Origin: Streptomyces sp. NBC_00464
GTDB lineage: Bacteria > Actinomycetota > Actinomycetes > Streptomycetales > Streptomycetaceae
Direction: 5' to 3'
Length of the DNA: 64,000 nucleotides
Assembly (NCBI RefSeq): GCF_036013915.1
Contig: NZ_CP107900.1
Coordinates: forward strand, 62,001-126,000
In this document: one piece after another, positions 1-64,000 of the stretch
Layout: every line of letters begins with the position of its first letter
Position numbering within the stretch: position 1 is the first letter of the stretch
Position numbers and translations under genes: made by a program
The notes under the pieces: model-generated
Told to the model about the DNA's origin: nothing
Database searches by the model: none
Seen by the model: the letters and a program-made list of their open reading frames with translations, nothing else

Positions 1-13
1 ACTCGCCGCCCAC

Positions 14-514
14 ATGGGTGGCCGCATGGCACCAGGAACAGGACCAGATCTCCTCTTCCCAGGCCGTCGGTGGTACCGGCCACCGCCACATCGACCGCCC
101 GCACACATCACACTCCACAGGCGGATCCTCACACGCCGGCACGGGCCGACCAAAGCGGCCAACATCGCGCCAGTTATCAAACGCCCTGGCCAGGACAAAA
201 CGCTCTTTAAGAAGGCCATCGACCGCACCATCGCGGACAGCATCGCCCGCGGCGAGGAGAAGATCGACGACATCCGGCGCGAGCAGATCATGCGGTACCA
301 CCGTCTCCAGGCCGCCCACTGGGGCAAGGCGATCAAGGGCGACACCAAGGCGAGCGACATCGTCCTCAAGTGCATGCAAGGCACCGAGCGCCTCCAGGAC
401 CTCGTCTCGCCCAAGCGCATCAGCATCGATGCCCAGAAGCTCGGCGACGACATCCTCGCCCTGCTCGCCGATGACGGTGCCGGCAACGACGACGACGCCG
501 GAGCAGCACCGTGA
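14..514 (+). CDS. Putative phage terminase small-subunit-like protein (5' end uncertain)
   Basis: The frame is open for 166 codons. The last ~110 residues, rich in charged helices (for example EEKIDDIRREQIMRYHRLQ), look coding, while the first ~45 are Pro/Arg-rich and look like out-of-frame translation. The true start is therefore probably internal or lost. It ends 40 bases before the terminase large subunit, the usual place for a small subunit or packaging accessory. The small-subunit role is inferred from position and helical character only; no diagnostic motif is visible. Confidence 0.4.
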   Translation: MGGRMAPGTGPDLLFPGRRWYRPPPHRPPAHITLHRRILTRRHGPTKAANIAPVIKRPGQDKTLFKKAIDRTIADSIARGEEKIDDIRREQIMRYHRLQAAHWGKAIKGDTKASDIVLKCMQGTERLQDLVSPKRISIDAQKLGDDILALLADDGAGNDDDAGAAP

Positions 515-553
515 CCGACCACGGACGGGCCCGGCCGGGGGAGGGGCGACAGG

Positions 554-2176
554 ATGCCAACCGCCGAGGAGATTGAGCGCCAGGTCCTCGAGCTCGTCCG
601 GGCGGGCGACGTCGCGACGCTCCGCCTGGTCCGGGACCGTTTCGCCTCGCGGCGCAGCAGCGCGTCCGCCCAGCGGGCCGTCAAGTACATGGACGACCCG
701 GTCGGCTGGGTGCGGGACGTCATCGACTGGCAGCCCGGCGAAGGGCTCGCCGCCTACCAGGAGGACGTCCTCGACCTGCTTGCCCGGGAGCGTCGTGTCG
801 CGGCCCGCGGACCGCATGGTCTGGGCAAGACCGGCATGGCCGCGCTCGGCGTCCTCTGGTTCGCGACGACCCGCGATGCTGCCGGCATCGACTGGAAGGT
901 CCTGACGACCGCCTCCGCCTGGCGGCACCTCTCCGTGTATCTGTTCCCGGAGATCCACAAGTGGGCGCGGCGCATCAAGTGGGAGATGCTCGGCCGCCCG
1001 CCGTTCCGGGAGAACGCCGAGCTCCTCGTCCACAACATCAAGCTCAGGTACGGAGCGGCGTCCGCGGTCGCCTCAACGAAGCCCGAGCTGATCGAGGGTG
1101 CGCACGCCGACAGCCTGCTCTACCTGATCGACGAGGCGAAGATCGTCCCTGATGGCACCTGGGACGCCATTGAAGGCGCCTTCTCCGGCGGCAAGACCTC
1201 CGGCCTACCCGAAGCGTTCGTCTTCGCCATCTCGACGCCTGGGCCCCCGTCAGGGCGTTTCTACGACATCCACAGCAGGAAGCCGGGGTTCGAGGACTGG
1301 TTCGTACGGCACGTCACCCTCGCTGAGGCGGTCGCTGCCGGCCGGATCTCCCCAGACTGGGCGGAGCAGCGCGCCCGCCAGTGGGGCCGAGACTCCGCGA
1401 TCTACGCGAACCGTGTCCTCGGCGAGTTCCACGCCTCCGACGAGGACAGCGTCATCCCCCTGTCCTGGGTCGAGGCCGCCGTCGAGCGCTGGCACCTGTG
1501 GGACCAGGCCGGACGGCCGGCACTCGAGGGGCGGCAGTTCCTCGGCGTCGACGTCGCACGCGCCGGGGGAGACTCCACCGTCCTCGCGTACCGGACCGGC
1601 CTCGCGTACACCGAGCTCGAGACGCACGACCGCGAGGACACCATGGAGACGACCGCCCGCGTTCAGGCCGCCGTGGGCCGCCGCCTGGGCACCGTGCCGG
1701 TCGTCGACTCCATGGGTGTCGGCGGTGGCGTCGTCGACCGCCTCAGGGAGCTCGACGAGCCCGTCCTCGCCTACACCGGAGCAGCGAAGAGCCGCATGCG
1801 GTCGAGAGACGGAGAGTGGGGGTTCAACAACACCAGGAGCGCCGCCTACTGGCGCACCCGGGAGCTCCTCGACCCCGCGTTCGACCCGACACTGATGCTC
1901 CCGCCGGATGACCTCCTGCTCGCCGACCTGACCGCCCCGACATGGGCGGTCAAGACCGGGCGACCTCCGACGATCCAGATCGAGCCGAAGGACGACCTGA
2001 TCAAACGGCTCGGCCGCTCCCCGGACCGCGGGGACGCCGTCGTGATGGGCCTGTACGCCGAGCTGCTCGCCTCGACGACCGTTCAGAACCCGGCGAAGGC
2101 CGGCACGGGCAGCCAGGCCGCAGCGAGCAGGTACGGGCGCACCATCGGCGGGACACACTCGGCGCGGGGGAGGTAG
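554..2176 (+). CDS. Phage terminase large subunit (packaging ATPase/nuclease)
   Basis: A 540-residue protein that would pump phage DNA into the prohead and cut concatemers. A Walker A-like loop RGPHGLGKT lies near residues 84-92 and a Walker B with catalytic Glu (LLYLIDEAK) near 187-195. The C-terminal half begins an RNase H-like nuclease with FLGVDVARAGGDST near 330-343. Length and domain order fit intact large terminases. Its last 57 codons are repeated at 4213-4383. No portal or capsid gene follows, so it sits in a prophage remnant or satellite. Confidence 0.85.
   Translation: MPTAEEIERQVLELVRAGDVATLRLVRDRFASRRSSASAQRAVKYMDDPVGWVRDVIDWQPGEGLAAYQEDVLDLLARERRVAARGPHGLGKTGMAALGVLWFATTRDAAGIDWKVLTTASAWRHLSVYLFPEIHKWARRIKWEMLGRPPFRENAELLVHNIKLRYGAASAVASTKPELIEGAHADSLLYLIDEAKIVPDGTWDAIEGAFSGGKTSGLPEAFVFAISTPGPPSGRFYDIHSRKPGFEDWFVRHVTLAEAVAAGRISPDWAEQRARQWGRDSAIYANRVLGEFHASDEDSVIPLSWVEAAVERWHLWDQAGRPALEGRQFLGVDVARAGGDSTVLAYRTGLAYTELETHDREDTMETTARVQAAVGRRLGTVPVVDSMGVGGGVVDRLRELDEPVLAYTGAAKSRMRSRDGEWGFNNTRSAAYWRTRELLDPAFDPTLMLPPDDLLLADLTAPTWAVKTGRPPTIQIEPKDDLIKRLGRSPDRGDAVVMGLYAELLASTTVQNPAKAGTGSQAAASRYGRTIGGTHSARGR
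2006..2176 (+). repeat. Direct repeat A, copy 1 (terminase 3' end)
   Basis: This 3' part of the terminase gene, through its stop codon, recurs at 4213-4383 with only scattered substitutions and small indels. The two copies flank the PIN-domain gene and the 115-residue gene. Confidence 0.9.
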
Positions 2177-2194
2177 GGGCCAGGCTGGCTCCAA

Positions 2195-3487
2195 CTACAG
2201 GTCCTCTTCCTCCTCCCGGTAAGCATCGTCGTCCGAGAGGGGTTGCTCCTTTGCGGCCCTTTGCAGGGTGCTCAACAGGTCTCCCTCGTTGACCCTCAGG
2301 TACTCAGGGACGTTCTGCAGGCTGGGATCCGGATTGCTCATGGAGTGGAGGAAGGCCATAAACATCTCCAGCTTCGTTGCCTTGCCTCCCCGGTCAAGCC
2401 CAATTTCACGCGCCCTTGCCAGGGCGGCGGTGCTGGGGCTGACCTGCATGGTCCACTCGACGTCCCGGACGTTCACAGTGGCTGCAGTGCGCACGCCCCG
2501 GCCAAGACGCTCGATCTCGAGGCATCGGCCTGTCTTATTACTGATGGGGGCGAGGAAAGGGCCCTCCCAGTGGCAAGCCGCCATCGTGAAGTGTCCGCCT
2601 ACAAGAGCCAGACCCGAAATCTCCCAGCGGGAGGAGGCGACGACGTACTCCTCCTCCCCGAGCCGATAGGCCTGGAACGGGCCGACATCGACGAGTCTGG
2701 CGTGCGGCCCGTCCTTGTACTTGAGCCACCCAGTCGCCTCCGCGCGTTCGCCAGCAGACGTCATAACGTCGAATGCCAGCCCCGCATTGACGTTGCCCCA
2801 CATGTCAGCGGCCATCTCCTGAATGGTGACGGCGTTCCGTTCCAGCAGCGCCCGGACGTCCCCCTCTTCGATATCGACGGTGGGTGCCACCAGGGCGAGT
2901 ACGTCACCGAGATTCGTCAGGTGCTTGAACCGGTCGCCCAGGTCCTCGACATCGGCGTCCATCGGCGACGGGTAGACGCCTCCGCCCTTCGTGAAATCCT
3001 TGTGGTTACTGCTGACGAAGTACACGTTCTCGTCAGGGTGATCTCGTGCGTACTCGATGGCCGTCAGCCAGATCGCCGCATCGCGAGCACCGATCTTCGG
3101 AGCCCTCTCGCCCTCGCCTTTTCTCTTGGCCGGTGGCAGAACGTTGGCCTCTCGGAACATCCCTTCCCGCAGCGCGGCCTCGCTTGTGGGTAGCACCTCC
3201 AGAATGCCGCGGTACTTATCCCGCCAGAGCTTCCGTACCCCCTCCGGGTCCGGGCTGTCTAGCTTCGGTTCCGTCCGGTGGCTCTTTCCCTGAAGGCGGC
3301 TGAGGGCAAGGGTGGCGGCCTCGTGCGCCTCTCCGTAGGCCAGAGCCTTCTGAGCCGCGAGTTCCTCGACTGCCATCCAAGGAGCGCCGATCTGCTCCGC
3401 CTTGGTCCGCCTGATGGCGCGCAGGACTGCTGCCTCGCTGCCGTCGAGACTCATCCCGCGTATCACGCAACTATCCAGAATGATCAT
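2195..3487 (-). CDS. PIN-like domain protein (DUF4935-type), putative RNase
   Basis: A 430-residue protein opening with MIILDSCVI, the first acidic residue of a PIN nuclease fold. Further expected PIN features are an internal GARDAAIWLTAIEYA segment and VYFVSSNHKDF. The remaining ~230 residues are unrecognised. DUF4935-type PIN proteins are expected to be metal-dependent RNases. It lies antisense between the terminase 3' end and repeat B, the position of a phage moron or defence cargo gene, with no partner antitoxin. The RNase call is from family pattern; a defence role is inference. Confidence 0.6.
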   Translation of the reverse strand: MIILDSCVIRGMSLDGSEAAVLRAIRRTKAEQIGAPWMAVEELAAQKALAYGEAHEAATLALSRLQGKSHRTEPKLDSPDPEGVRKLWRDKYRGILEVLPTSEAALREGMFREANVLPPAKRKGEGERAPKIGARDAAIWLTAIEYARDHPDENVYFVSSNHKDFTKGGGVYPSPMDADVEDLGDRFKHLTNLGDVLALVAPTVDIEEGDVRALLERNAVTIQEMAADMWGNVNAGLAFDVMTSAGERAEATGWLKYKDGPHARLVDVGPFQAYRLGEEEYVVASSRWEISGLALVGGHFTMAACHWEGPFLAPISNKTGRCLEIERLGRGVRTAATVNVRDVEWTMQVSPSTAALARAREIGLDRGGKATKLEMFMAFLHSMSNPDPSLQNVPEYLRVNEGDLLSTLQRAAKEQPLSDDDAYREEEEDL

Positions 3488-3654
3488 GCCGTTGCCCTAG
3501 CTCTCGCTCAATGTCCAGATACGAGTAGCACCCGGAGCCTGCTCTTCGCAGCCGAGTTGACGCACCGCGTCCTCGCGCGGAGCTGTCGGTACAGCGAGGC
3601 GCGCTCGCCAGCGGTGCTCCGGAGGTAGCAGCTGGCCCCCGGGGAGGACGCATC

Positions 3655-3752
3655 CACCGGGGGCCAGCGAAGCCCGGCCGTACTCCGGGCCGGAGGCGCC
3701 ATCAGCTACAGGGTGCGTAGTCCTGCGCCGCCCGGGCACTGTATCGGCGGCA
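3655..3752. repeat. Direct repeat B, copy 1
   Basis: This stretch, including CCGCCCGGGCACTG near its end, is similar to 5145-5238, just upstream of the tail-like gene. Nothing else was recognised in the 3488-3863 gap. Confidence 0.7.
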
Positions 3753-3863
3753 CGTCGGCGGCGCGCGGCCGGTGACGAAAAGCTGCGACTGGCCCACCCG
3801 GGTCACGCCGCCCTGAGATCATCAGTCCGTCCCGACCCGTGACACGAACCGAGGTGCCCCAAG

Positions 3864-4211
3864 ATGTGGGACTACGCAAAGCTCTCCGCAGAAGCCTCGA
3901 AGCTGGGCGGCCCCGCAGCCCTTCGAACCGCCTACAAGCTGGCGGGCCGCACGAAGGGCCTCGAGAAGGGCCTCGAGAAGGGTCTCGCCATCGGTCTGTG
4001 GGCGGGCCGCGCACAAGGCGTTGTCGTCACCGCTGGTGTCGCCTACGCGGGGAACGCCATCTACAAGACGCTGCGCGCCCGCAGCGTCGTCAGCGCCGAC
4101 GCCCAACCGGCGGCCGAAGCCACCGCAGGGACGCCCGCACCCGGCGAGCAGCCTGACGTGCAGGCAACCGAGCCTCCGGCCGTATCGGTGGAGGATCCGG
4201 CAGACCAGTAG
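3864..4211 (+). CDS. Small protein with KGLEKGL repeats, probably membrane-associated
   Basis: A 115-residue protein from an ATG. It has an N-terminal helix, a short tandem KGLEKGLEKGLAIGL repeat around residues 32-46, a small hydrophobic stretch (VVVTAGVAYAGNAIY) and an acidic, Pro-rich tail. The family is not recognised. It lies between repeats B and A', so it is part of the duplicated phage-remnant block. It is supported by plausible coding character and an upstream GAGGTG-like sequence. Confidence 0.5.
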   Translation: MWDYAKLSAEASKLGGPAALRTAYKLAGRTKGLEKGLEKGLAIGLWAGRAQGVVVTAGVAYAGNAIYKTLRARSVVSADAQPAAEATAGTPAPGEQPDVQATEPPAVSVEDPADQ

Positions 4212-4212
4212 G

Positions 4213-4383
4213 CGGCCCGGCCGCTCCCCCGACCGTGGGGACGCCGTCGTGATGGGCCTGTACGCCGAGCTGCTCGCCTCGACGACCGTGCAGAACCCGG
4301 CGAAGGGGACGGGCAGTCAGGCCGCCGCCAACCGGTACGGGCGCACCATCGGCGGCGGGACGTCCTCAGCGCGGGGCAGGTAG
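4213..4383 (+). pseudogene. Duplicated terminase 3' fragment (repeat A, copy 2)
   Basis: It encodes the same C-terminal residues as the full terminase gene (SPDRGDAVVMGLYAELLAST onward), with a short deletion and a few substitutions, and ends in TAG at the homologous place. There is no N-terminal part, so it is a relic of duplication or recombination. Confidence 0.9.
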
Positions 4384-4406
4384 GGGGCGAGGCGAGGCAG
4401 TAGCCA

Positions 4407-4994
4407 TCAGGCGGCCGGGCCGGGGGAACCGGTCGGCGGGCTCGCCAGGGGTGCGGGGGCCGGACGCTGTGCGGCCCGGATCGCGTTGTGGATGTCCGAT
4501 CGCTCTTCGGCGTTGTAGAGCGCACGGTGGGCGCGCTTTGTGCGCAGGGCCCTCCATAAGGCTTCTGTGATCGACACGAAATAGCCTTCGACGACCAGCA
4601 CCGCAATTGAGATGGCAGTGACGTAGAAGGAGCTTTCTGCGAGGTCAGGGTCTGGACCGGCGTTGGCGGTTCCGATCCACCTCAGCATCCGCAACTGGCT
4701 CTCGAGCAGCAGACCGCAGAGCGAGAACCAGACAACGCTAGCCAAGACGACCGGGGTCGATCGCCCTAGCTCGCGCCGCGCCTGGCGCGACCCGAGCTTG
4801 AGGAGGTCGTCGACGGTGTACTCCTCGCCGCGCCGCTTCGCATCCATCAGCGCAGCCCTCTTCGCGAGACGCTGTCGTTGCAGCTCGGTCACCGCTTGGT
4901 ATGACCTCTGCATTAGCTTCGTGTACTGCACTGTGCCGATCAGTAGAACCGCGCCGTTCAGTGTCGTCAGCACTGCCACGTTGTCGTTGCTCAT
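4407..4994 (-). CDS. Small membrane protein with cytosolic coiled region
   Basis: 195 residues from the ATG of MSNDNVAVLTTLNG. A longer frame exists upstream but that extension looks like noise derived from repeat B'. Three hydrophobic segments are seen: near residues 6-20, near 85-105 (TPVVLASVVWFSLCGLLL) and near 125-150. A charged linker (LQRQRLAKRAALMDAKRRGEE) lies between the first two. The family is not recognised. It occupies, antisense, the same slot between repeats A' and B' that the PIN gene occupies between A and B, so it is likely an alternative cargo gene. Confidence 0.6.
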   Translation of the reverse strand: MSNDNVAVLTTLNGAVLLIGTVQYTKLMQRSYQAVTELQRQRLAKRAALMDAKRRGEEYTVDDLLKLGSRQARRELGRSTPVVLASVVWFSLCGLLLESQLRMLRWIGTANAGPDPDLAESSFYVTAISIAVLVVEGYFVSITEALWRALRTKRAHRALYNAEERSDIHNAIRAAQRPAPAPLASPPTGSPGPAA

Positions 4995-5144
4995 CGCCCA
5001 GGCCACGGGCCCCCCCACGGTTCGTATCGCGTCGCGTCTCGGCTCTATGAGTACCGGACAGGCGGGCCCCCTACTCGGCGAACCCTTCAACTCGACGCCA
5101 TTCACTGGCGCTCCCTGAGGTGCGGGCCCCCAAGGTGGCGCGTT

Positions 5145-5238
5145 CCCTGGGAGCCCGCGAGCCCGGCCGCACTCCGGGCTAGGAGTGCCGGCAGCCGCAA
5201 GGTGTGTGCCCCTGCGCCGCCCGGGCACTGCATCGGCA
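5145..5238. repeat. Direct repeat B, copy 2
   Basis: Homologous to 3655-3752. It ends at the start codon of the tail-like gene, so it is probably that gene's original upstream flank. Confidence 0.7.
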
Positions 5239-5876
5239 TGACCGCCAGCACTCCAGGGCGAGGAGAGCCCGGGGCGATCCCGCTCAGCCTGCCGTCCGGC
5301 TACACCTACAACCAGACCACCGGCATCCTGCGCGCGGACAACACCCTCACCGGCTGCACCCTCAACAACCCCACCCGCGCGCAGTCCGCCCGGTTCCGCC
5401 TAACCGGGGTCTCGACGTTCACGCTCCGGTACCTCGGCAGCCGGGTCCTCAACACCCCATGTCAGCGCTTCGGTAACTGGGAGTTCGGCGCCCTCGACGT
5501 CTCCCTCGGCGGGACGTTCCTCCGCACCGTCTGCCGGGACTGCACCGGCGCCGTCACCTCCACGACGGACACCCTCCTCGACGGAGAGACGCCCTACACC
5601 CCGACCGGACTCGTTGGCGTCTGCCCGACGTCGGCAGAGGACGAGGATGAGCCGTGCCGGGACAGCTCCCAAACCCTTCTGTGTGACACCGCCGCCCAGG
5701 AGGCGGTCACCGTCCTTGACGCCGGCAACCGGCCCGGGGCCGACGGCTGGGAGATCGTTTCGTACACCGGCTACGGGCCCGGCTACGGGCCGGAGGCGGC
5801 GCTCCCGTACCCGCACGGGCAACCGGGGGTCACCAGATGCCAGTCGCAGACCACCCGGGTCGAGCGGGGTCAGTAG
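5238..5876 (+). CDS. Putative phage structural (tail/minor) protein
   Basis: 212 residues from the ATG of MTASTPGRGEPG. A beta-rich, Gly/Thr-rich composition with paired cysteines (CRDCTG; CRDSSQTLLCD), and later VTVLDAGNRPGADGWEIVSYTG. The style resembles Streptomyces phage tail or fibre-associated proteins, but I recognise no catalytic motif. It may be truncated, because it stops 7 bases past the 3' end of the convergent HEAT-protein gene. Confidence 0.5.
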   Translation: MTASTPGRGEPGAIPLSLPSGYTYNQTTGILRADNTLTGCTLNNPTRAQSARFRLTGVSTFTLRYLGSRVLNTPCQRFGNWEFGALDVSLGGTFLRTVCRDCTGAVTSTTDTLLDGETPYTPTGLVGVCPTSAEDEDEPCRDSSQTLLCDTAAQEAVTVLDAGNRPGADGWEIVSYTGYGPGYGPEAALPYPHGQPGVTRCQSQTTRVERGQ

Positions 5877-7633
5877 GGCGGTTCCTTCCCGTAGCCGTTT
5901 CCGGCCTTTGGCCGGGCGGTGCGGGGTGCTTGGGGGTCGCTGAGCGCGTTAAGCGTGGCTCGGGCCGCGGCGCGCACTGCTTCGTCGGGGGCGTTAGTCA
6001 GCAGGCGGACGAAGGCGTGGGCGCCTTGTGCGTCAAGGCCGAAGGATGCAAGGGCATCGAGCGCACCGGTCACCACGCCCCAGCTTTGGTGCTGGCCAGC
6101 CCACGTGAGGGTGTCGGTGATCACGGGTATAGCAAGGGGGTCCTTCAGTTCGGCCAGGCAGGACAGGTAGAGGCCGGCGGGGATGGGGGCGTTGGGGCGG
6201 GCGGGGTCGATGAAGCTGAGGCCGTCGGCGAGGAGGGGGACGAGCTGGTCGGCGGCTTGCGGGTAGCCACTGACGCCGTACAGGACCCGCCAGTCGTCCA
6301 CCCGGGTCTCCAGGGAGCGGATCAGGTCGGGGAGGGCGCGGGGGTCATGGTGGTCGGCCAGGGTCATGACCGCTTCTTGGTAGGCACGGCGGACGACGGC
6401 GTTGTCGGTAGCCCAGACGTCCGGGCCGTGGGCGGCCCGCAGAGTGGCCATGTAGTCGTCGAGGGTGTCGAGAAGGAGCTCGGTGTCCTCGGGAGCGACC
6501 CGGAGCCGGCCACCGAACCACTGGCTGAATCCGCCTTGGATGGTGCGGGCTGCGGCCAAGTCGTCCGGGAGCAGGTCGAGAAGAGCGGTCAGCACTGGAC
6601 GGGGCAGGGTGCCGGGGAGGTCCTTCGTCATGGCGATGGCGTCGTACCGGGTGGCGGCATCGGGGCTGGTCAACTGTGCGACCAGGAGCGCCGTACGCTC
6701 CGCGATCCGGTCGCCCAAGGTCGTGTGGAGAGTGCGCAGGACACTGCTGAGCGGGGAGTGTTCCTCCCAGGGGTGGTCGGGATCGAAGTGCTCGGCGGCC
6801 AGGTGAGCGGGGCGCACCGTGGGCACGACTGCGCGGCCGCGGACGTGCAACGTCGATATGCACCACCGGCATCCGTCACACGACTTCTCAGCGGTCGGGG
6901 TCGCGGTGATGTCCCGCAGAAGGGCAATCGCGCGGGGCACAAGGCCGGCGGTGTCCTGGCCCGGGTCGATCAGGGCACGGTGTGTGAGGGCTGAAAGCCG
7001 GACGGGGGCGTCGGCGTGGGGCCGTTCAGGGCCGTCGATCAGCTCGTCCAGCCAGGTTGCCACGGTCGTCCCCACCTCTGGCAGCCGGACGGCCAGACGC
7101 GCGAGCGTGCGGACGACCATCAGCCGCTCCAAGATCCCGTCCTCGGCCGGCAGGCGCTCGGCCAGCACGCGGGCGGCGCACCGTCCGTCGGCGAGGAAGA
7201 GACCGACGGCCTCGATCGCCGGGCGGCGCACCAACGGATCCGGGTCCGCCGCGTAACGGACGAAGGTGTCCGCCCGCTCGGTCATCTCAGCGGTGATGCC
7301 GACGTGAGCCGTCGACTCGACGCCATTCGACGTGAAGTAGACGCACTCAGGGTCACGGCGCGCACTCGCTCGGCCGATGCTGAGGAGCAGTCTGACGATC
7401 TCGGCCCGGTCAGGGGTGGCAGGGTCATCTGCCATGTCGAACAGGAACGGCAAGCTCATCGCCGTGCACGGGTCGACGGCTCCCTGGTCATGGGCCTCCG
7501 CGTAGAACCCATCGAACGCCTCGGCCCGTACGGCGGGGGCCGGGGAGAGCATGTTCCTGAGATGGTCCGGGACCCCACATACCTGACCGGGCAGGTGGCC
7601 GGCCATCCAGTCGACATCATGTGCGTGGATCAT
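5870..7633 (-). CDS. HEAT/ARM-like repeat protein
   Basis: 587 residues from the ATG of MIHAHDVDW (the frame extends 13 codons further). Helical repeats recur throughout: DPDPLVRRPAIEAVGLFLAD, DPRALPDLIRSLETRVDDW, DPLAIPVITDTLTWAGQH, DEAVRAAARATLNALSD. These have the charged Pro/Arg pattern of HEAT repeats, which act as protein-binding scaffolds. There is no enzymatic motif. Such proteins are common single genes in Streptomyces, often near polymorphic toxin loci. Specific role unknown. Confidence 0.75.
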   Translation of the reverse strand: MIHAHDVDWMAGHLPGQVCGVPDHLRNMLSPAPAVRAEAFDGFYAEAHDQGAVDPCTAMSLPFLFDMADDPATPDRAEIVRLLLSIGRASARRDPECVYFTSNGVESTAHVGITAEMTERADTFVRYAADPDPLVRRPAIEAVGLFLADGRCAARVLAERLPAEDGILERLMVVRTLARLAVRLPEVGTTVATWLDELIDGPERPHADAPVRLSALTHRALIDPGQDTAGLVPRAIALLRDITATPTAEKSCDGCRWCISTLHVRGRAVVPTVRPAHLAAEHFDPDHPWEEHSPLSSVLRTLHTTLGDRIAERTALLVAQLTSPDAATRYDAIAMTKDLPGTLPRPVLTALLDLLPDDLAAARTIQGGFSQWFGGRLRVAPEDTELLLDTLDDYMATLRAAHGPDVWATDNAVVRRAYQEAVMTLADHHDPRALPDLIRSLETRVDDWRVLYGVSGYPQAADQLVPLLADGLSFIDPARPNAPIPAGLYLSCLAELKDPLAIPVITDTLTWAGQHQSWGVVTGALDALASFGLDAQGAHAFVRLLTNAPDEAVRAAARATLNALSDPQAPRTARPKAGNGYGKEPPY

Positions 7634-7903
7634 GGACGACAGTCTGCAAGGGACCACTGACATCGGCGGCACCGGCTGAGCACCGTCGGCACCCTACGGA
7701 CCACGCGCGACGCTCTCCGCACACCGAAGCGAGAGGACCGGGCCTCTGGCAGTCACCCCGCGCGCTGAGGGCACCACCTTCGCGGCCCCGAACTGGCCAA
7801 CTCAACTGCACGGCAAGACAAGCCCAGTGCTCATTGGACAGACGCAGTGCTCGGTCACAACACCTCGTTCCGGCAGGTCGTGATCGCATTGCGAGGTCGC
7901 ATG

Positions 7904-7919
7904 TTCGATTTATGTTCGA
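7904..7919. promoter_or_regulatory. Possible degenerate SOS (LexA) box
   Basis: A full GTTCGA half-site is preceded ten bases upstream by a second GTTCGA, giving TTCGATTTATGTTCGA. Actinobacterial LexA boxes pair TCGAAC with GTTCGA; here only the right half is exact. The position, about 60 bases before a dnaE2-like start codon, makes the call sensible. The rest of 7634-7981 shows no gene. Confidence 0.3.
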
Positions 7920-7981
7920 GTACTGTGGAGATCCAGGCGGATAGTTTGGGTTGTTTTGGGGTCATGTGACCGGAGGGCGTG

Positions 7982-8623
7982 ATGGGTGGTGGAGTGCATC
8001 TGCATGTCGCCAGCGGCTACTCGGCCCGCTATGGCGCCTCCCATCCGCATGATCTGGTCGCCAGGGCCGCCGAGCGCGGTATCGAGGCGCTCGCGCTGAC
8101 CGACCGGGACACGGTCACCGGAGCGGTCCGCTTCGCGAAGGCCGCGACCGCCCGCGGATCGGGTCCGCGCCAGCGAGAGGCGTACCTGTTCGAGGAGGGC
8201 CGCGAGTTGCTGTGGTGGTACGTGGAGCAGGTACGCGGACTGTTCCAGGACGATCCCGAACATCCTGCTGCCCCGTTGTGGCCCTCGGAGCGGCTGCCCG
8301 CCAGGGTCGCCTTGCTGAACCTACCGGTCGCCCCGGCGGTGACACCGTCGACGTTCCGCCGCTCGTTGAAGGGGGCGGGTGCGGAATTCCTGACCGGTCC
8401 GGTGCGGGAGTTGTTCCCGCATCTGCTGCGCCACGCGTGCGCGGCGCACAACTATGAGAACGGCATGTCCTTGTGGGAGGTTCAGAAATTGCTGGGACAT
8501 ATCTGGGCAACCACGACGGCCCGGTGTCTCGCGTCCGTACATGCGGACCCTGAGGCGGCGGACCGTAACGCTTCCGAGCGGGCCGCCCAACGGCTGCTCC
8601 TGGACCAGGGGAACCTTCGGTGA
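7982..8623 (+). pseudogene. Chimeric ORF: DnaE2-like PHP N-terminus fused to tyrosine-recombinase C-terminus
   Basis: The first ~58 codons (HLHVASGYSARYGASHPHDL ... ALTDRDTVTGAVRFAKAATA) match the PHP-domain start of error-prone polymerase DnaE2. At about 8157 the frame passes directly into an integrase tail containing HLLRHACAAHNYENG and LLGHIWATTTARCLA, the HxxR and GH boxes of tyrosine recombinases. The usual catalytic Tyr region reads TARCLASVHAD, so the nucleophile appears lost (Cys in its place). There is a good GGAGG before the ATG. Neither parent activity should survive. It overlaps the next gene by GTGA, as in the intact module at 54.99 kb. Confidence 0.8.
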
Positions 8624-8964
8624 AGTGGAATCTGCGCATGGTGGCGGCCCAGCGGGATATCTGGCGTCCGGTGCAACTGCTGGCCGCGTTCAAGGCGGTG
8701 GGGTTCAATCCGTCGCTGAGCAAGACCTCGGCACTGTGGGGCGGGACGCCGGTGACGGTTCGCCTGGAGGATCTGGACATGATCTGCCAGGCACTGCAGT
8801 GCACGGTCGCTGACCTGATGCAGGCCGAGCCGGTCGCCGTCGCCGAAGCCTCTGAAGAGCAGCCGCAGGCGCTGGCGGTGGGTGAGGTGCCCAGGGCCAG
8901 GCCGGGGCCGGTGCGCCCGGTGACTCGGCGCGATGGGCCGCGTCGCCTGCTTCCGCCGAACTGA
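8620..8964 (+). CDS. Small Cro/Xre-type HTH protein (recombinase module, copy 1)
   Basis: 114 residues from a GTG overlapping the upstream stop (GTGA). It has the pattern of small Cro-like HTH proteins: an N-terminal helix pair, LLAAFKAVGFNPSLSKTSALWG as the DNA-reading part, then LEDLDMICQALQCTVADLMQ. The C-terminus is Pro/Arg-rich. The same gene, in the same place between recombinase and zinc protein, occurs at 54997-55332. It is likely a DNA-binding accessory or regulator of the recombinase module. Confidence 0.75.
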   Translation: MKWNLRMVAAQRDIWRPVQLLAAFKAVGFNPSLSKTSALWGGTPVTVRLEDLDMICQALQCTVADLMQAEPVAVAEASEEQPQALAVGEVPRARPGPVRPVTRRDGPRRLLPPN

Positions 8965-8971
8965 GGCTGAC

Positions 8972-11257
8972 GTGGAGTGGACGCGGCAGTGCCGCGAGTG
9001 CCTGACTTGGGGTGTGTTCGCCCGTGACGTGTGTGGTGGTTGCAAGGAGTGGCAGCCCGCCGCCGGGCCGTCGGCGGTGTGCAGGCTGTGCCGGCACCGG
9101 CAGCGGGTGAGTATCGACGGGCTGTGCCGCCTGTGCCTGATCACCCTGCGGTCGCAGGGGCGTGCCCCGGACTTCGATGATGTGCTCGGGCCGGAGGACA
9201 TCCAGCTGATGGTTCATGTGTCCGTCGGCCGACGGGGCCTTGCCCTGCCGTTGTCCCGCGGCGGCGTACGGCCGCGCAGCCAGCGGCGGAACGTGAAGGC
9301 CGGACGCCGGGCAAGGCCGCACCTGGACGATCAGGCCGTGATCCCTGCCACCGTGCCCGGGCAGGGAGTCCTCTTCCCCGCACAACGGACGGTCGATGCT
9401 CTTCACCTGACCCGGATCCGGCACCGGACCTGGCCGGAGTGGCCCCGGCTCGCCGCCCTGGCAGCCGAGATTGCCGGCGAGCGCCGGGTGAGTGACTCCT
9501 GGCGGCGGATGGTGCTGAGGCTGGTGCGGGCGGCCCTGTCGATGCGGGATGCCGACGGCGCGCGGCTTGTTGCCGAGGAGTACTTCGACCAGCTTCCTAA
9601 GGACGGGACCGGCGGCGGCGTCGAAGTCCTGCGCCGCGCCGGCCTGCTCGTGCCCCGGTCACAGCCCAAGAGCCGGTGGCCGATGCGCAGTTGCGGTCAC
9701 TGCGGCTGCTGGGGTGTCACCAAGGGGCTGTGCCGGGGCTGCGAGAGCTGGAAACACGAGCCGATCCGCTACCCGGTGGCCGGCTGCGCCCGCTGCACGC
9801 GCACCCTGCCGCTGTCCACGGTGGCCGGCCTGTGCCGGGGCTGCCTGATCCACGTCCGGGAACACGGCCCCGACACTCCGGGGCACACCCAGCTCCAGCT
9901 TGCCCTAGGCAAGCGGCCCGTCACCCAGCTCAAGCACCCCGCCCGCTTCCTCGGCTACGACACCACCGCCACCACGCACCGCACCCGGGCCCGGGAACGA
10001 GCCCGGCGCAGACCGGCACACCGACCAGTCTCCGAGCATCTCGTCGACCCCCAGCAGGGCGCCTTGTTCCCGGCAATGCGCGACTGGAGCAGGCTCGCCT
10101 CGCTGACCGCGGACGAACTGCCGGCCCTGACTCCCAACGCGGAACGGCTGCTGGATGGCTTCACCCGGTTCTGCCGCGCCCAGCTCCGCTTCACCGACCC
10201 CAACCCGCACGGTCACACCGCAGCGTTGCGCGCACTGCGGATCGTGCTGGCCCACCTCGGCGCCGCGGCGCCCGTCCACGAAGCCGACCTGCGGGCCCTG
10301 GCCCGTCTCGATCCGAACATCAGCGCCCAACGAGTCATCGGATTCCTTACCCAGCTCGGGCACCTCGTGCCCGCACTCACCGTCGATCACGACCAGGCCG
10401 CCATCAACCGGCTCACCGCCTCCTTCCCCGACCCCATGCGCACCGAACTCCAGCACTGGGTCACTGTCCTCAAAGGCGAAGGACGCCGCCGCCACCAGCC
10501 CCTGCCCACCGCCACCATCCGCGGCTACCTGTGGCAGGCCGCACCCATCGTGCGCATGTGGAGCGAACACACCACCCTGACCGCCATCACCCAGCAGGAC
10601 ATCCACGACATCCTCACCCGTGCACCTGGCAAACCCGCCCGCAGCGCGCACCATGTCCTGCGCAGCCTCTTCGGCGCCCTGAAACAACAGCGCGTGGTCT
10701 TCCGCGACCCCACCCGCGGCATCCACCTGCCCGCCAACCCGCCACTGCCCCGCCCCCTGCCGAGCGACCGGCTCGCCGGCCTCCTCGACCGCGCTCACAC
10801 CCCCCTCGCCCGCCTCCTCGTCGCCCTCACCGCCATCCACGCCGTCCCGCCCTCCCAGGCCGCCGTCATCCCCTTGCGTGACCTCGACCTGGCCAACGGC
10901 CGCCTCCGGCTGCCAAGCCGCACCCTCTACCTCGACTCACTCACCACCGAACTCCTGTGCACCTGGCTCACCCACCGCCAGAACACCTGGCCCGTTTGTG
11001 CCAACTCCCACCTCCTGGTCAGTGCCCAGACCGCCCTCGACCCCGCCGGTCCACCCATCGGCAAAACACTCCTGCGGAACGCCATCGGCCGCACCGGACT
11101 GACCGCCCGCGCCCTGTGGCAGGACCGGATCCTCGCCGAAGCCCGCCACAGCGCCGACCCCGTCCGTCTCATCCGCCTCTTCGCCATCGCTGACTCCACC
11201 GCCATGCGCTACGTCCAAGCCGCCCACCCTGAGAAGACCGGCCGACTACACCCGTGA
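8972..11257 (+). CDS. Large Cys-rich protein with C-terminal degenerate tyrosine-recombinase-like fold (module copy 1)
   Basis: 761 residues from the GTG of VEWTRQCREC; an ATG 39 bases upstream would overlap the HTH gene. Several CxxC zinc knuckles fill the N-terminal ~300 residues (CREC/CGGC, CRLC/CRLC, CGHCGC/CRGC, CARC/CRGC). The C-terminal ~350 residues resemble a core-binding helix bundle followed by a recombinase catalytic fold (LARLLVALTAIHAVPPSQAA, then IPLRDLDLANGRLRL), but the usual Arg and HxxR residues are absent. The homologue is the 811-residue gene at 55329. A structural or targeting partner of the recombinase is inferred. Confidence 0.65.
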   Translation: MEWTRQCRECLTWGVFARDVCGGCKEWQPAAGPSAVCRLCRHRQRVSIDGLCRLCLITLRSQGRAPDFDDVLGPEDIQLMVHVSVGRRGLALPLSRGGVRPRSQRRNVKAGRRARPHLDDQAVIPATVPGQGVLFPAQRTVDALHLTRIRHRTWPEWPRLAALAAEIAGERRVSDSWRRMVLRLVRAALSMRDADGARLVAEEYFDQLPKDGTGGGVEVLRRAGLLVPRSQPKSRWPMRSCGHCGCWGVTKGLCRGCESWKHEPIRYPVAGCARCTRTLPLSTVAGLCRGCLIHVREHGPDTPGHTQLQLALGKRPVTQLKHPARFLGYDTTATTHRTRARERARRRPAHRPVSEHLVDPQQGALFPAMRDWSRLASLTADELPALTPNAERLLDGFTRFCRAQLRFTDPNPHGHTAALRALRIVLAHLGAAAPVHEADLRALARLDPNISAQRVIGFLTQLGHLVPALTVDHDQAAINRLTASFPDPMRTELQHWVTVLKGEGRRRHQPLPTATIRGYLWQAAPIVRMWSEHTTLTAITQQDIHDILTRAPGKPARSAHHVLRSLFGALKQQRVVFRDPTRGIHLPANPPLPRPLPSDRLAGLLDRAHTPLARLLVALTAIHAVPPSQAAVIPLRDLDLANGRLRLPSRTLYLDSLTTELLCTWLTHRQNTWPVCANSHLLVSAQTALDPAGPPIGKTLLRNAIGRTGLTARALWQDRILAEARHSADPVRLIRLFAIADSTAMRYVQAAHPEKTGRLHP

Positions 11258-11329
11258 CAGCCGCCGCCGCGCACCCGTTTCGGCTAGCGTGTTGCCGTAA
11301 CAATGACGGGTCGTTGGTTGGGGGATGCG

Positions 11330-12361
11330 ATGTCCGGGCGTCAGACGTTGGGTGTGGTGTTCGTCCACGGAATTGATTCGTCGGCGAAGACGTGGGACGC
11401 GGTACGCGTCGCCCTGGCGCAGACCGAGGATCTGACCGACGTGGAACCGCAGCCCCGGTTCGAGTATGCGACCGGGCTGTTCGGCAGAGGCTGGCTCAAC
11501 CCATTTCGTGCGCTAAGAGTCCTGCCGTCGATTGACACCGTCGCGGACAGTCTCGCAGCCTACCTGGACACCGAAACCACCGATCTGCAGCGGTTGGTCC
11601 TGGTCGGCCACAGCATGGGCGGCCTTGTCATCCAGCGCTACCTCACCCGCATGCTCCACCGGGGCCGCAGCCACGACCTTGCCCGCATCCGGCGGATCGT
11701 GCTGCTCGCCTGCCCCAACACCGGATCCGACCTCCTCCTGTCCTTGCGCAAACAGGTCTCCCTCCGCAACCGGCAGGAGCAGCAACTGCGTCCGTTCGAT
11801 GAGCAGGTCAGTGACACCCATGCGATCGTGCTCAGGGACATCGTCAATGCCCCCGGTGTGACCGCGAACAGCTGCCCCATCCCGTTCTCGGTCTATGCCG
11901 GGGAGACCGACAGGGTGGTGCTGGCCGCTTCGGCCCGCAGCGTCTTCCCCAATGCGCTGTCCCTGCCCGGGGACCACTTCACGATCCTGCGCGAAGAGCG
12001 CACCTTCAACACCCTCAAGCAACTCCTGCGTGAAGCAGCCCAAGCCGAACCGCCCCGGCATGCAGCCTCTGCACCCAGCCCCAGCCCCTCAACGGCCGGG
12101 ACTGGCTCCGAGGAGGAAGGCCCAAGCCCGAAGGCGGGTTCTGTTGAGGGTGGGAGCGGTACGGGGGCGGTAACCGCGGGCGGCGACATCATCGGCAGCG
12201 CCATTGGCGAGGGAAGCAAGGCCGCGACACCAGCTGACCTCCTGCGTCGACGCAACAAGGGGGGCCCGGTCCGGACGGTCCGCGGCGGCGGGGAAAGGTC
12301 GGTAACCGCGGGCGGCGACATCATCGGCAGCGCCATCGGCGATGACAGCGAGACCCGATGA
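11330..12361 (+). CDS. Alpha/beta hydrolase (lipase-like) effector with two C-terminal amyloid-like motifs
   Basis: 343 residues from the ATG of MSGRQTLGVVFVHG, with GGGGGA six bases upstream; another ATG lies 27 bases earlier. The nucleophile elbow is GHSMGG near residue 95. An early HG oxyanion motif and a late DHF (GDHFTIL) supply the rest of the triad. After residue ~245 a disordered Ser/Pro linker carries two copies of VTAGGDIIGSAIG (12167-12208, 12299-12340). The stop overlaps the NLR start as ATGA. By analogy with NLR-associated amyloid systems it would be the membrane-lipid-attacking effector; this is inference. Confidence 0.8.
   Translation: MSGRQTLGVVFVHGIDSSAKTWDAVRVALAQTEDLTDVEPQPRFEYATGLFGRGWLNPFRALRVLPSIDTVADSLAAYLDTETTDLQRLVLVGHSMGGLVIQRYLTRMLHRGRSHDLARIRRIVLLACPNTGSDLLLSLRKQVSLRNRQEQQLRPFDEQVSDTHAIVLRDIVNAPGVTANSCPIPFSVYAGETDRVVLAASARSVFPNALSLPGDHFTILREERTFNTLKQLLREAAQAEPPRHAASAPSPSPSTAGTGSEEEGPSPKAGSVEGGSGTGAVTAGGDIIGSAIGEGSKAATPADLLRRRNKGGPVRTVRGGGERSVTAGGDIIGSAIGDDSETR
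12167..12208 (+). other. Amyloid-like signalling motif 1 (hydrolase)
   Basis: Encodes AVTAGGDIIGSAIG in the hydrolase tail. It is nearly identical to the motif at 12299-12340 and to that at the NLR N-terminus (12583-12624). Confidence 0.7.
12299..12340 (+). other. Amyloid-like signalling motif 2 (hydrolase)
   Basis: Encodes SVTAGGDIIGSAIG at the extreme C-terminus of the hydrolase. The surrounding sequence is low-complexity Gly/Arg. Confidence 0.7.
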
Positions 12362-15060
12362 CACCCCCACGTTGGCCTGGACGCAGGCCCCACACTGCCC
12401 AGGGCCGAACCCCGCAATCTCGTGAGGGGGCGTCAAGCGGCGCTGCTACCGAAGCGCAGTCGACTCCCGCGAAGGCAGGTCCAGTGCCCCAACCGCGGTA
12501 CGGCTCTCTGGAGGAGACGAACGTGCGAAGCGAGGGCGGCGCGCCCGGGCAGAAGCCAGTGGTACTCGGGGGCGGGGAAGGGTCCGTGACGGCCGCCGGC
12601 GACATCATCGGAAGCGCGTTTGGCCCCAACGCTCATGTCACGGTAGCGCTGCCCGCGCCTGGGCCGGTGGAATGGCCTGTCATCGTCGGGTCTGTTCCGG
12701 GGCAGGCGTCGGCGTTCCAGCCCCGGTCCGCGCTGCGTGAGCAAGTCAACGCTGCCTGGGCGGGGGGCGGCACGGTGGTGCTGTCCGGGGGTGGTGGGGT
12801 CGGCAAATCCCAATTCGCCTCCTCCTACGCCCACCAAGCCGCCGACGAGAAGGTGGAACTTCGGGTGTGGGTGCACGCGGCCGCCGCCGACCAAGTGGTC
12901 GCCGCCTACGCCCGCGCCGCCCTGCGCGTCCAAGCCTCAGGGGCCGACGGCCAGGACGCTGAGGCCGACGCTCGGGGATTCCTGGAATGGCTGGCCACCA
13001 CAACCCGCACCTGGTTGGTCATCCTCGATAACATCATCGACCCCGACGAGATCTCGCCCTGGTGGCCCCCCGTCAGAGGAAGCGGCCGGGTGCTGGCCAC
13101 GACACGGCTGCGGGAGGCAGCCCTGTCCGGCGGCGGGCGCGCCGTGGTGCCCGTTGATACCTACACCCCCGCCGAGGCGCACAACTACTTGGCGACCCGC
13201 CTGACCGACGAGGGCATGGCCCACCTCCTCGACCATCACACCGAGCGCCTTGTCGAGACGTTAGGGCGGTTGCCGCTGGCCCTGTCCTACGCCGGCGCTT
13301 ACATCATCAACGAAGCCGTGTCCTGCACCGAATACCTGCAGGACTTCACCAACCGCCGGGCGCGGCTGGACGAGTTGCTGCCTGCGGACGCGGACACGGA
13401 AGGGTACGGACGGCAGGTGGCCGCTTCCCTGCTGGTGTCGCTGGACGCTGCCCAGGCCCGCGAACCGGTCGGACTGGCCGCGCCGGCGCTCCGACTGGCC
13501 GCGCATCTGGACCCTGCCGGGCACCCCTGTGCCCTCTGGGCGACCGAGGCCGTCACCACCTACCTCGCCGACCACCGCGCCGTACGGACAGGAACTGAGG
13601 ACAGGAAGCCAGCCCGTGACGAGGTGCAGGCGGTGGATTCGCGGCAGGCCCGCTCAGCAATGCGGCTCCTTCACCGTTACAGCCTGCTCACCGACGACAC
13701 GACCGACAGCCCCCGCGCCGTGCGCATCCACGCCCTGACTGCACTCGCCACCCAGGAGATCCTTCCCACCGACGCCGCACCCGCCATCGCCGAGGCCGCC
13801 GCCGGCGCCCTGCTGGCCCTGTGGCCCGAGGCGGATCACACCGCGCCCGGCCTAGCCGCCGCACTTCGTGCCAACACCGACACCCTTGCCACCTGCACCG
13901 ACGACCTCATCACCACACCGGGCGGTCGCGCCCTGCTCTTCCGCGCCGGAAACAGCCTGCTCCACGCGGGCCTTTATGCCGCGGGGGTCTCCCACTGGCA
14001 GGCTGTTGCCCTTGACGGCGAGCGCGTGCTGGGCCCCGAACACCCGGACACCTTCACCGCACGCAACAGTCTCGCCGTCTCCTACTCGCACGCCGGCCTC
14101 TTCCATGAGGCCATCCGCATCGGAGAGCAGGTGGTCGCCGACTGCGAATGTCTCCTCGACCCCGACCACCTCAACACCCTCTATGCACGCATGAACCTCG
14201 GCGCCTCCTACCAGTACGCCGACCGCAACAACGACGGCATTACCCTCCTTGAACAGGTCGCCGCGGACAGCGGACGCATCCTCGGCCCCGAGCACCCGGA
14301 CACCCTCTCCGTACGTGCGAACCTCGCCACCTCCTACCGGCACGCCGACCGCCTCCCTGAGGCCATCGACCTCCAAGAGCAGGTCCTCGCCGACAGCGAA
14401 CGTATCCTCCCCCTCAGGCACCCGAACACCCTGTCCGTACGTGCCAGCCTTGCCACCTCCTACCAGCACGCGGGCCGCAACAACGACGCCATTACCCTCC
14501 TTGAACAGGTCGCCGCGGACAGCGGACGCATCCTCGGCCCCGAGCACCCGGACACCCTCTCCGTACGTGCGAACCTCGCCACCTCCTACCGGCACGCCGA
14601 CCGCCTCCCTGAGGCCATCGACCTCCAAGAGCAGGTCCTCGCCGACAGCGAACGTATCCTCCCCCCCGGGCACCCGGCCATCCTCTACAGGCGTGCTGGC
14701 CTCGCCACCTCCTACCGGCACGCCGACCGCAACCTTGACGCCATTACCCTCCTCGAACAGGTCGCCGCCGACAGCGAACGCGCTTTCGGGCCCCACCACC
14801 CCGACACTCACGCAGCAGACCGGTGGCTGGCCGAGTGCCTTCTGGAGGCCGGGCGGGCGCAGCTGCCCAGCGATCCACAGGGAGCGTGGAACTATGCGCG
14901 CAGGGTCGTTAAGTGGGCGCGCCCCCGCGTGAAGAAGTACCCGGAGGTATGCGCGAGTCTCTTGCGGGCGGCATATCTGCTGGCCGCTGACGCCTTCGAT
15001 GCGGACGGACGACCGGCAGCCGCCGCCGACTACCGCCGCCGCGCCGCAGGACAAGCTTGA
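12358..15060 (+). CDS. NLR-type STAND ATPase with TPR sensor and N-terminal amyloid-like motif
   Basis: 900 residues if the ATGA-overlapping start is used. A GTG at 12523, preceded by GGAGGAG, gives 845 residues beginning just before the shared motif and is equally likely. Order: motif SVTAAGDIIGSAFG (~76-89), NB-ARC P-loop GGGGVGKSQ (~144-152), Walker B WLVILDN (~219), GRLPLALSYAGAYI sensor region (~303), winged-helix-like part, then 42-residue TPRs of the HPDTLSVRANLATSYRHA type to the end. The family oligomerises on ligand sensing; signalling to the upstream hydrolase through the shared motif is inferred. Confidence 0.85.
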   Translation: MTPPRWPGRRPHTAQGRTPQSREGASSGAATEAQSTPAKAGPVPQPRYGSLEETNVRSEGGAPGQKPVVLGGGEGSVTAAGDIIGSAFGPNAHVTVALPAPGPVEWPVIVGSVPGQASAFQPRSALREQVNAAWAGGGTVVLSGGGGVGKSQFASSYAHQAADEKVELRVWVHAAAADQVVAAYARAALRVQASGADGQDAEADARGFLEWLATTTRTWLVILDNIIDPDEISPWWPPVRGSGRVLATTRLREAALSGGGRAVVPVDTYTPAEAHNYLATRLTDEGMAHLLDHHTERLVETLGRLPLALSYAGAYIINEAVSCTEYLQDFTNRRARLDELLPADADTEGYGRQVAASLLVSLDAAQAREPVGLAAPALRLAAHLDPAGHPCALWATEAVTTYLADHRAVRTGTEDRKPARDEVQAVDSRQARSAMRLLHRYSLLTDDTTDSPRAVRIHALTALATQEILPTDAAPAIAEAAAGALLALWPEADHTAPGLAAALRANTDTLATCTDDLITTPGGRALLFRAGNSLLHAGLYAAGVSHWQAVALDGERVLGPEHPDTFTARNSLAVSYSHAGLFHEAIRIGEQVVADCECLLDPDHLNTLYARMNLGASYQYADRNNDGITLLEQVAADSGRILGPEHPDTLSVRANLATSYRHADRLPEAIDLQEQVLADSERILPLRHPNTLSVRASLATSYQHAGRNNDAITLLEQVAADSGRILGPEHPDTLSVRANLATSYRHADRLPEAIDLQEQVLADSERILPPGHPAILYRRAGLATSYRHADRNLDAITLLEQVAADSERAFGPHHPDTHAADRWLAECLLEAGRAQLPSDPQGAWNYARRVVKWARPRVKKYPEVCASLLRAAYLLAADAFDADGRPAAAADYRRRAAGQA
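12583..12624 (+). other. Amyloid-like signalling motif 3 (NLR N-terminus)
   Basis: Encodes SVTAAGDIIGSAFG shortly before the NB-ARC domain, matching the two copies in the hydrolase. The placement (effector C-terminus and NLR N-terminus) is the arrangement known for NLR-associated amyloid motifs. Confidence 0.7.
14239..14665 (+). repeat. Near-identical duplicated TPR block
   Basis: About 175 bases at 14239-14413 recur without a visible difference at 14491-14665, offset 252 bases, or 84 codons (two 42-residue TPRs). The copy lies within the NLR gene, in frame. Confidence 0.85.
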
Positions 15061-15539
15061 CCAGCCCGGAGTAACTCCGACGTTGCCCGGCACGGGGGTG
15101 TCGCCCGCCCCCAGGCGTCGTCCTCCGCCTCGTCATGGCCGGCGCGGCCGTCCGGGATAGCCTGGGAGTCGGCCGAGTACGCGCTGATCACCACCGAGGC
15201 GGGTGTCGCGGAAGTGGACCTGCAGCGGGTAAACCCCCTGGAGTCCAAGCCCAGGGCGGCAATCCATTTGAGGGAGTCCATGCGCTGACGCGTCCTCAGA
15301 ACCGTCCGCACAGCATCTGAAGCGGAGCACCACGACCCCGGACGCCGCAGAGCACAGCTCGACGGCGACGGCGACGACTTCCTCACCATCTACGACCTCC
15401 ACAACGCGGCCTTCACCTACTTCACCTTCCCCGTACCTCGCCGGAAAGCCACTACGAGCGCGAACCTGCCGTTGACTACGGCAGAATGCGGCCGTCGACA
15501 TACGGGTTCGCCGCTGTACGTGTCCAGGATTCTCGGAAC
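15061..15539. other. Degraded region with no intact gene
   Basis: Short frames without good start sites. A plus-strand frame at about 15150-15285 (EYALITTEAGVAEVDLQRVN) looks like the tail of a broken protein of unknown family, and another short tail (DDFLTIYDLHNAAFTYFTF) follows near 15375. Nothing intact is seen. Confidence 0.4.
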
Positions 15540-15740
15540 CCGCGCGCTTCACTCCTCGCCCTCCTCGGACTCCAGCGCGCCCGCGTCCGGACCATCTCGC
15601 TGCGCGCAGAACGGCTCCTCCCCGCCGAACAAGCCGTCCACCAGCTCACCCTCGACTCCTCCGAGGACAAGGCCCGCGACCTCGAAGCCGCCCTCGACCG
15701 CGCCTGTGCCCGCTACGGACCCGGCATCGCCACAACCGCA
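15540..15740 (+). pseudogene. C-terminal fragment of a Y-family DNA polymerase (ImuB/DinB-like)
   Basis: The frame reads RARVRTISLRAERLLPAEQA followed by LTLDSSEDKARDLEAALDRA and ARYGPG. This is the end pattern of actinobacterial DinB/ImuB-type polymerases, where a little-finger region is followed by DRARxRFGPxA. There is no catalytic palm. With the dnaE2 stub at 7982 it suggests a destroyed mutasome locus. Confidence 0.55.
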
Positions 15741-15870
15741 GCCGCCAGCAGGACCGCCCCGCCCACAGGGCGACCACGGTGACCCACCCCGCTGGTTGTC
15801 CACGAGCCCATCAGGACGGGCCAGCGCAGCGGGAGAATCCGAACCATCGTCACGACGGGATGCCACCGCC

Positions 15871-16065
15871 ATGGATCGCTACTGCCTGACCCTGACCATC
15901 AAAGCGCGGACCATCGCGCGCGGCTGGTGGCCTGACGCCAATACGGCCGATCAGAAGTTCACGTCATGGATCCGCCTGCGAGGCGGCGCGGACGGCACCC
16001 ACATCATCCTCATTGACGAAGCTGAGGACGGGCAGGTGCTGAAGTCGTGGCCCGGACCCGCCTGA
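15871..16065 (+). CDS. Small hypothetical protein (64 aa)
   Basis: From the ATG of MDRYCLTLTIKARTIARGWW. Balanced composition, unlike the shadow frames around it. The end reads THIILIDEAEDGQVLKSWPG. No family recognised. It is isolated between the polymerase fragment and CRISPR array 1. Confidence 0.4.
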   Translation: MDRYCLTLTIKARTIARGWWPDANTADQKFTSWIRLRGGADGTHIILIDEAEDGQVLKSWPGPA

Positions 16066-16459
16066 CCCGGTTGTCCGCTGGCGCGGGCGAGCATCCGAGC
16101 TTCAGATCAGGGCAGCCGGTAACAGGCCTTCCTCTTACTGCCCTTGAACTGGGTACAGACCAACGTCTTCGCGGGCAGTTTCGGGCCGCCGGCACGGCCA
16201 GTGTCCCCAGAGAGTCTCGACCGCGACGCCGGGTGCGCGGCCGTTGTCGCCCGTCCAGGAGGACTTCTTCCACCTGCTCTGGTCTTCATGTCCTTCCCAG
16301 GCTTCTGGTACGTCCAACGAGCCCAGAGGGAGTGGCCTTTCCTCCCTGACACCTTGTGAGCAATGACCAGTGGCACCCGGTGGGATGAGGCCTGCGTGTA
16401 CCCGATGACGACACAGTAGTCCCGACGGCGCGCAGGAGGTTGTCGAGGACGGCCTTGTT
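16066..16459. other. Gap beyond the distal end of CRISPR array 1; nothing recognised
   Basis: Frames on both strands are short and have no convincing start or family. It is presumably the trailer side of the array plus degraded DNA. Confidence 0.4.
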
Positions 16460-17708
16460 CGGAACAGCCCCGCGTCGGCGGGGAGGACGCATTCATCCGG
16501 GCTCAGGTCCTCGTCGGCCTCGGAACACCCCCGCGTCGGCAGGGAGGACAGGCGCTTGAGCTCGCCCTGCATCCACGGGCGCGGAACACCCTCGCGTCGG
16601 CGGGGAGGACGCAAGTCTCGGCCTGCTCTTGAGCGCAGGGGCTGGAACGCCCCCGCGTCGGCGGGGAGGACAAGGTGGCAGGGGCGAGCAGGATGACGTC
16701 CGCCGGAACACCCCCGCGTCGGCGGAGAGGACCGGTCCCCGCTCCCCCGACCAATCCGCCGGCGCGGAACACCCCCGCGTCGGCGGAGAGGACTGCTCGG
16801 GCCGGGTGCCGAGGCGGACCGGCTCCGGAACACCCCCGCGTCGGCTGGGAGGACTTCCGCCGGTAGAACAGCCCGGTGTACGTCCCCGGAACACCCCCGC
16901 GTCGGCGGGGAGGACGGGTACGTGTCGCGGAGGTGGGCGTTGGTGCCCGGAACACCCCCGCGTCGGCGGGGAGGACGAGGGCTGCTGCGGCAGCTCACGG
17001 TCATCGGCCGGAACACCCCCGCGTCGGCGGGGAGGACGCACCGTCGTACACGTCGCGTGTGAGCTGCACCGGAACACCCCCGCGTCGGCGGGGAGGACGA
17101 GGGCAGCATGGACACCCGTACCGAGACCGACGGAACACCCCCGCGTCGGCGGGGAGGACCAGTGCCTCGGAATGCGCGGCACGGGCCCGCGCGGAACACC
17201 CCCGCGTCGGCGGGGAGGACCGCGGCCACTCACCGGCCGCGGGTCCTTGTCGCGGAACACCCCCGCGTCGGCGGGGAGGACTCCTGCTGGTCCTGCGGGG
17301 TGCCGGGGACGGGCGGAACACCCCCGCGTCGGCGGGGAGGACGGTGACGAGGTGCTCGTACGCGAACAGGGAGGCGGAACACCCCCGCGTCGGCGGGGAG
17401 GACTCGTAGCCGCTGTGCCGGAAGTGTTCCTGAGCCGGAACACCCCCGCGTCGGCGGGGAGGACAGCCTCGGCGAACCGGACCTGGTTTCCGAGGGCGGA
17501 ACACCCCCGCGTCGGCGGGGAGGACACCACGTTCGACTCCATCGCGGAGCCCGGGTACGGAACACCCCCGCGTCGGCGGGGAGGACGGGTACATCGAGCT
17601 CGGCCGCGGCATCTCCGGCGGAACACCCCCGCGTCGGCGGGGAGGACGCCCCCCTCCAAAGATCAGTTGGAGGGGGGCCCGGAACACCCCCGCGTCGGCG
17701 GGGAGGAC
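16460..17708 (-). CRISPR. Type I-E CRISPR array 1 (21 repeats, 20 spacers)
   Basis: 29-base repeats and uniform 32-base spacers give an exact 61-base period. On the minus strand the repeat begins GTCCTCCCC and ends GGGTGTTCCG around the stem core CCCCGCCGACGCGGGG. The fourteen repeats nearest cas2 (16887-17708) are identical. The seven at the far left each carry a substitution, so the leader is on the right, next to cas2, and transcription runs leftward. The newest spacer is 17648-17679. Confidence 0.98.
17648..17679 (-). other. Leader-proximal spacer that is itself a perfect hairpin
   Basis: The spacer consists of a 12-base arm GCCCCCCTCCAA, a 7-base loop and the exact complement of the arm, leaving one base over. 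It looks like an acquired intrinsic terminator. Confidence 0.9.
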
Positions 17709-17742
17709 ACTTCCTGACCTGCACCTCAGCCAGGGGTTTGCA
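17709..17742 (-). promoter_or_regulatory. Leader end of CRISPR array 1, overlapping cas2
   Basis: Reading toward the repeat on the minus strand, TGCAAA (17737-17742) and GCAGGTCAG (17714-17722) lie exactly 28 and 5 bases from the first repeat. The array 2 leader has both at the same distances. The outer element lies inside the last codons of cas2 (stop 17726-17728). Confidence 0.7.
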
Positions 17743-18055
17743 CTTCCTTTACTTGAGGTTGAGTGGGTGGGAGTCCAGTCATACGCATGAGAGTGAGGCC
17801 GTCGAAGTCCTCGGGAACGCGGCGGCGGGTACCCGCAGTACGGATCGTGTAGCCCTGTTCTGTGGGGGCGGGGTGGATCAAGACAGCGGCTCCGTCTTCG
17901 ACGACGTCGGCTACTGAGTTCCAGAGGCTGTCGCGGACGCGCGCCGAGACGCTGCCGACGAAGATTCCTGCGACGACTTCGGTAGTCCAGCGTGAGAGAG
18001 CGCCGCGGAGGTGGTCGGGGACGGCTGTGGTGGCGATGACGAGCAGGGACGGCAT
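17726..18055 (-). CDS. cas2: Cas2 (type I-E), spacer integration subunit
   Basis: 109 residues, opening MPSLLVIATTAVPDHLRGAL with the type I-E motif GIFVGSVSARVRDSLW. Cas2e dimers bridge two Cas1 dimers in the integration complex. It is the last cas gene, starting one base after the cas1 stop (TGAGATG) and ending 17 bases before array 1. Confidence 0.95.
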   Translation of the reverse strand: MPSLLVIATTAVPDHLRGALSRWTTEVVAGIFVGSVSARVRDSLWNSVADVVEDGAAVLIHPAPTEQGYTIRTAGTRRRVPEDFDGLTLMRMTGLPPTQPQVKEVQTPG

Positions 18056-18056
18056 C

Positions 18057-19049
18057 TCAGTCTCCGTCGGGTGCGTAGTTGACGCCTGCTTGCAGGGTGC
18101 CGGCTTTGGGATCCCAGAGATGGACTATGCGAACGTCCTGACTCTCGGCGCTGTCGTCGCCGTCACCGATGTCAGACGGGGGTGCGAGGAGGCTCTGGAT
18201 GTCGCGGACGATGCGTGGCAGGAGTCGCAGGAGCCTCAGTTCTTCGCGGAATGAGCGTCGGGCGTCTTGTTCGGGCTGGGGCGATTGGTGGAGGGAGAAG
18301 GCGATGGGAATGGTGGTGGTGGCTTTGTAGAGGTCGGCAACGTCATAGACGAAGGCGTGTTGCTTTCCTGTGTGGACGAAGCCGAGGGCCGGTGAGCAGC
18401 CGAGGGCGAGGATGGCTGCGTGGACGATGCCGTAGAGGCAGGTGTTGGCGGCGGATAAGGCGAGGTTGACGGGGTCTTGAGTGTCCCATTGGTCGGGGTG
18501 GTAGTTGCGTCGGAAGCGGCCGATGCCGTGTTGCTCGGCCTGGATTTTGTAGAGGGATTTCATGCGTTGTCCCTCGAGGCCGCGGAGTTGGTCGAGGGTG
18601 GCGTTGGAGGGTGCCTGGTCGGGGCTGAAGCGCAGGTCGTACATGCGGGTGGCGGTGCTGAGTCGTTGGTTGGGGTCAGCCCAGGCGGTGACTTGACGCT
18701 CCAGCCAGTGGGTGGTGAGGGAGTCGGGCAGGATCGCTGCGTAGGCGCGGACGCCTGTGCTACCGGTGCAGATGACGCTGGTGCCGTGGCGGGCGAGGGT
18801 AGCCAGGGCGCGGGTGGTGATGGATACGCCGGGTCCCAGCAGGAGGCAGGAGAGGGCGGCGGTGGGGAGGTAGACGAGGTCGGTGCGTTCGTGGTTAACG
18901 TCGATGCGGGCGCAGACGCCGGTGTCGTCCTGGACGATGCGGACCTTGTCGAGGTAGAGGAAGGAGAGGGAGTCTGCGATGCGGGGGAGCATGGCGAGCG
19001 TGGGGGCGGCCAGTCGTGTCCGGGCGTCGTTGCCGGATGGGCGGGTCAT
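18057..19049 (-). CDS. cas1: Cas1 (type I-E), spacer integrase
   Basis: 330 residues. The metal-binding catalytic residues are visible as Glu in RGLEGQRMKSLYK, His in GFVHTGKQHAFVYD and Asp in YDVADLYK. It catalyses insertion of new spacers at the leader-repeat junction. It overlaps the cas6e stop by ATGA. The C-terminal ~50 residues, with an acidic GDGDDSAE loop, are longer than the E. coli protein. Confidence 0.95.
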   Translation of the reverse strand: MTRPSGNDARTRLAAPTLAMLPRIADSLSFLYLDKVRIVQDDTGVCARIDVNHERTDLVYLPTAALSCLLLGPGVSITTRALATLARHGTSVICTGSTGVRAYAAILPDSLTTHWLERQVTAWADPNQRLSTATRMYDLRFSPDQAPSNATLDQLRGLEGQRMKSLYKIQAEQHGIGRFRRNYHPDQWDTQDPVNLALSAANTCLYGIVHAAILALGCSPALGFVHTGKQHAFVYDVADLYKATTTIPIAFSLHQSPQPEQDARRSFREELRLLRLLPRIVRDIQSLLAPPSDIGDGDDSAESQDVRIVHLWDPKAGTLQAGVNYAPDGD

Positions 19050-19699
19050 GGGGTGGGTGCGGGCGCGAGGCTGAGGAGGCCGGCGCCGTAGGACTTGCCG
19101 CGGCCGATTCCGGTGAGGACGGCGTTGGTGAGTGCGTGGGTGTCGGTGATGGTGGCGGTGCCGTCGTAGCGGATGAGGCTATGGCGCATGCCGGGTTTCG
19201 CGGTGCGGCTGCGTGCGGGGGCGATGGTGTGGGGGGTGAGCGTGTGGAGTTGCAGGCCGCTGGCGGTGGCGCGGCGTTGCCACCATTGGTCGGCGTCGGG
19301 TCCGCTGAGGGGAAGGGTGCGGCCCCGTTCGTTCTTGCGGTCCAGCGAGAGACGTTCGCGTTTGATGGGGTTGACGACGATGCGGTAGCGGACGCCCAGT
19401 CCGTCGTGGAGGGCCTGGAACATGGGGGCGAGTTCTCGAGTGTCGGCGTTTCCGTAGCCGTGGGGCAGGCCGGCGGTGTTCAGGGGGTGGGCGGCCTGGA
19501 CGAGGAGAGTGTGGCCGTCGTCGTCGGTGTCGAGGCGGTACAGGAGTCCGGTCTGCTGGCGGGCGTGGTCGCCGAGATGGTCGGGCACCATGCGCATGAG
19601 GGTCTTGTGCATCTGGTCGGCGTCGTGGATGTCGCGTTGGACGGCGCGGTGGTGGGGGTTGAGCCGGATGCGGGCGAGGACCGCAGGACTGGGGCTCAT
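19046..19699 (-). CDS. cas6e: Cas6e (CasE), pre-crRNA endonuclease
   Basis: 217 residues. The N-terminal NPHHRAVQRDIHDADQMHK contains the His expected in the active site. The C-terminal Gly-rich RNA-binding loop GIGRGKSYGAGLLSL is typical of the RAMP fold. It cuts the 3' side of the repeat stem and stays bound in Cascade. Overlaps of four bases occur at both ends of the gene. Confidence 0.95.
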   Translation of the reverse strand: MSPSPAVLARIRLNPHHRAVQRDIHDADQMHKTLMRMVPDHLGDHARQQTGLLYRLDTDDDGHTLLVQAAHPLNTAGLPHGYGNADTRELAPMFQALHDGLGVRYRIVVNPIKRERLSLDRKNERGRTLPLSGPDADQWWQRRATASGLQLHTLTPHTIAPARSRTAKPGMRHSLIRYDGTATITDTHALTNAVLTGIGRGKSYGAGLLSLAPAPTP

Positions 19700-20523
19700 G
19701 CGACGGTCTCCTGTGTGTTGAGGGCGTAGCTGATGAGCCGCTCCTGCAGGGGCGGGGTGTCCTGGTGCGAGGGCCGGTTGCCGGTGCCGGTCTGACTGGT
19801 GAGGAGCCGGGCCGGGAGGTGCTCGGTGGTGCGGTACAGCGTGCGTCGGGCGTGGGCTCGGGCGTGCGGGGTGAAACTGACGGGCTGGTCATAGGAGCTG
19901 AGCTGGATCGTCTCCTGACCGCGGTCGTGTGGTGGTGGGGTTTCCCAGTAGAACCGGACCGGCACGGTGCCGTCCTCGTGATCGGTGGGGACGCGGGTGG
20001 CGGGGTCGGGGCTGAGGGGGACGTGGTGGAGGAGCTGTGTAACCGGGTCCGTGCAGTGGGGGCGCAGCAGGAGCGGTTCGTCGGGGATGCAGGAGCGTCG
20101 TCCCAGGTAGGGGGCCCAGTGGGGGGTGGTGAGGGCTTGAGTGATGCGGTTGAGGGTGGTGTCGGGGGCCTGGACGGCGATGACGAAGACGGCGTCGGTG
20201 AGGTAGTCGCGGCGGGTGATGACTGCGGCGCCTTTGTGTTTACCGCCGCTGGTGGCGGCGGTGAGCGGATCGGGCAGTCCGCCGCCGGCGGTGTGGAAGT
20301 CGGTGAGGAGGGTGCCGGGCCGGTCGGCCCTCACGGTGAACACGACGTCGTCGTAGGGGTTGTCGGCCAGGGCGGTGGTGCGGGGGCGGCCCTCGGCGGC
20401 GGCGAACATGCCGAGCAGCCCGGAGCGGGTCGGGAAAGGGGCGGTTTCCCGGGTGGGTGTGAATGCGGAGCGTTCGCCCCAGGACTGCAGGGGGCCGGCC
20501 AGGCGCAGGAGGAGTCCGTTCAC
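19696..20523 (-). CDS. cas5: Cas5e (CasD), Cascade subunit
   Basis: 275 residues starting MNGLLLRLAGPLQSWGERSAF, the hallmark of Cas5e, followed by FPTRSGLLGMFAAAEGR. It caps the 5' handle of the crRNA in Cascade. It overlaps cas7 and cas6e by ATGA, so the three are translationally coupled. Confidence 0.95.
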   Translation of the reverse strand: MNGLLLRLAGPLQSWGERSAFTPTRETAPFPTRSGLLGMFAAAEGRPRTTALADNPYDDVVFTVRADRPGTLLTDFHTAGGGLPDPLTAATSGGKHKGAAVITRRDYLTDAVFVIAVQAPDTTLNRITQALTTPHWAPYLGRRSCIPDEPLLLRPHCTDPVTQLLHHVPLSPDPATRVPTDHEDGTVPVRFYWETPPPHDRGQETIQLSSYDQPVSFTPHARAHARRTLYRTTEHLPARLLTSQTGTGNRPSHQDTPPLQERLISYALNTQETVA

Positions 20524-21647
20524 GGCCGGCTGCCGTGGGCGGTGAGGGCGGCGTCGACGGTTGCTTCGATGAGGCCGGCGAACGAGGGATGTTCTTCGCC
20601 GATCCCTTCGAGGGTGTTACCGCTCACGGCGGCGTGTCCGTGGAAGGGGCGGTGGGCGTCTGCGGTGAGGCGGTGGATGCCGCGGGCGTAGGCGGCCAGT
20701 GCCTGGCGGGAGGGTCCGGAGAATCCTCCGGCGTTGTCGGCGCGCACCGGGGTCTCGAATGCGGCGGCCAGGGAGAGGGGGCGGTGGCGGCGAACGGCCA
20801 GGTAGGCGAGGTCGGGGACAGTGTGCGGGGCGGTGCTGTTCTTCTTGGCCTGGGGCAGTGACATGAGGAACTGTTCGGCGAATGAGGCCAGGACGGTGCG
20901 TGCGGCCTTGGCGTCGCCGTCGAGGTTGGTGATCAGATCGGTGAGGTTGACGGAGGCGAACCGGTAGAAGACGCCGGCGCCAAATTCGGCGGTGTTCAGG
21001 TGGCCGCTGCCGGTCGCGTCCGAGGGAAGCCAGTCGTCCACTGCGGTGAAGTAGTCGCGCTGGGGCTCCGCGGCGTGGGTGGTGAAGGCGTGAGCGACTT
21101 GGGCTGCGCCGTCTACGTTCGCTCCGGGCAGTTCGGCGAGCATGCGGCCCAGGAGGCTGATGGAGGCGGTGCGGCGCTTGAGGATCTCCTCGACGTGTGC
21201 GGGCGGCAACAGGGCACCCGGGTTCTTCTTCCCCAGCCCCTTTTCCAGTGCCTCGCGGTGGAGGGTGCACAGGGTGGTCAGCTCCTCGATGCCGCTCTCG
21301 GGGAGGAAGAGGAGCACGGAGGTGTGGCCGGCCTGCTCGACCTTGAGGGGCTTCTTCGCGCTGGCGGATGCGGCGACCTGGGCTCCGGCGAATGCGGCAA
21401 GGTCCTCGGGCCAGTCCTGGTCGCGGAGCTTTTCTGCGACCTTGACCGGCACCAGCCGGGTGCGGGCGGCCTTCTCCCCCAGGTCGGCCTCGACGCCGTG
21501 ACGGATCACCCGCTTCCAGGACTGGCTGGAGACCCGCAGACGCGACGCGTTGCCGTACTTGACACTCTTCGGTGAACCGAGATCGTCACGGTTCAGATTG
21601 GCAACGGGCACTGACTGCAGTGCGTGGAAATCAGCGAACACGGACAT
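20520..21647 (-). CDS. cas7: Cas7e (CasC/Cse4), Cascade backbone
   Basis: 375 residues opening with FADFHALQSVPVANLNRDDLG, then GNASRLRVSSQSWKRVIR, both typical of Cse4/CasC. Six copies form the crRNA-binding filament and kink the guide at every sixth base. There is a GGAGA site 10 bases before the ATG. A 98-base gap separates it from cse2, the only internal operon gap besides the casA-cse2 one. Confidence 0.95.
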   Translation of the reverse strand: MSVFADFHALQSVPVANLNRDDLGSPKSVKYGNASRLRVSSQSWKRVIRHGVEADLGEKAARTRLVPVKVAEKLRDQDWPEDLAAFAGAQVAASASAKKPLKVEQAGHTSVLLFLPESGIEELTTLCTLHREALEKGLGKKNPGALLPPAHVEEILKRRTASISLLGRMLAELPGANVDGAAQVAHAFTTHAAEPQRDYFTAVDDWLPSDATGSGHLNTAEFGAGVFYRFASVNLTDLITNLDGDAKAARTVLASFAEQFLMSLPQAKKNSTAPHTVPDLAYLAVRRHRPLSLAAAFETPVRADNAGGFSGPSRQALAAYARGIHRLTADAHRPFHGHAAVSGNTLEGIGEEHPSFAGLIEATVDAALTAHGSRP

Positions 21648-21708
21648 CGGGCATCGTCTCCTTAGACGAAAAGTTCTGAGAATGGGGTTCGGGGTACGAC
21701 AGACGGTC

Positions 21709-21742
21709 GCCGGGGCCGGGGCCGGGGCCGGGGCCGGGCGCG
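21709..21742. repeat. GGGGCC hexanucleotide tandem repeat in the cse2-cas7 gap
   Basis: About five GGGGCC units lie immediately after the cse2 stop codon. In the mRNA they read CCCCGG repeats. A short microsatellite in an operon spacer can vary in length. Confidence 0.85.
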
Positions 21743-21745
21743 GCG

Positions 21746-22393
21746 TCAGACGGTCTGTGCGGCGTCGTTGTCAGTGGCGGAGTCGTCGTCGTGCAGGGTG
21801 CTGAAGTAGGACTCCATCCACCGGGTGGCAATCCGGTCCCGGTCGCGGTCCCACCAGGCCAGGTTCTCCAGCAGCACCGGCCAGTCGATCTGCACACCTC
21901 CGCTTTGCAGATGGCGCAGCAGGGAGGGCAGGCGGGTATGCAGGGCCTCGCTGCTCTGGCGGGCCATCAGGTGCAGGTCGGACTCTGCGGTGTTCGGTTT
22001 CATCAGGCGCTTGTTGACCCCGTCGGCCAGGGCGGTGCCCAGGGTCGGCCGCTTCCACCATCCACGCACCGCAACGCCCGTGGCTGGTCCCGGCTCTCCT
22101 TCCTGCCGGTTGGCGGCTTCGGTGTCGCGGGCCAGGCGGGGGCGGTCGGCGATCAGCGCGGCAATGGCGTAGTAGGCCCGTTTGTCGTCGGGGTACAGGT
22201 TGTCGGGCAGTCGCCGGACCAGGTAGGCGTGTGAGCGGGGGCTGCGCTCGACGGGGCGGGCGACCGCGCTGCGCAACGCGGCACGCGCCCGGTGGTCGCG
22301 GGCGCACAGTTCCTTGATGTGGTTCACGTACTTTTCCGAGTAGCGCGGCTCGTCGTCGGTCTGTGGGGGGCCAGTTGGCCGGGTATCAGGCAT
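21746..22393 (-). CDS. cse2: Cse2 (CasB), Cascade small subunit
   Basis: 215 residues from the ATG of MPDTRPTGPPQTDDEP (the frame runs further upstream without support; CGGAG precedes this ATG). Helical, Arg-rich body with DDKRAYYAIAALIADR, GVNKRLMKPNTAESDLHLMA and LLENLAWWDRDRDRIATRW, as in Cse2. Two copies form the belly of Cascade and stabilise the R-loop. Confidence 0.9.
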   Translation of the reverse strand: MPDTRPTGPPQTDDEPRYSEKYVNHIKELCARDHRARAALRSAVARPVERSPRSHAYLVRRLPDNLYPDDKRAYYAIAALIADRPRLARDTEAANRQEGEPGPATGVAVRGWWKRPTLGTALADGVNKRLMKPNTAESDLHLMARQSSEALHTRLPSLLRHLQSGGVQIDWPVLLENLAWWDRDRDRIATRWMESYFSTLHDDDSATDNDAAQTV

Positions 22394-22490
22394 GGGGTCT
22401 CCGTCGGGGCAGGTCAATGACGTGGTGGGCGTCCCGGGCAGCCGGGCTGTTTGCCGGGTGTCACCGAGAGGGCGGAACGGGAGGGGAGGT

Positions 22491-24116
22491 TCAGGCTGCG
22501 GGGGCGGGGCGGGGCACCGCGGTCCGAATGGTCCTGCGGGCCCGGTTGCGGGCCCGGGCGACGCGCACGTCGGCGCGCATGGTGCCGATGGCATCGTCGA
22601 GGGCGTCAAGTGCCGCGTCGGCGAAGGGGCGGTGCGGGGCACTGTTCGCCCCGTCCGTGGTGAGCAGTGTCCAGAAGACCTGCTCGGCACGGGGCCAGAA
22701 CACGGCCAGGGCCCGGCTGTCCCACGGGCCGGGCTTCTTCCGGTCCAGGCGGACTTTCTCCGCCATGTCCTCGCCACCGTCGGTGGTGAGTTTCCAGGCG
22801 AGGCGGGCCGCGAATGACAGCCGGTCGCCGATCTCCTCGGCGGCCTGCCGGCAGGCCCGCACCCGCAAAGCCTGGGCGGCGTCGACGTCCTCCTGCCAGC
22901 CCAGCACCGGCGGGGTGGTGGCCTCGTACCATCCGCTGTCGCGCTGCTGGCCGTCCTGGTCGAAGCCGTAGGCCCGTACCCGCAGCATGGGGGCGATCGA
23001 GCGTGGTACGTCCTGCAGGATCAGCGGCCGTTTCGACTGCCCCGGCACATCCTTCAGGAGCAGCGCGTCCAGGTCCCGCCACAGCGCCCGCCGGCCGTTC
23101 GCGAGCCGCGGGAAGTCCGGGCCCTCACCGTTGCGCGGCCGGTCCAGGACCAGGAACGGGTCACGGACATCGGAAGCGGGTGCATGCGTGGACCACGACA
23201 CATAAGCGTCGCCGACCATCTGATGGCCTGCGGGGACCAGGAGGACGGCGTGACGGGCCCGGCCTGTCAGCAGATGCCCAGGCCACGTGGCGGGCGCGGC
23301 CGGGCCCAGGGGATCGGGAAGCGCATCGGCCTCCCACGGGCAGGCGTCGTCCTCATCCGCATCCACTCCCCCCGCACCCGGGACCGGGACGGAAAGGACG
23401 AGGGAAGTGAACAGGTCCGGTGCCCACGGATGGAAGGACACCGTCTTGCGCAACGGGCCCGCATCCCCGCTGCCCGCCCGCTCAGCGGTGATCTGTCGCG
23501 GCGTGCACTGCCCGGCGGGGCCGTAATAGAGCTGGCCGATCAGATGCCACAGCGCCTCCGCAGCCGGAACGGGAACAGGATCACCGTCATTGAAGTGCCC
23601 GAACAGAACGGCACCGTTCACACCCGTCGGACGACCGAAAACAAGCTTATTGATCCCTGACGGGTTCGGCTTGCCCTTCTTGTCCACGCACTGCTCGACC
23701 AGCCGGGGATCCTGCAGGAACGGCCGCACCGGGTCGAACACATCGAACCGTCCCGCCAGCGCCACGTCATCGAAGTACGCATCCACCGCGTCCGCGTCGA
23801 ACCGGCCGGCCTCGAGCACCTGGGCACGCAGCCGGACCCAGTCCTCCACGTCCTCGGCTACATCAACGTCATCAAGGCGGACCCCGCCATGGCTGGCGAT
23901 ACGCGCCGTGAGAGCGGCAAGAATCCGCAGGAGCCCCGAAGCGGACGGCGGTAACGGAACCTCCAGATCCACGATCTCGTGCGCCCGCCGGAACAGCTCT
24001 CTCAGCCCCAGCCGCACCGACCGCTCCCCCACCGCGCCGGCCTGCACCGGCTCACGCAGCCGCACCGGAATCCACGGCTCATCACGCACATCGAAACCCA
24101 CAAAAACCTCCCCCAT
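22491..24116 (-). CDS. casA: Cse1 (CasA/Cas8e), PAM-recognising Cascade large subunit
   Basis: 541 residues from the ATG of MGEVFVGFDVRDEPWIPVRL; an ATG two codons upstream is also possible. FDVRDEPWIPV and the LRELFRRAHEIVDLEVPLPP segment are standard Cse1 signatures, and length matches the family. It recognises the PAM and recruits Cas3. First gene of the Cascade operon, with a long (about 180-base) leader in which the promoter and the mini-CRISPR target lie. Confidence 0.93.
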   Translation of the reverse strand: MGEVFVGFDVRDEPWIPVRLREPVQAGAVGERSVRLGLRELFRRAHEIVDLEVPLPPSASGLLRILAALTARIASHGGVRLDDVDVAEDVEDWVRLRAQVLEAGRFDADAVDAYFDDVALAGRFDVFDPVRPFLQDPRLVEQCVDKKGKPNPSGINKLVFGRPTGVNGAVLFGHFNDGDPVPVPAAEALWHLIGQLYYGPAGQCTPRQITAERAGSGDAGPLRKTVSFHPWAPDLFTSLVLSVPVPGAGGVDADEDDACPWEADALPDPLGPAAPATWPGHLLTGRARHAVLLVPAGHQMVGDAYVSWSTHAPASDVRDPFLVLDRPRNGEGPDFPRLANGRRALWRDLDALLLKDVPGQSKRPLILQDVPRSIAPMLRVRAYGFDQDGQQRDSGWYEATTPPVLGWQEDVDAAQALRVRACRQAAEEIGDRLSFAARLAWKLTTDGGEDMAEKVRLDRKKPGPWDSRALAVFWPRAEQVFWTLLTTDGANSAPHRPFADAALDALDDAIGTMRADVRVARARNRARRTIRTAVPRPAPAA

Positions 24117-24274
24117 CCGCATCGAGCGCAGCCGACGGCAATGCCTCCCGGGCCACGGTTGAGGAGGCCGGGTCAACGCAGGCGCAGTCAAGCACCCGCC
24201 ACTGACAACGCGGTTGGTGTCAGGGCGTGTTGGCGACTCAAGCACATAAGGCGACCCCGTGAAGAAATATCTGG

Positions 24275-24309
24275 AAGGTTCGCCTTGGAGTGGTTTATGC
24301 ATGGTAGGA
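24275..24309 (+). promoter_or_regulatory. Predicted Cascade target (AAG PAM plus protospacer) in the casA promoter
   Basis: AAG at 24275-24277 is followed by a 32-base site. Compared with the mini-CRISPR spacer (24487-24518), positions 1-17 match except 6, 9 and 12, while only 1 of positions 18-32 matches. The site covers the TACCAT -10-like box of casA. Confidence 0.7.
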
Positions 24310-24335
24310 AGCCTTTTACGTACCGCGACCGTCAA
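24301..24335 (-). promoter_or_regulatory. Candidate casA (Cascade operon) promoter
   Basis: On the minus strand a TTGACG at 24335-24330 and TACCAT at 24306-24301 (TANNNT-type -10) are visible, but their spacing (23 bases) is longer than ideal, so only one may be used. The region is notably AT-rich for this genome. Confidence 0.4.
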
Positions 24336-24457
24336 ACACGACACGGCGACACAACAACCTCAGAAGTCGCTCACGAACCAATTACCCTGCTGGGCCACCG
24401 ATGGAGCGCGAGCAGCCATCCGGGTGTCCGGCCCGCAGCAACCCCCGACCGGGGCAG

Positions 24458-24547
24458 CGAATCCTTGCCGCCGCAGGGGTGATCCCGTTCGACTCGGGGT
24501 GGTCACGTTCACCTCTACCCCTTCCCCGCCGATGCGGGGGCGCCGGC
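24458..24547 (+). CRISPR. Degenerate mini-CRISPR (two pseudo-repeats, one spacer), CreR-like
   Basis: Pseudo-repeat 1 (24458-24486) matches the array 2 repeat at 20 of 29 positions and pseudo-repeat 2 (24519-24547) at 18 of 29, both without gaps. The spacer is exactly 32 bases (24487-24518), so the unit has the same 61-base period as the main arrays. Repeat 2 keeps the stem with loop CGAT. Repeat 1 keeps a stem with C-G changed to T-A plus one G-T wobble. It lies between cas3 and casA and has the orientation of array 2. Function as a Cascade-guiding regulatory RNA is inferred from its spacer match at 24278. Confidence 0.8.
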
Positions 24548-24556
24548 CCGACCGGC

Positions 24557-27403
24557 TCAGCGTCGCACAATGCCCAGCTCAGCATCCAGCGAAATGGCCT
24601 TCCCCAGCACCACGGCGGGACGCACCTCACCACCCACGACTGCCTGACGCAGCACGACCAGTTCACCCAGGAACGGGTGCCCGGCCCACACCTCGGGCAC
24701 CGCAAACTCCACCGCGGACGGAGAAAACCAGTCGGCGCGCACCGGCACGGTCCGCTTCATGACCGCGCGCACCGCCTCGATCGACATCCGCCCGTCACCT
24801 CCCGGACCGGGCAGCGGGACATCACCCACGAGATCCAGCGTGACACCCCCGCTCTCCTGCTCAAACACACACAGCAGACGCACCGAGTCGGCACCGAGCC
24901 GGGTCGCCGCCTGACCTTCGTCCGCGACACCGCGCTCGTGAAGCTGGTACAGACGCCGCACAGACCGCTTACGCGGAATAGCGATATTCTCGCCGACACT
25001 ACGCTGAGCGAACTCATCACCCTGCTGCGCCGTCCATGCCGCCTCCCAGCGCGGGCTTTCCCAGTCGAAGCGGTCCGCACGGTCACCATGCACCTGCTCC
25101 ACCAGCTGCTGCACCTCACCCGGAATCGCGATACGGCCCCCGTCCCGGTCCGCCAGTACCCTGGACGTCTCCAGCAGCAGGTACTCCGGGTAGACAGTGC
25201 CCCACCGGACCGGAACCGCCCCGCCGCCGGCAAGCGGATCCAGCACGATCAAGTGAGGCCCGCCCTTGCCGGCCGCCCACAACGGTCTCGGCCCCCTAGG
25301 ACGCCCCTTCACGCACCACCACGTCTCGTGACGCCAGCAGCGCCCTGCCCGCTGCAACAACAGCGCCAATGGCGCCAAGTCACTGATCACCACATCCGCG
25401 TCAAGATCCAGCGACTGCTCCACCACCTGAGTACCCACCACAATCCGCCGCACCGGACCACCCCCAGCCGGCCTGCCACCATCGCGGCCCAGCCCCCCGG
25501 TGATCGCTATGGTGCGCGCCTCCCGCACATCAGCGGGCAACCGCGCGTGCAGCAGCTCAATACCCCCGCCCTCGAGACCACGACTCCGCAAGCGGTCCCG
25601 AAGCCAGACAAAGGTGTCCTGCGCCTCGTCCACCGTGTTGCACACCACCAGCGCGCACCCCCCATCAGCACCCGTGACCAGCGGATCCACCAGTCGTTCG
25701 ATGACCGCCAGCCTCGCCCTGGCACCACCCTGCGCCGGCTCCAGGTGATTCACCGGCTCGACCGTCACGGCGAGATCCGTCGCACGCTCCCCCACCTGCA
25801 GCGCCAGATCCTCCTCACCGATCGACGCCTGCTCACCCGAGACCGCATCCACATACAGCCAGCCCGGATACGGCACCCTGAACGAACAGCGCTTCAACGC
25901 CCTCGAACTGTGCCCGGCCCCCTGCAGGTACTCCCGCACAAGCCGGTCACTGATCGACACGGGAAGCGTCGCCGACAACAGCACCACCGGCACCCCCAAC
26001 GCTCCCAGCCAGTTCAGCAAACGCCCCAGCAACACCTGCATGTACGGGTCGTACGCATGCGCCTCGTCCACAATCACCGTCTTGCCCGACAACGCCAGCA
26101 ACCGCAGCGCGTTGTGCCGCACCGGCAAAACCGACATCAGCGCCTGGTCAATCGTCCCCACCGACCACTGCGCAAGCAGCGCCCGCTTCGAACCGCGCAG
26201 CCACTGAACCGGCCCCACCCCCGGAACATGCTCCTCCGCACCGACCAGCACACCCCCATCCCCACTCGCGCCCTGATCGCTGTAGGCGGCACTCAGCCAC
26301 GCCATGCTGTGCGACAGCGTCAGCCCACCGCCCCCACCCCCCTGCCGCACCAGACTCCCCGCCACACGCCCATGCATCTGATCACTCGTCGCCATCGTCG
26401 GCAGCAGAAACGCGAACCCACGCGTCCCGCACACCCGGGCAAAAACCCGCTCCGCCTCCAGCGCCGTCTCACTTTTCCCATCCCCCGGCGCAGCCGTCAC
26501 CACAAGAATTCCGGCACGCCCCGCACCTGGCGCGGCCAGTACCCTCTCCAAGCCCGCCACCACCGAGGACTGCAGCGCATTGGGGCCTCCTTCGATCCCG
26601 TACGCCTGCCCGAACTCCTTCCGTGCCAACTCCACCGGCGCCAGCCCCGCCTGACGGGCCAGTCCCGGCGCCAGGCGGACCGACTCCGCGAAATGCTCCC
26701 TCAGCCTCATCCGCCGGCCGCGCTGGCGCCGAAGAAGGTAGTACTCCTGGCTGACCAGCCAGTCAGCCAAAACCACCACCCCCGTCACCAGAACCGCCGC
26801 AGACGCTTCGAACACCTCAGGCCCCCGCGGTCCCCCCAGCAGGCCGAACACCGACGCTCCATGGGCAACACGCTCATCCGCCCACCGCGACCCGCCGAAC
26901 AGCGCCTGATAGGCCGCCGTATCCGTCACCTCGCGCTCAAAGGCGCCGAACACACCGTGGTGCCCGCCGATAACCTCCGCCACCCGCTCCAGCGCGGACA
27001 CTCCGCCCGTCCCGTCCTCCTTGAACCCCAAAGCCGTCAACAGCACAGGCGCAACCTGCATCCCAGCCAATGCGTGCCCCACCCGCTGCACCTCGGCCTG
27101 CCCTGCATCCGCAACCAAAACCTCACTCAGCTGGCCCCGGCCGCGCGCATCGCAGAACTGAAAGCCCGACACCTTCCCGACGTCATGCAAACCCGCACAC
27201 AACGCCACCAGCAACCGAGCGCGCGTCGGATCATCAGCCGCCCCCAGCCCCGCAGCAATATGAGCCCGCTGACTCTCAGAGAGATACGCATCCCACAAGT
27301 ACCCTGCCATCGCGGCGGAATCCAGCAGATGCCGCACCAACGGATACGGCCTCTCCAGGCCCCGCGACTTCCCCCACACCGACTCATCCGGCTCGCGCAT
27401 CAT
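24557..27403 (-). CDS. cas3: Cas3 (type I-E), HD nuclease-helicase
   Basis: 948 residues from the ATG of MMREPDESVW, which has GGGGAG four bases upstream; the frame continues 13 codons further. The HD domain shows HLLDSAAMAGYLWD and LHDVGK. The helicase shows TAAPGDGKSETAL (motif I), VIVDEAHAYDPYM (DEAH, motif II) and VVEQSLDLDADVVISD followed by QRAGRCWRH (motifs V-VI). It is recruited by Cascade to degrade the target strand. It is transcribed divergently from array 2 and separated from casA by 440 bases, so it may be regulated apart from the Cascade operon. Confidence 0.95.
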   Translation of the reverse strand: MMREPDESVWGKSRGLERPYPLVRHLLDSAAMAGYLWDAYLSESQRAHIAAGLGAADDPTRARLLVALCAGLHDVGKVSGFQFCDARGRGQLSEVLVADAGQAEVQRVGHALAGMQVAPVLLTALGFKEDGTGGVSALERVAEVIGGHHGVFGAFEREVTDTAAYQALFGGSRWADERVAHGASVFGLLGGPRGPEVFEASAAVLVTGVVVLADWLVSQEYYLLRRQRGRRMRLREHFAESVRLAPGLARQAGLAPVELARKEFGQAYGIEGGPNALQSSVVAGLERVLAAPGAGRAGILVVTAAPGDGKSETALEAERVFARVCGTRGFAFLLPTMATSDQMHGRVAGSLVRQGGGGGGLTLSHSMAWLSAAYSDQGASGDGGVLVGAEEHVPGVGPVQWLRGSKRALLAQWSVGTIDQALMSVLPVRHNALRLLALSGKTVIVDEAHAYDPYMQVLLGRLLNWLGALGVPVVLLSATLPVSISDRLVREYLQGAGHSSRALKRCSFRVPYPGWLYVDAVSGEQASIGEEDLALQVGERATDLAVTVEPVNHLEPAQGGARARLAVIERLVDPLVTGADGGCALVVCNTVDEAQDTFVWLRDRLRSRGLEGGGIELLHARLPADVREARTIAITGGLGRDGGRPAGGGPVRRIVVGTQVVEQSLDLDADVVISDLAPLALLLQRAGRCWRHETWWCVKGRPRGPRPLWAAGKGGPHLIVLDPLAGGGAVPVRWGTVYPEYLLLETSRVLADRDGGRIAIPGEVQQLVEQVHGDRADRFDWESPRWEAAWTAQQGDEFAQRSVGENIAIPRKRSVRRLYQLHERGVADEGQAATRLGADSVRLLCVFEQESGGVTLDLVGDVPLPGPGGDGRMSIEAVRAVMKRTVPVRADWFSPSAVEFAVPEVWAGHPFLGELVVLRQAVVGGEVRPAVVLGKAISLDAELGIVRR

Positions 27404-27526
27404 TCCGACTCCCCTGCCTTGATACACGCGACACAACCACACCGCACGGACATGAACTCCCCCAACTCCGCGTGTAATCTGCCAACATGACCACGCCCGC
27501 CAAGATCAACTGCTGGGCAAAGAATC

Positions 27527-27560
27527 TGCAAAGGCGTCATTAAGGCGCAGGTCAGAAAGA
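27527..27560 (+). promoter_or_regulatory. Leader end of CRISPR array 2
   Basis: TGCAAA (27527-27532) and GCAGGTCAG (27547-27555) sit 28 and 5 bases before the first repeat, exactly as at array 1. The rest of 27404-27526 should hold the divergent cas3 promoter; no clear boxes are seen. Confidence 0.7.
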
Positions 27561-29761
27561 GTGCTCCCCGCCGACGCGGGGGTGATCCGCGGAGCGGGTC
27601 AGCGGGCCGACGGCAGCCGGTGTGCTCCCCGCCGACGCGGGGGTGATCCGCTGTAACCGGCCGTGCCACAAGGCGTGCCGCAGTGCTCCCCGCCGACGCG
27701 GGGGTGATCCGCTGTCCAAGCGCACGGTCCAGTACCACCTGGAGTGCTCCCCGCCGACGCGGGGGTGATCCGGAGCCCATCATGGCCGTCACCACCACTT
27801 ACGGGTGCTCCCCGCCGACGCGGGGGTGATCCGCTTGTGGAGGCCGTAGGCGAGCATGACGGGGCGTGCTCCCCGCCGACGCGGGGGTGATCCGCCACCG
27901 CCCCGGAGTCTGCAGACAAGGGACTGGTGCTCCCCGCCGACGCGGGGGTGATCCGGGCCCGCCCCGAGTGCATCCCCGAGACGGGCCGTGCTCCCCGCCG
28001 ACGCGGGGGTGATCCGGACGACTACCTCAAGAAGGTCCGGGCGCAGCAGTGCTCCCCGCCGACGCGGGGGTGATCCGGCGCCGTTGCCGGGGAGCTTGGA
28101 CAGGTCGACGTGCTCCCCGCCGACGCGGGGGTGATCCGAACGTCTCGCCGATCGCGGAGAGCGGGAGGGTGTGCTCCCCGCCGACGCGGGGGTGATCCGC
28201 CCGTCAGCTTCGGGTTCCGTCCTTGCCGGGAGTGCTCCCCGCCGACGCGGGGGTGATCCGCCCGTCAGCTTCGGGTTCCGTCCTTGCCGGGAGTGCTCCC
28301 CGCCGACGCGGGGGTGATCCGTCGTGGCGGGCGGTGAGGCTGACCAGGAACGCGTGCTCCCCGCCGACGCGGGGGTGATCCGATCCTCGGCTCGGTGGGG
28401 AGCGGCGGACTCGCGTGCTCCCCGCCGACGCGGGGGTGATCCGTACAGGTGGACGCCACCGCTGGGAGTGACCACGTGCTCCCCGCCGACGCGGGGGTGA
28501 TCCGCTCCGGCCCCGGGCGAAAAGGCCGGCGGGGGCGTGCTCCCCGCCGACGCGGGGGTGATCCGAACCCCACCGAGGCCCGCTTGACGGTGCTCCGGTG
28601 CTCCCCGCCGACGCGGGGGTGATCCGGGTCATGGAGGCGACGTCGCCCACCTGACCACGTGCTCCCCGCCGACGCGGGGGTGATCCGGGCCCGGTGGTGG
28701 AACACCGGACCCTTCGGGAGTGCTCCCCGCCGACGCGGGGGTGATCCGCCGTACACGACCCTCGCCATCGGCGTGGTGATGTGCTCCCCGCCGACGCGGG
28801 GGTGATCCGCGGTACAAGGTCACAGGGATCCCCGGGGTCCGGTGCTCCCCGCCGACGCGGGGGTGATCCGGGTCATGGAGGCGACGTCGCCCACCTGACC
28901 ACGTGCTCCCCGCCGACGCGGGGGTGATCCGGTGTACCACTTGCCCTTGTAGGTGGACAGCACGTGCTCCCCGCCGACGCGGGGGTGATCCGTCTCCCGG
29001 TGGTGGAGCAGCGGCCGGTTCGCCGTGCTCCCCGCCGACGCGGGGGTGATCCGCACTAACTCGCTGCGGTTATCCGTGGCACTTCGTGCTCCCCGCCGAC
29101 GCGGGGGTGATCCGGGGGTTGGTCGGACGGCGGTGGCGGTTGTGCCGTGCTCCCCGCCGACGCGGGGGTGATCCGAGGGCGATGCGGCGCAGCAGGCCGC
29201 TGGCGACGTGCTCCCCGCCGACGCGGGGGTGATCCGTAGCCGCCGCCGGCCGGGGACTCGGTGGTGTGGTGCTCCCCGCCGACGCGGGGGTGATCCGTCG
29301 AAGCGGGGGAGCCGGGGGAAGGCCCCGGCGTGCTCCCCGCCGACGCGGGGGTGATCCGAGACGCGGCTCGACGCCGTGACGGAGGCCGGGGTGCTCCCCG
29401 CCGACGCGGGGGTGATCCGAACAACAACGGCGACGCGGTCGCCTCGCTCGCGTGCTCCCCGCCGACGCGGGGGTGATCCGGTTGCACACGTTCTCGTGGG
29501 GCGGGTCCAGGAGTGCTCCCCGCCGACGCGGGGGTGATCCGACCTGACCCTGCGTTTGCGGGCGTGGCTCGGGGTGCTCCCCGCCGACGCGGGGGTGATC
29601 CGGGCGCTGGAGTCTTCGTCCAGTCGTTCCGCCCGTGCTCCCCGCCGACGCAGGGGTGATCCGTTGTATGCCGAGCGGGATTACTACGGGTTGGCGTGCT
29701 CCCCGCCGACGCGGGGGTGATCCGACGCTCGACCTGGAGCCGGGGTCCGAGGTCGTGTGCT
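27561..29761 (+). CRISPR. Type I-E CRISPR array 2 (36 repeats plus a terminal partial repeat)
   Basis: 29-base repeats starting GTGCTCCCC and ending GGGTGATCCG, with 32-base spacers and an exact 61-base period from 27561 to the last full repeat at 29696-29724. The 35th repeat (29635) has one G-to-A change, and a final GTGCT stub follows the 36th spacer at 29757, so the distal end is on the right and the leader on the left. Two spacers are repeated: 28200-28231 equals 28261-28292, and 28627-28658 equals 28871-28902. Repeats differ from array 1 at two positions. Confidence 0.98.
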
Positions 29762-29899
29762 GAGCTACCGCGCTTCGGCTCAGGTCATGGTCCGCAGGGT
29801 TGGCGGCGGGCCGACAGCGGGCGTCCCAGCTTCCCGCGCGCGTTCCTGTCGGGCCCGGCGTAGTGCGGCGGCCTCGGTCGCTGCGGCCTGGCAGCGGTG

Positions 29900-30499
29900 C
29901 TAGACACTGGCCTGCCCGTTCGGGGTGGGCGCATCGTCCGGAACAACCTCAGCTTCAGGGAACGCGCGGCGAGACAGCTCGCGCATCGCCCGGGTCTGCC
30001 GCTCGACAGCCTCTGTGATCCCCGGATCCAGTGTCTGAGCAGGGACAGCGGACTGGTGCGCGGCCAGCGCCTCGCGGAAGCCGGACGAGGCCATCTGACG
30101 CGTCTTCACCGGCGCCGCCGGTGCGGCCGGAGCCGTCGGAGTCACTGGAGCATGCGGCACGGTCCGTGCTGCGGCCGTGGCGCCAACGGCCAGGACCCGA
30201 ACGGCGCGTACGGCGCCGGTGCCGGCCGACTCGTTGGCCGCGGCAACAATGCGGGCGCTGATCAGCCGCAGCTGAGTGGCATAAGCCGGGGAATCGGGGC
30301 GCAACACCAACTGTCCTGTCGCCGGGTGGAAGGCGACGGCCTGGACGTGGTCGGGCAGCTGCGGCGCGATGGCGGCCGCGATGTCCGGCCAGCGGTCCAG
30401 CACGCTGCCACCAGCGGCCGGGAGTTCCGAGGCCCGGTCGGCCATCAGGCCCTGGAGCACGGCGGCGAACCCGCTCGGCTCGCGACCGTCACGCTGCAC
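29900..30499 (-). CDS. DUF721 (DciA-like) protein with disrupted N-terminus
   Basis: 199 residues from a GTG. The DUF721 core is LDRWPDIAAAIAPQLPDHVQ and GQLVLRPDSPAYATQLRLI. DciA-type DUF721 proteins help load the replicative helicase. The expected N-terminal segment lies upstream in other frames: MTETITFSEQAAVDSPELSG from 30656, then ARVALHQA, then GKAAKKRG. Two single-base losses therefore separate the natural start from the body. Either the gene is decaying, the reads have errors, or the GTG start is used. Confidence 0.65.
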   Translation of the reverse strand: MQRDGREPSGFAAVLQGLMADRASELPAAGGSVLDRWPDIAAAIAPQLPDHVQAVAFHPATGQLVLRPDSPAYATQLRLISARIVAAANESAGTGAVRAVRVLAVGATAAARTVPHAPVTPTAPAAPAAPVKTRQMASSGFREALAAHQSAVPAQTLDPGITEAVERQTRAMRELSRRAFPEAEVVPDDAPTPNGQASV

Positions 30500-30665
30500 G
30501 ACGCGCTGATGGCGGCGACGCGGGGCGCGGGTCTCGCTGTTGCCGCGCTTCTTGGCGGCCTTACCGCCTGGTGCAGCGCGACCCGGGCAGGCCGACGCCG
30601 GACAGCTCCGGGCTGTCGACGGCGGCCTGCTCGCTGAAGGTGATCGTCTCGGTCATCGGGGCCTC

Positions 30666-32168
30666 CTACCGGCGTCCGTACGTCATCAGCGAGCTGCGGG
30701 CGCCGCTCGCCAGCTGCAGAGCACGGCGCACCAGGTCGGCGCCGTACAGCTGCTCCGCGCTCTCGCGACCCATACCATCGACCGCCACGGTGATCAGCGA
30801 GGTGTCACCCAGCATCAGCCGCTCCCGGGCCTCCGCGCGGACCTGCGCCAGCTCTGCGGCCTCCAGGTCCTCCATGCCGGACACGTCCGGCATCGCTTCC
30901 TCCTGCGGTGCTGCAGGCTGGGGCTGGGGATGGAACACGGCGGTGAATACCTCGTTGACCTGGCGCCGGACGGCCTGGCTGCTCGGGGCATCCCAGTCGC
31001 CCTCGAACCGCTCGCTGCGGGCGCGGACCTGCTGAATCCGGTGACGCCGGGCAGCTTCCTGCGCACCGCGCCACTGCTCGATCGCGCCGCCACGCTTGGC
31101 GGGGGTGTCCAGAACCGTCTCAGCCCCGGCCAGCAGCACGGCGAGCAGACCAGAACCACGGCGGACCCGGCCCGTCTCCTTGCCGCGCAGGTGCAGCCAC
31201 CCACGGACATCAGCCACGGTCCATCCGGCATCAGCCACACCCCGGGCCACCCAGGCGATCCGCGGCACCGAGCAGCCGCGCAGCCAGTCCAGCTCCTGAG
31301 TGAGCTCACGAGCCAACTGGTAGCGGCGGCCGACGCGGTTGAGCTTCCGGCCGCCGGCCTTCGCCTTGGACTTCTTCGGGGCAGGGGACTTCGCTTCCCC
31401 GCTTGCGAGCTTGCTCTCAGGGGGGGAGGAAGTACCAGCCGCAGAGGAAGGCCCGGAGGAACCCACCTGCATTGGGGTGCAACGGACCTCACCCGAAACA
31501 GCAGTCACAACCGCCTTCTCAGCACCCCTCCGGGCGCCCTTCACCGGTGTCTTCGAGCGCGGCTTGCGAACCTTCCGCGACGCCTTCCTAGCCAGCTTCG
31601 CCATCAGCTCCCGGCCGGCCTCAGCGATCCCCGTCATCGAGCGCGTGTACGCAGGTGCCGCCTCGTCCCGCAGCACCGTGCGAATCCCCAGCGCGGCATC
31701 GAACTCGGCCGGGATCATCCGCGCGAACTCCGACGCCTGCGCCGACGCACCGCGCACCCTGGTCCCCCGCACGACATACGCGAGCAGCCCGGCCTCCCGC
31801 AGCATCCCCAGGTGGTACTCCACCGACCGCTCCGACAGCCCGGTCCGGCGCACCAGGTACCCGATCCCCGGACGGCACGGGAACAGCTGCGCAAGCTCCT
31901 GAGCGACCTTCACCGTCGTCACGCCGAACGAGCGAGGACCGTGCGAACGGTGCCGCCGTGGCTTGTAGAGACCGGATCCCGCGACCCAGTGGACCGCCTG
32001 CATCCACGAATAGCCCTCAAGCGCGACACGGCCCGCCGATGTCGAAAGCCACTGGCTCGCCTCCGGTACGAACAGTCCAGGCAGCACGTCGAGCGCTCCG
32101 CCGACCGGCGATCCGGACGGGCGCGGGGACGGGATCACCACGGCGGTCGGCGCAGCCACGGCGTTCAT
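30666..32168 (-). CDS. Winged-helix plasmid-type protein (putative replication or regulatory protein)
   Basis: 500 residues from the ATG of MNAVAAPTAVVIPSPRP; a longer upstream frame lacks coding character. An N-terminal winged helix is clear (IGYLVRRTGLSERSVEYHLG then LREAGLLAYVVRGTRV). A Lys-rich linker (PAPKKSKAKAGGRK) and a second helical domain (TVADVRGWLHLRG) follow. This architecture is seen in Streptomyces plasmid and AICE proteins near replication functions. It sits beside DUF721 and downstream of a palindrome cluster. Role in replication is inferred from context. Confidence 0.5.
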   Translation of the reverse strand: MNAVAAPTAVVIPSPRPSGSPVGGALDVLPGLFVPEASQWLSTSAGRVALEGYSWMQAVHWVAGSGLYKPRRHRSHGPRSFGVTTVKVAQELAQLFPCRPGIGYLVRRTGLSERSVEYHLGMLREAGLLAYVVRGTRVRGASAQASEFARMIPAEFDAALGIRTVLRDEAAPAYTRSMTGIAEAGRELMAKLARKASRKVRKPRSKTPVKGARRGAEKAVVTAVSGEVRCTPMQVGSSGPSSAAGTSSPPESKLASGEAKSPAPKKSKAKAGGRKLNRVGRRYQLARELTQELDWLRGCSVPRIAWVARGVADAGWTVADVRGWLHLRGKETGRVRRGSGLLAVLLAGAETVLDTPAKRGGAIEQWRGAQEAARRHRIQQVRARSERFEGDWDAPSSQAVRRQVNEVFTAVFHPQPQPAAPQEEAMPDVSGMEDLEAAELAQVRAEARERLMLGDTSLITVAVDGMGRESAEQLYGADLVRRALQLASGARSSLMTYGRR

Positions 32169-32725
32169 CGACCCACCGCCGGGACAGGGCGAAGCGCGGA
32201 CGTGGGCAGCCAGGAACGAACGATCACCCCGGAAGCTTCCGGGCCTTCCCCCGTGGACTGAGTCCGGCGAACAGCCGCGGGAGCGTGGACAGCGAGGGCG
32301 GACCGGGCAGAACGAAAGGAGGGGGTCACACCTTCTACAAGTCGAAGAATCGGGTCGCGCGTGACGCTCCCGCCGAAACCTTTCGAGCTGTAGGCACATG
32401 ACGGATGAACTGCGTAAATCGGATAAAACGCCTCCGGGAACCCTGCCGCACGGAATACCCGCGACCCCCGAACCGGGGTGAAACGGGCGAAGCCGAGCTG
32501 ACAGAGGGACACGGGATCGGGCATGATGAAGGAACCAACTTCCATATGCGTGGACCGACCGAGCCCCTAGCAGAGCTGGGCCTATCCGTTCGTGTGGATG
32601 CATGGGCGCCCCCTCCGTGAGGAGCGGGCACCGGACGAAGAACCAGAGGCGGCTCCCTTGCTTCCTTGAGGCGATTCGGACGGGTGGTGCGGACAGCCCT
32701 CGGGCTGGACGCGCTCTGTTCCGTT

Positions 32726-33006
32726 GGCCCTGCCAGGGGCTGGTGGAACTCTGCGGAAGCTCCCTGCCAGGGGAGCGACCGCTGTACTGCTCGGCCCTCT
32801 CGGACCAGTGGTGCGACCCGCTTACCAAGGCGGGGTATTGCTAGAGGTGAAGCACCAGCTCAGTGAGCTGGGAACCCAGGACCGGCGCCAACCGGATCTG
32901 GGCAGCCGACCTGGCTCATGAGCCAGGGCGGCGAGACGGGCCGCGCGAGGCCAGAGTGGATTCCAGTCCAGTCTTTTGGCACGCGCGGCCGATGACCTAG
33001 GTCATC
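32726..33006. repeat. Cluster of perfect palindromes in the 32169-33066 intergenic region
   Basis: Palindromes at 32726-32741 and 32759-32776 (both built on CCTGCCAGGGG), 32855-32871 (CCAGCTCAGTGAGCTGG), 32868-32879 (CTGGGAACCCAG), 32910-32927 (CCTGGCTCATGAGCCAGG) and 32991-33006 (GATGACCTAGGTCATC). No gene lies in the ~900-base gap. It is a candidate origin or regulator-binding region. Confidence 0.65.
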
Positions 33007-33066
33007 CCGACCCCCTCGACATCGCAGGCGGAGTCGGCGAACCCGGCAACAGTCGGAACAGCGAAG

Positions 33067-33336
33067 TCATCCCTCATCGGACGCCCCCTCAATGGCAGCG
33101 TCCGGGTGCTTCGCAGCCAGCTTCCGTAGAAGATGCGCGTACGCGCGGCGATTCCCCCGGTGAGGCTGAGCGCGCCCCGACTCCCACTGCGCGACCGCGA
33201 GACGCTTGACGCCAATGGCCTCTGCAACTTCGGCTTGAGTGAGGCCGGCGGCGAGCCGGAGCTGCTGCCGGACCTTGAGCGTGGGCAGGGTGTCCTCCTC
33301 CACCAGGGCGTCAATTCGCCTCAGCGGATCAGACAT
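33067..33336 (-). CDS. Xre-family HTH regulator (89 aa)
   Basis: From the ATG of MSDPLRRIDALVEED, with GGAGG five bases upstream. The HTH is LRLAAGLTQAEVAEAIGVKR then LAVAQWESG, typical Cro/C1. The tail is basic and short. It likely controls a nearby promoter in the palindrome region; the target is not shown. Confidence 0.85.
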   Translation of the reverse strand: MSDPLRRIDALVEEDTLPTLKVRQQLRLAAGLTQAEVAEAIGVKRLAVAQWESGRAQPHRGNRRAYAHLLRKLAAKHPDAAIEGASDEG

Positions 33337-33503
33337 CGGAACCTCCACCGTAGAGAAACAGTCCCCAAAACATACATGGCTCGAACGGCTTTCGCCTACG
33401 AGATCGAGCGTGTTGCCGCACGAGCTACCGACCGAACCCATCCGGCTCCCCACTGCTCTCCAGTGGCTGTTCCGCTCCTGCCATGAGAACGCGCCAGTCC
33501 AGG

Positions 33504-34733
33504 TCACTGACCACCCCGCAGTTCGCGGAGATGGGCGACGAACGCCTGAGCTTCCGACGCGTGCGCGTAGTGGGACTGGAGGGCTTGACCGAGGTCGGCG
33601 GACACCATCGCAAGCGACGGCAGCGACCGCCGACTCCCAGAGAGAGCCCACTCCCCGAAACTGAGCGCGGAGTCCAGGTCCCCCTCGCGGGCCGCGACCA
33701 CGCCCAAGGTGACCCGGGCCTCCGCGATCCGCATGGGCGACCTCTCCGTGCCGTCGAAGTCTGTGCCCGCACGGATCACTTCGCGCGCCAGCTGCTCCGC
33801 GAGCCGGTTCTCGCCCACCTTGCGCAGCGCGTCCATCCGGTAGAAGTCGTACTTGGCCGGGTCGACGACGAAGTGATCCTCAATGTTTTCCGGATACGGC
33901 ATGCGCTCCAGGAGCTGACGGCCCTGGTCCAGCGCAACTTCAGTCTGTGCCCTATCCCCCAACCGCGCCCACGCCTTCGCCTTTTGGGCGTACAACTGCA
34001 CAGCGACACTCTCGGTGGGAGCCACGGCGATGCCAGCCTCCGAGGCTGCAATAACGCCGCGGTAGTCGCCCCGGGTCAGGCTGAACCACGCACGCATCTC
34101 GTGCGCCCACCCTTGCACGCTCAGTTCGCCGGCCTCCTGACCTAGCATCAGCGCGGCTTGCCGTGTCGCCTCGGCATCGCGCGGCCGGCCGGAGTCGTAT
34201 TCCACGCAGCCCACCAGCAGCGACAGTTTCCCGGCGAGTGCGATGATGTCCCGATGCTGCGCGAGGCTGACCCGCTGGTGCTGGAGGCCGACGACCCGTG
34301 CGAGCCAGGCTTTACCCTCCAGTAGCAGCTGGTCAGCAGGCATGTACGCGTACTCGCAGCACAGCCGGTCCGCCGTGATCCGCAGCGCGTCCAATGTGGC
34401 CACGTCAACGTCGGACGCACGTAGCCGGGCAATGATGTCCACGGTATCCATGCCGCTGACTTGCAGGATTTCCGTTCGCCCATCGCGACGACCTCGCTCG
34501 GGAAAAAAAGCGCCGGTCGTCGTTCCGAACGTGCTGGCGATGACCGACCGGTACTTCGTTGGCTGCGAGTCGCCTCGCTCCCAACGCTTCCACTGGCGGA
34601 GAAGGTCCTGCTCGCTGACCTCCTGATCGTCGGGAAGCCGGGCCATCAAGGCGCGGACCGCCTCGACCTGCGACCAGTCGCGTGCTGCGCGCTCTTCGAC
34701 CATTCGACGTGCCCAGCCGGGACGCTCATCCAT
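33504..34733 (-). CDS. Xre-HTH regulator with TPR-like sensor domain
   Basis: 409 residues from the ATG of MDERPGWARRMVEERA (AAGGGA upstream). The first ~80 residues hold an HTH of the Streptomyces type in which LLRQWKRWERGDSQPTKY replaces the usual recognition end. The rest is a helical repeat sensor (ATRQAALMLGQEAGELSVQG, VAVQLYAQKAKAWARLGDRA). Such proteins bind their own promoters in response to small peptides or ligands. A perfect 21-base operator-like palindrome lies 134 bases upstream. Confidence 0.75.
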   Translation of the reverse strand: MDERPGWARRMVEERAARDWSQVEAVRALMARLPDDQEVSEQDLLRQWKRWERGDSQPTKYRSVIASTFGTTTGAFFPERGRRDGRTEILQVSGMDTVDIIARLRASDVDVATLDALRITADRLCCEYAYMPADQLLLEGKAWLARVVGLQHQRVSLAQHRDIIALAGKLSLLVGCVEYDSGRPRDAEATRQAALMLGQEAGELSVQGWAHEMRAWFSLTRGDYRGVIAASEAGIAVAPTESVAVQLYAQKAKAWARLGDRAQTEVALDQGRQLLERMPYPENIEDHFVVDPAKYDFYRMDALRKVGENRLAEQLAREVIRAGTDFDGTERSPMRIAEARVTLGVVAAREGDLDSALSFGEWALSGSRRSLPSLAMVSADLGQALQSHYAHASEAQAFVAHLRELRGGQ

Positions 34734-34853
34734 CGCGGTTCCCTTTCCCCGTACGGTCCAGCGGCGCAGCCTGCGCCCCAACAGGGGGATGCCCACGGAG
34801 CAAAAGCCGGCCCTTCTGCGGGCGAGCATGGCACGCACCCTTGATCTCAAGGA

Positions 34854-34897
34854 GGTGACAAGTGGCGGTGACATTCCGAATGTCACCGGCCGATGTC
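34854..34897. promoter_or_regulatory. Operator-like GTGACA array with perfect palindrome
   Basis: The palindrome GGTGACATTC-C-GAATGTCACC (34867-34887) is flanked by further half-sites GGTGACA (34855) and ATGTCAC (34892). It lies upstream of the Xre/TPR gene and just beyond the 3' end of the kinase gene. Autoregulation is the simplest reading. Confidence 0.6.
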
Positions 34898-34970
34898 ACT
34901 TTCCGCAGTCGCAGTGCCCAAGCACGGTCATGTCCATTGAGTGCCGGGAGTTGCGGGTGGGAGGTGGGAG

Positions 34971-35678
34971 TCAATGAGGGCCGCCATCGGAAGGACGTGT
35001 GCGGCGAAGTTTCGCCAGGACATCTTCCGGCTCTCCGACGTACGCGATGTGCGGCTCGTCAGCGGTCGGCGCCTCGAAGCGGTTCGCATGGCGAATCAGG
35101 TCGTCCTCACTGAACGAGATGCTGTTGGCGTCGACCAGAGACCTCGCGTTGCGCTCTCGGATCCTTTCCCAGCGCACCTCGTGAGGTGCAGGCAGGTAGA
35201 TCAGTACAGGCTCACCGCCGGCCTCCAGGACGGTCGCTGCCCACAAGGTGCGCTCTTCCCGGGTCCAGAACCCGTGGTCGACTACGACTTCGTGTCCAGC
35301 CGCCAGGAGCTGCTGTACCTCAAGGGCGATGTCCTTGAGGACGGGTGCCTCCCGGACAAGGAACTCACCACGGGGGAAGTCACGACCGTAGTGTCCGTAG
35401 CGGCGGAACATCTCCTCATCAGGGCAAAGACGCCGAAAGCCGGTGTTCTCCAAGGCGCGGGCGAGGGTCGTTTTGCCAGCACCCTGCAGGCCAGTCATGA
35501 GGATTGCGCGGGGCGCCGGTCCCGGACGTCCGGCCAGGGCCTTGGAGATGCGGCTAATCTCGAATCGTCCTTCCAGAGTCGAGGTCTCGTTGCGTTCTGC
35601 TTGCAAGAGTTCGCCGAGGCGCCCCTCAAGGCAGTGAACGAGGGTGTCGTCCAGGAGGACGGCGTCGTCGGCGGTCAC
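34971..35678 (-). CDS. P-loop kinase / AAA_33-type ATP-binding protein
   Basis: 235 residues from a GTG overlapping the GntR stop. Walker A GLQGAGKTT near residue 65; a second motif HEVVVDHGFWTREER and a lid Arg cluster (WERIRERNARSL) fit small-molecule kinases of the zeta-toxin/AAA_33 group. The substrate is unknown. Coupling to the GntR regulator suggests the two work together. Confidence 0.75.
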   Translation of the reverse strand: MTADDAVLLDDTLVHCLEGRLGELLQAERNETSTLEGRFEISRISKALAGRPGPAPRAILMTGLQGAGKTTLARALENTGFRRLCPDEEMFRRYGHYGRDFPRGEFLVREAPVLKDIALEVQQLLAAGHEVVVDHGFWTREERTLWAATVLEAGGEPVLIYLPAPHEVRWERIRERNARSLVDANSISFSEDDLIRHANRFEAPTADEPHIAYVGEPEDVLAKLRRTRPSDGGPH

Positions 35679-36439
35679 CGACGTATCTCGGACGTGGTGC
35701 GCCGCGTGCGGCCAGGAGCGCCCAGGTCCACGCCGTATTCAAGGAGTTGGCCATCAGCGTCGAGGAACCTGGCGGTCAGCACCAGGATCGCCGCGACGGT
35801 TTCGGCGTCCAGCTCCAGCAGTTCCAGGTCCTCCTCCGTGGCGATGCGAGCGGATTCCTCATCAACGCGCTGCTCGACCTGCCGCCCGGTGGCTTCAGCG
35901 ATGAGGTCCAGCGACAACCCGCCTTTAAGGCGTTCGCTCCGTGCGAGCTCAGGCAGCACATGGGGCTGCGCGAACTCTGACGGGATCCAGGACGTTGAGT
36001 GGGAGACGATCCCGTGAGCATCCCGGTAGACGCGGCTTCGGCGTACAACGTCGTCACCAGGGTCGATGCCGAGCACATGGGCGACGTCTTTGGGGGCCGA
36101 CACCATCCCAGCGGTGTGGCCGGAGGACTTCTCGCCCGCACCCCACGACGACTTTGTCTTGCTGCTGCGGTCATGACGCTCCGACCCCGAGGCGAGCGAC
36201 ACGGGCCGCGCCATGACTTCAGTGCCGACGCCCGGGATGCCATTGACCAGGTTCTCGTCTCGCAGCAGCTTCATAGCGCGGTCAGCCGTTGCCGTGCTGA
36301 CCTTCCACTGATCCGCCAGAGTCCGGATGCTCGGCAGCAGGTCGCCTGGCGCGAGCTCCCCGGAGCCAATGAGGTCGCGGTAGTGGCCTGCGATGCGCGC
36401 GTATGGCGGCCGGTTGTCGGCCCTCGGTTTCCCTGGCAT
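35675..36439 (-). CDS. GntR-family regulator (HutC/UTRA, KorSA-like)
   Basis: 254 residues from the ATG of MPGKPRADNRPPYARIAGHY. The winged helix is LLPSIRTLADQWKVSTATAD then AMKLLRDENLV. A UTRA-type effector domain follows (DPGDDVVRRSRVYRDAHGIV, RQVEQRVDEESARIATEEDL). This group includes KorSA-type repressors that hold Streptomyces integrative elements quiet. The upstream region carries three ACCTGA repeats spaced 10 bases apart, its probable operator. Confidence 0.85.
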   Translation of the reverse strand: MPGKPRADNRPPYARIAGHYRDLIGSGELAPGDLLPSIRTLADQWKVSTATADRAMKLLRDENLVNGIPGVGTEVMARPVSLASGSERHDRSSKTKSSWGAGEKSSGHTAGMVSAPKDVAHVLGIDPGDDVVRRSRVYRDAHGIVSHSTSWIPSEFAQPHVLPELARSERLKGGLSLDLIAEATGRQVEQRVDEESARIATEEDLELLELDAETVAAILVLTARFLDADGQLLEYGVDLGAPGRTRRTTSEIRR

Positions 36440-36475
36440 GTCGCCTCGCCCCTTCTTCTCCTGTCTAGGTGCCTC

Positions 36476-36516
36476 ACTATACCGCTTGACACCTGAGGGT
36501 ACCTGAGGCAACCTGA
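36476..36516. promoter_or_regulatory. GntR promoter/operator with helical-phase direct repeats
   Basis: ACCTGA starts at 36491, 36501 and 36511, exactly one helical turn apart. On the minus strand a TATAGT -10-like box lies at 36481-36476. No other element was recognised in the 36440-36758 gap. Confidence 0.65.
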
Positions 36517-36758
36517 TGTAAGTAAGGCGCCGGTGACCCTCTCGGGACACCGAGTAGTCGAACCACCGCAGGAGTTGTTCGCCCTTCGGGGCGGCCGGGG
36601 TGATGGCAACACCAAATCCCCCGGACTTCTCAACTCACTTGCAGCACGTCGCAGCGCATGCGCTGTCCGTCCTCCAGGACGCCGGATCTCCCGTGCGACC
36701 TGGCGGGCGGAGAGAGCACCGCGACGCAACCACTCCCCGCAGCGAGCAAGGAGAGACC

Positions 36759-37559
36759 ATGACCATCACCACGACGCCGACTGCCAAACGGCGGAAGACC
36801 AGGACCCGGACGAAGCGGGTCAGCAGCCGCCCCGCGATCGTCGTCTCGCAGATGCTCCCGAACCTGATCGACCTGCTGCCCGGAACCGAGAGCCTGGTCT
36901 GCCCGGACTGCGAGACCTGGTGCCCCATCACCGGGCAGAACAGCGCCACCCCGAAGCTCGTCCCCCACCACACCAACCCCGCCGGCACTTCCGAGGCGCG
37001 CCGGTGCAGCGGGAGTAACCGCCGGGTGTTACTCGACCTGACGATCCCGCAGTGGCACCAGCTGCTGGCCGACGCCATCAAGGAGACGTCGTCCCGGCGC
37101 GCGACCAACGTCCTGCGTAAGCCGAAGACGGCCCTGGCCCCGGCAATGTCGCAGATGACGCCACCCCCGATCACAGCCGAGACGACCCGTAAGGCGTACC
37201 GCGCCCACACCAAGGGGTGCGGCGCCTGCACCGGTCAGACCCGCTGCGCCGAAGGGCGGCGGCTGGCCGAGACCTATGTCCGTGTGGTGCGGCAGGAGCC
37301 GCGGCGTCAGCAGATCCGTGCAGCTTTCGCTCGGGAGCGGGCGCGCTTCGACCGGCTCTACGTTGCGCATGCAGCGAAGAACCGAGCGGCTGAGTGGGCC
37401 AAGCAGGCCGAAACGAAGGTCAAGGCGAACGAGCTGGCCAAGAAGGCGGGGACGGCAGCCGAGGAGTTCAACAACGTGTGCCGGATCCGGCCCGTGGGCG
37501 CACTCTCCGAGTTCCGCGGTCCCCACGTCCCGCTCAGGCACCTTCGTATCACTACCTGA
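36759..37559 (+). CDS. AICE/plasmid hypothetical protein with Cys motifs
   Basis: 266 residues from the ATG of MTITTTPTAKRRKTRT, with AAGGAGAG upstream. A possible zinc site (CPDCETWCP) near residue 48 and a second Cys group (CGACTGQTRC) lie in a basic, helical protein ending in an Ala/Lys coiled stretch (AEWAKQAETKVKANELAKKA). The family is one of the uncharacterised proteins of Streptomyces mobile elements. Confidence 0.6.
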   Translation: MTITTTPTAKRRKTRTRTKRVSSRPAIVVSQMLPNLIDLLPGTESLVCPDCETWCPITGQNSATPKLVPHHTNPAGTSEARRCSGSNRRVLLDLTIPQWHQLLADAIKETSSRRATNVLRKPKTALAPAMSQMTPPPITAETTRKAYRAHTKGCGACTGQTRCAEGRRLAETYVRVVRQEPRRQQIRAAFARERARFDRLYVAHAAKNRAAEWAKQAETKVKANELAKKAGTAAEEFNNVCRIRPVGALSEFRGPHVPLRHLRITT

Positions 37560-37580
37560 TCCGAATACCGCGACGAACGA

Positions 37581-37628
37581 CCACGGCCGCCGCCATACCC
37601 GAGGTGATCGGGATGGCGGCGGCCGTGG
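37581..37628. terminator. Strong hairpin after the 36759 gene
   Basis: A perfect 16-base arm CCACGGCCGCCGCCAT and its complement enclose a ~15-base loop. There is no T-tract, as is usual in Streptomyces. Confidence 0.7.
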
Positions 37629-37668
37629 CTGCTCGTACAGCAGTCACAGGGGCACTGGCCCTGAACGC

Positions 37669-37704
37669 GACGAACCCCCGGGGTTGCACCCCCGGGGGTT
37701 CGTC
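37669..37704. terminator. Second strong hairpin
   Basis: Perfect arms GACGAACCCCCGGGG and complement around a 6-base loop, followed by TTCG. It isolates the WhiB-like gene from the upstream gene. Confidence 0.7.
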
Positions 37705-37739
37705 TTCGCAGCTCACCCTCTGTAGAAGGGGATCTACGC

Positions 37740-38705
37740 ATGCACAGGATGACATCCACTCAGGCTCGGCATACGCGCCGGGCCGTACTCCAGTCCGCGC
37801 TGGACACTGGCGCCCGCTGCTTCGGCGCCGATCCGGACAACTGGTTCCGTGCCGACCGTGAGCCGTACATCGAATGGCAGGCCCGCCGCGCGGAGGCAGT
37901 CCGCTTCTGCGCCGGCTGCCCGGTAAAGGCCGCCTGCGAGGAACTTGCCCTGCGTAACGGCGACGGTGACGCGGATGCCGACGATCTGGTCCGTGGGGGT
38001 CGGACGGGCCAGGAACTCGCGGCCATGCGTGCGGCCCAGGCTGAGAGCCTGGCGGCCGCGGGCGACGCCGACCAGGACACCGAGCAGCGCGAACTGCGCA
38101 ACCTGACGGTGCTGGTTCAGAAGGAGGTCACTTCCTCTCTGGACCGCCAGAAGGACGGGAGGCGGCTGCCGGCCTCTCAGGTCCAGGCCGAGCAGAATCA
38201 GCTGGTGCAGATGCTCACCGCCCGGATCGGCGACGTCCGTTCGGCCCGCCGGGCCCGTATCGGCTGGGGGGGTCGCGGCATGAGCGCCACCACCCTCATC
38301 CCTCGCGCCGGGATCGCTGACGACATGAGCCGCGACGACGACGCCCGCGGCTACGAGCGTGACGAGACCGACCAGTTCCACCAGGTCCTCTGGCACCTCG
38401 TGGGCGACGGCGACGACCGGGCCCGGGCCGCAGGCCGTCAGGCGCGGCGCACCCTCGCTGAGATGGACCCCGGCTACGAGCGGCAGCCGGTGCTCGTCCT
38501 CACCCGCCCACTCACCTTCCGGTCGGCGGGCGACGCGTGCGTGCTGTGCGGCTACTGGACGTGCCGCTGCGGCACTGCGGCCCACGAGCCCGGCCTGTTG
38601 CCGGTCACGCAGAACACCCTGCAGTGCGACCAGTGCGGGGGAAGGTTCGGTTTCGCGCCCGGCATCGGGTGGACCTGCGACGCCTGTAAGGCCATCGGGC
38701 GCTGA
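37740..38705 (+). CDS. WhiB-like iron-sulphur protein fused to a zinc-ribbon tail
   Basis: 321 residues. The N-terminal domain has the WhiB cysteine set (RCFGADPDNWF, then CAGCPVKAACEELA) and the following Gly turn (DDLVRGGRTGQEL). Residues ~110-180 are helical. From MSATTLIPRAG (38281, itself a possible internal start) a second domain ends with CVLCGYWTCRCG and CDQCGG...CDAC, a double zinc ribbon. WhiB-like proteins are actinobacterial redox-responsive regulators; element-borne copies are known. The extended tail is unusual. Confidence 0.7.
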   Translation: MHRMTSTQARHTRRAVLQSALDTGARCFGADPDNWFRADREPYIEWQARRAEAVRFCAGCPVKAACEELALRNGDGDADADDLVRGGRTGQELAAMRAAQAESLAAAGDADQDTEQRELRNLTVLVQKEVTSSLDRQKDGRRLPASQVQAEQNQLVQMLTARIGDVRSARRARIGWGGRGMSATTLIPRAGIADDMSRDDDARGYERDETDQFHQVLWHLVGDGDDRARAAGRQARRTLAEMDPGYERQPVLVLTRPLTFRSAGDACVLCGYWTCRCGTAAHEPGLLPVTQNTLQCDQCGGRFGFAPGIGWTCDACKAIGR

Positions 38706-38720
38706 GTCGGATACATCGCG

Positions 38721-38750
38721 CCCGTACCGCTCAGCGCCAAACGGTACGGG
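38721..38750. terminator. Hairpin after the WhiB-like gene
   Basis: CCCGTACCG and its perfect complement around a 12-base loop, 16 bases after the stop codon. Confidence 0.6.
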
Positions 38751-38793
38751 CCATCGCCGCGCTCGGGTTGGCTCACCCGATCACCCTCGCCCT

Positions 38794-38824
38794 CCTGGCG
38801 GCCGCCGCAACGGCGGCCGCCAGG
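38794..38824. terminator. 14-base perfect hairpin
   Basis: CCTGGCGGCCGCCG and its complement with a 3-base loop, upstream of the 55-aa gene. It could be a terminator or attenuator. Confidence 0.55.
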
Positions 38825-38889
38825 GCGTGGGACGCAGGCCACCCCGTCGCCGACACCCACCCCCGCACCACTGAGAGGCACTACCCCCG

Positions 38890-39057
38890 ATGGCTGATGA
38901 CCTGCACGCCCGCTACATGGACGCCACCGAGACCTGGCGCACCCACCGAGCGGCCTGCACCACCTGCCAGCCCGGCGCCTTCTGCAAGGCCGGCGCATTG
39001 CTCGCCGAGCGCTTCGAACGCTTACAGGACGCCTACCTGAACCGCCGCCGCACCTGA
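38890..39057 (+). CDS. Small Cys-containing protein (55 aa)
   Basis: MADDLHARYMDATETWRTHR followed by CTTCQPGAFCKAG. The CxxC-x6-C pattern and helical flanks are those of small zinc-binding proteins common in Streptomyces integrative elements. A GAGAGG lies upstream. Confidence 0.55.
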   Translation: MADDLHARYMDATETWRTHRAACTTCQPGAFCKAGALLAERFERLQDAYLNRRRT

Positions 39058-39072
39058 CCCGATCGGAGACCG

Positions 39073-39393
39073 ATGATGCTCACCCTTCTTCAGTACCGCG
39101 ACGACCACGGCGATCCGGCCACCTGGATGCCCGCCGACATCGAGAGCTACCTCGTCATCGGCGACATCGCCCCGCCAGCTCCGCTCCCCTATAGCTACGC
39201 GGAGATGCAGACCCTCGCAGCCGATCACCAGCGCTCCGTCGACCGGCAGCAGTCGGTCGCCGACCGGCTGGCTGCCGACGGGCACGCGACAGCGGCGGGC
39301 ATCTGGCTGCGCAGGGCCCGGGAGTCCCGCGAGCTCGCGGCCGCCGCACGGTGGGGCTACCCGCACTACGAATCGGTCCTCAACGGCTGGTGA
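39073..39393 (+). CDS. Small hypothetical protein (106 aa)
   Basis: Starts ATGATG after the leader GATCGGAGACCG, the same leader used at 39692. Soluble helical protein (YSYAEMQTLAADHQRSVDRQ). Not recognised. Confidence 0.5.
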   Translation: MMLTLLQYRDDHGDPATWMPADIESYLVIGDIAPPAPLPYSYAEMQTLAADHQRSVDRQQSVADRLAADGHATAAGIWLRRARESRELAAAARWGYPHYESVLNGW

Positions 39394-39505
39394 ACCCAGG
39401 TCCCTGCGTTGCCTGTCGTGCCGCTGTCCGTCCGGCGGCACTGCGGGGAGCGCTGGGCTCAGCCCTGCTCCACTAACCCACCCGAAGTATCGAAGGGACC
39501 ACTTC

Positions 39506-39583
39506 ATGTTCATCACCGCCACGGTCGCGCAGCAGTCCGGCGACGAGGAGACCACCATCCGTATACCGCTCGACGAGGTCTGA
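39506..39583 (+). CDS. Very short ORF (25 aa)
   Basis: MFITATVAQQSGDEETTIRI then PLDEV, after a GAAGGGA site. It lies between two better genes of the same strand and just before a strong hairpin, so a real leader-like or small peptide gene is possible. Confidence 0.35.
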   Translation: MFITATVAQQSGDEETTIRIPLDEV

Positions 39584-39602
39584 CTCTGACGGCTGCCTGA
39601 TC

Positions 39603-39648
39603 CGCGAAGCACCCCTGACCAGCACCACGGTCGGGGGTGCTTCGCGGT
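39603..39648. terminator. Hairpin after the 25-aa ORF
   Basis: GCGAAGCACCCC and its perfect complement enclose an 18-22 base loop. Confidence 0.65.
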
Positions 39649-39691
39649 GAAGGGGAGCCGGACAGCCCGGACCAGTACGGATCGGAGACCG

Positions 39692-39853
39692 ATGATGAAG
39701 AAGCGCTCGACCATCAAGTTGCCCCGTATCGCCCCCGCGCAGCAGACCGCCCCGGCGGATACGCCGGCAACGGCGAAGCCGGAACCGAAGCCGGACGACC
39801 GGGCACGCGGAACCGTCGTATTCCGCACGGGCTTCTACCCGCCGACGGACTGA
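39692..39853 (+). CDS. Small basic/Pro-rich protein (53 aa)
   Basis: MMKKRSTIKLPRIAPAQQTA onward, ending FRTGFYPPTD. Leader GATCGGAGACCG as at 39073. Not recognised. Confidence 0.45.
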   Translation: MMKKRSTIKLPRIAPAQQTAPADTPATAKPEPKPDDRARGTVVFRTGFYPPTD

Positions 39854-40061
39854 CTGCAGCCCCCTGCTGGCGTCGCGCACGCCTGCCGTCGACACCCCTT
39901 GAGCACCAGCGGTGCTGCCGGCCCCGCGGCTGCCGTCGCTGACTGATCCGGGCAGTTCCGACCGCCAGCCAGCGGCCGGAGCTGCCCGCCCCCGGGGGCG
40001 ACTGACCGAACCATCCGTGAACCGCCGCCCCTCGGGCGGCATCGACCTGGAAGGAGGCGGC

Positions 40062-42272
40062 GTGGCCGCCGCACGAACTCGTAAGAGGTCCACCGTCAGC
40101 AAGAAGGTGGCCGCATCCGCGGTTACGCAGCCCACCGCCTCCATCACCCCCGACGCTTCCCTGGCTCCGGCCGGGACTACGGAGACGGAGGTGGAGGTGG
40201 AGGCGGACAGCGAGGCGCTGCCCCGCATTGCGGACGCCCGGGACAGGGCCGCCGACGTCATCGACATCGCGCGTCAGGAGGCTGCGGACCTTCAGGCGGC
40301 AGCCGAGACTGCGGCCGGGCGCACCGTGTCTGCGGCCGACGAGCGGGTCGCCGTGTTGTTGGCCGAGGCGCAGAACCGCGCCGCGGGCATCACCGCGGAC
40401 GCTGAGCAGGAGGTCGCGGCCCAGCGCGCGGCCGCGGCAAGGGACATGGAGGCAGCGCGCGGCGAGGCCGACCGCCTTCTGGCCGAGGCCCGCGACCGTG
40501 CCGAGAACCTGGTGGCACAGGCCCGTGCGCAGGTCACCGACCTCACCGAGTTGGCGGCTACCGACCGCGACGCGACCGGAAAGGCGATCGCGGAGCTGCG
40601 CCGTCTGGCGGAGACCGACCTCATTGAGATCAGTGCCATGGTCGACCAGCGCCGAGCCGAGGCCGGCCAGATTCTGGCCCGCGCCCGGGAGCAGGCCGAC
40701 GCGCTGGTGACTGTGGCGCAGCGGGAGGTCGATCAGGCCCGCGAGCGGTTCGCTCAGCTCGCGGCGACGGCGGCTGACCAGTACGACGGCCGCCGTGCGG
40801 AGGCAGAGACGCTGTATGCGGACGCGGTCAGGGCCGCGGATGACCGGCGTCGCGAGGCCGGCGAGCGCGTTGCTGCCGCGCACATCGAGGCGGAGACGGC
40901 CCGGACCGAGTTGCGGACGAAGCTGCGCGAGCTCACCGACCGGTTCGACGCGGAGGCCGCTACCAAGCGCAAGGCCCTCGCCGACGAACTCGCCGGCCTC
41001 AAGCAGGCGTGCGACACGCAGCGCGAGCGGCTACGGGAGGACGCCAGGACTGTCGCAGTGCAGTTGCGGGAGGCCTCCCAGAGGGAGGCCGACCGCATCA
41101 CCACCGAGGCGGAGCGCAAGGCGAAGGGCGTCACCGACCGGGCGCAGGCCGATGAGGCCCGCGCCCGCCGGCTGCTGGATGAGGCCCGTCAGGCGAAGCG
41201 AGCCAACTCGCGCTGGCGCGGCTGGCAGCAGAACCTCAGCCGCAAGGCGTGGAAGACCGCACCGTGGATCGCGCTCGCCGCCGGCGTCGGTCTCGCCGCC
41301 TCCGGCGAGTACGAGCTGGCCCGCATGGTCGGCATCAACCAGTACGTCGCGCCGCTGCTGCCGGTCAGCATCGACGTCTACTGCGTCACCGCGTTCCGGG
41401 CCAAGCAGGACATCCCCTACGCGCTGCTGCTGATGGCGTCGGCGAACGTGACCTTCCACCTGTCCGAGCAGGCTCACATCGTCCAGGACGGCCAGTCGGC
41501 TCCGTGGCTGCTGACGACGTTCGTCGTCCTGATCTTCGTGGCCGTCATCTGGCGCGTCCACACGCTCATGCACGACGACAGTACGGACGGGCACGGCAGT
41601 ACGGCTGCCGCGGACGCCCGTACAGGAACAGACGGCACAAACGGAATGCCTGCCCGTACAGGTACGCACCGGCGTACCGACGGCTCGGACACTGCGTCGT
41701 CCAGCCGTACAGGGGCCGCGAACTCTGACCCGTACGCCGGGCACAACGCGGTTCGGCCGGACGGCAGGGGCGCTGGATGGGACGGTACGGATTCTGTACG
41801 CCCCGCCTCGCACCCGCCGCACGACGGCGGGGCCGAAGCGGCCGTGACCAGGGCGTACAGCGACCGTACAGGCGGCGTACACACCACCCCCGAAAGTACG
41901 GCGCGTACAGGTGCAGCGGGTGTGGGGCGTACAGGTACGGCCAGTTCGGCCGTACAGGCGCGCGCAGGGACGGTCAGCGTCCGTACACAGACCGGCAGGG
42001 ACGGTGTTCCGGGTGCCCGTACAGGTACGGCCGCCGCGTCCTCTCGTGCAACCGGAACGGGCCGTGCGCCGGGCGCGGACCGTCCCGGTACGCCTGTACG
42101 GACGGACGAGGAACTCCTGCCGCTCGTACAGGAACTGCCGCGTGACCCGGACGGCTTCGTCACCCTCTACCAGGCCCGCAACAAGCTCTCCGTCAACAAC
42201 AACCGCGCAGTACGCCTGCTCTCCAAGGCCGGCCTGCTGCGCCCCGAGGACGCGGACAAACACCTGACGTGA
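40062..42272 (+). CDS. SpdB-like membrane protein: long coiled coil, DUF2637-type membrane domain, C-terminal HTH
   Basis: 736 residues from a GTG with AAGGAGG five bases upstream. Residues ~50-395 form an Ala/Glu/Arg coiled coil. Four hydrophobic segments follow (APWIALAAGVGLAASGEYEL, YVAPLLPVSIDVYCVTAF, ALLLMASANVTFHL, PWLLTTFVVLIFVAVIW), then a low-complexity RTGT-rich linker and a terminal winged-helix-like DGFVTLYQARNKLSVNNNRA. Spd proteins spread transferred plasmid between mycelial compartments with the FtsK-like TraB/TraSA. The linker DNA carries the CGTACAGG cluster. Confidence 0.75.
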   Translation: MAAARTRKRSTVSKKVAASAVTQPTASITPDASLAPAGTTETEVEVEADSEALPRIADARDRAADVIDIARQEAADLQAAAETAAGRTVSAADERVAVLLAEAQNRAAGITADAEQEVAAQRAAAARDMEAARGEADRLLAEARDRAENLVAQARAQVTDLTELAATDRDATGKAIAELRRLAETDLIEISAMVDQRRAEAGQILARAREQADALVTVAQREVDQARERFAQLAATAADQYDGRRAEAETLYADAVRAADDRRREAGERVAAAHIEAETARTELRTKLRELTDRFDAEAATKRKALADELAGLKQACDTQRERLREDARTVAVQLREASQREADRITTEAERKAKGVTDRAQADEARARRLLDEARQAKRANSRWRGWQQNLSRKAWKTAPWIALAAGVGLAASGEYELARMVGINQYVAPLLPVSIDVYCVTAFRAKQDIPYALLLMASANVTFHLSEQAHIVQDGQSAPWLLTTFVVLIFVAVIWRVHTLMHDDSTDGHGSTAAADARTGTDGTNGMPARTGTHRRTDGSDTASSSRTGAANSDPYAGHNAVRPDGRGAGWDGTDSVRPASHPPHDGGAEAAVTRAYSDRTGGVHTTPESTARTGAAGVGRTGTASSAVQARAGTVSVRTQTGRDGVPGARTGTAAASSRATGTGRAPGADRPGTPVRTDEELLPLVQELPRDPDGFVTLYQARNKLSVNNNRAVRLLSKAGLLRPEDADKHLT
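41618..42131 (+). repeat. CGTACAGG repeat cluster (candidate transfer-ATPase recognition locus)
   Basis: CCGTACAGG occurs at 41618, 41654, 41705, 41864, 41950 and 42017, inverted at 42093, with GCGTACAGG at 41902 and 41937 and TCGTACAGG at about 42124. Most fall in the same reading frame as Arg-Thr-Gly codons, using ACA and CGT, which are unusual choices here. Confidence 0.75.
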
Positions 42273-42293
42273 TCCGCCGTCCGGCACACACCA

Positions 42294-42330
42294 GTGAGGG
42301 CCAGCCCATCGGAAGTGGGCTGGCCCTCGC
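42294..42330. terminator. Terminator hairpin after the spd-like gene
   Basis: GTGAGGGCCAGCCCA is followed after 7 bases by TGGGCTGGCCCTCGC; one wobble in 15 pairs. Confidence 0.7.
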
Positions 42331-42386
42331 TGCGACTGCCGGAAGACAGTCGACAGCCCCTCAAGTACAGCAGGAGGAAACCCGCC

Positions 42387-42863
42387 GTGAACAGCAACGA
42401 CCCGAATCACGCACCTCTGCGCGATGTGGCGCAGAACCCGGAGGCAACCGCCCGGTACCTGGCCGATGTTCAGCGGGTCCTGCTGGATATCGGCAGGAAC
42501 CTGGAGGCCCTGGCTGCGGAGACCCGCGTGCACTGCCGCGACACCCACGTCGAAGGCGACCGGTTCTTCGACGCCTGGATGCGTGCTCAGCCCGTGGAAA
42601 AGGCCCTCAAGGGCGTGCTCAAGCACGTCGAGGGTGTTACGAAAGGCCTGGAAAAGAGCGCATTCAGGCGTCGCGCCCACGATGAGGCGGTCTTGAATAC
42701 CGCCAAGAAAAGGAAGGAAAAGGCGCTGGAAAAGAAGCGCAAGAATGCCCCGCCCCTGCAGGCCGCCCCGAAGCATCTGCCGGATCAGGGCGCACACAAC
42801 CAGGATTCCGACTATGGTGGTCCCACGTCGATTTACGACCTGGGTGACAGGGAGTCGGCGTGA
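42387..42863 (+). CDS. Transfer-region hypothetical protein (158 aa)
   Basis: From the GTG of VNSNDPNHAPLRDVAQNPEA, preceded by AGGAGG. Helical and Lys-rich (AVLNTAKKRKEKALEKKRKN). Overlaps the next gene by GTGA. Probably an accessory of conjugation; not recognised. Confidence 0.55.
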   Translation: MNSNDPNHAPLRDVAQNPEATARYLADVQRVLLDIGRNLEALAAETRVHCRDTHVEGDRFFDAWMRAQPVEKALKGVLKHVEGVTKGLEKSAFRRRAHDEAVLNTAKKRKEKALEKKRKNAPPLQAAPKHLPDQGAHNQDSDYGGPTSIYDLGDRESA

Positions 42864-43168
42864 CGCGCCCCCTCAGCAGTGCCGAACGCTCCATTCAAGG
42901 ACGAAACGGCTGGCTGCAGGAAGAAGAGCGCAAGGCGATCGAAAGCCGCGGCGATATCGGCCGGATGGAATTCTGGCTCCGCGTCACTCGGTCCGAAATC
43001 ACGAAGGAAGTCAAATCCGGTCGCGCCGATGTTATTACGGCATTCACGCTGGTCTGTCGCCTCTTCAGGATGGTGCTGGAGAAGCGGCAAGCGGGCGATC
43101 CGCGACTGTTCGACCACCTGATGCAGTACGCGGACACCGTCCTCAAGCAGCACGGACCGCGTAACTGA
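42860..43168 (+). CDS. Transfer-region hypothetical protein (102 aa)
   Basis: GTG start coupled to the upstream stop. Soluble helical protein (GDIGRMEFWLRVTRSEITKE). Its codons are less GC-biased than those around it. No family recognised. Confidence 0.55.
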   Translation: MTRPLSSAERSIQGRNGWLQEEERKAIESRGDIGRMEFWLRVTRSEITKEVKSGRADVITAFTLVCRLFRMVLEKRQAGDPRLFDHLMQYADTVLKQHGPRN

Positions 43169-43180
43169 GCGTCACCCACG

Positions 43181-43208
43181 AAGGCCCCGCCGGACGCTGG
43201 CGGGGCCT
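43181..43208. terminator. Terminator hairpin
   Basis: AGGCCCCGCC and its exact complement around a 7-base loop, just after the 102-aa gene. Confidence 0.7.
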
Positions 43209-43220
43209 CGCGCGCGTAAA

Positions 43221-43255
43221 GCGTGCACACGTGCACGTGCACGCGCGTGCACACG
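43221..43255. other. 35-base alternating purine-pyrimidine tract with four GTGCAC sites
   Basis: The tract alternates perfectly from 43221 to 43255 and contains overlapping palindromes around GTGCAC. It lies 40 bases before the start of the large basic protein gene, next to the preceding terminator. Confidence 0.8.
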
Positions 43256-43295
43256 AGACCCCACTGTCTGTCAAGTCCCCTGAAGGGGGTGAACC

Positions 43296-45476
43296 GTGTC
43301 CGACGAGTCCGATGACACCGGCGGCGGAACGCTGGTCCACGGTCCCTGGAGCGGTGATTCCACATACCCGCTGCCACCGATCCCGGATTTCATCGACACC
43401 ATTCCACCGCCGGAAGAAATTCCGGAGCCTCCCCCGGAAACCCCGGAGGAGACCACGATGGAACTGCCGCCGATTCCGACTGCTCCGAACCCGGCGACCG
43501 CGCTGCGCTCCGAAGGGATTACGACACCGGAAGCCGGCGAAGATGGCGACGAATACGAGGAAGGCGAATACGAACAGCCTCGTTCGCTCGCTGACAGGCT
43601 CGGTGACTGGCTGGAATTCCGGCTGGAAATGGCGCGGGCCAACCATGAAAGCGAAGCGCCTTTCCGTGAAGCTGAAATTGCGCGGAAGGCTGCACTGCTG
43701 GAGGGTCGTACTGCGCAGGAAGTCGCGATGATGGAGCAGAATGGAAAGCTCCACACCGCGATGATGAAAGCGAAGGGCGACAAGGCGACGGCGCGCGGAA
43801 AGGCCGACGCGGAGCGTATGAAGTCGCCCAGTTCCGGCCTGGGAGCGGACAAGGGCCGCTCGAAGGCCGGGGCTGGTGGCGGGTCCCCGCGCGGCGGGAG
43901 CGGCAGCGGTTCGTCCCGCAACAACTCCGGGCCGGGAGCCAACCGGCCCGGGGCGGTGCAGCGCAACGGCAACTCCGGCGGCCCCGCCGGGCGTTCCCGG
44001 AACGGATCGACCGGCGGCGGTGGCAAGGGTGCCTCGAAGGGCTCTGACCGGTCCTCTGGCGGACGCGCAACCGGTTCCGGGCGCACCGGGCCCAGTGGGG
44101 GGCCGAAGAACTCTCAGGCAGGCTCTGGCAGCTCCGGCAAGGGCGGCGGCCGCAAGGAAGACGGCGGTCGGGGCCAGCACGGGCCGGCGTCCAACGCCCG
44201 TGCGGAGCGGGCTCGTGGCCGTGCGGAGCGGGCGGGGAATCGTCAGGCGGGACGTCAGGAGCGGCGCAGTGCCGGGCACACCGCCGGTGTCGCCGACCGG
44301 AGCAAGAACCGGGAGCAGGCCCGCGCCAACCGGCAGAAGGAATGGGAGGACCGCCGGGCGAAGCGGGCGGAGCGGGACACGGTACGGAAGGCGAAGCGGG
44401 AAGCTGCGGGGTCGGCCGACTCCGGTCGCACCACGCTGGGCGGGGCTCTCACAGAGGAAGTCCAGCGCCGCTGGGACAAGCGCCGCGTCGACGCGAAGGC
44501 CGACAAGGCCGGCGCAGAGAAGGTGAACCTGACCAAGGACGACAAGGGCGGCAAGGCTGAGGGTGCTGGCGGCAAGGAAGAGGAGACCGTCAAGGAGGCC
44601 CCGGACGGTGCCTCCAGCACCGCGAAGGACACGTCGGCAGCCGGTGAGGCAGGCAAGGGCAAAAAGGCCGCTGACGGGGCGCCTGTCGGCTCGAAGAAGA
44701 GCCGCCGGTCCCGCCGTCGCACCAGCGGCTCGGGCCGGGCCGGACGACGGGGCCGCACTCGCAGAACGGGGAGCACTGGCCGTGCACGGCGGGCCGGCCC
44801 ACGCGGGCGCGGGCGGTCGTCGGACAACCGCTTCGGGCCGGAGCCCACCCCGACGGTGGAGTGGCCCGATCACCCCAGCGGTCCGCCGAAGCCCGCCAAC
44901 AAGACCGAGGACGACATCGTCGACGCGGACATCGTCCCCGACCCACCTGCGGCCGTGACGGTCGGCGTCAAGGGCCTGCCGGCCGCTTCGGAGCCGCATG
45001 CCGAGCGGCCCGGCACCAGCCGACCAACGAGCACGGAAGGGAGCAGCGTGAGCAGCAGGGCCAAGAACAGCGGGGGCCGGAAGGGCAACATGGCCGCCCA
45101 GCACCGCACGGACATCACGTTCGATGAGTTCCTGATGGAGATGGCGAACATCGCCATTCTGGCCGCCTCCCACCAGGAGCGCGCCGAAGCCATCGCGGAG
45201 GCGCTCGGAAGGGTCGCTGATGCCCTGCGAGACATGGCGGCCGACCTGGTCGACGACCACAACATCGACACTCGCGTCACCGACCAGATCACGGACCTGG
45301 CCGGCGCCGCAGGCCGCATGAAGCTCCAGGCACGGCGGTGTGCCGACCAGTGCGGCATCGCGAAGGAGGCCGCCAAGCTCGCCGCCGTCATGGTCGCCCG
45401 CATCTACGGCGAGGACATGGCCGCCAAGGAAGACGCGGATCTCAAGCACACGTCGGCCGCCGCCCACCACGACTAG
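43296..45476 (+). CDS. Large disordered basic protein with structured C-terminus (726 aa)
   Basis: GTG start after AGGGGGTGAACC. Acidic, Pro-rich N-terminus (~1-90), a helical region (~95-180), then ~400 residues of Gly/Ser/Arg/Lys low complexity, and a structured helical domain (~610-725: DITFDEFLMEMANIAILAAS, MKLQARRCADQCGIAKEAAK). The middle is like nucleic-acid-binding or phase-separating linkers. It lies between spd-like and tra genes, so a role in transfer is likely, but no motif proves it. Confidence 0.55.
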   Translation: MSDESDDTGGGTLVHGPWSGDSTYPLPPIPDFIDTIPPPEEIPEPPPETPEETTMELPPIPTAPNPATALRSEGITTPEAGEDGDEYEEGEYEQPRSLADRLGDWLEFRLEMARANHESEAPFREAEIARKAALLEGRTAQEVAMMEQNGKLHTAMMKAKGDKATARGKADAERMKSPSSGLGADKGRSKAGAGGGSPRGGSGSGSSRNNSGPGANRPGAVQRNGNSGGPAGRSRNGSTGGGGKGASKGSDRSSGGRATGSGRTGPSGGPKNSQAGSGSSGKGGGRKEDGGRGQHGPASNARAERARGRAERAGNRQAGRQERRSAGHTAGVADRSKNREQARANRQKEWEDRRAKRAERDTVRKAKREAAGSADSGRTTLGGALTEEVQRRWDKRRVDAKADKAGAEKVNLTKDDKGGKAEGAGGKEEETVKEAPDGASSTAKDTSAAGEAGKGKKAADGAPVGSKKSRRSRRRTSGSGRAGRRGRTRRTGSTGRARRAGPRGRGRSSDNRFGPEPTPTVEWPDHPSGPPKPANKTEDDIVDADIVPDPPAAVTVGVKGLPAASEPHAERPGTSRPTSTEGSSVSSRAKNSGGRKGNMAAQHRTDITFDEFLMEMANIAILAASHQERAEAIAEALGRVADALRDMAADLVDDHNIDTRVTDQITDLAGAAGRMKLQARRCADQCGIAKEAAKLAAVMVARIYGEDMAAKEDADLKHTSAAAHHD

Positions 45477-45495
45477 ACCCGGAGGTATCCCGCTG

Positions 45496-45912
45496 ATGAG
45501 CAGCGATCTCGCGCCCCGCAGCAGCACGGCGCCCGTCGTGGCAGACGACGACAACCGGTACAAGGCTGTCCAGGCCAAGCTGGGCAAGCTCGGCAAGTCG
45601 ATGGACGACGCCGCCCTCGAACTGGAGGGGCTGGTCCGCGACATGAAGGCAAACGCCGCCCACACCCAGGACGTGGCCGCAGACACTGAGCACGCGGAAC
45701 TGGACCCGAAGTTCGTGGCGGTCACGAACGAGGTGTCTGTCGCTCTGGGCGGCGCTGCCGTTGAGGTGAAGAAGCTCAGCGCCACCGCGGAGGAGATCGT
45801 CGACCAGACCTACCGGGCCAAACGCACGCACTCCAAGCTGTATGGCTCGCTGGACGACATTCGCTCCAACCGGCGCGAGAAGACCCCCAGGCCGGGCTTC
45901 TTCAACCGCTGA
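45496..45912 (+). CDS. Small helical transfer-associated protein (138 aa)
   Basis: ATG after CCGGAGG. Predicted all-helical (YKAVQAKLGKLGKSMDDAAL then ELEGLVRDMKANAAHTQDVA), suggestive of a coiled coil. It immediately precedes the transfer ATPase across a strong hairpin. Conserved neighbours of this kind are annotated only as conjugal transfer proteins. Confidence 0.55.
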   Translation: MSSDLAPRSSTAPVVADDDNRYKAVQAKLGKLGKSMDDAALELEGLVRDMKANAAHTQDVAADTEHAELDPKFVAVTNEVSVALGGAAVEVKKLSATAEEIVDQTYRAKRTHSKLYGSLDDIRSNRREKTPRPGFFNR

Positions 45913-45933
45913 TCCCTCCCCACCCCCCTCCCC

Positions 45934-45973
45934 GGCTCGGGCGGCCCCGCACACCTGCGGGGCCGCCCGAGCC
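45934..45973. terminator. 18-base perfect hairpin before the transfer ATPase
   Basis: GGCTCGGGCGGCCCCGCA and its complement with a 4-base loop, ending 22 bases before the GTG start of the ATPase. Confidence 0.75.
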
Positions 45974-45995
45974 CGTTTCGTGAAGGAGAAATCCG

Positions 45996-48140
45996 GTGTC
46001 CACGCCGCGCAGTGTCGCGCTCGAACGCCTCGCCTACACCCTTGCCGCGCCTGTGCTCGCCGTGGCCCCGAATCTCTACCCCGGCAGCCCCGTGAACCAG
46101 GTCGTGCAGCTGGCCGGCGTCGCAGGGGTCGGCGGGATGTTCCTGGCGGCCAAGAGCGAGGAGAACGGTGCCGGACGCAAGATCCTGCGCTGGGCCCCAG
46201 TGGTCCTGGCCGCCGCCATTGACACCGTCGCCGGCCACACCGCCGGCTGGGGCCCCTACGGGCTGGACGGCATCCTTGCCGCCGCATGGGCGGGCGCCGG
46301 CTACGTGGTACTGCCGTTTGCCCGGCTCGCCCGAAGCCGTCACCGCCCCGCCCTCGCCACTCCGGCACCGCAGCCGGCACTCGCCGAAGCCGCACAGTCG
46401 TCCCCCGCGCGGCCGGACGACGGAGCCGACCGCCTCACCCGCGACGCGAGGATGCTGTGGGAGCAGGCCGGGATGCCCGCCCGCACCCACATCGTCAAGG
46501 CCACCCGGCATCCCGGAATGCAGCACGACATGACGATCCTGCTGCGCGCCTCGGAGACCGGACGGCCCATCACCGGCCTGTCCGAAGAGGTGGTTGCTGC
46601 CCCGTTCGGTGTGTCAGCTGCCGACGTCTTCCTTGCGGACGTTGCGATCCAGCCCGGTCGGCAGGGAGGGCCGGGCTGGCTGGAGGCTCGCATCACCCCC
46701 GACGCCAACCAACGCCGCCGCACTAAGCCGACTCCTCAGGAGCGCTGGACCGACAGGGTCGGCGGCTCCAAGGGCGGAGCTCCCGGCTCCGAGCTGGTCC
46801 ACCGCACCCGCGACGAGGTTCGCGGGGTCACGTTCTACCGGGCGAAGATGGCGGATGCCACCGTCACCCCGCGCATCGACCTGGCCAGGGTCTGCCGCGG
46901 TCTCGGCCTGCCCGAGGACGACTCCTGCGTGTTCGTCCTCATCGACGGCACCGAGTTCCTCATCAGCGCGTTCGACAAGCCCCCGCTGTCCGCGATCTTC
47001 CCCGCCACCCGGGAGCTGCTCACCCCGGACGCCAAGGGCATGTACGTGTGCGGGTACACCATCACCGGTCAGCCGGTGAAGAACATGGTGTTCCAGCACG
47101 ACAAGAACGCCGCGGCCCACGGCCTCATCCTCGGAGTGTCCCGGTCAGGGAAGACGCAGTTCTTCGCGATCAACATGGCCGCCCAGTCCCTGGACGGCCA
47201 GGTCGTGTGGCTCTCCACCGTCCGCAAGGACGAGAAGACGTCCACGCTCGGCCGGTACATCGACCGGCAGGGCTCGAACGCCCTGTGGATGGCCCGCTCC
47301 CTGCGCACGGCAAAGGCACTGTGCGAGATCCGGGCGGACATGCCCTGGCCGCACGACGGCCAGCCGCACGACTACAAGCCGGGCGACTCCCGCTGCCCCT
47401 ACCGGCAGCTGAACGTCTACGCGGACGAGTTCATGACCGCAGCACAGGACGGAGACTTCGGCGAGTTCATCCAGACCGACGGAGACGACCTCACGGTCAC
47501 CGGCCTGAAGTACGGCATCGGTTTCAACCCGGCCGGCCAGTCCCCGTTCGCACACAACGGGTTCTCCACCGAGATGAAGGACAACCTGAGACAGAACTCC
47601 CGCCCGACCATCTTCAACATGGGCTCGCCCGGCGCCACCCGAAAGGCAGCGGAGGGCACGATGGAGAACGCCTACGACGTGCCGACAATCCCGGCCCGCT
47701 ACGCCCAGCAGGAAGGTTCCGCGATCGAGCGGGCCATGAAGGGGGAGGCCGACCCGGAGAACGGGGTGAGCACGGGCGGCGTCGCCGTCATGGTCATGGA
47801 CAACGGCCGCGCCGTGCTGATGCGGTCGCTGTACGCGGACTTCGACACCGACCTTGCCGAGCTGTTCCCCGACGACGTCAACCACCTCACCGACCACGAG
47901 ATCAGCGAGCTGGAAATGCGCGGCCTGTGGTTCGACTGGAACGAGCCCGTGCGGCCCGGCGAATTCTGGCCCGAGCCCGAGCCCGAGGACGACGGCGACG
48001 AGGACGGCGGCTCCCGCCGTCGCGGCGGTGGCGGAAAGGGCGGGGGCGGCAAGCGGGGCACCAAGTCCAGCAGCCGCGAGTCCCAGGTCACCTCGCCCCG
48101 CCAGGCCTTGGAGGCCATCAAGAGCCTCAACAACGCCTGA
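45996..48140 (+). CDS. FtsK/SpoIIIE-type conjugal DNA translocase (TraSA/TraB-like)
   Basis: 714 residues from a GTG with AAGGAG upstream. Hydrophobic segments lie at ~10-50 and ~68-110. The motor has Walker A GVSRSGKTQ near 380 and Walker B LNVYADEFM near 475. The C-terminus is Gly/Lys/Ser-rich and basic. Streptomyces elements transfer double-stranded DNA with a single FtsK-like hexamer that recognises short repeats at clt. It is the key transfer gene of the element. Confidence 0.9.
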   Translation: MSTPRSVALERLAYTLAAPVLAVAPNLYPGSPVNQVVQLAGVAGVGGMFLAAKSEENGAGRKILRWAPVVLAAAIDTVAGHTAGWGPYGLDGILAAAWAGAGYVVLPFARLARSRHRPALATPAPQPALAEAAQSSPARPDDGADRLTRDARMLWEQAGMPARTHIVKATRHPGMQHDMTILLRASETGRPITGLSEEVVAAPFGVSAADVFLADVAIQPGRQGGPGWLEARITPDANQRRRTKPTPQERWTDRVGGSKGGAPGSELVHRTRDEVRGVTFYRAKMADATVTPRIDLARVCRGLGLPEDDSCVFVLIDGTEFLISAFDKPPLSAIFPATRELLTPDAKGMYVCGYTITGQPVKNMVFQHDKNAAAHGLILGVSRSGKTQFFAINMAAQSLDGQVVWLSTVRKDEKTSTLGRYIDRQGSNALWMARSLRTAKALCEIRADMPWPHDGQPHDYKPGDSRCPYRQLNVYADEFMTAAQDGDFGEFIQTDGDDLTVTGLKYGIGFNPAGQSPFAHNGFSTEMKDNLRQNSRPTIFNMGSPGATRKAAEGTMENAYDVPTIPARYAQQEGSAIERAMKGEADPENGVSTGGVAVMVMDNGRAVLMRSLYADFDTDLAELFPDDVNHLTDHEISELEMRGLWFDWNEPVRPGEFWPEPEPEDDGDEDGGSRRRGGGGKGGGGKRGTKSSSRESQVTSPRQALEAIKSLNNA

Positions 48141-48439
48141 CCCTCTCCCGGCCTCACCTTGATCGCCGGACCGCTCTCCAGCCTGTGAATCAGTCGGCGG
48201 GCGTCCACGGGCTGTTCCTCGTCGCATCACCCGCACACGAACGAAGTTCATCCCCCGGCCCTCCCGTGTCCAGCCTGCCTGAGTACCCGCCCCCGGCATG
48301 TGACGGCAACAGCACCTACTCCCGGGCGAGTTGCACGAGTGCCCGCACACCGCCCACGTCATCTCCCTGCCCGCTCAACGGGCGCCACCGGCATGCCCTT
48401 CCGCCGTGGCGCCCGTGCCATGCCCTGCCTGGAGCCCCG

Positions 48440-48979
48440 ATGCCCCACAACACGCTCTCCACCACCCAGACCACCCGAGCCGCCACGCCGCCGGCAGTCC
48501 TGTCTCTTGAGGAACGCCTGGCGTTCATCAACACGGCGATGACCGTGCGGCTGGAGGAAGCCGCCGTCGCCTACGAGGTCAACACCGCACACATCCCCAC
48601 CACGCCCGTCGACCTGAACGACCTCGTCACCCTCCCCCTCACCCCGACCCTCCAGCCCACAGCCCCCTCCCCCACACCCGTCACCGCACTGCTCCAACGC
48701 GCGCACCACCGCCTCCTGACCAACGGCTGGTGCGCCGGAACCTTCCAGGACGAGGACGGCGCTCTCTGCCTGTTCGGCGCGGTCCGCACCGAGTCCCACC
48801 GCAACCTGCGCCTGGAGATGAGCGCCATGGCGGTGCTGCTGGACGCGATCCGAGCCCAGTTCGGCGACCGCTTCGAATCCGTCCCCAAGTTCAACGACTC
48901 GTTCCGCGGCACCGACGGACACGTCCCCCTACGAATGCTCGGCCAGGCCGCAGACCTCGCCGGCGCCCGCGGTATCTGA
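48440..48979 (+). CDS. DUF6197-like hypothetical protein (179 aa)
   Basis: From the ATG of MPHNTLSTTQTTRAATPPAV with GGAG seven bases upstream. The body LLQRAHHRLLTNGWCAGTFQ then DGALCLFGAVRTESHR resembles the family of small actinobacterial proteins with a conserved W-C...C-GA pattern (DUF6197). Function unknown; often element-borne. Confidence 0.6.
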   Translation: MPHNTLSTTQTTRAATPPAVLSLEERLAFINTAMTVRLEEAAVAYEVNTAHIPTTPVDLNDLVTLPLTPTLQPTAPSPTPVTALLQRAHHRLLTNGWCAGTFQDEDGALCLFGAVRTESHRNLRLEMSAMAVLLDAIRAQFGDRFESVPKFNDSFRGTDGHVPLRMLGQAADLAGARGI

Positions 48980-49081
48980 TCCGGACCACCCGCCTCGCAC
49001 CCGAACCACCACACGGTCGGGTGCGGGCCAGGCCGCCCGGCCGGCACCAACCACCCCACCTCGAACAGGGAGCACCATCCC

Positions 49082-49885
49082 GTGGCTGACCACAACGACC
49101 GCACCCCGAACATCCCCGGCCAGCGCCAGGAGCCCCCGGCCACCAACGGACAGGACCTCAACGTCCCGCCACCGCCCGCGCCGTCACCTGAGGAGAAGGA
49201 GCCGCGGCTGGCGGCCCTGCATGCGTGGTGGGACGACGCCTGGGACGACGGCGGCTTCCTCCACGACCGCTGGGAGGACCTGCGCCAAGCCCCGAAGCTC
49301 GGCTGGCACTCCATGGCGAACTGGATGAAAGCAGCGATCGCACTCGCCGGGATCTGCACGGTCATCATCCTGCTGGACACCGCGACCGAAGTCCTGGCCG
49401 ACGCGATCCACCGCCTGCTCACCGCAGCCCCGCACGTCCAGGTCGGCACCGACACCTCCACCGGCATCTTCGCCGTCGTCGACCAGCCGATCCGCTCGTA
49501 CATCGCGACCCATGCCGACTCACTGCAGATCAGCGCCTCCACCGTCTACACCCTCTGGCAGATCACCGGCCTCTTCGGCCTGATCGGCGGCTTCTTCCGC
49601 AGCAGCGGCGCCCGCCTCACCTGGACGGCCTGGGCCGCGGCCAGCATCGCCATGGTCTACAGCGCCGCACCCGCCGACGGCCGCACCATCGCCACCGGTC
49701 TCGCCGTCCTCGCCTGGACCGCAGCCTCCGCCATCGCGCTGCGCGGCCTGACCCTGCGCCCGTCGCTGTTCATCCACAACGCGGTCCCCGGCATCGACAT
49801 CCGCCCCCAGATCCACGTACCCGCCCCGGCCGCACCGCCCACCTACAGCACCCCGGACAACGTGCACCCGCTCCAGAAGCGCTGA
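49082..49885 (+). CDS. Spd-type membrane protein (267 aa)
   Basis: GTG start. Acidic Pro-rich N-terminus, then hydrophobic segments at ~82-100 (AAIALAGICTVIILLDTATE), ~160-175, ~185-200 and ~212-228. The C-terminus ends NVHPLQKR; the same ending (NNLHPLQKY) occurs in the duplicated DNA at 52.3 kb. Probably a plasmid-spread protein acting in septal membranes. Confidence 0.6.
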   Translation: MADHNDRTPNIPGQRQEPPATNGQDLNVPPPPAPSPEEKEPRLAALHAWWDDAWDDGGFLHDRWEDLRQAPKLGWHSMANWMKAAIALAGICTVIILLDTATEVLADAIHRLLTAAPHVQVGTDTSTGIFAVVDQPIRSYIATHADSLQISASTVYTLWQITGLFGLIGGFFRSSGARLTWTAWAAASIAMVYSAAPADGRTIATGLAVLAWTAASAIALRGLTLRPSLFIHNAVPGIDIRPQIHVPAPAAPPTYSTPDNVHPLQKR

Positions 49886-50020
49886 CCCGCTGCCCCGTCG
49901 CCCTGCCTGGTCCTCGCCCACCCCGTGCGGGCGAGGACCGTACAGGCCGCCCGGCCACGCGCCACACCCAACGCCCGCCGACGGACCTTCCGACGGCGGG
50001 GCGCAGCACTGCCCACCATC
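49844..50020. repeat. Segmental duplication, copy 1
   Basis: The 3' end of the 49082 gene and its downstream hairpins (GTCCTCGCCC stem) recur at about 52318-52495 with substitutions. Confidence 0.8.
49911..49942. terminator. Hairpin after the Spd-type gene
   Basis: GGTCCTCGCCC and its complement around a short loop, 30 bases past the stop. An equivalent stem exists in the second copy at 52378-52407. Confidence 0.65.
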
Positions 50021-50036
50021 AACCCAGGGGAGAGCC

Positions 50037-50420
50037 GTGTCCGTCATCCGCCGTGTATGGAGCAAAGCCACCGCAGCCAGCAGGGCCTGGTCCCGTGTCT
50101 GCACCGACCCCGTCCAGCTCGACATCCTGCTCGCTGCGCAGCCCGCGACGGCCAACCGTCAGGCTGCCGACCACGCGGCCCTGGCCGGCGAGATGAACAT
50201 CGACGCCCTGCACGTTCAGCCCGGCCTCATGGACACCCGGTGCCGCATTCTCGCGGACGTTCACTACCTGGAGGGCCTCCTCATCGGCGCCCGCAGCCGA
50301 CACCTGGACCCCGAACTGATCGAGCGCCTGGCCGCCGCCGTTGACGCCGGCCACGAGCTCACCGTGCTGCTTGCCGATGCCGCGCGTGCCACCGCGGCGG
50401 CCCACCAGGCGGGCTACTGA
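50037..50420 (+). CDS. Element-borne hypothetical protein (127 aa)
   Basis: GTG start after AGGGGAGAGCC. Helical, soluble (MNIDALHVQPGLMDTRCRIL). Not recognised. It is followed by a GC hairpin. Confidence 0.5.
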   Translation: MSVIRRVWSKATAASRAWSRVCTDPVQLDILLAAQPATANRQAADHAALAGEMNIDALHVQPGLMDTRCRILADVHYLEGLLIGARSRHLDPELIERLAAAVDAGHELTVLLADAARATAAAHQAGY

Positions 50421-50647
50421 ACGCCCGGGGCGGCTGCCGGCCACGAGCCCAGCCGCCCCGGTGCACCCCTCACCCCTACGGGCCACGTACCAGTCCAGCT
50501 GGTGCGGCGCCTGCCACTGCGATCTCCCGGAGGACCCATCGTGCTCAGGTCCCGCCCGCGCCGCCGGATCGGCCGGCCCCGCCCCCTCCGCCCCGGCCCC
50601 CGCTACCCGGACCGTCCCGCCCGAGTCCACAGCGCGTGGGGCAAGTG

Positions 50648-51103
50648 ATGACCCGACGCAGGAAGAAGCGCCGCCGCGAGGCGAACCGCGTAGCGCGCAG
50701 CGACGCGATGCTGCCCGAGTACGACCGTGGCGCCGTACCCGAGGGCCTCGTCACCAGGCGCACGTTGCGGGACATGGGACTGAGCCCCGGGGACAACGAG
50801 GGCCCGGTCGCGATCCTGCGGTGCCGACTGTGCGCCACCCGCCCGCAGTGGTCGTGCCGCCACCCCACCAGAGGCTTCCTGCTCCACGTCGATCTGGCTG
50901 TACCCAAGCGCGTTCCGACGCTCGCTCAGGAACTGGCCCTGGACCAAGCAATGGCAGCTCGACAGACCTGCGGCGACTGCGGGCGCCGTTTCCACTTCTG
51001 CCTCTCGAAAAAGCTCGGGTGCTGCCTGGAATGCCACGACGGCACCCCGGCCGACCCGAGCAGCTACACCGCACCCCCGGCCACGCACCGGCTGGCCGCC
51101 TGA
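50648..51103 (+). CDS. RRQRL-type zinc-binding protein variant
   Basis: 151 residues. A strongly basic start (MTRRRKKRRREANRVARS) precedes zinc groups CRLCATRPQWSC and CGDCGRRFHFC...CCLEC. The arrangement VPEGLVTRRTLRDMGLSPG just before the first zinc group corresponds to the RRQRL-motif proteins frequent in Streptomyces integrative elements. Presumably nucleic-acid-binding. Confidence 0.6.
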   Translation: MTRRRKKRRREANRVARSDAMLPEYDRGAVPEGLVTRRTLRDMGLSPGDNEGPVAILRCRLCATRPQWSCRHPTRGFLLHVDLAVPKRVPTLAQELALDQAMAARQTCGDCGRRFHFCLSKKLGCCLECHDGTPADPSSYTAPPATHRLAA

Positions 51104-51132
51104 TCGATGAACTCCCCGAAGGAGCACACACC

Positions 51133-51606
51133 ATGACCGAGACCCTCATGCCGCCCCTCACCGGCCTGACCAACGGCTCTCCGCTCGCCGCCCTGTTCGA
51201 CATCGTCGCCACCACCGCCCGCCTCAACCGGGAAGAGGAGTGCGACAGCGCCGAAACCGCGGCCGCCGACCACGTCTACGGCGCGTACCCCGACACCTTC
51301 GGCCGAGTCCTGGAGCACGACGCATGGACTGGCTACCCCGCCCTGCGGGACCACGCGATCGAGCCGAGCGCGATGGCCTACCTGGACAACGGCCTGTGGC
51401 TGCACCACACCATCACCCACGACGCCGACTACCGCGACGTCCTCACGCTGGTCGTCCCCTGCGTCTGCGGGCGGGGATACACCGCCACGCGGCTCGACGA
51501 CGAGAGTGACCTCCTGGAGGTCCTGGAGGAACTGCGCACCGCTGGCGGGCGCAGCGCACACGGCGGCGACACCGGCGGCCTGTACTGCGCCGGCAGTACT
51601 GCCTGA
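51133..51606 (+). CDS. Element-borne hypothetical protein (157 aa)
   Basis: ATG after GAAGGAG. A CVCGRGYTATRLDDESDLLE segment suggests one zinc knuckle. No family recognised. Followed by a bidirectional terminator. Confidence 0.5.
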   Translation: MTETLMPPLTGLTNGSPLAALFDIVATTARLNREEECDSAETAAADHVYGAYPDTFGRVLEHDAWTGYPALRDHAIEPSAMAYLDNGLWLHHTITHDADYRDVLTLVVPCVCGRGYTATRLDDESDLLEVLEELRTAGGRSAHGGDTGGLYCAGSTA

Positions 51607-51719
51607 GGCCGGAGCGCGCTCCTGCAGGGGGCGCGTCACGAAGACCGGGAGGCGGTGGCCCCGGTCAAGGGCCGATTGCGGCGCCCGGCTCCTGGTCGTG
51701 GCGGAGCCGACTGGAAACA

Positions 51720-51755
51720 CCAGGTGCGCCGCACGGAACCGTGCGGCGCACCTGG
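51720..51755. terminator. Perfect 17-base bidirectional hairpin
   Basis: CCAGGTGCGCCGCACGG and its complement separated by two bases. It lies between convergent genes ending at 51606 (+) and 51775 (-). Confidence 0.85.
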
Positions 51756-51774
51756 CGTTGAGAGGGGTCTGCTT

Positions 51775-52014
51775 CTACTGCTGGTCAGTGTCCTTGCTGT
51801 TCCGGGGGCGGCCACCGACGTTCGTGCGGTCCCAGCTCTTTTCCCACTGGGCGACCGCGGCCCGCTCCCATACCCGGCCGGCCTTCGTCTGCACGACCGG
51901 GGCGGGAAAGTCGGCCCGGTTCACGAGCTTGTTGGCCCGCTGGCGGCTGACGACCAGCATTTCTCCGATCTCTGTGACACCGACGTGAGTGGTGGGAGGT
52001 GGTGTGTTCGTCAT
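51775..52014 (-). CDS. AlpA/MerR-like HTH protein (putative excisionase or regulator)
   Basis: 79 residues from the ATG of MTNTPPPTTHVGVTEIGEML; GGAGG lies very close upstream and an in-frame ATG exists 13 codons earlier. The pattern VTEIGEMLVVSRQRANKLVN then FPAPVVQTKAGRVWERAAVA is the winged HTH_17 fold of AlpA/Xis proteins. The 33-base interrupted palindrome at its promoter suggests autoregulation. Confidence 0.75.
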   Translation of the reverse strand: MTNTPPPTTHVGVTEIGEMLVVSRQRANKLVNRADFPAPVVQTKAGRVWERAAVAQWEKSWDRTNVGGRPRNSKDTDQQ

Positions 52015-52044
52015 GCCTCCGAGGATCAAGCCCCTGCCACCACC

Positions 52045-52077
52045 TGTCAACATCTTTCGTGGCGAAACTTGTTGACA
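52045..52077. promoter_or_regulatory. Divergent operator with nested inverted repeats
   Basis: TGTCAACA ... TTTCG-TGG-CGAAA ... TGTTGACA: 13 of 15 arm positions pair around a 3-base centre. Each outer arm contains a TTGACA-type -35, one for each strand. Confidence 0.7.
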
Positions 52078-52128
52078 TGCGAAACACGTTTACAGCAGGA
52101 TGGGTGTGCACCGAGAAAGGACCACCTC

Positions 52129-52248
52129 ATGGCCGAGAACGACGATCTCCAGGAGCAGCTGCGCAAGGCAGCCGAGGAGCAGCAGCGCGCCAGCGAACGC
52201 CTGACGCAGGAGATCGCGGACGCTGCTCGGAGAGACGGCGGAGCCTGA
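52129..52248 (+). CDS. Tiny coiled-coil protein (39 aa)
   Basis: MAENDDLQEQLRKAAEEQQR onward; heptad-like. It has a GAAAGGA site and lies divergent from the AlpA-like gene behind the shared operator. Confidence 0.5.
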   Translation: MAENDDLQEQLRKAAEEQQRASERLTQEIADAARRDGGA

Positions 52249-52317
52249 CCCCGCAGCGGATCCCCGGTTGCACCAGCGGGGGCGGAAACGCTCGGAGAGA
52301 CGGTGGCGCTCAGGAAC

Positions 52318-52495
52318 ACGCGCCTACCCCGAACAACCTGCACCCGCTCCAGAAGTACTGACCCGTCGCCCTGCCTGGTCCTCGCCCGCTCCGCGCGGGC
52401 GAGGACCGGACAGGCCGCCCGGCCACCCGCCACACCCCACGCCACGCCGACGGACCTTCCGCCGACGGGGCGCAGTCCTCGCCACGCATCGGCTG
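52318..52495. repeat. Segmental duplication, copy 2
   Basis: Similar to 49844-50020, including codons for the same C-terminal peptide (HPLQK) and both downstream hairpins. Confidence 0.8.
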
Positions 52496-52625
52496 GCCGC
52501 ATAGCCCCGATACCGCGCCAATGCTGGATACCCGGCCTGCACCCAGCGCTGAACGCGCGCCAGGCCGGCGCGCCCGCCGCACTCTCCTCCATTACCTGCC
52601 TCCTGACCTGAGAGGACACCAGACC

Positions 52626-52871
52626 ATGAGCACCGCCACCCTCGCCGCCTTCACCGAGCCGGACCGCCCCAAGAACCTGCTGATCAGGTTCATCACGGTC
52701 GGCGGCTCGTACGTGGACGTCACCGGCCCCGGCGAGCACTCCGACAAGTACCGCTGGATCTGCCACGGCTGCGGAGACTCCTCCGACCGGTCCGAGGAGG
52801 ACTTCCTGTTCTGCATTAGGCCGGAGGCCAACAGCCACGCCGCCACCTGCCGCACCATCCCGCTGAAGTGA
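52626..52871 (+). CDS. Small zinc-binding protein (81 aa)
   Basis: MSTATLAAFTEPDRPKNLLI; then CHGCGDSSD and a later C-x8-H-x3-C group. The residues fit one zinc site. Overlaps the next gene by GTGA. Confidence 0.55.
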   Translation: MSTATLAAFTEPDRPKNLLIRFITVGGSYVDVTGPGEHSDKYRWICHGCGDSSDRSEEDFLFCIRPEANSHAATCRTIPLK

Positions 52872-53158
52872 CCGCCCGCCACCTGCGCGGCGCCCTGCTG
52901 ATCGCTGCCGCAGTCCCGCTCGTCGCCGCGACGGCCGTCGCCGTGCTCAGGGCCGGCCGCCTCAAGCTGTATGCCGACCGGCACCGCATCGAGATCACCG
53001 CCCAGCCCCGTCCGGGCTGTCCGCGCTGCCACGGCGAGGGCGGCTGGTGGACCGGTGGCGCCTTCCCCGAGATGGAGGCGTGCGGCTGCTGGTCCGAACG
53101 GCGCGAGATCCGCATCCGGCTCCTGCCCGTTCCGGCCTTGGACGAGCCGCCCTTCTGA
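52868..53158 (+). CDS. Membrane-anchored CxxC protein (96 aa)
   Basis: GTG start coupled to the gene before it. One N-terminal membrane segment (ALLIAAAVPLVAATAVAVLR), then CPRCHGEGGWW and CGCW. Not recognised. Confidence 0.5.
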   Translation: MTARHLRGALLIAAAVPLVAATAVAVLRAGRLKLYADRHRIEITAQPRPGCPRCHGEGGWWTGGAFPEMEACGCWSERREIRIRLLPVPALDEPPF

Positions 53159-53165
53159 ACACCAC

Positions 53166-53194
53166 CGCCCCCGGCCGGGATCCGGCCGGGGGCG
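53166..53194. terminator. 13-base perfect hairpin
   Basis: CGCCCCCGGCCGG-GAT-complement, 8 bases after the stop of the membrane-anchored protein. Confidence 0.75.
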
Positions 53195-53285
53195 AAAGCG
53201 CATCACGGGGCGACCGCAGCATCGGCAAGAGGCCGGCCGCCCCACACACCCCACCCCGAACACCGAGATGAGGAGCACACCCAGC

Positions 53286-53756
53286 ATGACTGATCGCCTA
53301 CGCGCCATCGAGGGCCTCGCCCTGGCCGCCGCCCTGACCGCCGTCTTCGACGGAGTCCACAGCTTCGGGGACCAGTTCGTGCAGAACTCGCACGACGCTT
53401 CGACCAAGGGCATGCACGGCTCCCACCTGGTCTACAAGAACGACGGCTCCCCGGTGGAGGAGAACCCGTGGCGCCACGGCAAGGAGGGCCGCACCTGCAC
53501 CGCCAGCGCGTACGGCCGCCGCTCGGTAAGCCGACACGTTGCCAGCTACTCCGCCGTGCAGCTCGCTTCGACGCTCGCCCTCACCCGCACCGTCGGCTAC
53601 CGCGTCCCCGCGGCCGCGCTCCTCACCGGCGCCGCGATCAACGCGATCACCCACGGAATCCTGGACAGGCGCGACCCGCTGCTGTGGAACCCCGGGGAGT
53701 TGCATCGGATGCGTGATCCCTACAAGGCCCATGCCGCTGGGCTGCGGGAAGTCTAG
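53286..53756 (+). CDS. Hypothetical protein with DUF3307-like His/Asp pattern (156 aa)
   Basis: ATG after GAGGAGC. Weakly hydrophobic stretches at both ends, an HSFGDQFVQNSHD motif and ITHGILDRRDPLLW near the C-terminus, resembling small membrane proteins with H-D-Q motifs (DUF3307 group). The match is only by eye. Confidence 0.45.
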   Translation: MTDRLRAIEGLALAAALTAVFDGVHSFGDQFVQNSHDASTKGMHGSHLVYKNDGSPVEENPWRHGKEGRTCTASAYGRRSVSRHVASYSAVQLASTLALTRTVGYRVPAAALLTGAAINAITHGILDRRDPLLWNPGELHRMRDPYKAHAAGLREV

Positions 53757-53866
53757 CGTCCTCGCCGTGTCAGGCACGTCGATGTGATCGAAGCTCTGAC
53801 CTGGCGGTTTGTCAGCGATCAGTCATTAGATGCATGATTCTGCCCTCTACCGAGAGGGGGCGGGGA

Positions 53867-55000
53867 GTGTCCGAAGGTACGCGTGAAGTCGCTGGCTCGG
53901 CGCGGCTGGAGCTGGTCTCGGGGGTGCATCTGCTGCACCCCGAGGACGCGGTGCTGGAGGCGATGCTGGCGGGATGGGCACGCCAGCAGATCGGCGGCCG
54001 TGGCCTTTTGAAGAAGACGGTCCACGACCGTCGCAAGATCGTCGAGCAGTTCAGGGACTTCACCAACGAGTACCCGTGGAAGTGGACGGCCGCGGACATC
54101 GACGAGTGGATGGCCGACCTGGTGATGCGTCACGACCGGGCCAAGACGACGCTCCGCACCTACCAGGGGGCCGTGGGCGTGTTCATGGACTACCTGCTGA
54201 ACCCGGTCTACGGGTGGGTGGAGGTCTGTCTGGAGAGGTTCGGTACGCACCCGACGCCGATCCTCCACGACGGCAACCGGCGCGAGCACCTCGTGGACTA
54301 CGAGGGCGATGAAGACCGCCGGCCGATGACGCGGGAAGAGTGCCAGCTGTTCTTCGACCACATCGACGAGCGGGTCGAGAAGGCCATCAAGCGCGGCCGC
54401 AAGGGGGCTTTGACTGCCTATCGCGACTCCACGCTGTTCAAGACGATCTACGGATGGGGGCTGAGAGCCTCGGAGGCGTCCGGCCTGGACGTCGTTGACC
54501 TCTACCGCAACGCGAAGGCTCCGCAGTTCGGCCGGTACGGCATGGTGCACGTCCGCAAGGCCAAGGGCACCAAGGGCTCGGGACCCCGGCGGCGGAACGT
54601 CGCCAGCATCAAGCCGTGGGCGGTCGAGGCCCTGGAGGACTACGTCGTCAACCTCCGGCCCCGCTACGGCTTCCCCAGCCACCCGGCCCTCTGGTTGACC
54701 GAACGCGGCGGCCGGCTGCGGGTCCGCGAGATCGAGGACCGGTTCGCCCTCTACCGCGACGAGCTGGAGCTCCCCAAGGAGCTCGTGCCGCACTGCCTGC
54801 GGCACTCCTACGTGACGCACAACATCGAGGACGGCGTCGACCCCAGGTTCATCCAGGAACAGGTCGGCCACCTCTACGCGTCCACGACCGCCCTCTACAC
54901 CGCGGTCAGCGACGACTTCGCGAACACGATGATGCTCAAGGCCATCGACCTGGCCTTCGGCAACGACTCCGACCTCACGGGCCGGGAACGGAACGGATGA
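53867..55000 (+). CDS. Tyrosine recombinase (intact, recombinase module copy 2)
   Basis: 377 residues from a GTG with GGGGCGGGGA upstream; an ATG lies 11 codons earlier. Catalytic residues are all present: Arg in YGWGLRASEAS (~200), HCLRHSY (HxxR, ~309), GHLYAST, and Tyr in TALYTAV (~344). The N-terminal SAM-like core-binding region (FTNEYPWKWTAADIDEWMAD) is complete. Stop and next start overlap as ATGA. No tRNA attachment site was recognised next to it. Confidence 0.9.
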   Translation: MSEGTREVAGSARLELVSGVHLLHPEDAVLEAMLAGWARQQIGGRGLLKKTVHDRRKIVEQFRDFTNEYPWKWTAADIDEWMADLVMRHDRAKTTLRTYQGAVGVFMDYLLNPVYGWVEVCLERFGTHPTPILHDGNRREHLVDYEGDEDRRPMTREECQLFFDHIDERVEKAIKRGRKGALTAYRDSTLFKTIYGWGLRASEASGLDVVDLYRNAKAPQFGRYGMVHVRKAKGTKGSGPRRRNVASIKPWAVEALEDYVVNLRPRYGFPSHPALWLTERGGRLRVREIEDRFALYRDELELPKELVPHCLRHSYVTHNIEDGVDPRFIQEQVGHLYASTTALYTAVSDDFANTMMLKAIDLAFGNDSDLTGRERNG

Positions 55001-55332
55001 CTATGACGGTCAAGCTCGACTACAAGTGGCATCTGCGCGAGGTCATGGCGACCAGGGGCATGTTCTCCACCACCGACCTGCGGCCGCTGCTGGCCGAGCG
55101 GGGCATCGACCTGTCGGCCAGCCAGGTCTACCGCCTGGTGGTCGAGACGCCGGAACGGCTCAACCTCAAGGTGCTGATGGCTCTGCTCGACATCCTCGGC
55201 TGCTCGATGGACGACCTGATCGAGCCGGTCGCCGCGGGCAGGCCCCGGGCGAACAAGGCCGCGGACGGCACCGAGACCACCGGCGTCGGCGCTTTCCGGC
55301 CCAAGCGGGCCCGGATCGTCGGGCCGTCGTGA
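54997..55332 (+). CDS. Small Cro/Xre-type HTH protein (module copy 2)
   Basis: 111 residues from MTMTVKLDYKWHLREVMATR. The HTH is LLAERGIDLSASQVYRLVVE then LKVLMALLDILGCSMDDLIE. Coupled by ATGA to the recombinase and by GTGA to the zinc protein. The counterpart at 8620 is recognisable though diverged. Confidence 0.85.
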   Translation: MTMTVKLDYKWHLREVMATRGMFSTTDLRPLLAERGIDLSASQVYRLVVETPERLNLKVLMALLDILGCSMDDLIEPVAAGRPRANKAADGTETTGVGAFRPKRARIVGPS

Positions 55333-57764
55333 CCACCATCCCGAGGGCCGAGACGGATCCGAACACGGTGATCGTCGACCTCGTCGCCGCGGTCGATCCC
55401 CACTTGCCGCCGCAGACGGTCCAGCACGCGATCTCCCAGGCCGTACATGCCAAGCCGCGTGCTGTCCTTCTGGCCCGGACGCTGGAGCGTGATCCGGGGC
55501 TGCTGACCTCGGGCCGGGCCGAAGGCCCGGCTTCGGTTGAGCGCTTGATCCGTCTTCTCGTCCAGGCCGGCGCCGTCAACGTCGTCCGGCCGCCCTGCTC
55601 GCGCTGCGGCAGGCTGGGGCCACTGACGAACACCAACGGCTCTGGCCTGCGGACCTGTGCCTCATGCGGCGGGAGACGCGCCGACACGCGATGGGCGTGC
55701 GGCGGCTGCGGCAACAGCAAGACCCCGCGCTACGGGCTGGACCGCTCCGGTCGTGAAGTCTGCCGGTCCTGCTACCAGATCGAGTGCACCGAGGACCCGG
55801 GCGCCGACCTCCTGAACCATCTCAACGGCCTTGCCCTGGGGCTCGGCGAGTCCGTGCTTCAGGAGGTGATCGCCGAGGTCACCAAGGGCAGCAGCTCCAT
55901 CACCCGGCGCCTGCTCTGGGACGTTCAGGATCAGCCGGGCCTGCTGGCCGGGCAGGCCCACCACCACGGGCCCCGGACCCTGCTTCTGGCCGAGCGACTG
56001 CACCAGGCCGGCGCTGACGGTGTCCCGGCGCCGAGGTGCCCGCACTGCGACCGCACCGTCCGGCTCAGCCACTCCATCAAGCGGCTCCGGGTCTGCGGCA
56101 CCTGCTACAACCGCTCGACCGCCCAGTCCTGCACGCACTGCGGTCGCTCCCGGCCCGTCGCCGGACGCACACCCGACGGCTCGCCCATCTGCAGCGACTG
56201 CCGCGACAAGGACGCCACCTGCCAGGAGGAATGCGTCGGCTGCGGCCGTCATCGGGCCGTTTCGGCCCGCACCGAGAACGGGCCGCTCTGCAAAACCTGC
56301 CGCAAGCCGCCCACGATGCAGTGCGGCAGCTGCGGTAAGGTCCGCCCCTGCTTCCATTCCGCCGCCGGCACCCCGCGCTGCCGGGCCTGCCTGATCACAC
56401 TGGAGCCCTGCACCGACTGCGGGCGCACCTTGCGCGTGGTCGCCCGGACACCTCGGGGGCCGTTCTGCGAGAACTGCTGGGAGATCGCTCCAGAGGCCCG
56501 CAAGCCGTGTCAGCAGTGCGGCGCCGTCGAGAAGCTCTTCCACCACGGCCTCTGCCGCCGATGCGCCGGTGAACGCCACCTGCGGCACCTGCTGACCTCC
56601 CCGGACGGCACCACCCGGCCCGAACTCGACAAGATCGTGGACGCGCTGCTGAACTTCAACTCGCGACGGACACTGCTCTATCTGCGGGAGTCGGCGACCG
56701 CCACCCGCCTGGTCACCGACCTCGCCTCCGGAAACTGCGAGCTCACCCACGAGGCCTTCGATGCCCGCAGGACCGGGCAGAGGGACATGGCCCTCGACTA
56801 CTTCCGCGCCGTCCTCGTCTCCGCAGGCATCCTGCCCGTCCGCGACGAATACATGGCCCGGCTGGAGCAGTGGATCGACCGGAAGCTCGACACGATCGAT
56901 GACACCGAGGACCGCAGGCTGATCACCGCCTTCGCTCGTTGGGACCGCATCGCACGCCTGAGGCGACGATCCCGCGGCAAGCCGATATCCGCCCAAGCGG
57001 CCGACATCATCCAGACCCAGATCGTTAAGGCCATCGCCTTGCTCGACTGGATCAAGGACCAGGGCGAAACTCTGGCCACCTGCCGGCAAGCACACATCGA
57101 CCTCTGGCTCACCTCCGAAGACCACCAAGGCCCCTACACCGCCGCACCGTTCGTCACCTGGGCAGTCCGCAGCAAGTTCGCCTCCAACATCAACATCCCC
57201 TCCCGCCCCCGGCGCGTCTCCCACCTCCCGCTGGACGCCGACACACGCTGGAGCATTGCCCGTCGGCTCCTCAACGACGACTCGATCGAGACGAAAGACC
57301 GCGTCGCCGGGCTGATGGTCCTGCTCTATGGCCAGACCCCCGCCCGAACCTGCCGACTGACCACCGCACACGTCATCCAGGACGACAAGGGCGTCGCCCT
57401 TCAACTCCACGAGATCCCATTGAGGCTGCCGCCGCCCCTGGACACCCTGGTCCTCCGACTCGTCGACATCGCCGAAGATCACCAGCACACTGTGACGGCG
57501 AACGAGTCCAACACACCCTGGCTCTTCCCGACCCAGCAGCCGGGAAAGCACCTGACCAGCGGCCAGCTCCTCGCCCGACTCCGGAAGATCGGGCTTCCCT
57601 CCGAGTCCGGCCGTTGCGCGGCCCTGCTCGACATCTGCACCACGATGCCGGCGGGCGTCCTCGAACGCCTCCTCGGCATCAGCCCCGCCGCTGCCGACCG
57701 ATGGGCAGCAGGAGCCGTCAGAGCCGCCTACGCAGCCGAGGTGGCCCGCCGATCAGGCGGCTGA
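55329..57764 (+). CDS. Large multi-CxxC protein with degenerate recombinase-like C-terminus (module copy 2)
   Basis: 811 residues from the coupled GTG. At least ten CxxC knuckles between residues ~80 and ~420 (CSRCGR, CASCGG, CGGCGN, CPHCDR, CTHCGR, CVGCGR, CGSCGK, CTDCGR, CQQCGA). The C-terminal ~350 residues have the helical layout of a recombinase (GLMVLLYGQTPARTCRLTTA; LERLLGISPAAADRW) without the Arg/His/Arg set. It should act with the tyrosine recombinase, perhaps in target choice or synapsis. Confidence 0.7.
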   Translation: MTTIPRAETDPNTVIVDLVAAVDPHLPPQTVQHAISQAVHAKPRAVLLARTLERDPGLLTSGRAEGPASVERLIRLLVQAGAVNVVRPPCSRCGRLGPLTNTNGSGLRTCASCGGRRADTRWACGGCGNSKTPRYGLDRSGREVCRSCYQIECTEDPGADLLNHLNGLALGLGESVLQEVIAEVTKGSSSITRRLLWDVQDQPGLLAGQAHHHGPRTLLLAERLHQAGADGVPAPRCPHCDRTVRLSHSIKRLRVCGTCYNRSTAQSCTHCGRSRPVAGRTPDGSPICSDCRDKDATCQEECVGCGRHRAVSARTENGPLCKTCRKPPTMQCGSCGKVRPCFHSAAGTPRCRACLITLEPCTDCGRTLRVVARTPRGPFCENCWEIAPEARKPCQQCGAVEKLFHHGLCRRCAGERHLRHLLTSPDGTTRPELDKIVDALLNFNSRRTLLYLRESATATRLVTDLASGNCELTHEAFDARRTGQRDMALDYFRAVLVSAGILPVRDEYMARLEQWIDRKLDTIDDTEDRRLITAFARWDRIARLRRRSRGKPISAQAADIIQTQIVKAIALLDWIKDQGETLATCRQAHIDLWLTSEDHQGPYTAAPFVTWAVRSKFASNINIPSRPRRVSHLPLDADTRWSIARRLLNDDSIETKDRVAGLMVLLYGQTPARTCRLTTAHVIQDDKGVALQLHEIPLRLPPPLDTLVLRLVDIAEDHQHTVTANESNTPWLFPTQQPGKHLTSGQLLARLRKIGLPSESGRCAALLDICTTMPAGVLERLLGISPAAADRWAAGAVRAAYAAEVARRSGG

Positions 57765-57815
57765 GACCGATTACGCAGCACCCGAATCTGCTCGGCGGCC
57801 TGCCATCATGCTCGG

Positions 57816-58268
57816 GTGGCCCACGACATAGTGTTCTTTCTCGCCCCCGATGACGAGACCGCGGCTGCGACGCGCCTGCGGGGACCGGGGGAGGCCTTTG
57901 AGTCTGTGACCTGCCGTTTTATTGAGCCGGACAGTGCCATCGCCGAATGGGACATGTACTTCGAGGAGCCTTCGGCCGAGGCCCCGCCGATTGAGCAGCT
58001 TCTCGGTTGGGCGTGGCCGGAGTGGGTCACCGCTCCCTTGAACGATGGAGTAGAGGTGTTCGCTCTGCCGAAACGGCTGACCCGAGCGCTGGCCAACGCA
58101 AGCTCTACCGAACTTGAAGAGCTCGCAGGCCGCTGGACCACGCGGCTCTGGTCTGAGGACGGGGACGACATGACCGACGATGACCTACTGGCGGTCCTGC
58201 AGGGAGTTGCCCGCCTCGCGGTGAGTGCGGTGAACACCGGTGGCGGCCTCTACAGCTGGAGCTTCTGA
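57816..58268 (+). CDS. Immunity-like hypothetical protein (150 aa)
   Basis: GTG start. Acidic single-domain protein (MAHDIVFFLAPDDETAAATR; LWSEDGDDMTDDDLLAVLQG) of the size and composition of polymorphic-toxin immunity proteins. No toxin gene is adjacent. Its 3' end overlaps the next, convergent gene by 19 bases. Confidence 0.5.
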   Translation: MAHDIVFFLAPDDETAAATRLRGPGEAFESVTCRFIEPDSAIAEWDMYFEEPSAEAPPIEQLLGWAWPEWVTAPLNDGVEVFALPKRLTRALANASSTELEELAGRWTTRLWSEDGDDMTDDDLLAVLQGVARLAVSAVNTGGGLYSWSF

Positions 58269-58645
58269 CCACCCGCCTTCGAAGGCGACTCGCGTTTGAC
58301 GCCGCTGCACGCCAAGAGCTCGGTCCCCGTGGCGTCGAAGTACAACGTGAAGTGCCACGACCGGTCTGCTGCGTCGATGATGCCGGTACGCAACTGCTTG
58401 TCGCGGTGCTGAGCCAGGATCTCGACGGTCTCGTCGAGGCCGAGGGTCGTCAGGCCGATTTTCAACGACCGCCTCAGCCTCGTCGCAGCGATGCCGGCGA
58501 CCATCCAATGGGGCACCTCGTTGTCCCAGACCATCACCTGGCCGCCGGCGGCGATGGCCTCGCGTGCTGCCTTGCAGGCACGGGTCTGGTCGGTGAGCAT
58601 CGCGGCGATGTCGGGCTGGCTAGGGCTCTCGTCCTCGGTGGCCAT
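58250..58645 (-). CDS. Hypothetical protein (131 aa), possible immunity protein
   Basis: From the ATG of MATEDESPSQPDIAAMLTDQ. Contains GQVMVWDNEVPHWMVAGIAA and WHFTLYFDATGTELLACSG. Not recognised. It lies in a run of small orphan genes. Confidence 0.5.
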   Translation of the reverse strand: MATEDESPSQPDIAAMLTDQTRACKAAREAIAAGGQVMVWDNEVPHWMVAGIAATRLRRSLKIGLTTLGLDETVEILAQHRDKQLRTGIIDAADRSWHFTLYFDATGTELLACSGVKRESPSKAGGQKLQL

Positions 58646-58789
58646 TCGGTGACTGTAAGGGGCGAACGCGGGCGTTGCTACAGGATTCGGCGTGGCCTGC
58701 TCGGGGCGCTGGGCCGCTCTGCCTCTCCTGCGGCGCACTTGAACTGAACCCGCTGCCCAGCCGCCTATGCCGCACGATCGAACATCGGA

Positions 58790-59064
58790 ACCTACCGACA
58801 CTTGCCGAGAAGGCGGGCAAGTCCGGCTACATCGACCACGCCACGGTCGTACGCAAGCAGGGTGGCGAGGGCACCGCGTACCCCGAGCCGGTGCAGGACG
58901 TCTCCGGTCACGGCACGGCGCTGATGGAGCTGTACCTTCTCTGCACCAACGGCACGTTCGGCTGCGCTCGTTCTTATGTGGTGCACGTGGCCGGGGGCCG
59001 CTGGATCTCCAGGACGACTGCCGTGCCTGCCACGGATGACGCTCTCAGTTGTCGCTGTCCTTGA
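58790..59064 (+). pseudogene. Truncated gene fragment, duplicate 1
   Basis: Encodes SGYIDHATVVRKQGGEGTAY then PEPVQDVSGHGTALMELYLL and continues to ARSYVVHVAGGRWISRTTAV. No credible start. The same peptide is encoded at 59825-60013. Protein family unknown. Confidence 0.65.
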
Positions 59065-59719
59065 CACCTCCTCGCAGGCCCCATTCATCCAGGCCGGAGT
59101 AGATCAACGCGGTGCGGCCTCGCGGAAAGGAGAAAGCCTCGGCCTCCCCTGTATATACCGCCACAAGTGAGTCGGCTCCTCGCCACCAGGTGTCGGCAAC
59201 ACCCATCACCTCGCGCACCTGCTCGTACCCGTCCAGCACGATGCCATTGACATCGTCACCGGTGACCCTGACGATCTGCTTCGCGCACGTGGACGCGTGG
59301 TCCGTCAGCGCGAGCGACTCCACCCAGCCCTCGACGGTGGCATGGAGGGGCACCCACTGATCTGCGTGAATGCCGAACTCGCCAGACGGTCCGATCATGA
59401 ACGAATAGGGAACTGCGGTCCGCTGCATCCCTGCTTCGAACCACCATCCTTCTGACGCAGAGCCTTCGGGGGAGTCCGCTTCGAGGTACCGCGGGCCGCC
59501 GTCGTACTGCGATGCGGGTGGTAGAACCAGACCTCCCCAGCGCTCTTCATAAGCCACCATCCGGTCGAGGACCGCCGCCGGGATGTCTCGCTCAAGCCAC
59601 CACTGCCTGTGCTCAGCGATGGGCCGGACATCGACCTTGACGCCGTGTGCTTGAACGAACGATCGGGCTCGTCGGGTCAGGCCGTCGGGCACATCGTTGA
59701 AGAGGTTGAGATTCACCAT
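59045..59719 (-). CDS. SMI1/KNR4 (SUKH)-like protein, probable immunity protein
   Basis: 224 residues. The N-terminal half has the SUKH signature of an E-x2-WGG turn (VAYEERWGGLVLPP). It also has SFMIGPSGEFGIHADQWVPL. SUKH proteins neutralise secreted or contact-dependent toxins. Here it stands between two copies of a gene fragment. No cognate toxin is visible. Confidence 0.6.
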   Translation of the reverse strand: MVNLNLFNDVPDGLTRRARSFVQAHGVKVDVRPIAEHRQWWLERDIPAAVLDRMVAYEERWGGLVLPPASQYDGGPRYLEADSPEGSASEGWWFEAGMQRTAVPYSFMIGPSGEFGIHADQWVPLHATVEGWVESLALTDHASTCAKQIVRVTGDDVNGIVLDGYEQVREVMGVADTWWRGADSLVAVYTGEAEAFSFPRGRTALIYSGLDEWGLRGGVKDSDN

Positions 59720-59824
59720 GGAGACGCTACCCAGTGGGCCAGGGACCCCGGCCCCCGGCCCTTTGCGCTTCCCGCAGCACCACGACCGGTCGAGCTGAAG
59801 ACATCGGTCCCGGCTGCCCTATTC

Positions 59825-60013
59825 CGCACGCCCGAATATCCGAACCTACCGACACTTGCCGAGAAGACCGGCAAGACCGGCTACATCAAGCACGCCACGG
59901 TCGTACGCAAGCAGGGCGGCGAGGGCACCGCGTACCCCGAGCCGGTTCAGAACGTCTCCGGTCCCGGCACGGCGTTGATGGAGCTGGACCTTCTCTGCAC
60001 CAACGTCGGCGCT
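59825..60013 (+). pseudogene. Truncated gene fragment, duplicate 2
   Basis: TGYIKHATVVRKQGGEGTAY then PEPVQNVSGPGTALMELDLL. It stops matching duplicate 1 shortly after CTN, so it is shorter. Confidence 0.65.
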
Positions 60014-60042
60014 AGACATCCGACCGAGCGTGGCACGTCGGA

Positions 60043-60342
60043 TCAGTGCCGGAATCGGGCGACTTCCCCCTCGATTCGAATCAGGAACTCCGTGATCGGG
60101 GCTCCGCTGCCCTCCGGAACGAGGGCCAGGTCTTGAGCGTAGATCGTCTCGTCTGCGGCCAAGGCAGCATCCTCGTCACCGCGGCGCCAGGCATCACGGG
60201 ACGAGGCGAAGAGGGGAGCAAGCTCTTCCCACGCCGGACCTGGTCTAAATCGACAGTCAGACCAGAACATATCGCCGCTTTCAAGGGTCAATGTTCCGAC
60301 CAGTCGCTCACCTTGCCTGAGCTGCCAACTCTGCTCCGTCAT
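60043..60342 (-). CDS. Small immunity-like protein (99 aa)
   Basis: From the ATG of MTEQSWQLRQGERLVGTLTL with a strong GGGAGGGG. The end is acidic-helical (ITEFLIRIEGEVARFRH). The pattern beginning W-x-L-x2-G-x3-G is common in short toxin-immunity proteins of actinobacteria. Family not named. Confidence 0.55.
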   Translation of the reverse strand: MTEQSWQLRQGERLVGTLTLESGDMFWSDCRFRPGPAWEELAPLFASSRDAWRRGDEDAALAADETIYAQDLALVPEGSGAPITEFLIRIEGEVARFRH

Positions 60343-60488
60343 GTTCCCCTCCCGCGGTGCGACGGGCACTCTAGCGTGCCGCGACCTGAGACGAGTGGGA
60401 ATGATCTTGAGGTGGCTGTCGGACTGCTTGGATCTCGTGTTCGTAGTCCTCTCTGTGGAGACAGCGCGCTTCTGGTCCACGCTGCTGA

Positions 60489-60719
60489 TCATTCGGTTGT
60501 GGGCCGGCTGTGAGGGAACGAGGGGATGCCCAGGTTCACGGGGGGCAGCTGCTGCGACCGGTGGACTTGGGCCCGCTTGGAGCGCAGGAACGTCAGGGTC
60601 AGCTCGATGCCTTCGACCTCGCCCTTCCAGCCCTGGGCGATCGCGTGCTGGCGGCGGGTGACCAGGTCGTCCTCCAACTCGTCCAGCCGGGGCAACATCG
60701 TCGGGTTGACCGAAAGCAT
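60489..60719 (-). pseudogene. Tyrosine-recombinase C-terminal tail fragment
   Basis: MLPRLDELEDDLVTRRQHAI then GWKGEVEGIELTLTFLRSKR is the usual coiled C-terminal extension of a large family of Streptomyces integrases. An in-frame stop (TAA) lies directly upstream, so only the tail remains. A related tail occurs at 62803-63078. Confidence 0.6.
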
Positions 60720-60848
60720 GGGACATCTGATGCAGGCTTAACCGAACTGATCTTGAAGCGGCTTCCTCGCATCGCGGCCGCTGCCCGTTGACTGAAGGTG
60801 ACCATAGAGATTCTCGTGATGATGTGAGGTACGGCGTGTCGCGTGCTT

Positions 60849-61823
60849 TTAGGGCAGGAGGAGGACGCGGCCAAGCTGAGACCGGTCTTCGAGTAGCCGG
60901 TGTGCTGCGGCTGCCTCGGCGAGCGGGAGGCGGGCGTGCACGGCGGTGTGCAGTTGCCCGGCAGTCGAGTATTCGGCGACCTCGGTCATTTCTCGGCGGG
61001 CCTGCTCGGGGTCGGCCGCGCGCCATGCGATGAGCGAGAACCCGGCCACGGACTTCAGGGCGAAGAGGTTGGTGACAGGCAGGCCGGTCAGCTCGCCGCT
61101 CGCAGCTCCGTAGATGACGATCCGGCCGAACGGAGCCAGTACGTCGAAGCTCCGCTGCAGGGTCTCGCCGCCGACGGAGTCGAGAACGACGTCCACGCCT
61201 CGCGGTGCGGCCTTGCGGACCTGGTCGGGCCAGTCGCTGTCTGTGTAGTCGATGGCGATGTCGGCGCCGCACTTGCGGGCGAAGTCGAGTTTGGCCGGTG
61301 AGCCGGCGGTGGCGATGACCGTGCCGGCGCCGAGCAGTTTAGCGAGTTGTACGGACAGGTGGCCGATGCCGCCGGCCGCGGCGTGGATCAGTACCGTCTC
61401 ACCCGGCGCAAGCCGGCCGGTGCGCAAGGTCCGGAGTGCAACCGGGGCGCCCATGGGCAGCATGCTGGCTGCACCGAGGTCGAGTCCGTCGGGTATCGGG
61501 GCGAGCCATTGCGCGTCGGCGACGATGTAGTCGGCGAACGCGTCCTCGGCCAGCCCTGCGACTCGTCGGCCGACCTGCTGTGTGTCGACGCCGAGTCCGG
61601 CGGCTTCGACGGTGCCCACCACGTCGCCGGTGAGTTTGCCGGGCAGAGGGCGCTGGAAGATCGCCCCGCTGGACGGCCCGCGCCGGAACTTGGTGTCGAC
61701 GAAGTTTGCCCCGATCGCCTCGGCCCGGATGAGCACCTGGCCCGGCCCCGGCGTGGGGATTTCGGCCTCCTCGATCGTGAGGACGTCCGGATCGCCGTAT
61801 TCGTAGTAGCGGACTCGTCGCAT
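60849..61823 (-). CDS. Zinc-independent quinone oxidoreductase (MDR family)
   Basis: 324 residues from the ATG of MRRVRYYEYGDPDVLTIEEA, preceded by AGGAGAG. GroES-like N-terminus, then nucleotide-binding HAAAGGIGHLSVQLAKLLGA; no zinc-ligand cysteines, so an NADPH quinone oxidoreductase type. It lies divergent from a TetR regulator over a shared operator. Likely a stress-inducible detoxification enzyme. Confidence 0.9.
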   Translation of the reverse strand: MRRVRYYEYGDPDVLTIEEAEIPTPGPGQVLIRAEAIGANFVDTKFRRGPSSGAIFQRPLPGKLTGDVVGTVEAAGLGVDTQQVGRRVAGLAEDAFADYIVADAQWLAPIPDGLDLGAASMLPMGAPVALRTLRTGRLAPGETVLIHAAAGGIGHLSVQLAKLLGAGTVIATAGSPAKLDFARKCGADIAIDYTDSDWPDQVRKAAPRGVDVVLDSVGGETLQRSFDVLAPFGRIVIYGAASGELTGLPVTNLFALKSVAGFSLIAWRAADPEQARREMTEVAEYSTAGQLHTAVHARLPLAEAAAAHRLLEDRSQLGRVLLLP

Positions 61824-61906
61824 GATGGACTCTCCTGAGGGGCCAACGGGCAAGGGGTGCCACCGCCGACAGCTAAAGTGGACTTCCGGTCAGCTTCGGC
61901 GACCGT

Positions 61907-61925
61907 ACTGGACCGTCAGTCCAGT
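61907..61925. promoter_or_regulatory. TetR-type operator (ACTGGAC-N5-GTCCAGT)
   Basis: A perfect inverted repeat lying between the divergent oxidoreductase and TetR genes, 24 bases before the regulator start. Confidence 0.7.
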
Positions 61926-61948
61926 TGTCCATGCGGGGTGAGGACTCG

Positions 61949-62596
61949 ATGACAGAAGGCCGCCGCGAACGTGCCGACGCGGCACGAAATCGGCACGCGA
62001 TCCTGCTGGCGACCGAGGAACTCCTGGCACGGCACCGGCCCGAGCAGATCTCGATGGAACAAGTCGCCGCCGCAGCCGGCGTCGGCAAGGGCACGGTCTT
62101 CCACCGCTTCGGCAACCGCATGGGCCTTATGCGGGCGCTGATGGCAGAACGGGCCCTTGCCCTGCACGAAGCCGTCACGACAGGCCCACCGCCTCTGGGC
62201 CCAGGCGCCCCGTCACGAGAGCGCCTCCTCGCCTTCCTCGACGCCGTCGTTGACGTGGTAGCCCGCAACAAGGGACTCCTGGCCGCGCTCGGCCACGCCG
62301 TGACGACAGCACACAAGCCCGAAGAGGATCCGCGCAGCGCGCACCCCGTCTACCAGTTCTGGCACGACCACATCACCTCGCTGATCAGCCAGGAGCGTTC
62401 GGACCTGGACGCCGAACTCCTAGCCCATATCCTGCTCGCCACCCTGCACAGCGACCCGATCCTGCGCCTGCTGGAGCAGGGCGACGGCCAGCGCCTCGCC
62501 GATTCGCTGCGCACCCTGGTGACCGCCTTGCTCAACACCTCGGCGGGCAGAACCGAGCCGAGGAACAGCCGCCACCCGAACGCCCCGCAGCGGTGA
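61949..62596 (+). CDS. TetR-family regulator
   Basis: 215 residues from the ATG of MTEGRRERADAARNRHAILL. The HTH is ISMEQVAAAAGVGKGTVFHRFG. The C-terminal domain has no recognised ligand signature. It probably represses the divergent oxidoreductase and itself. Confidence 0.9.
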   Translation: MTEGRRERADAARNRHAILLATEELLARHRPEQISMEQVAAAAGVGKGTVFHRFGNRMGLMRALMAERALALHEAVTTGPPPLGPGAPSRERLLAFLDAVVDVVARNKGLLAALGHAVTTAHKPEEDPRSAHPVYQFWHDHITSLISQERSDLDAELLAHILLATLHSDPILRLLEQGDGQRLADSLRTLVTALLNTSAGRTEPRNSRHPNAPQR

Positions 62597-62802
62597 GTAT
62601 CCAGCGGCGCGCCGACCGCGCTTCGCGAGCCGAAGGTCGGGCGAGCCTCAATCCATCGACGTGGATAGAAGTAGGTTGCGGCAGGTTGAAGCCGCTGGAT
62701 TGTTCAGCTTTTCCTGCCAGGCCCGACTCCCCGAGGAGGTCAGCCAGGCGGCAGAAGGCGGCCCTGCGCTTCGCTGTCCGGTGATCAGAATCCCGTCAGC
62801 GC

Positions 62803-63078
62803 TCAGTCCTCGGAGTCCGTGCTGCTTCGTCCGGCATCGCGGCGGAAGTCGGGCATGCCGAGGTGAACGGTGGAGGGCTGTCCTGCACGGTCGCGCATGG
62901 CCTCCAGCTTCTGCGCGGCGGCGGCCTTGGTGGTCTCGATGGCGGCGACCTCGCCGAGCCAGCCCTGTTCCTTGGCCTCCTGGAGGCGGTCGATGAGATT
63001 GGCGTGGATCTGCTCGAGGCGAGGCATCTGGGCCGGGTCCACGAGAAGTTGCTTCTGGCTCAAGTACAGGACCTTGGA
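62803..63078 (-). pseudogene. Integrase C-terminal tail fragment
   Basis: DPAQMPRLEQIHANLIDRLQ then EAKEQGWLGEVAAIETTKAA, ending STVHLGMPDFRRD. Same family tail as at 60489. The frame continues upstream into unrelated sequence, so the body is missing. Confidence 0.6.
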
Positions 63079-63079
63079 T

Positions 63080-63446
63080 GCCGCAGCGACGGAGCTGCTG
63101 GTGGCTTCGCCGCAGATCCAGCACCGGCTGGACGTGACGGAGAACGCGACGGCGGACGTCGACGTGCTGGCCCGGCTCGCGCGGGATCCGGAACCACGGG
63201 TCCGGTTCGTGTACGCGGTGATGCTCTTCGAGTACAAGCGCCGTATCCCTGCCGGGGTGCTGGAGATCCTGGCGCAGGACCTGGAACCGAAGATCCGGCG
63301 GATCGTCGGCGAGAGTGAGAAACCGCCCGTCGCGGTGCAGGAGCCACCGCCCGTGCTGATGGCGGAGCAGCGGGTGACGCACCCGGATCCGGCGGTGCGG
63401 ATGAAGGCCGCTGCTGATCCCGAGGTACCGACCGTCCTGGCCCCGG
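63080..63446 (+). pseudogene. Fragment of a leucine-rich-variant / HEAT-like repeat protein
   Basis: Repeats such as DVLARLARDPEPRVRFVYAV, ILAQDLEPKIRRIVG and VTHPDPAVRMKAAADPEVP have the LRV/HEAT pattern. No start, and the frame runs into antisense IS sequence at 63447. Confidence 0.55.
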
Positions 63447-63780
63447 AAATCGTCCCCGGATCTCGCCCGACGTGCCGGGCGATTTCGCGTACGCCCTTTC
63501 CCTGGGCTTTCAGGAGGGCGATCTCCTCCCGCTCAGCGAACGACAGATATCTGCCCGAATGCGGCTTCGGATCGAATGGTCGCATGCCGCCACACTGTCG
63601 ATACCAGCGGTTTGCCTCCGCCGGCGCCACGCCGATAGCCCCAGCCGCTTCCTCAGCGAGAAGACCATCGGCGATCGCGTCCCAGAACGCCGCCTCGATG
63701 TGACGCTGGTACTTCGGATGTCCCGGAGACCTCAACTTCGGGCGCACCGACCGATCGGCTGCCTGCTGACGACGAACCAT
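63447..63780 (-). mobile_element. IS30-family transposase, N-terminal fragment
   Basis: The ATG at 63780 starts MVRRQQAADRSVRPKLRSPG; then RYLSFAEREEIALLKAQGKG and VREIARHVGRDPGTIS, the IS30 HTH. The frame breaks right after this, before the DDE domain. Its 5' flank (63803-63829) interrupts the IS3-type gene and is presumably the IS end. Confidence 0.75.
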
Positions 63781-63829
63781 CCCACACCTCGCTGGTCACG
63801 AGGTGTTGCGACGACCGCTTGAATCCGCC

Positions 63830-64000
63830 TTGGGATCCGCGGTCGCTGTGCAGGATGCAGCCGTCGACCGGGCCGCGCCGGGCCACGGCGTTGTTCAGAG
63901 CGGTCACGGCCAGGCGGGACTTCATTCTTGCGTCGATGGAGTAGCCCACGATCCTGTTGCTGAAGACGTCCTTGATCGCGCAGAGGTACAACTTCCCCTC
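63830..64000 (-). mobile_element. IS3-family transposase (OrfB) fragment, cut by the IS30 insertion and the window edge
   Basis: YLCAIKDVFSNRIVGYSIDA and CILHSDRGSQ are rve/DDE motifs of IS3 OrfB. After GSQ the sequence turns into the IS30 flank, so the element is disrupted. Confidence 0.8.

Follow-up and report, generated by a model that had tools for sequence, protein, structure and literature searches.

A mini-CRISPR predicted to guide type I-E Cascade to the upstream region of its own casA gene in Streptomyces

Introduction

The closest described relatives of the locus reported here are the CreRs, whose primary description reportedly appeared in Cell Host Microbe in 2023. According to passages in three reviews (PMC13131331, PMC12948488, PMC12737573), CreRs are cas-regulating RNAs derived from mini-CRISPRs, and autorepression of cas genes through partial complementarity to a promoter is reported for types I-B, I-E and V-A. 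For Escherichia coli Cascade, passages in PMC5904413 state that AAG plus a few seed pairs is enough for binding, that mismatches over positions 19 to 32 leave binding undiminished, that interference and priming require more than 18 bp, and that off-target binding leaves the expression of genes within 1 kb unchanged; the flipping out of every sixth position is cited there as well. In Streptomyces, parts of PMC4762764 describe a type I-E system that is active with AAG and in which cas3 and cse1-cas2 are transcribed separately.

Here, we describe a locus in a 64,000-nt stretch of DNA from Streptomyces sp. NBC_00464 (the window), which is part of a 245,315-base contig in an 8.96-Mb genome. As far as the review passages go, it shares with CreRs a mini-CRISPR with degenerate repeats close to cas genes and a complementarity confined to the PAM-proximal part of the target.

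Results

A degenerate mini-CRISPR between cas3 and casA

The system belongs to type I-E, with cas3, casA, casB, cas7e, cas5e, cas6e, cas1e and cas2e all present on the minus strand (Table 1), and the relatives of its CasA come mostly from Streptomyces. Model scores for cas3 are above the cut-off for the Cas3 core and HD models and below it for NF007248. Between the stop of cas3 and the GTG at which casA probably starts lie 455 bases in which no toxin gene was seen, and it is here that the repeat-spacer-repeat unit resides.

Table 1. Features of the type I-E locus, with positions counted from the first letter of the window
Feature	Position	Strand	Remark
CRISPR array 2	16460..17708	-	repeat with handle GTGTTCCG
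cas7e, cas5e, cas6e, cas1e, cas2e	17726..21647	-	
casB (cse2)	21746..22507	-	start position approximate
casA (cse1)	22491..24101	-	likely GTG start 24101 behind GGGGGAGG, read from sequence
Target PAM AAG	24275..24277	+	sequence comparison
Target protospacer GTTCGCCTTGGAGTGGTTTATGCATGGTAGGA	24278..24309	+	173 nt (from PAM) upstream of casA start
TACCAT, -10-like box of the earlier note	24301..24306	-	protospacer positions 24-29; promoter role unsupported
Mini-CRISPR unit, degenerate repeat-spacer-repeat	24458-24547	+	layout 29-32-29
Mini-CRISPR repeat 1	24458..24486	+	degenerate; array 1 identity 20/29
Repeat 1 stem	24463-24468/24473-24478	+	6/6 pairs, CCTTGC/GCAGGG
Repeat 1 5' handle GTGATCCC	24479-24486	+	one letter off array handle
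Predicted mature 61-nt crRNA-like RNA	24479..24539	+	predicted from Cas6e cleavage behind both hairpins
Mini-CRISPR spacer (guide), 32 nt, GTTCGACTCGGGGTGGTCACGTTCACCTCTAC	24487..24518	+	sequence comparison
Mini-CRISPR repeat 2	24519..24547	+	array 1 identity 18/29; handle decayed
Repeat 2 stem	24524-24529/24534-24539	+	intact, perfect
cas3	24557..27442	-	stop 10 bases from repeat 2
CRISPR array 1, ordinary immunity array	27561..29724	+	handle GTGATCCG

Both repeats are degenerate, with 9 (repeat 1) and 11 (repeat 2) of 29 letters changed from the array repeat. The parts that are kept, the handle of repeat 1 and the 3' hairpin of repeat 2, are all that a single guide requires. Both repeat hairpins are present in the centroid fold of the unit, the stability of which equals that of shuffled sequences (z -0.05). 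An extra hairpin just 5' of repeat 1 reaches only z -0.5 in the window; it is strong in the related loci L013, L015, L026 and L029 (z -3.1 to -4.1) and not general. An Rfam search of 22000-32000 returned no match.

Aligned with the protospacer, the spacer is identical at 15 of 32 positions, 14 of which fall within positions 1-17; mismatches occupy positions 6, 9, 12, 18-27 and 29-32, leaving a single identity among the 15 positions of the distal half (18-32). An earlier note on this DNA had described the AAG-flanked site in just these terms, and its letters, coordinates, 14/17 agreement and lone distal identity proved exact. It had further regarded position 9 as the only true mismatch in the seed half, with 6 and 12 free, which fits the rhythm of mismatches across guide families described below.

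The two ordinary arrays show features of their own. In array 1, two spacers are each present twice (28200-28231 = 28261-28292; 28627-28658 = 28871-28902). Three phage protospacers match spacers of the two arrays at 28/32 or better, too few to decide the PAM: array 1 spacer 27834-27865 is identical (32/32) to Streptomyces phage ZL12 behind GAG, while array 2 spacer 17526-17557 matches the endolysin genes of OnionKnight (29/32, behind AAG) and Galactica (28/32, behind CGC). A fourth match is poor (21). The genome also holds a second type I-E system with other repeats, on the large contig (L003, G000:C1:2553000-2572900). Its cas3 and casA frames overlap, so that it has no intergenic stretch of this kind, and the spacers of its two arrays (51 repeats found) give at most 9/15 before cas3.

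The match is unique in the genome

The earlier note had asked how often AAG-flanked seed matches of this quality would arise at random sites, and a scan of the whole genome (8,961,255 bases) for AAG plus seed, with N at positions 6, 9 and 12, returned no equally good one. The only site without mismatch is the casA target; there are none with one mismatch, four with two and 25 with three, and hence no second target at 0 or 1 mismatch. The reversed control pattern gives 30 sites with up to three mismatches, the same number as the true pattern; the mini-CRISPR itself, having no AAG, counts as one of the three-mismatch sites. Membership in the CreA group, which would involve a linked toxin promoter, was rejected on the same scan, as the only site with 0 or 1 mismatch precedes casA.

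Since this pattern was built from the window match itself, controls with shuffled sequences and ordinary spacers were added. When 24102-24450 was shuffled 3,000 times with dinucleotides preserved, no shuffle matched 14 of the 15 pairing positions next to an AAG (best, 11), and dropping the PAM demand yielded one such match in 1,500 shuffles. The 57 ordinary spacers of arrays 1 and 2, placed at the AAG sites of the casA upstream stretch (627 pairs), reached at most 9/15 and were thus rejected as regulators of this stretch.

Guides and targets change together among relatives

To the window we added the regions upstream of casA at 42 loci in named genomes, at 30 further loci of a genus search (295 genomes, 38 with a match; one locus being the window) and at nine plasmid loci taken out of 44 matching records. 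In one of the plasmid systems (L080, 6605-8482), the casB annotation is split in two by a winged-helix gene and a transposase. Self copies (L002, L047) and loci with no upstream stretch (L014, L044) were left out, as was L028 in the hairpin tables; L045 and L046, partial casA matches only, were counted as misses. Thresholds (12/15, AAG) were fixed after the window match had been seen and were then applied unchanged to the relatives.

By repeat motif, 38 regions contain a mini-CRISPR, which runs antisense to the operon. These hold 35 distinct guides, a count that leaves out three repeated ones (L050, L051, L052), and for 30 of the 35 the home region offers an AAG-flanked site that agrees at 12 or more of the 15 pairing positions. 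When guides were swapped between regions, such a site appeared in 38 of 1,190 pairs, every one involving a guide at least 13/17 identical to the resident guide; random guides from the same regions produced 3 in 14,252. Even with no PAM demanded, 29 of the 31 guides that reach 12/15 have their best site behind AAG. In 33 of 37 loci, the examined stretch (3.3 to 13.6 kb) contains exactly one AAG site with 12/15, always before casA, and among the relatives the target lies 82-366 nt from the casA start. The other four motif-called loci (L008, L042, L049, L062) have no AAG site with 12/15 in their 3.3-13.6 kb stretches. At L049, guide and AAG site ATAGAAGCAGTC are similar but shifted by an apparent one-base insertion (7/15), and the best site there (12/15) stands behind AAC rather than AAG.

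A motif-free scan, which required a pair of hairpins, each of six base pairs and spaced as in a crRNA, plus an AAG-flanked seed match, was positive in 38 of 79 casA upstream regions (78 relatives plus the window) and in none of 395 shuffles with letters permuted inside 40-base blocks; 41 regions gave no match. Guide and target of the best match were always antisense to the operon. Compared with the motif search, this set gains L029, L030, L038, L043 and L075, including loci from Sinosporangium (L030) and Acrocarpospora (L038), and lacks L008, L028, L042, L049 and L062; a looser scan additionally flags L055 and L079. Another casA group, represented by 29 loci drawn from the top family hits in a class-wide sample (casA in 72 of 394 genomes), was negative throughout (0/29) when scanned upstream of casA only, which is weak evidence of absence because the operon promoter of this group may lie upstream of cas3.

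These comparisons bear on the simplest alternative, that guide and casA upstream site resemble each other by chance. The pattern was, after all, chosen when the whole window had already been read. Genome uniqueness, shuffles, guide swaps and hairpin-scan controls nevertheless all contradict this reading, which the relatives by themselves refute, and we regard it as scarcely conceivable.

Mismatches follow a six-base rhythm

Grouping by single linkage at 12/17 sorts the 38 positive regions into 21 families of guides. Each family matches the promoter region of its own loci and shares at most 11 of 17 letters with any other. Constant across them are the AAG, about 15 pairing positions that end at 17, and one target before casA. 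With mismatch rates weighted per family, positions 6, 12 and 18, which had played no role in the selection of matches, are mismatched at 70%, 84% and 76%, respectively, against a background of 74%; the earlier note had cited these three as free, and across the 21 families they indeed behave so. Within 1-17, the mean over the remaining fifteen positions is 9%. Positions 19-32, 24 and 30 omitted, are at background level (mean 72%), with position 21 at 50% only.

Counting one representative per family, mismatches fill 33 of 42 cells at positions 6 and 12 versus 28 of 315 at the other fifteen, for which the nominal P of 9e-22 overstates the case, since independence between families is incomplete and the matches had been selected at those fifteen positions. 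If matches are selected by positions 1-5, 7 and 8 only, 20 families are obtained, of which 17 are mismatched at position 12 and 15 at position 18, compared with between 1 and 7 for any single one of positions 9-11 and 13-17. Position 9, mismatched in the window, is so in 3 of the 21 family representatives. To judge from these sequence comparisons, the pattern is the footprint of Cascade pairing.

A 17-base motif repeated in a promoter region also resembles the paired operators of a DNA-binding protein, in which case the two stretches would not be guide and target at all. Yet one copy always lies between Cas6-type hairpins and lacks the AAG, while the other always stands behind AAG and lacks hairpins; moreover, the letters differ wholly between the 21 families, so that no one regulator could read them, and a mismatch at every sixth base is the rhythm of Cascade. 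Paired operators are therefore a highly improbable explanation.

The repeats bear on a different alternative, namely, a decayed leftover array with a spacer once mis-captured from the casA promoter, the match being history without function. The degeneracy of both repeats would agree with this, as would those relatives that match slightly past position 17, as though from a longer ancestral match, and the low mismatch rate at position 21. But decay spares no position, whereas the loss seen here is restricted to 6, 12, 18 and beyond 18, with 1-5 and 7-8 retained in the 21 families. In addition, the stem of repeat 1 is complete in 33 of 34 distinct loci (L028 excluded), having been re-paired by paired changes (pair 7-20 from C-G to T-A in 10 loci, pair 10-17 from G-C to A-T in 8). 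In 33 of 34 loci its handle has the form GTG, two free letters, C/T, C and one further free letter; repeat 2 has kept its stem and lost its handle. We thus consider mere decay very unlikely.

Where the target lies relative to the casA promoter

We infer that the stretch upstream of casA in the window contains the casA promoter. The earlier note had placed a -10-like TACCAT box of casA over the target: the letters are present (24306-24301, minus strand), but the proposed role found no support, either from a scan of 24090-24600, which gave no promoter-like site, or from the relatives, in which no common TANNNT box at a fixed place relative to the PAM was found. A block reading GCTCTACTGG (0-2 changes) occurs 31-32 nt casA-side of the PAM in 14 of 38 positive regions, or 11 after removal of duplicates (L010, L012, L013, L015-L017, L024, L026, L082-L084), and is absent from the stretch in the window. 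Conserved and at a fixed distance from the target, it may be the casA -10 or a regulator site. TAGCCT-like boxes, found close 5' of repeat 1 in many relatives and away from the target, may drive transcription of the guide.

Cascade might be guided to the site with an outcome other than casA repression, either being inert there or acting on the guide promoter or antisense transcription. If the GCTCTACTGG block is the -10 in its carriers, the target there sits further upstream and does not cover it; the passages on off-target binding in E. coli (PMC5904413) likewise describe binding with no effect on expression. What speaks for casA as the regulated gene is the single site that always precedes it at a limited distance, and the location of the possible guide drivers by repeat 1 rather than at the target. 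We judge a different outcome to be very unlikely.

Discussion

Taken together, the mini-CRISPR unit is very probably a guide of CreR type, a kind already described for type I-E, and we are confident, though not certain, of the whole proposal that it directs Cascade to its own casA promoter for self-repression. The first half of what the earlier note had suggested, RNA-guided Cascade binding before casA, is strongly supported by co-variation in 21 families, the fixed AAG, the six-base rhythm and Cas6-type hairpins; the second half, repression, would follow by analogy with published CreR work as summarized in the reviews.

The predicted course of events is as follows. Plus-strand transcription of the unit would yield a precursor that Cas6e cleaves behind each of its two hairpins, giving the 61-nt crRNA-like RNA. 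Cascade loaded with this guide would then bind the AAG-flanked protospacer through 14 paired bases within positions 1-17, which should be enough for binding and too little for Cas3 cutting or priming. Once bound, it would lower casA-to-cas2 transcription, a negative feedback on free Cascade, to be relieved when ordinary crRNAs or anti-CRISPR proteins draw Cascade away. Pairing would end where, by the E. coli passages, binding is full and attack not yet possible, and, with cas3 transcribed separately in the described Streptomyces system, the feedback should act on Cascade rather than on Cas3.

What had been a single suggestive match thus becomes a conserved regulatory module. Sequence alone suffices to read both its guide and its target, and evolution mirrors test-tube structures in which every sixth base is ignored by Cascade. 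The end of pairing at 17, just below the more than 18 bp given for E. coli in passages of PMC5904413, makes these loci natural tests of regulation without self-attack, and the active AAG-using Streptomyces system described in parts of PMC4762764 is an option for bench work. As candidate routes by which guide and target change jointly, we envisage drift in step or the capture of a fresh promoter sequence as spacer. More tentatively, and with considerable doubt, the actinomycete type I-E autoregulator could be private to each lineage, guide and target having co-diverged into 21 seed families such that co-resident systems, like the two in this genome, are not cross-silenced and Cascade is kept under feedback apart from Cas3.

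In the literature searched, we found no paper on Streptomyces units of this kind, which the primary CreR paper may include. CreA RNAs (CreTA, CrePA) are, in the relevant passages of PMC12737573, likewise crRNA-like and guide Cascade to a promoter by partial complementarity; their target is a toxin gene, whereas that of the window is casA. The off-target sites of E. coli Cascade described in passages of PMC5904413 likewise combine AAG with seed pairing and escape interference, but these are incidental and leave expression unaffected, while in the clade of the window guide and target have been kept together in evolution. Compared with CreRs as the reviews portray them, the present case is an actinomycete type I-E system with a single target, located between cas3 and casA, and with 21 guide families in the clade, the pairing of which ends at 17 and leaves every sixth position free. 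The clade-wide co-variation of guide and target and the six-base footprint are what this system adds to the known CreR kind.
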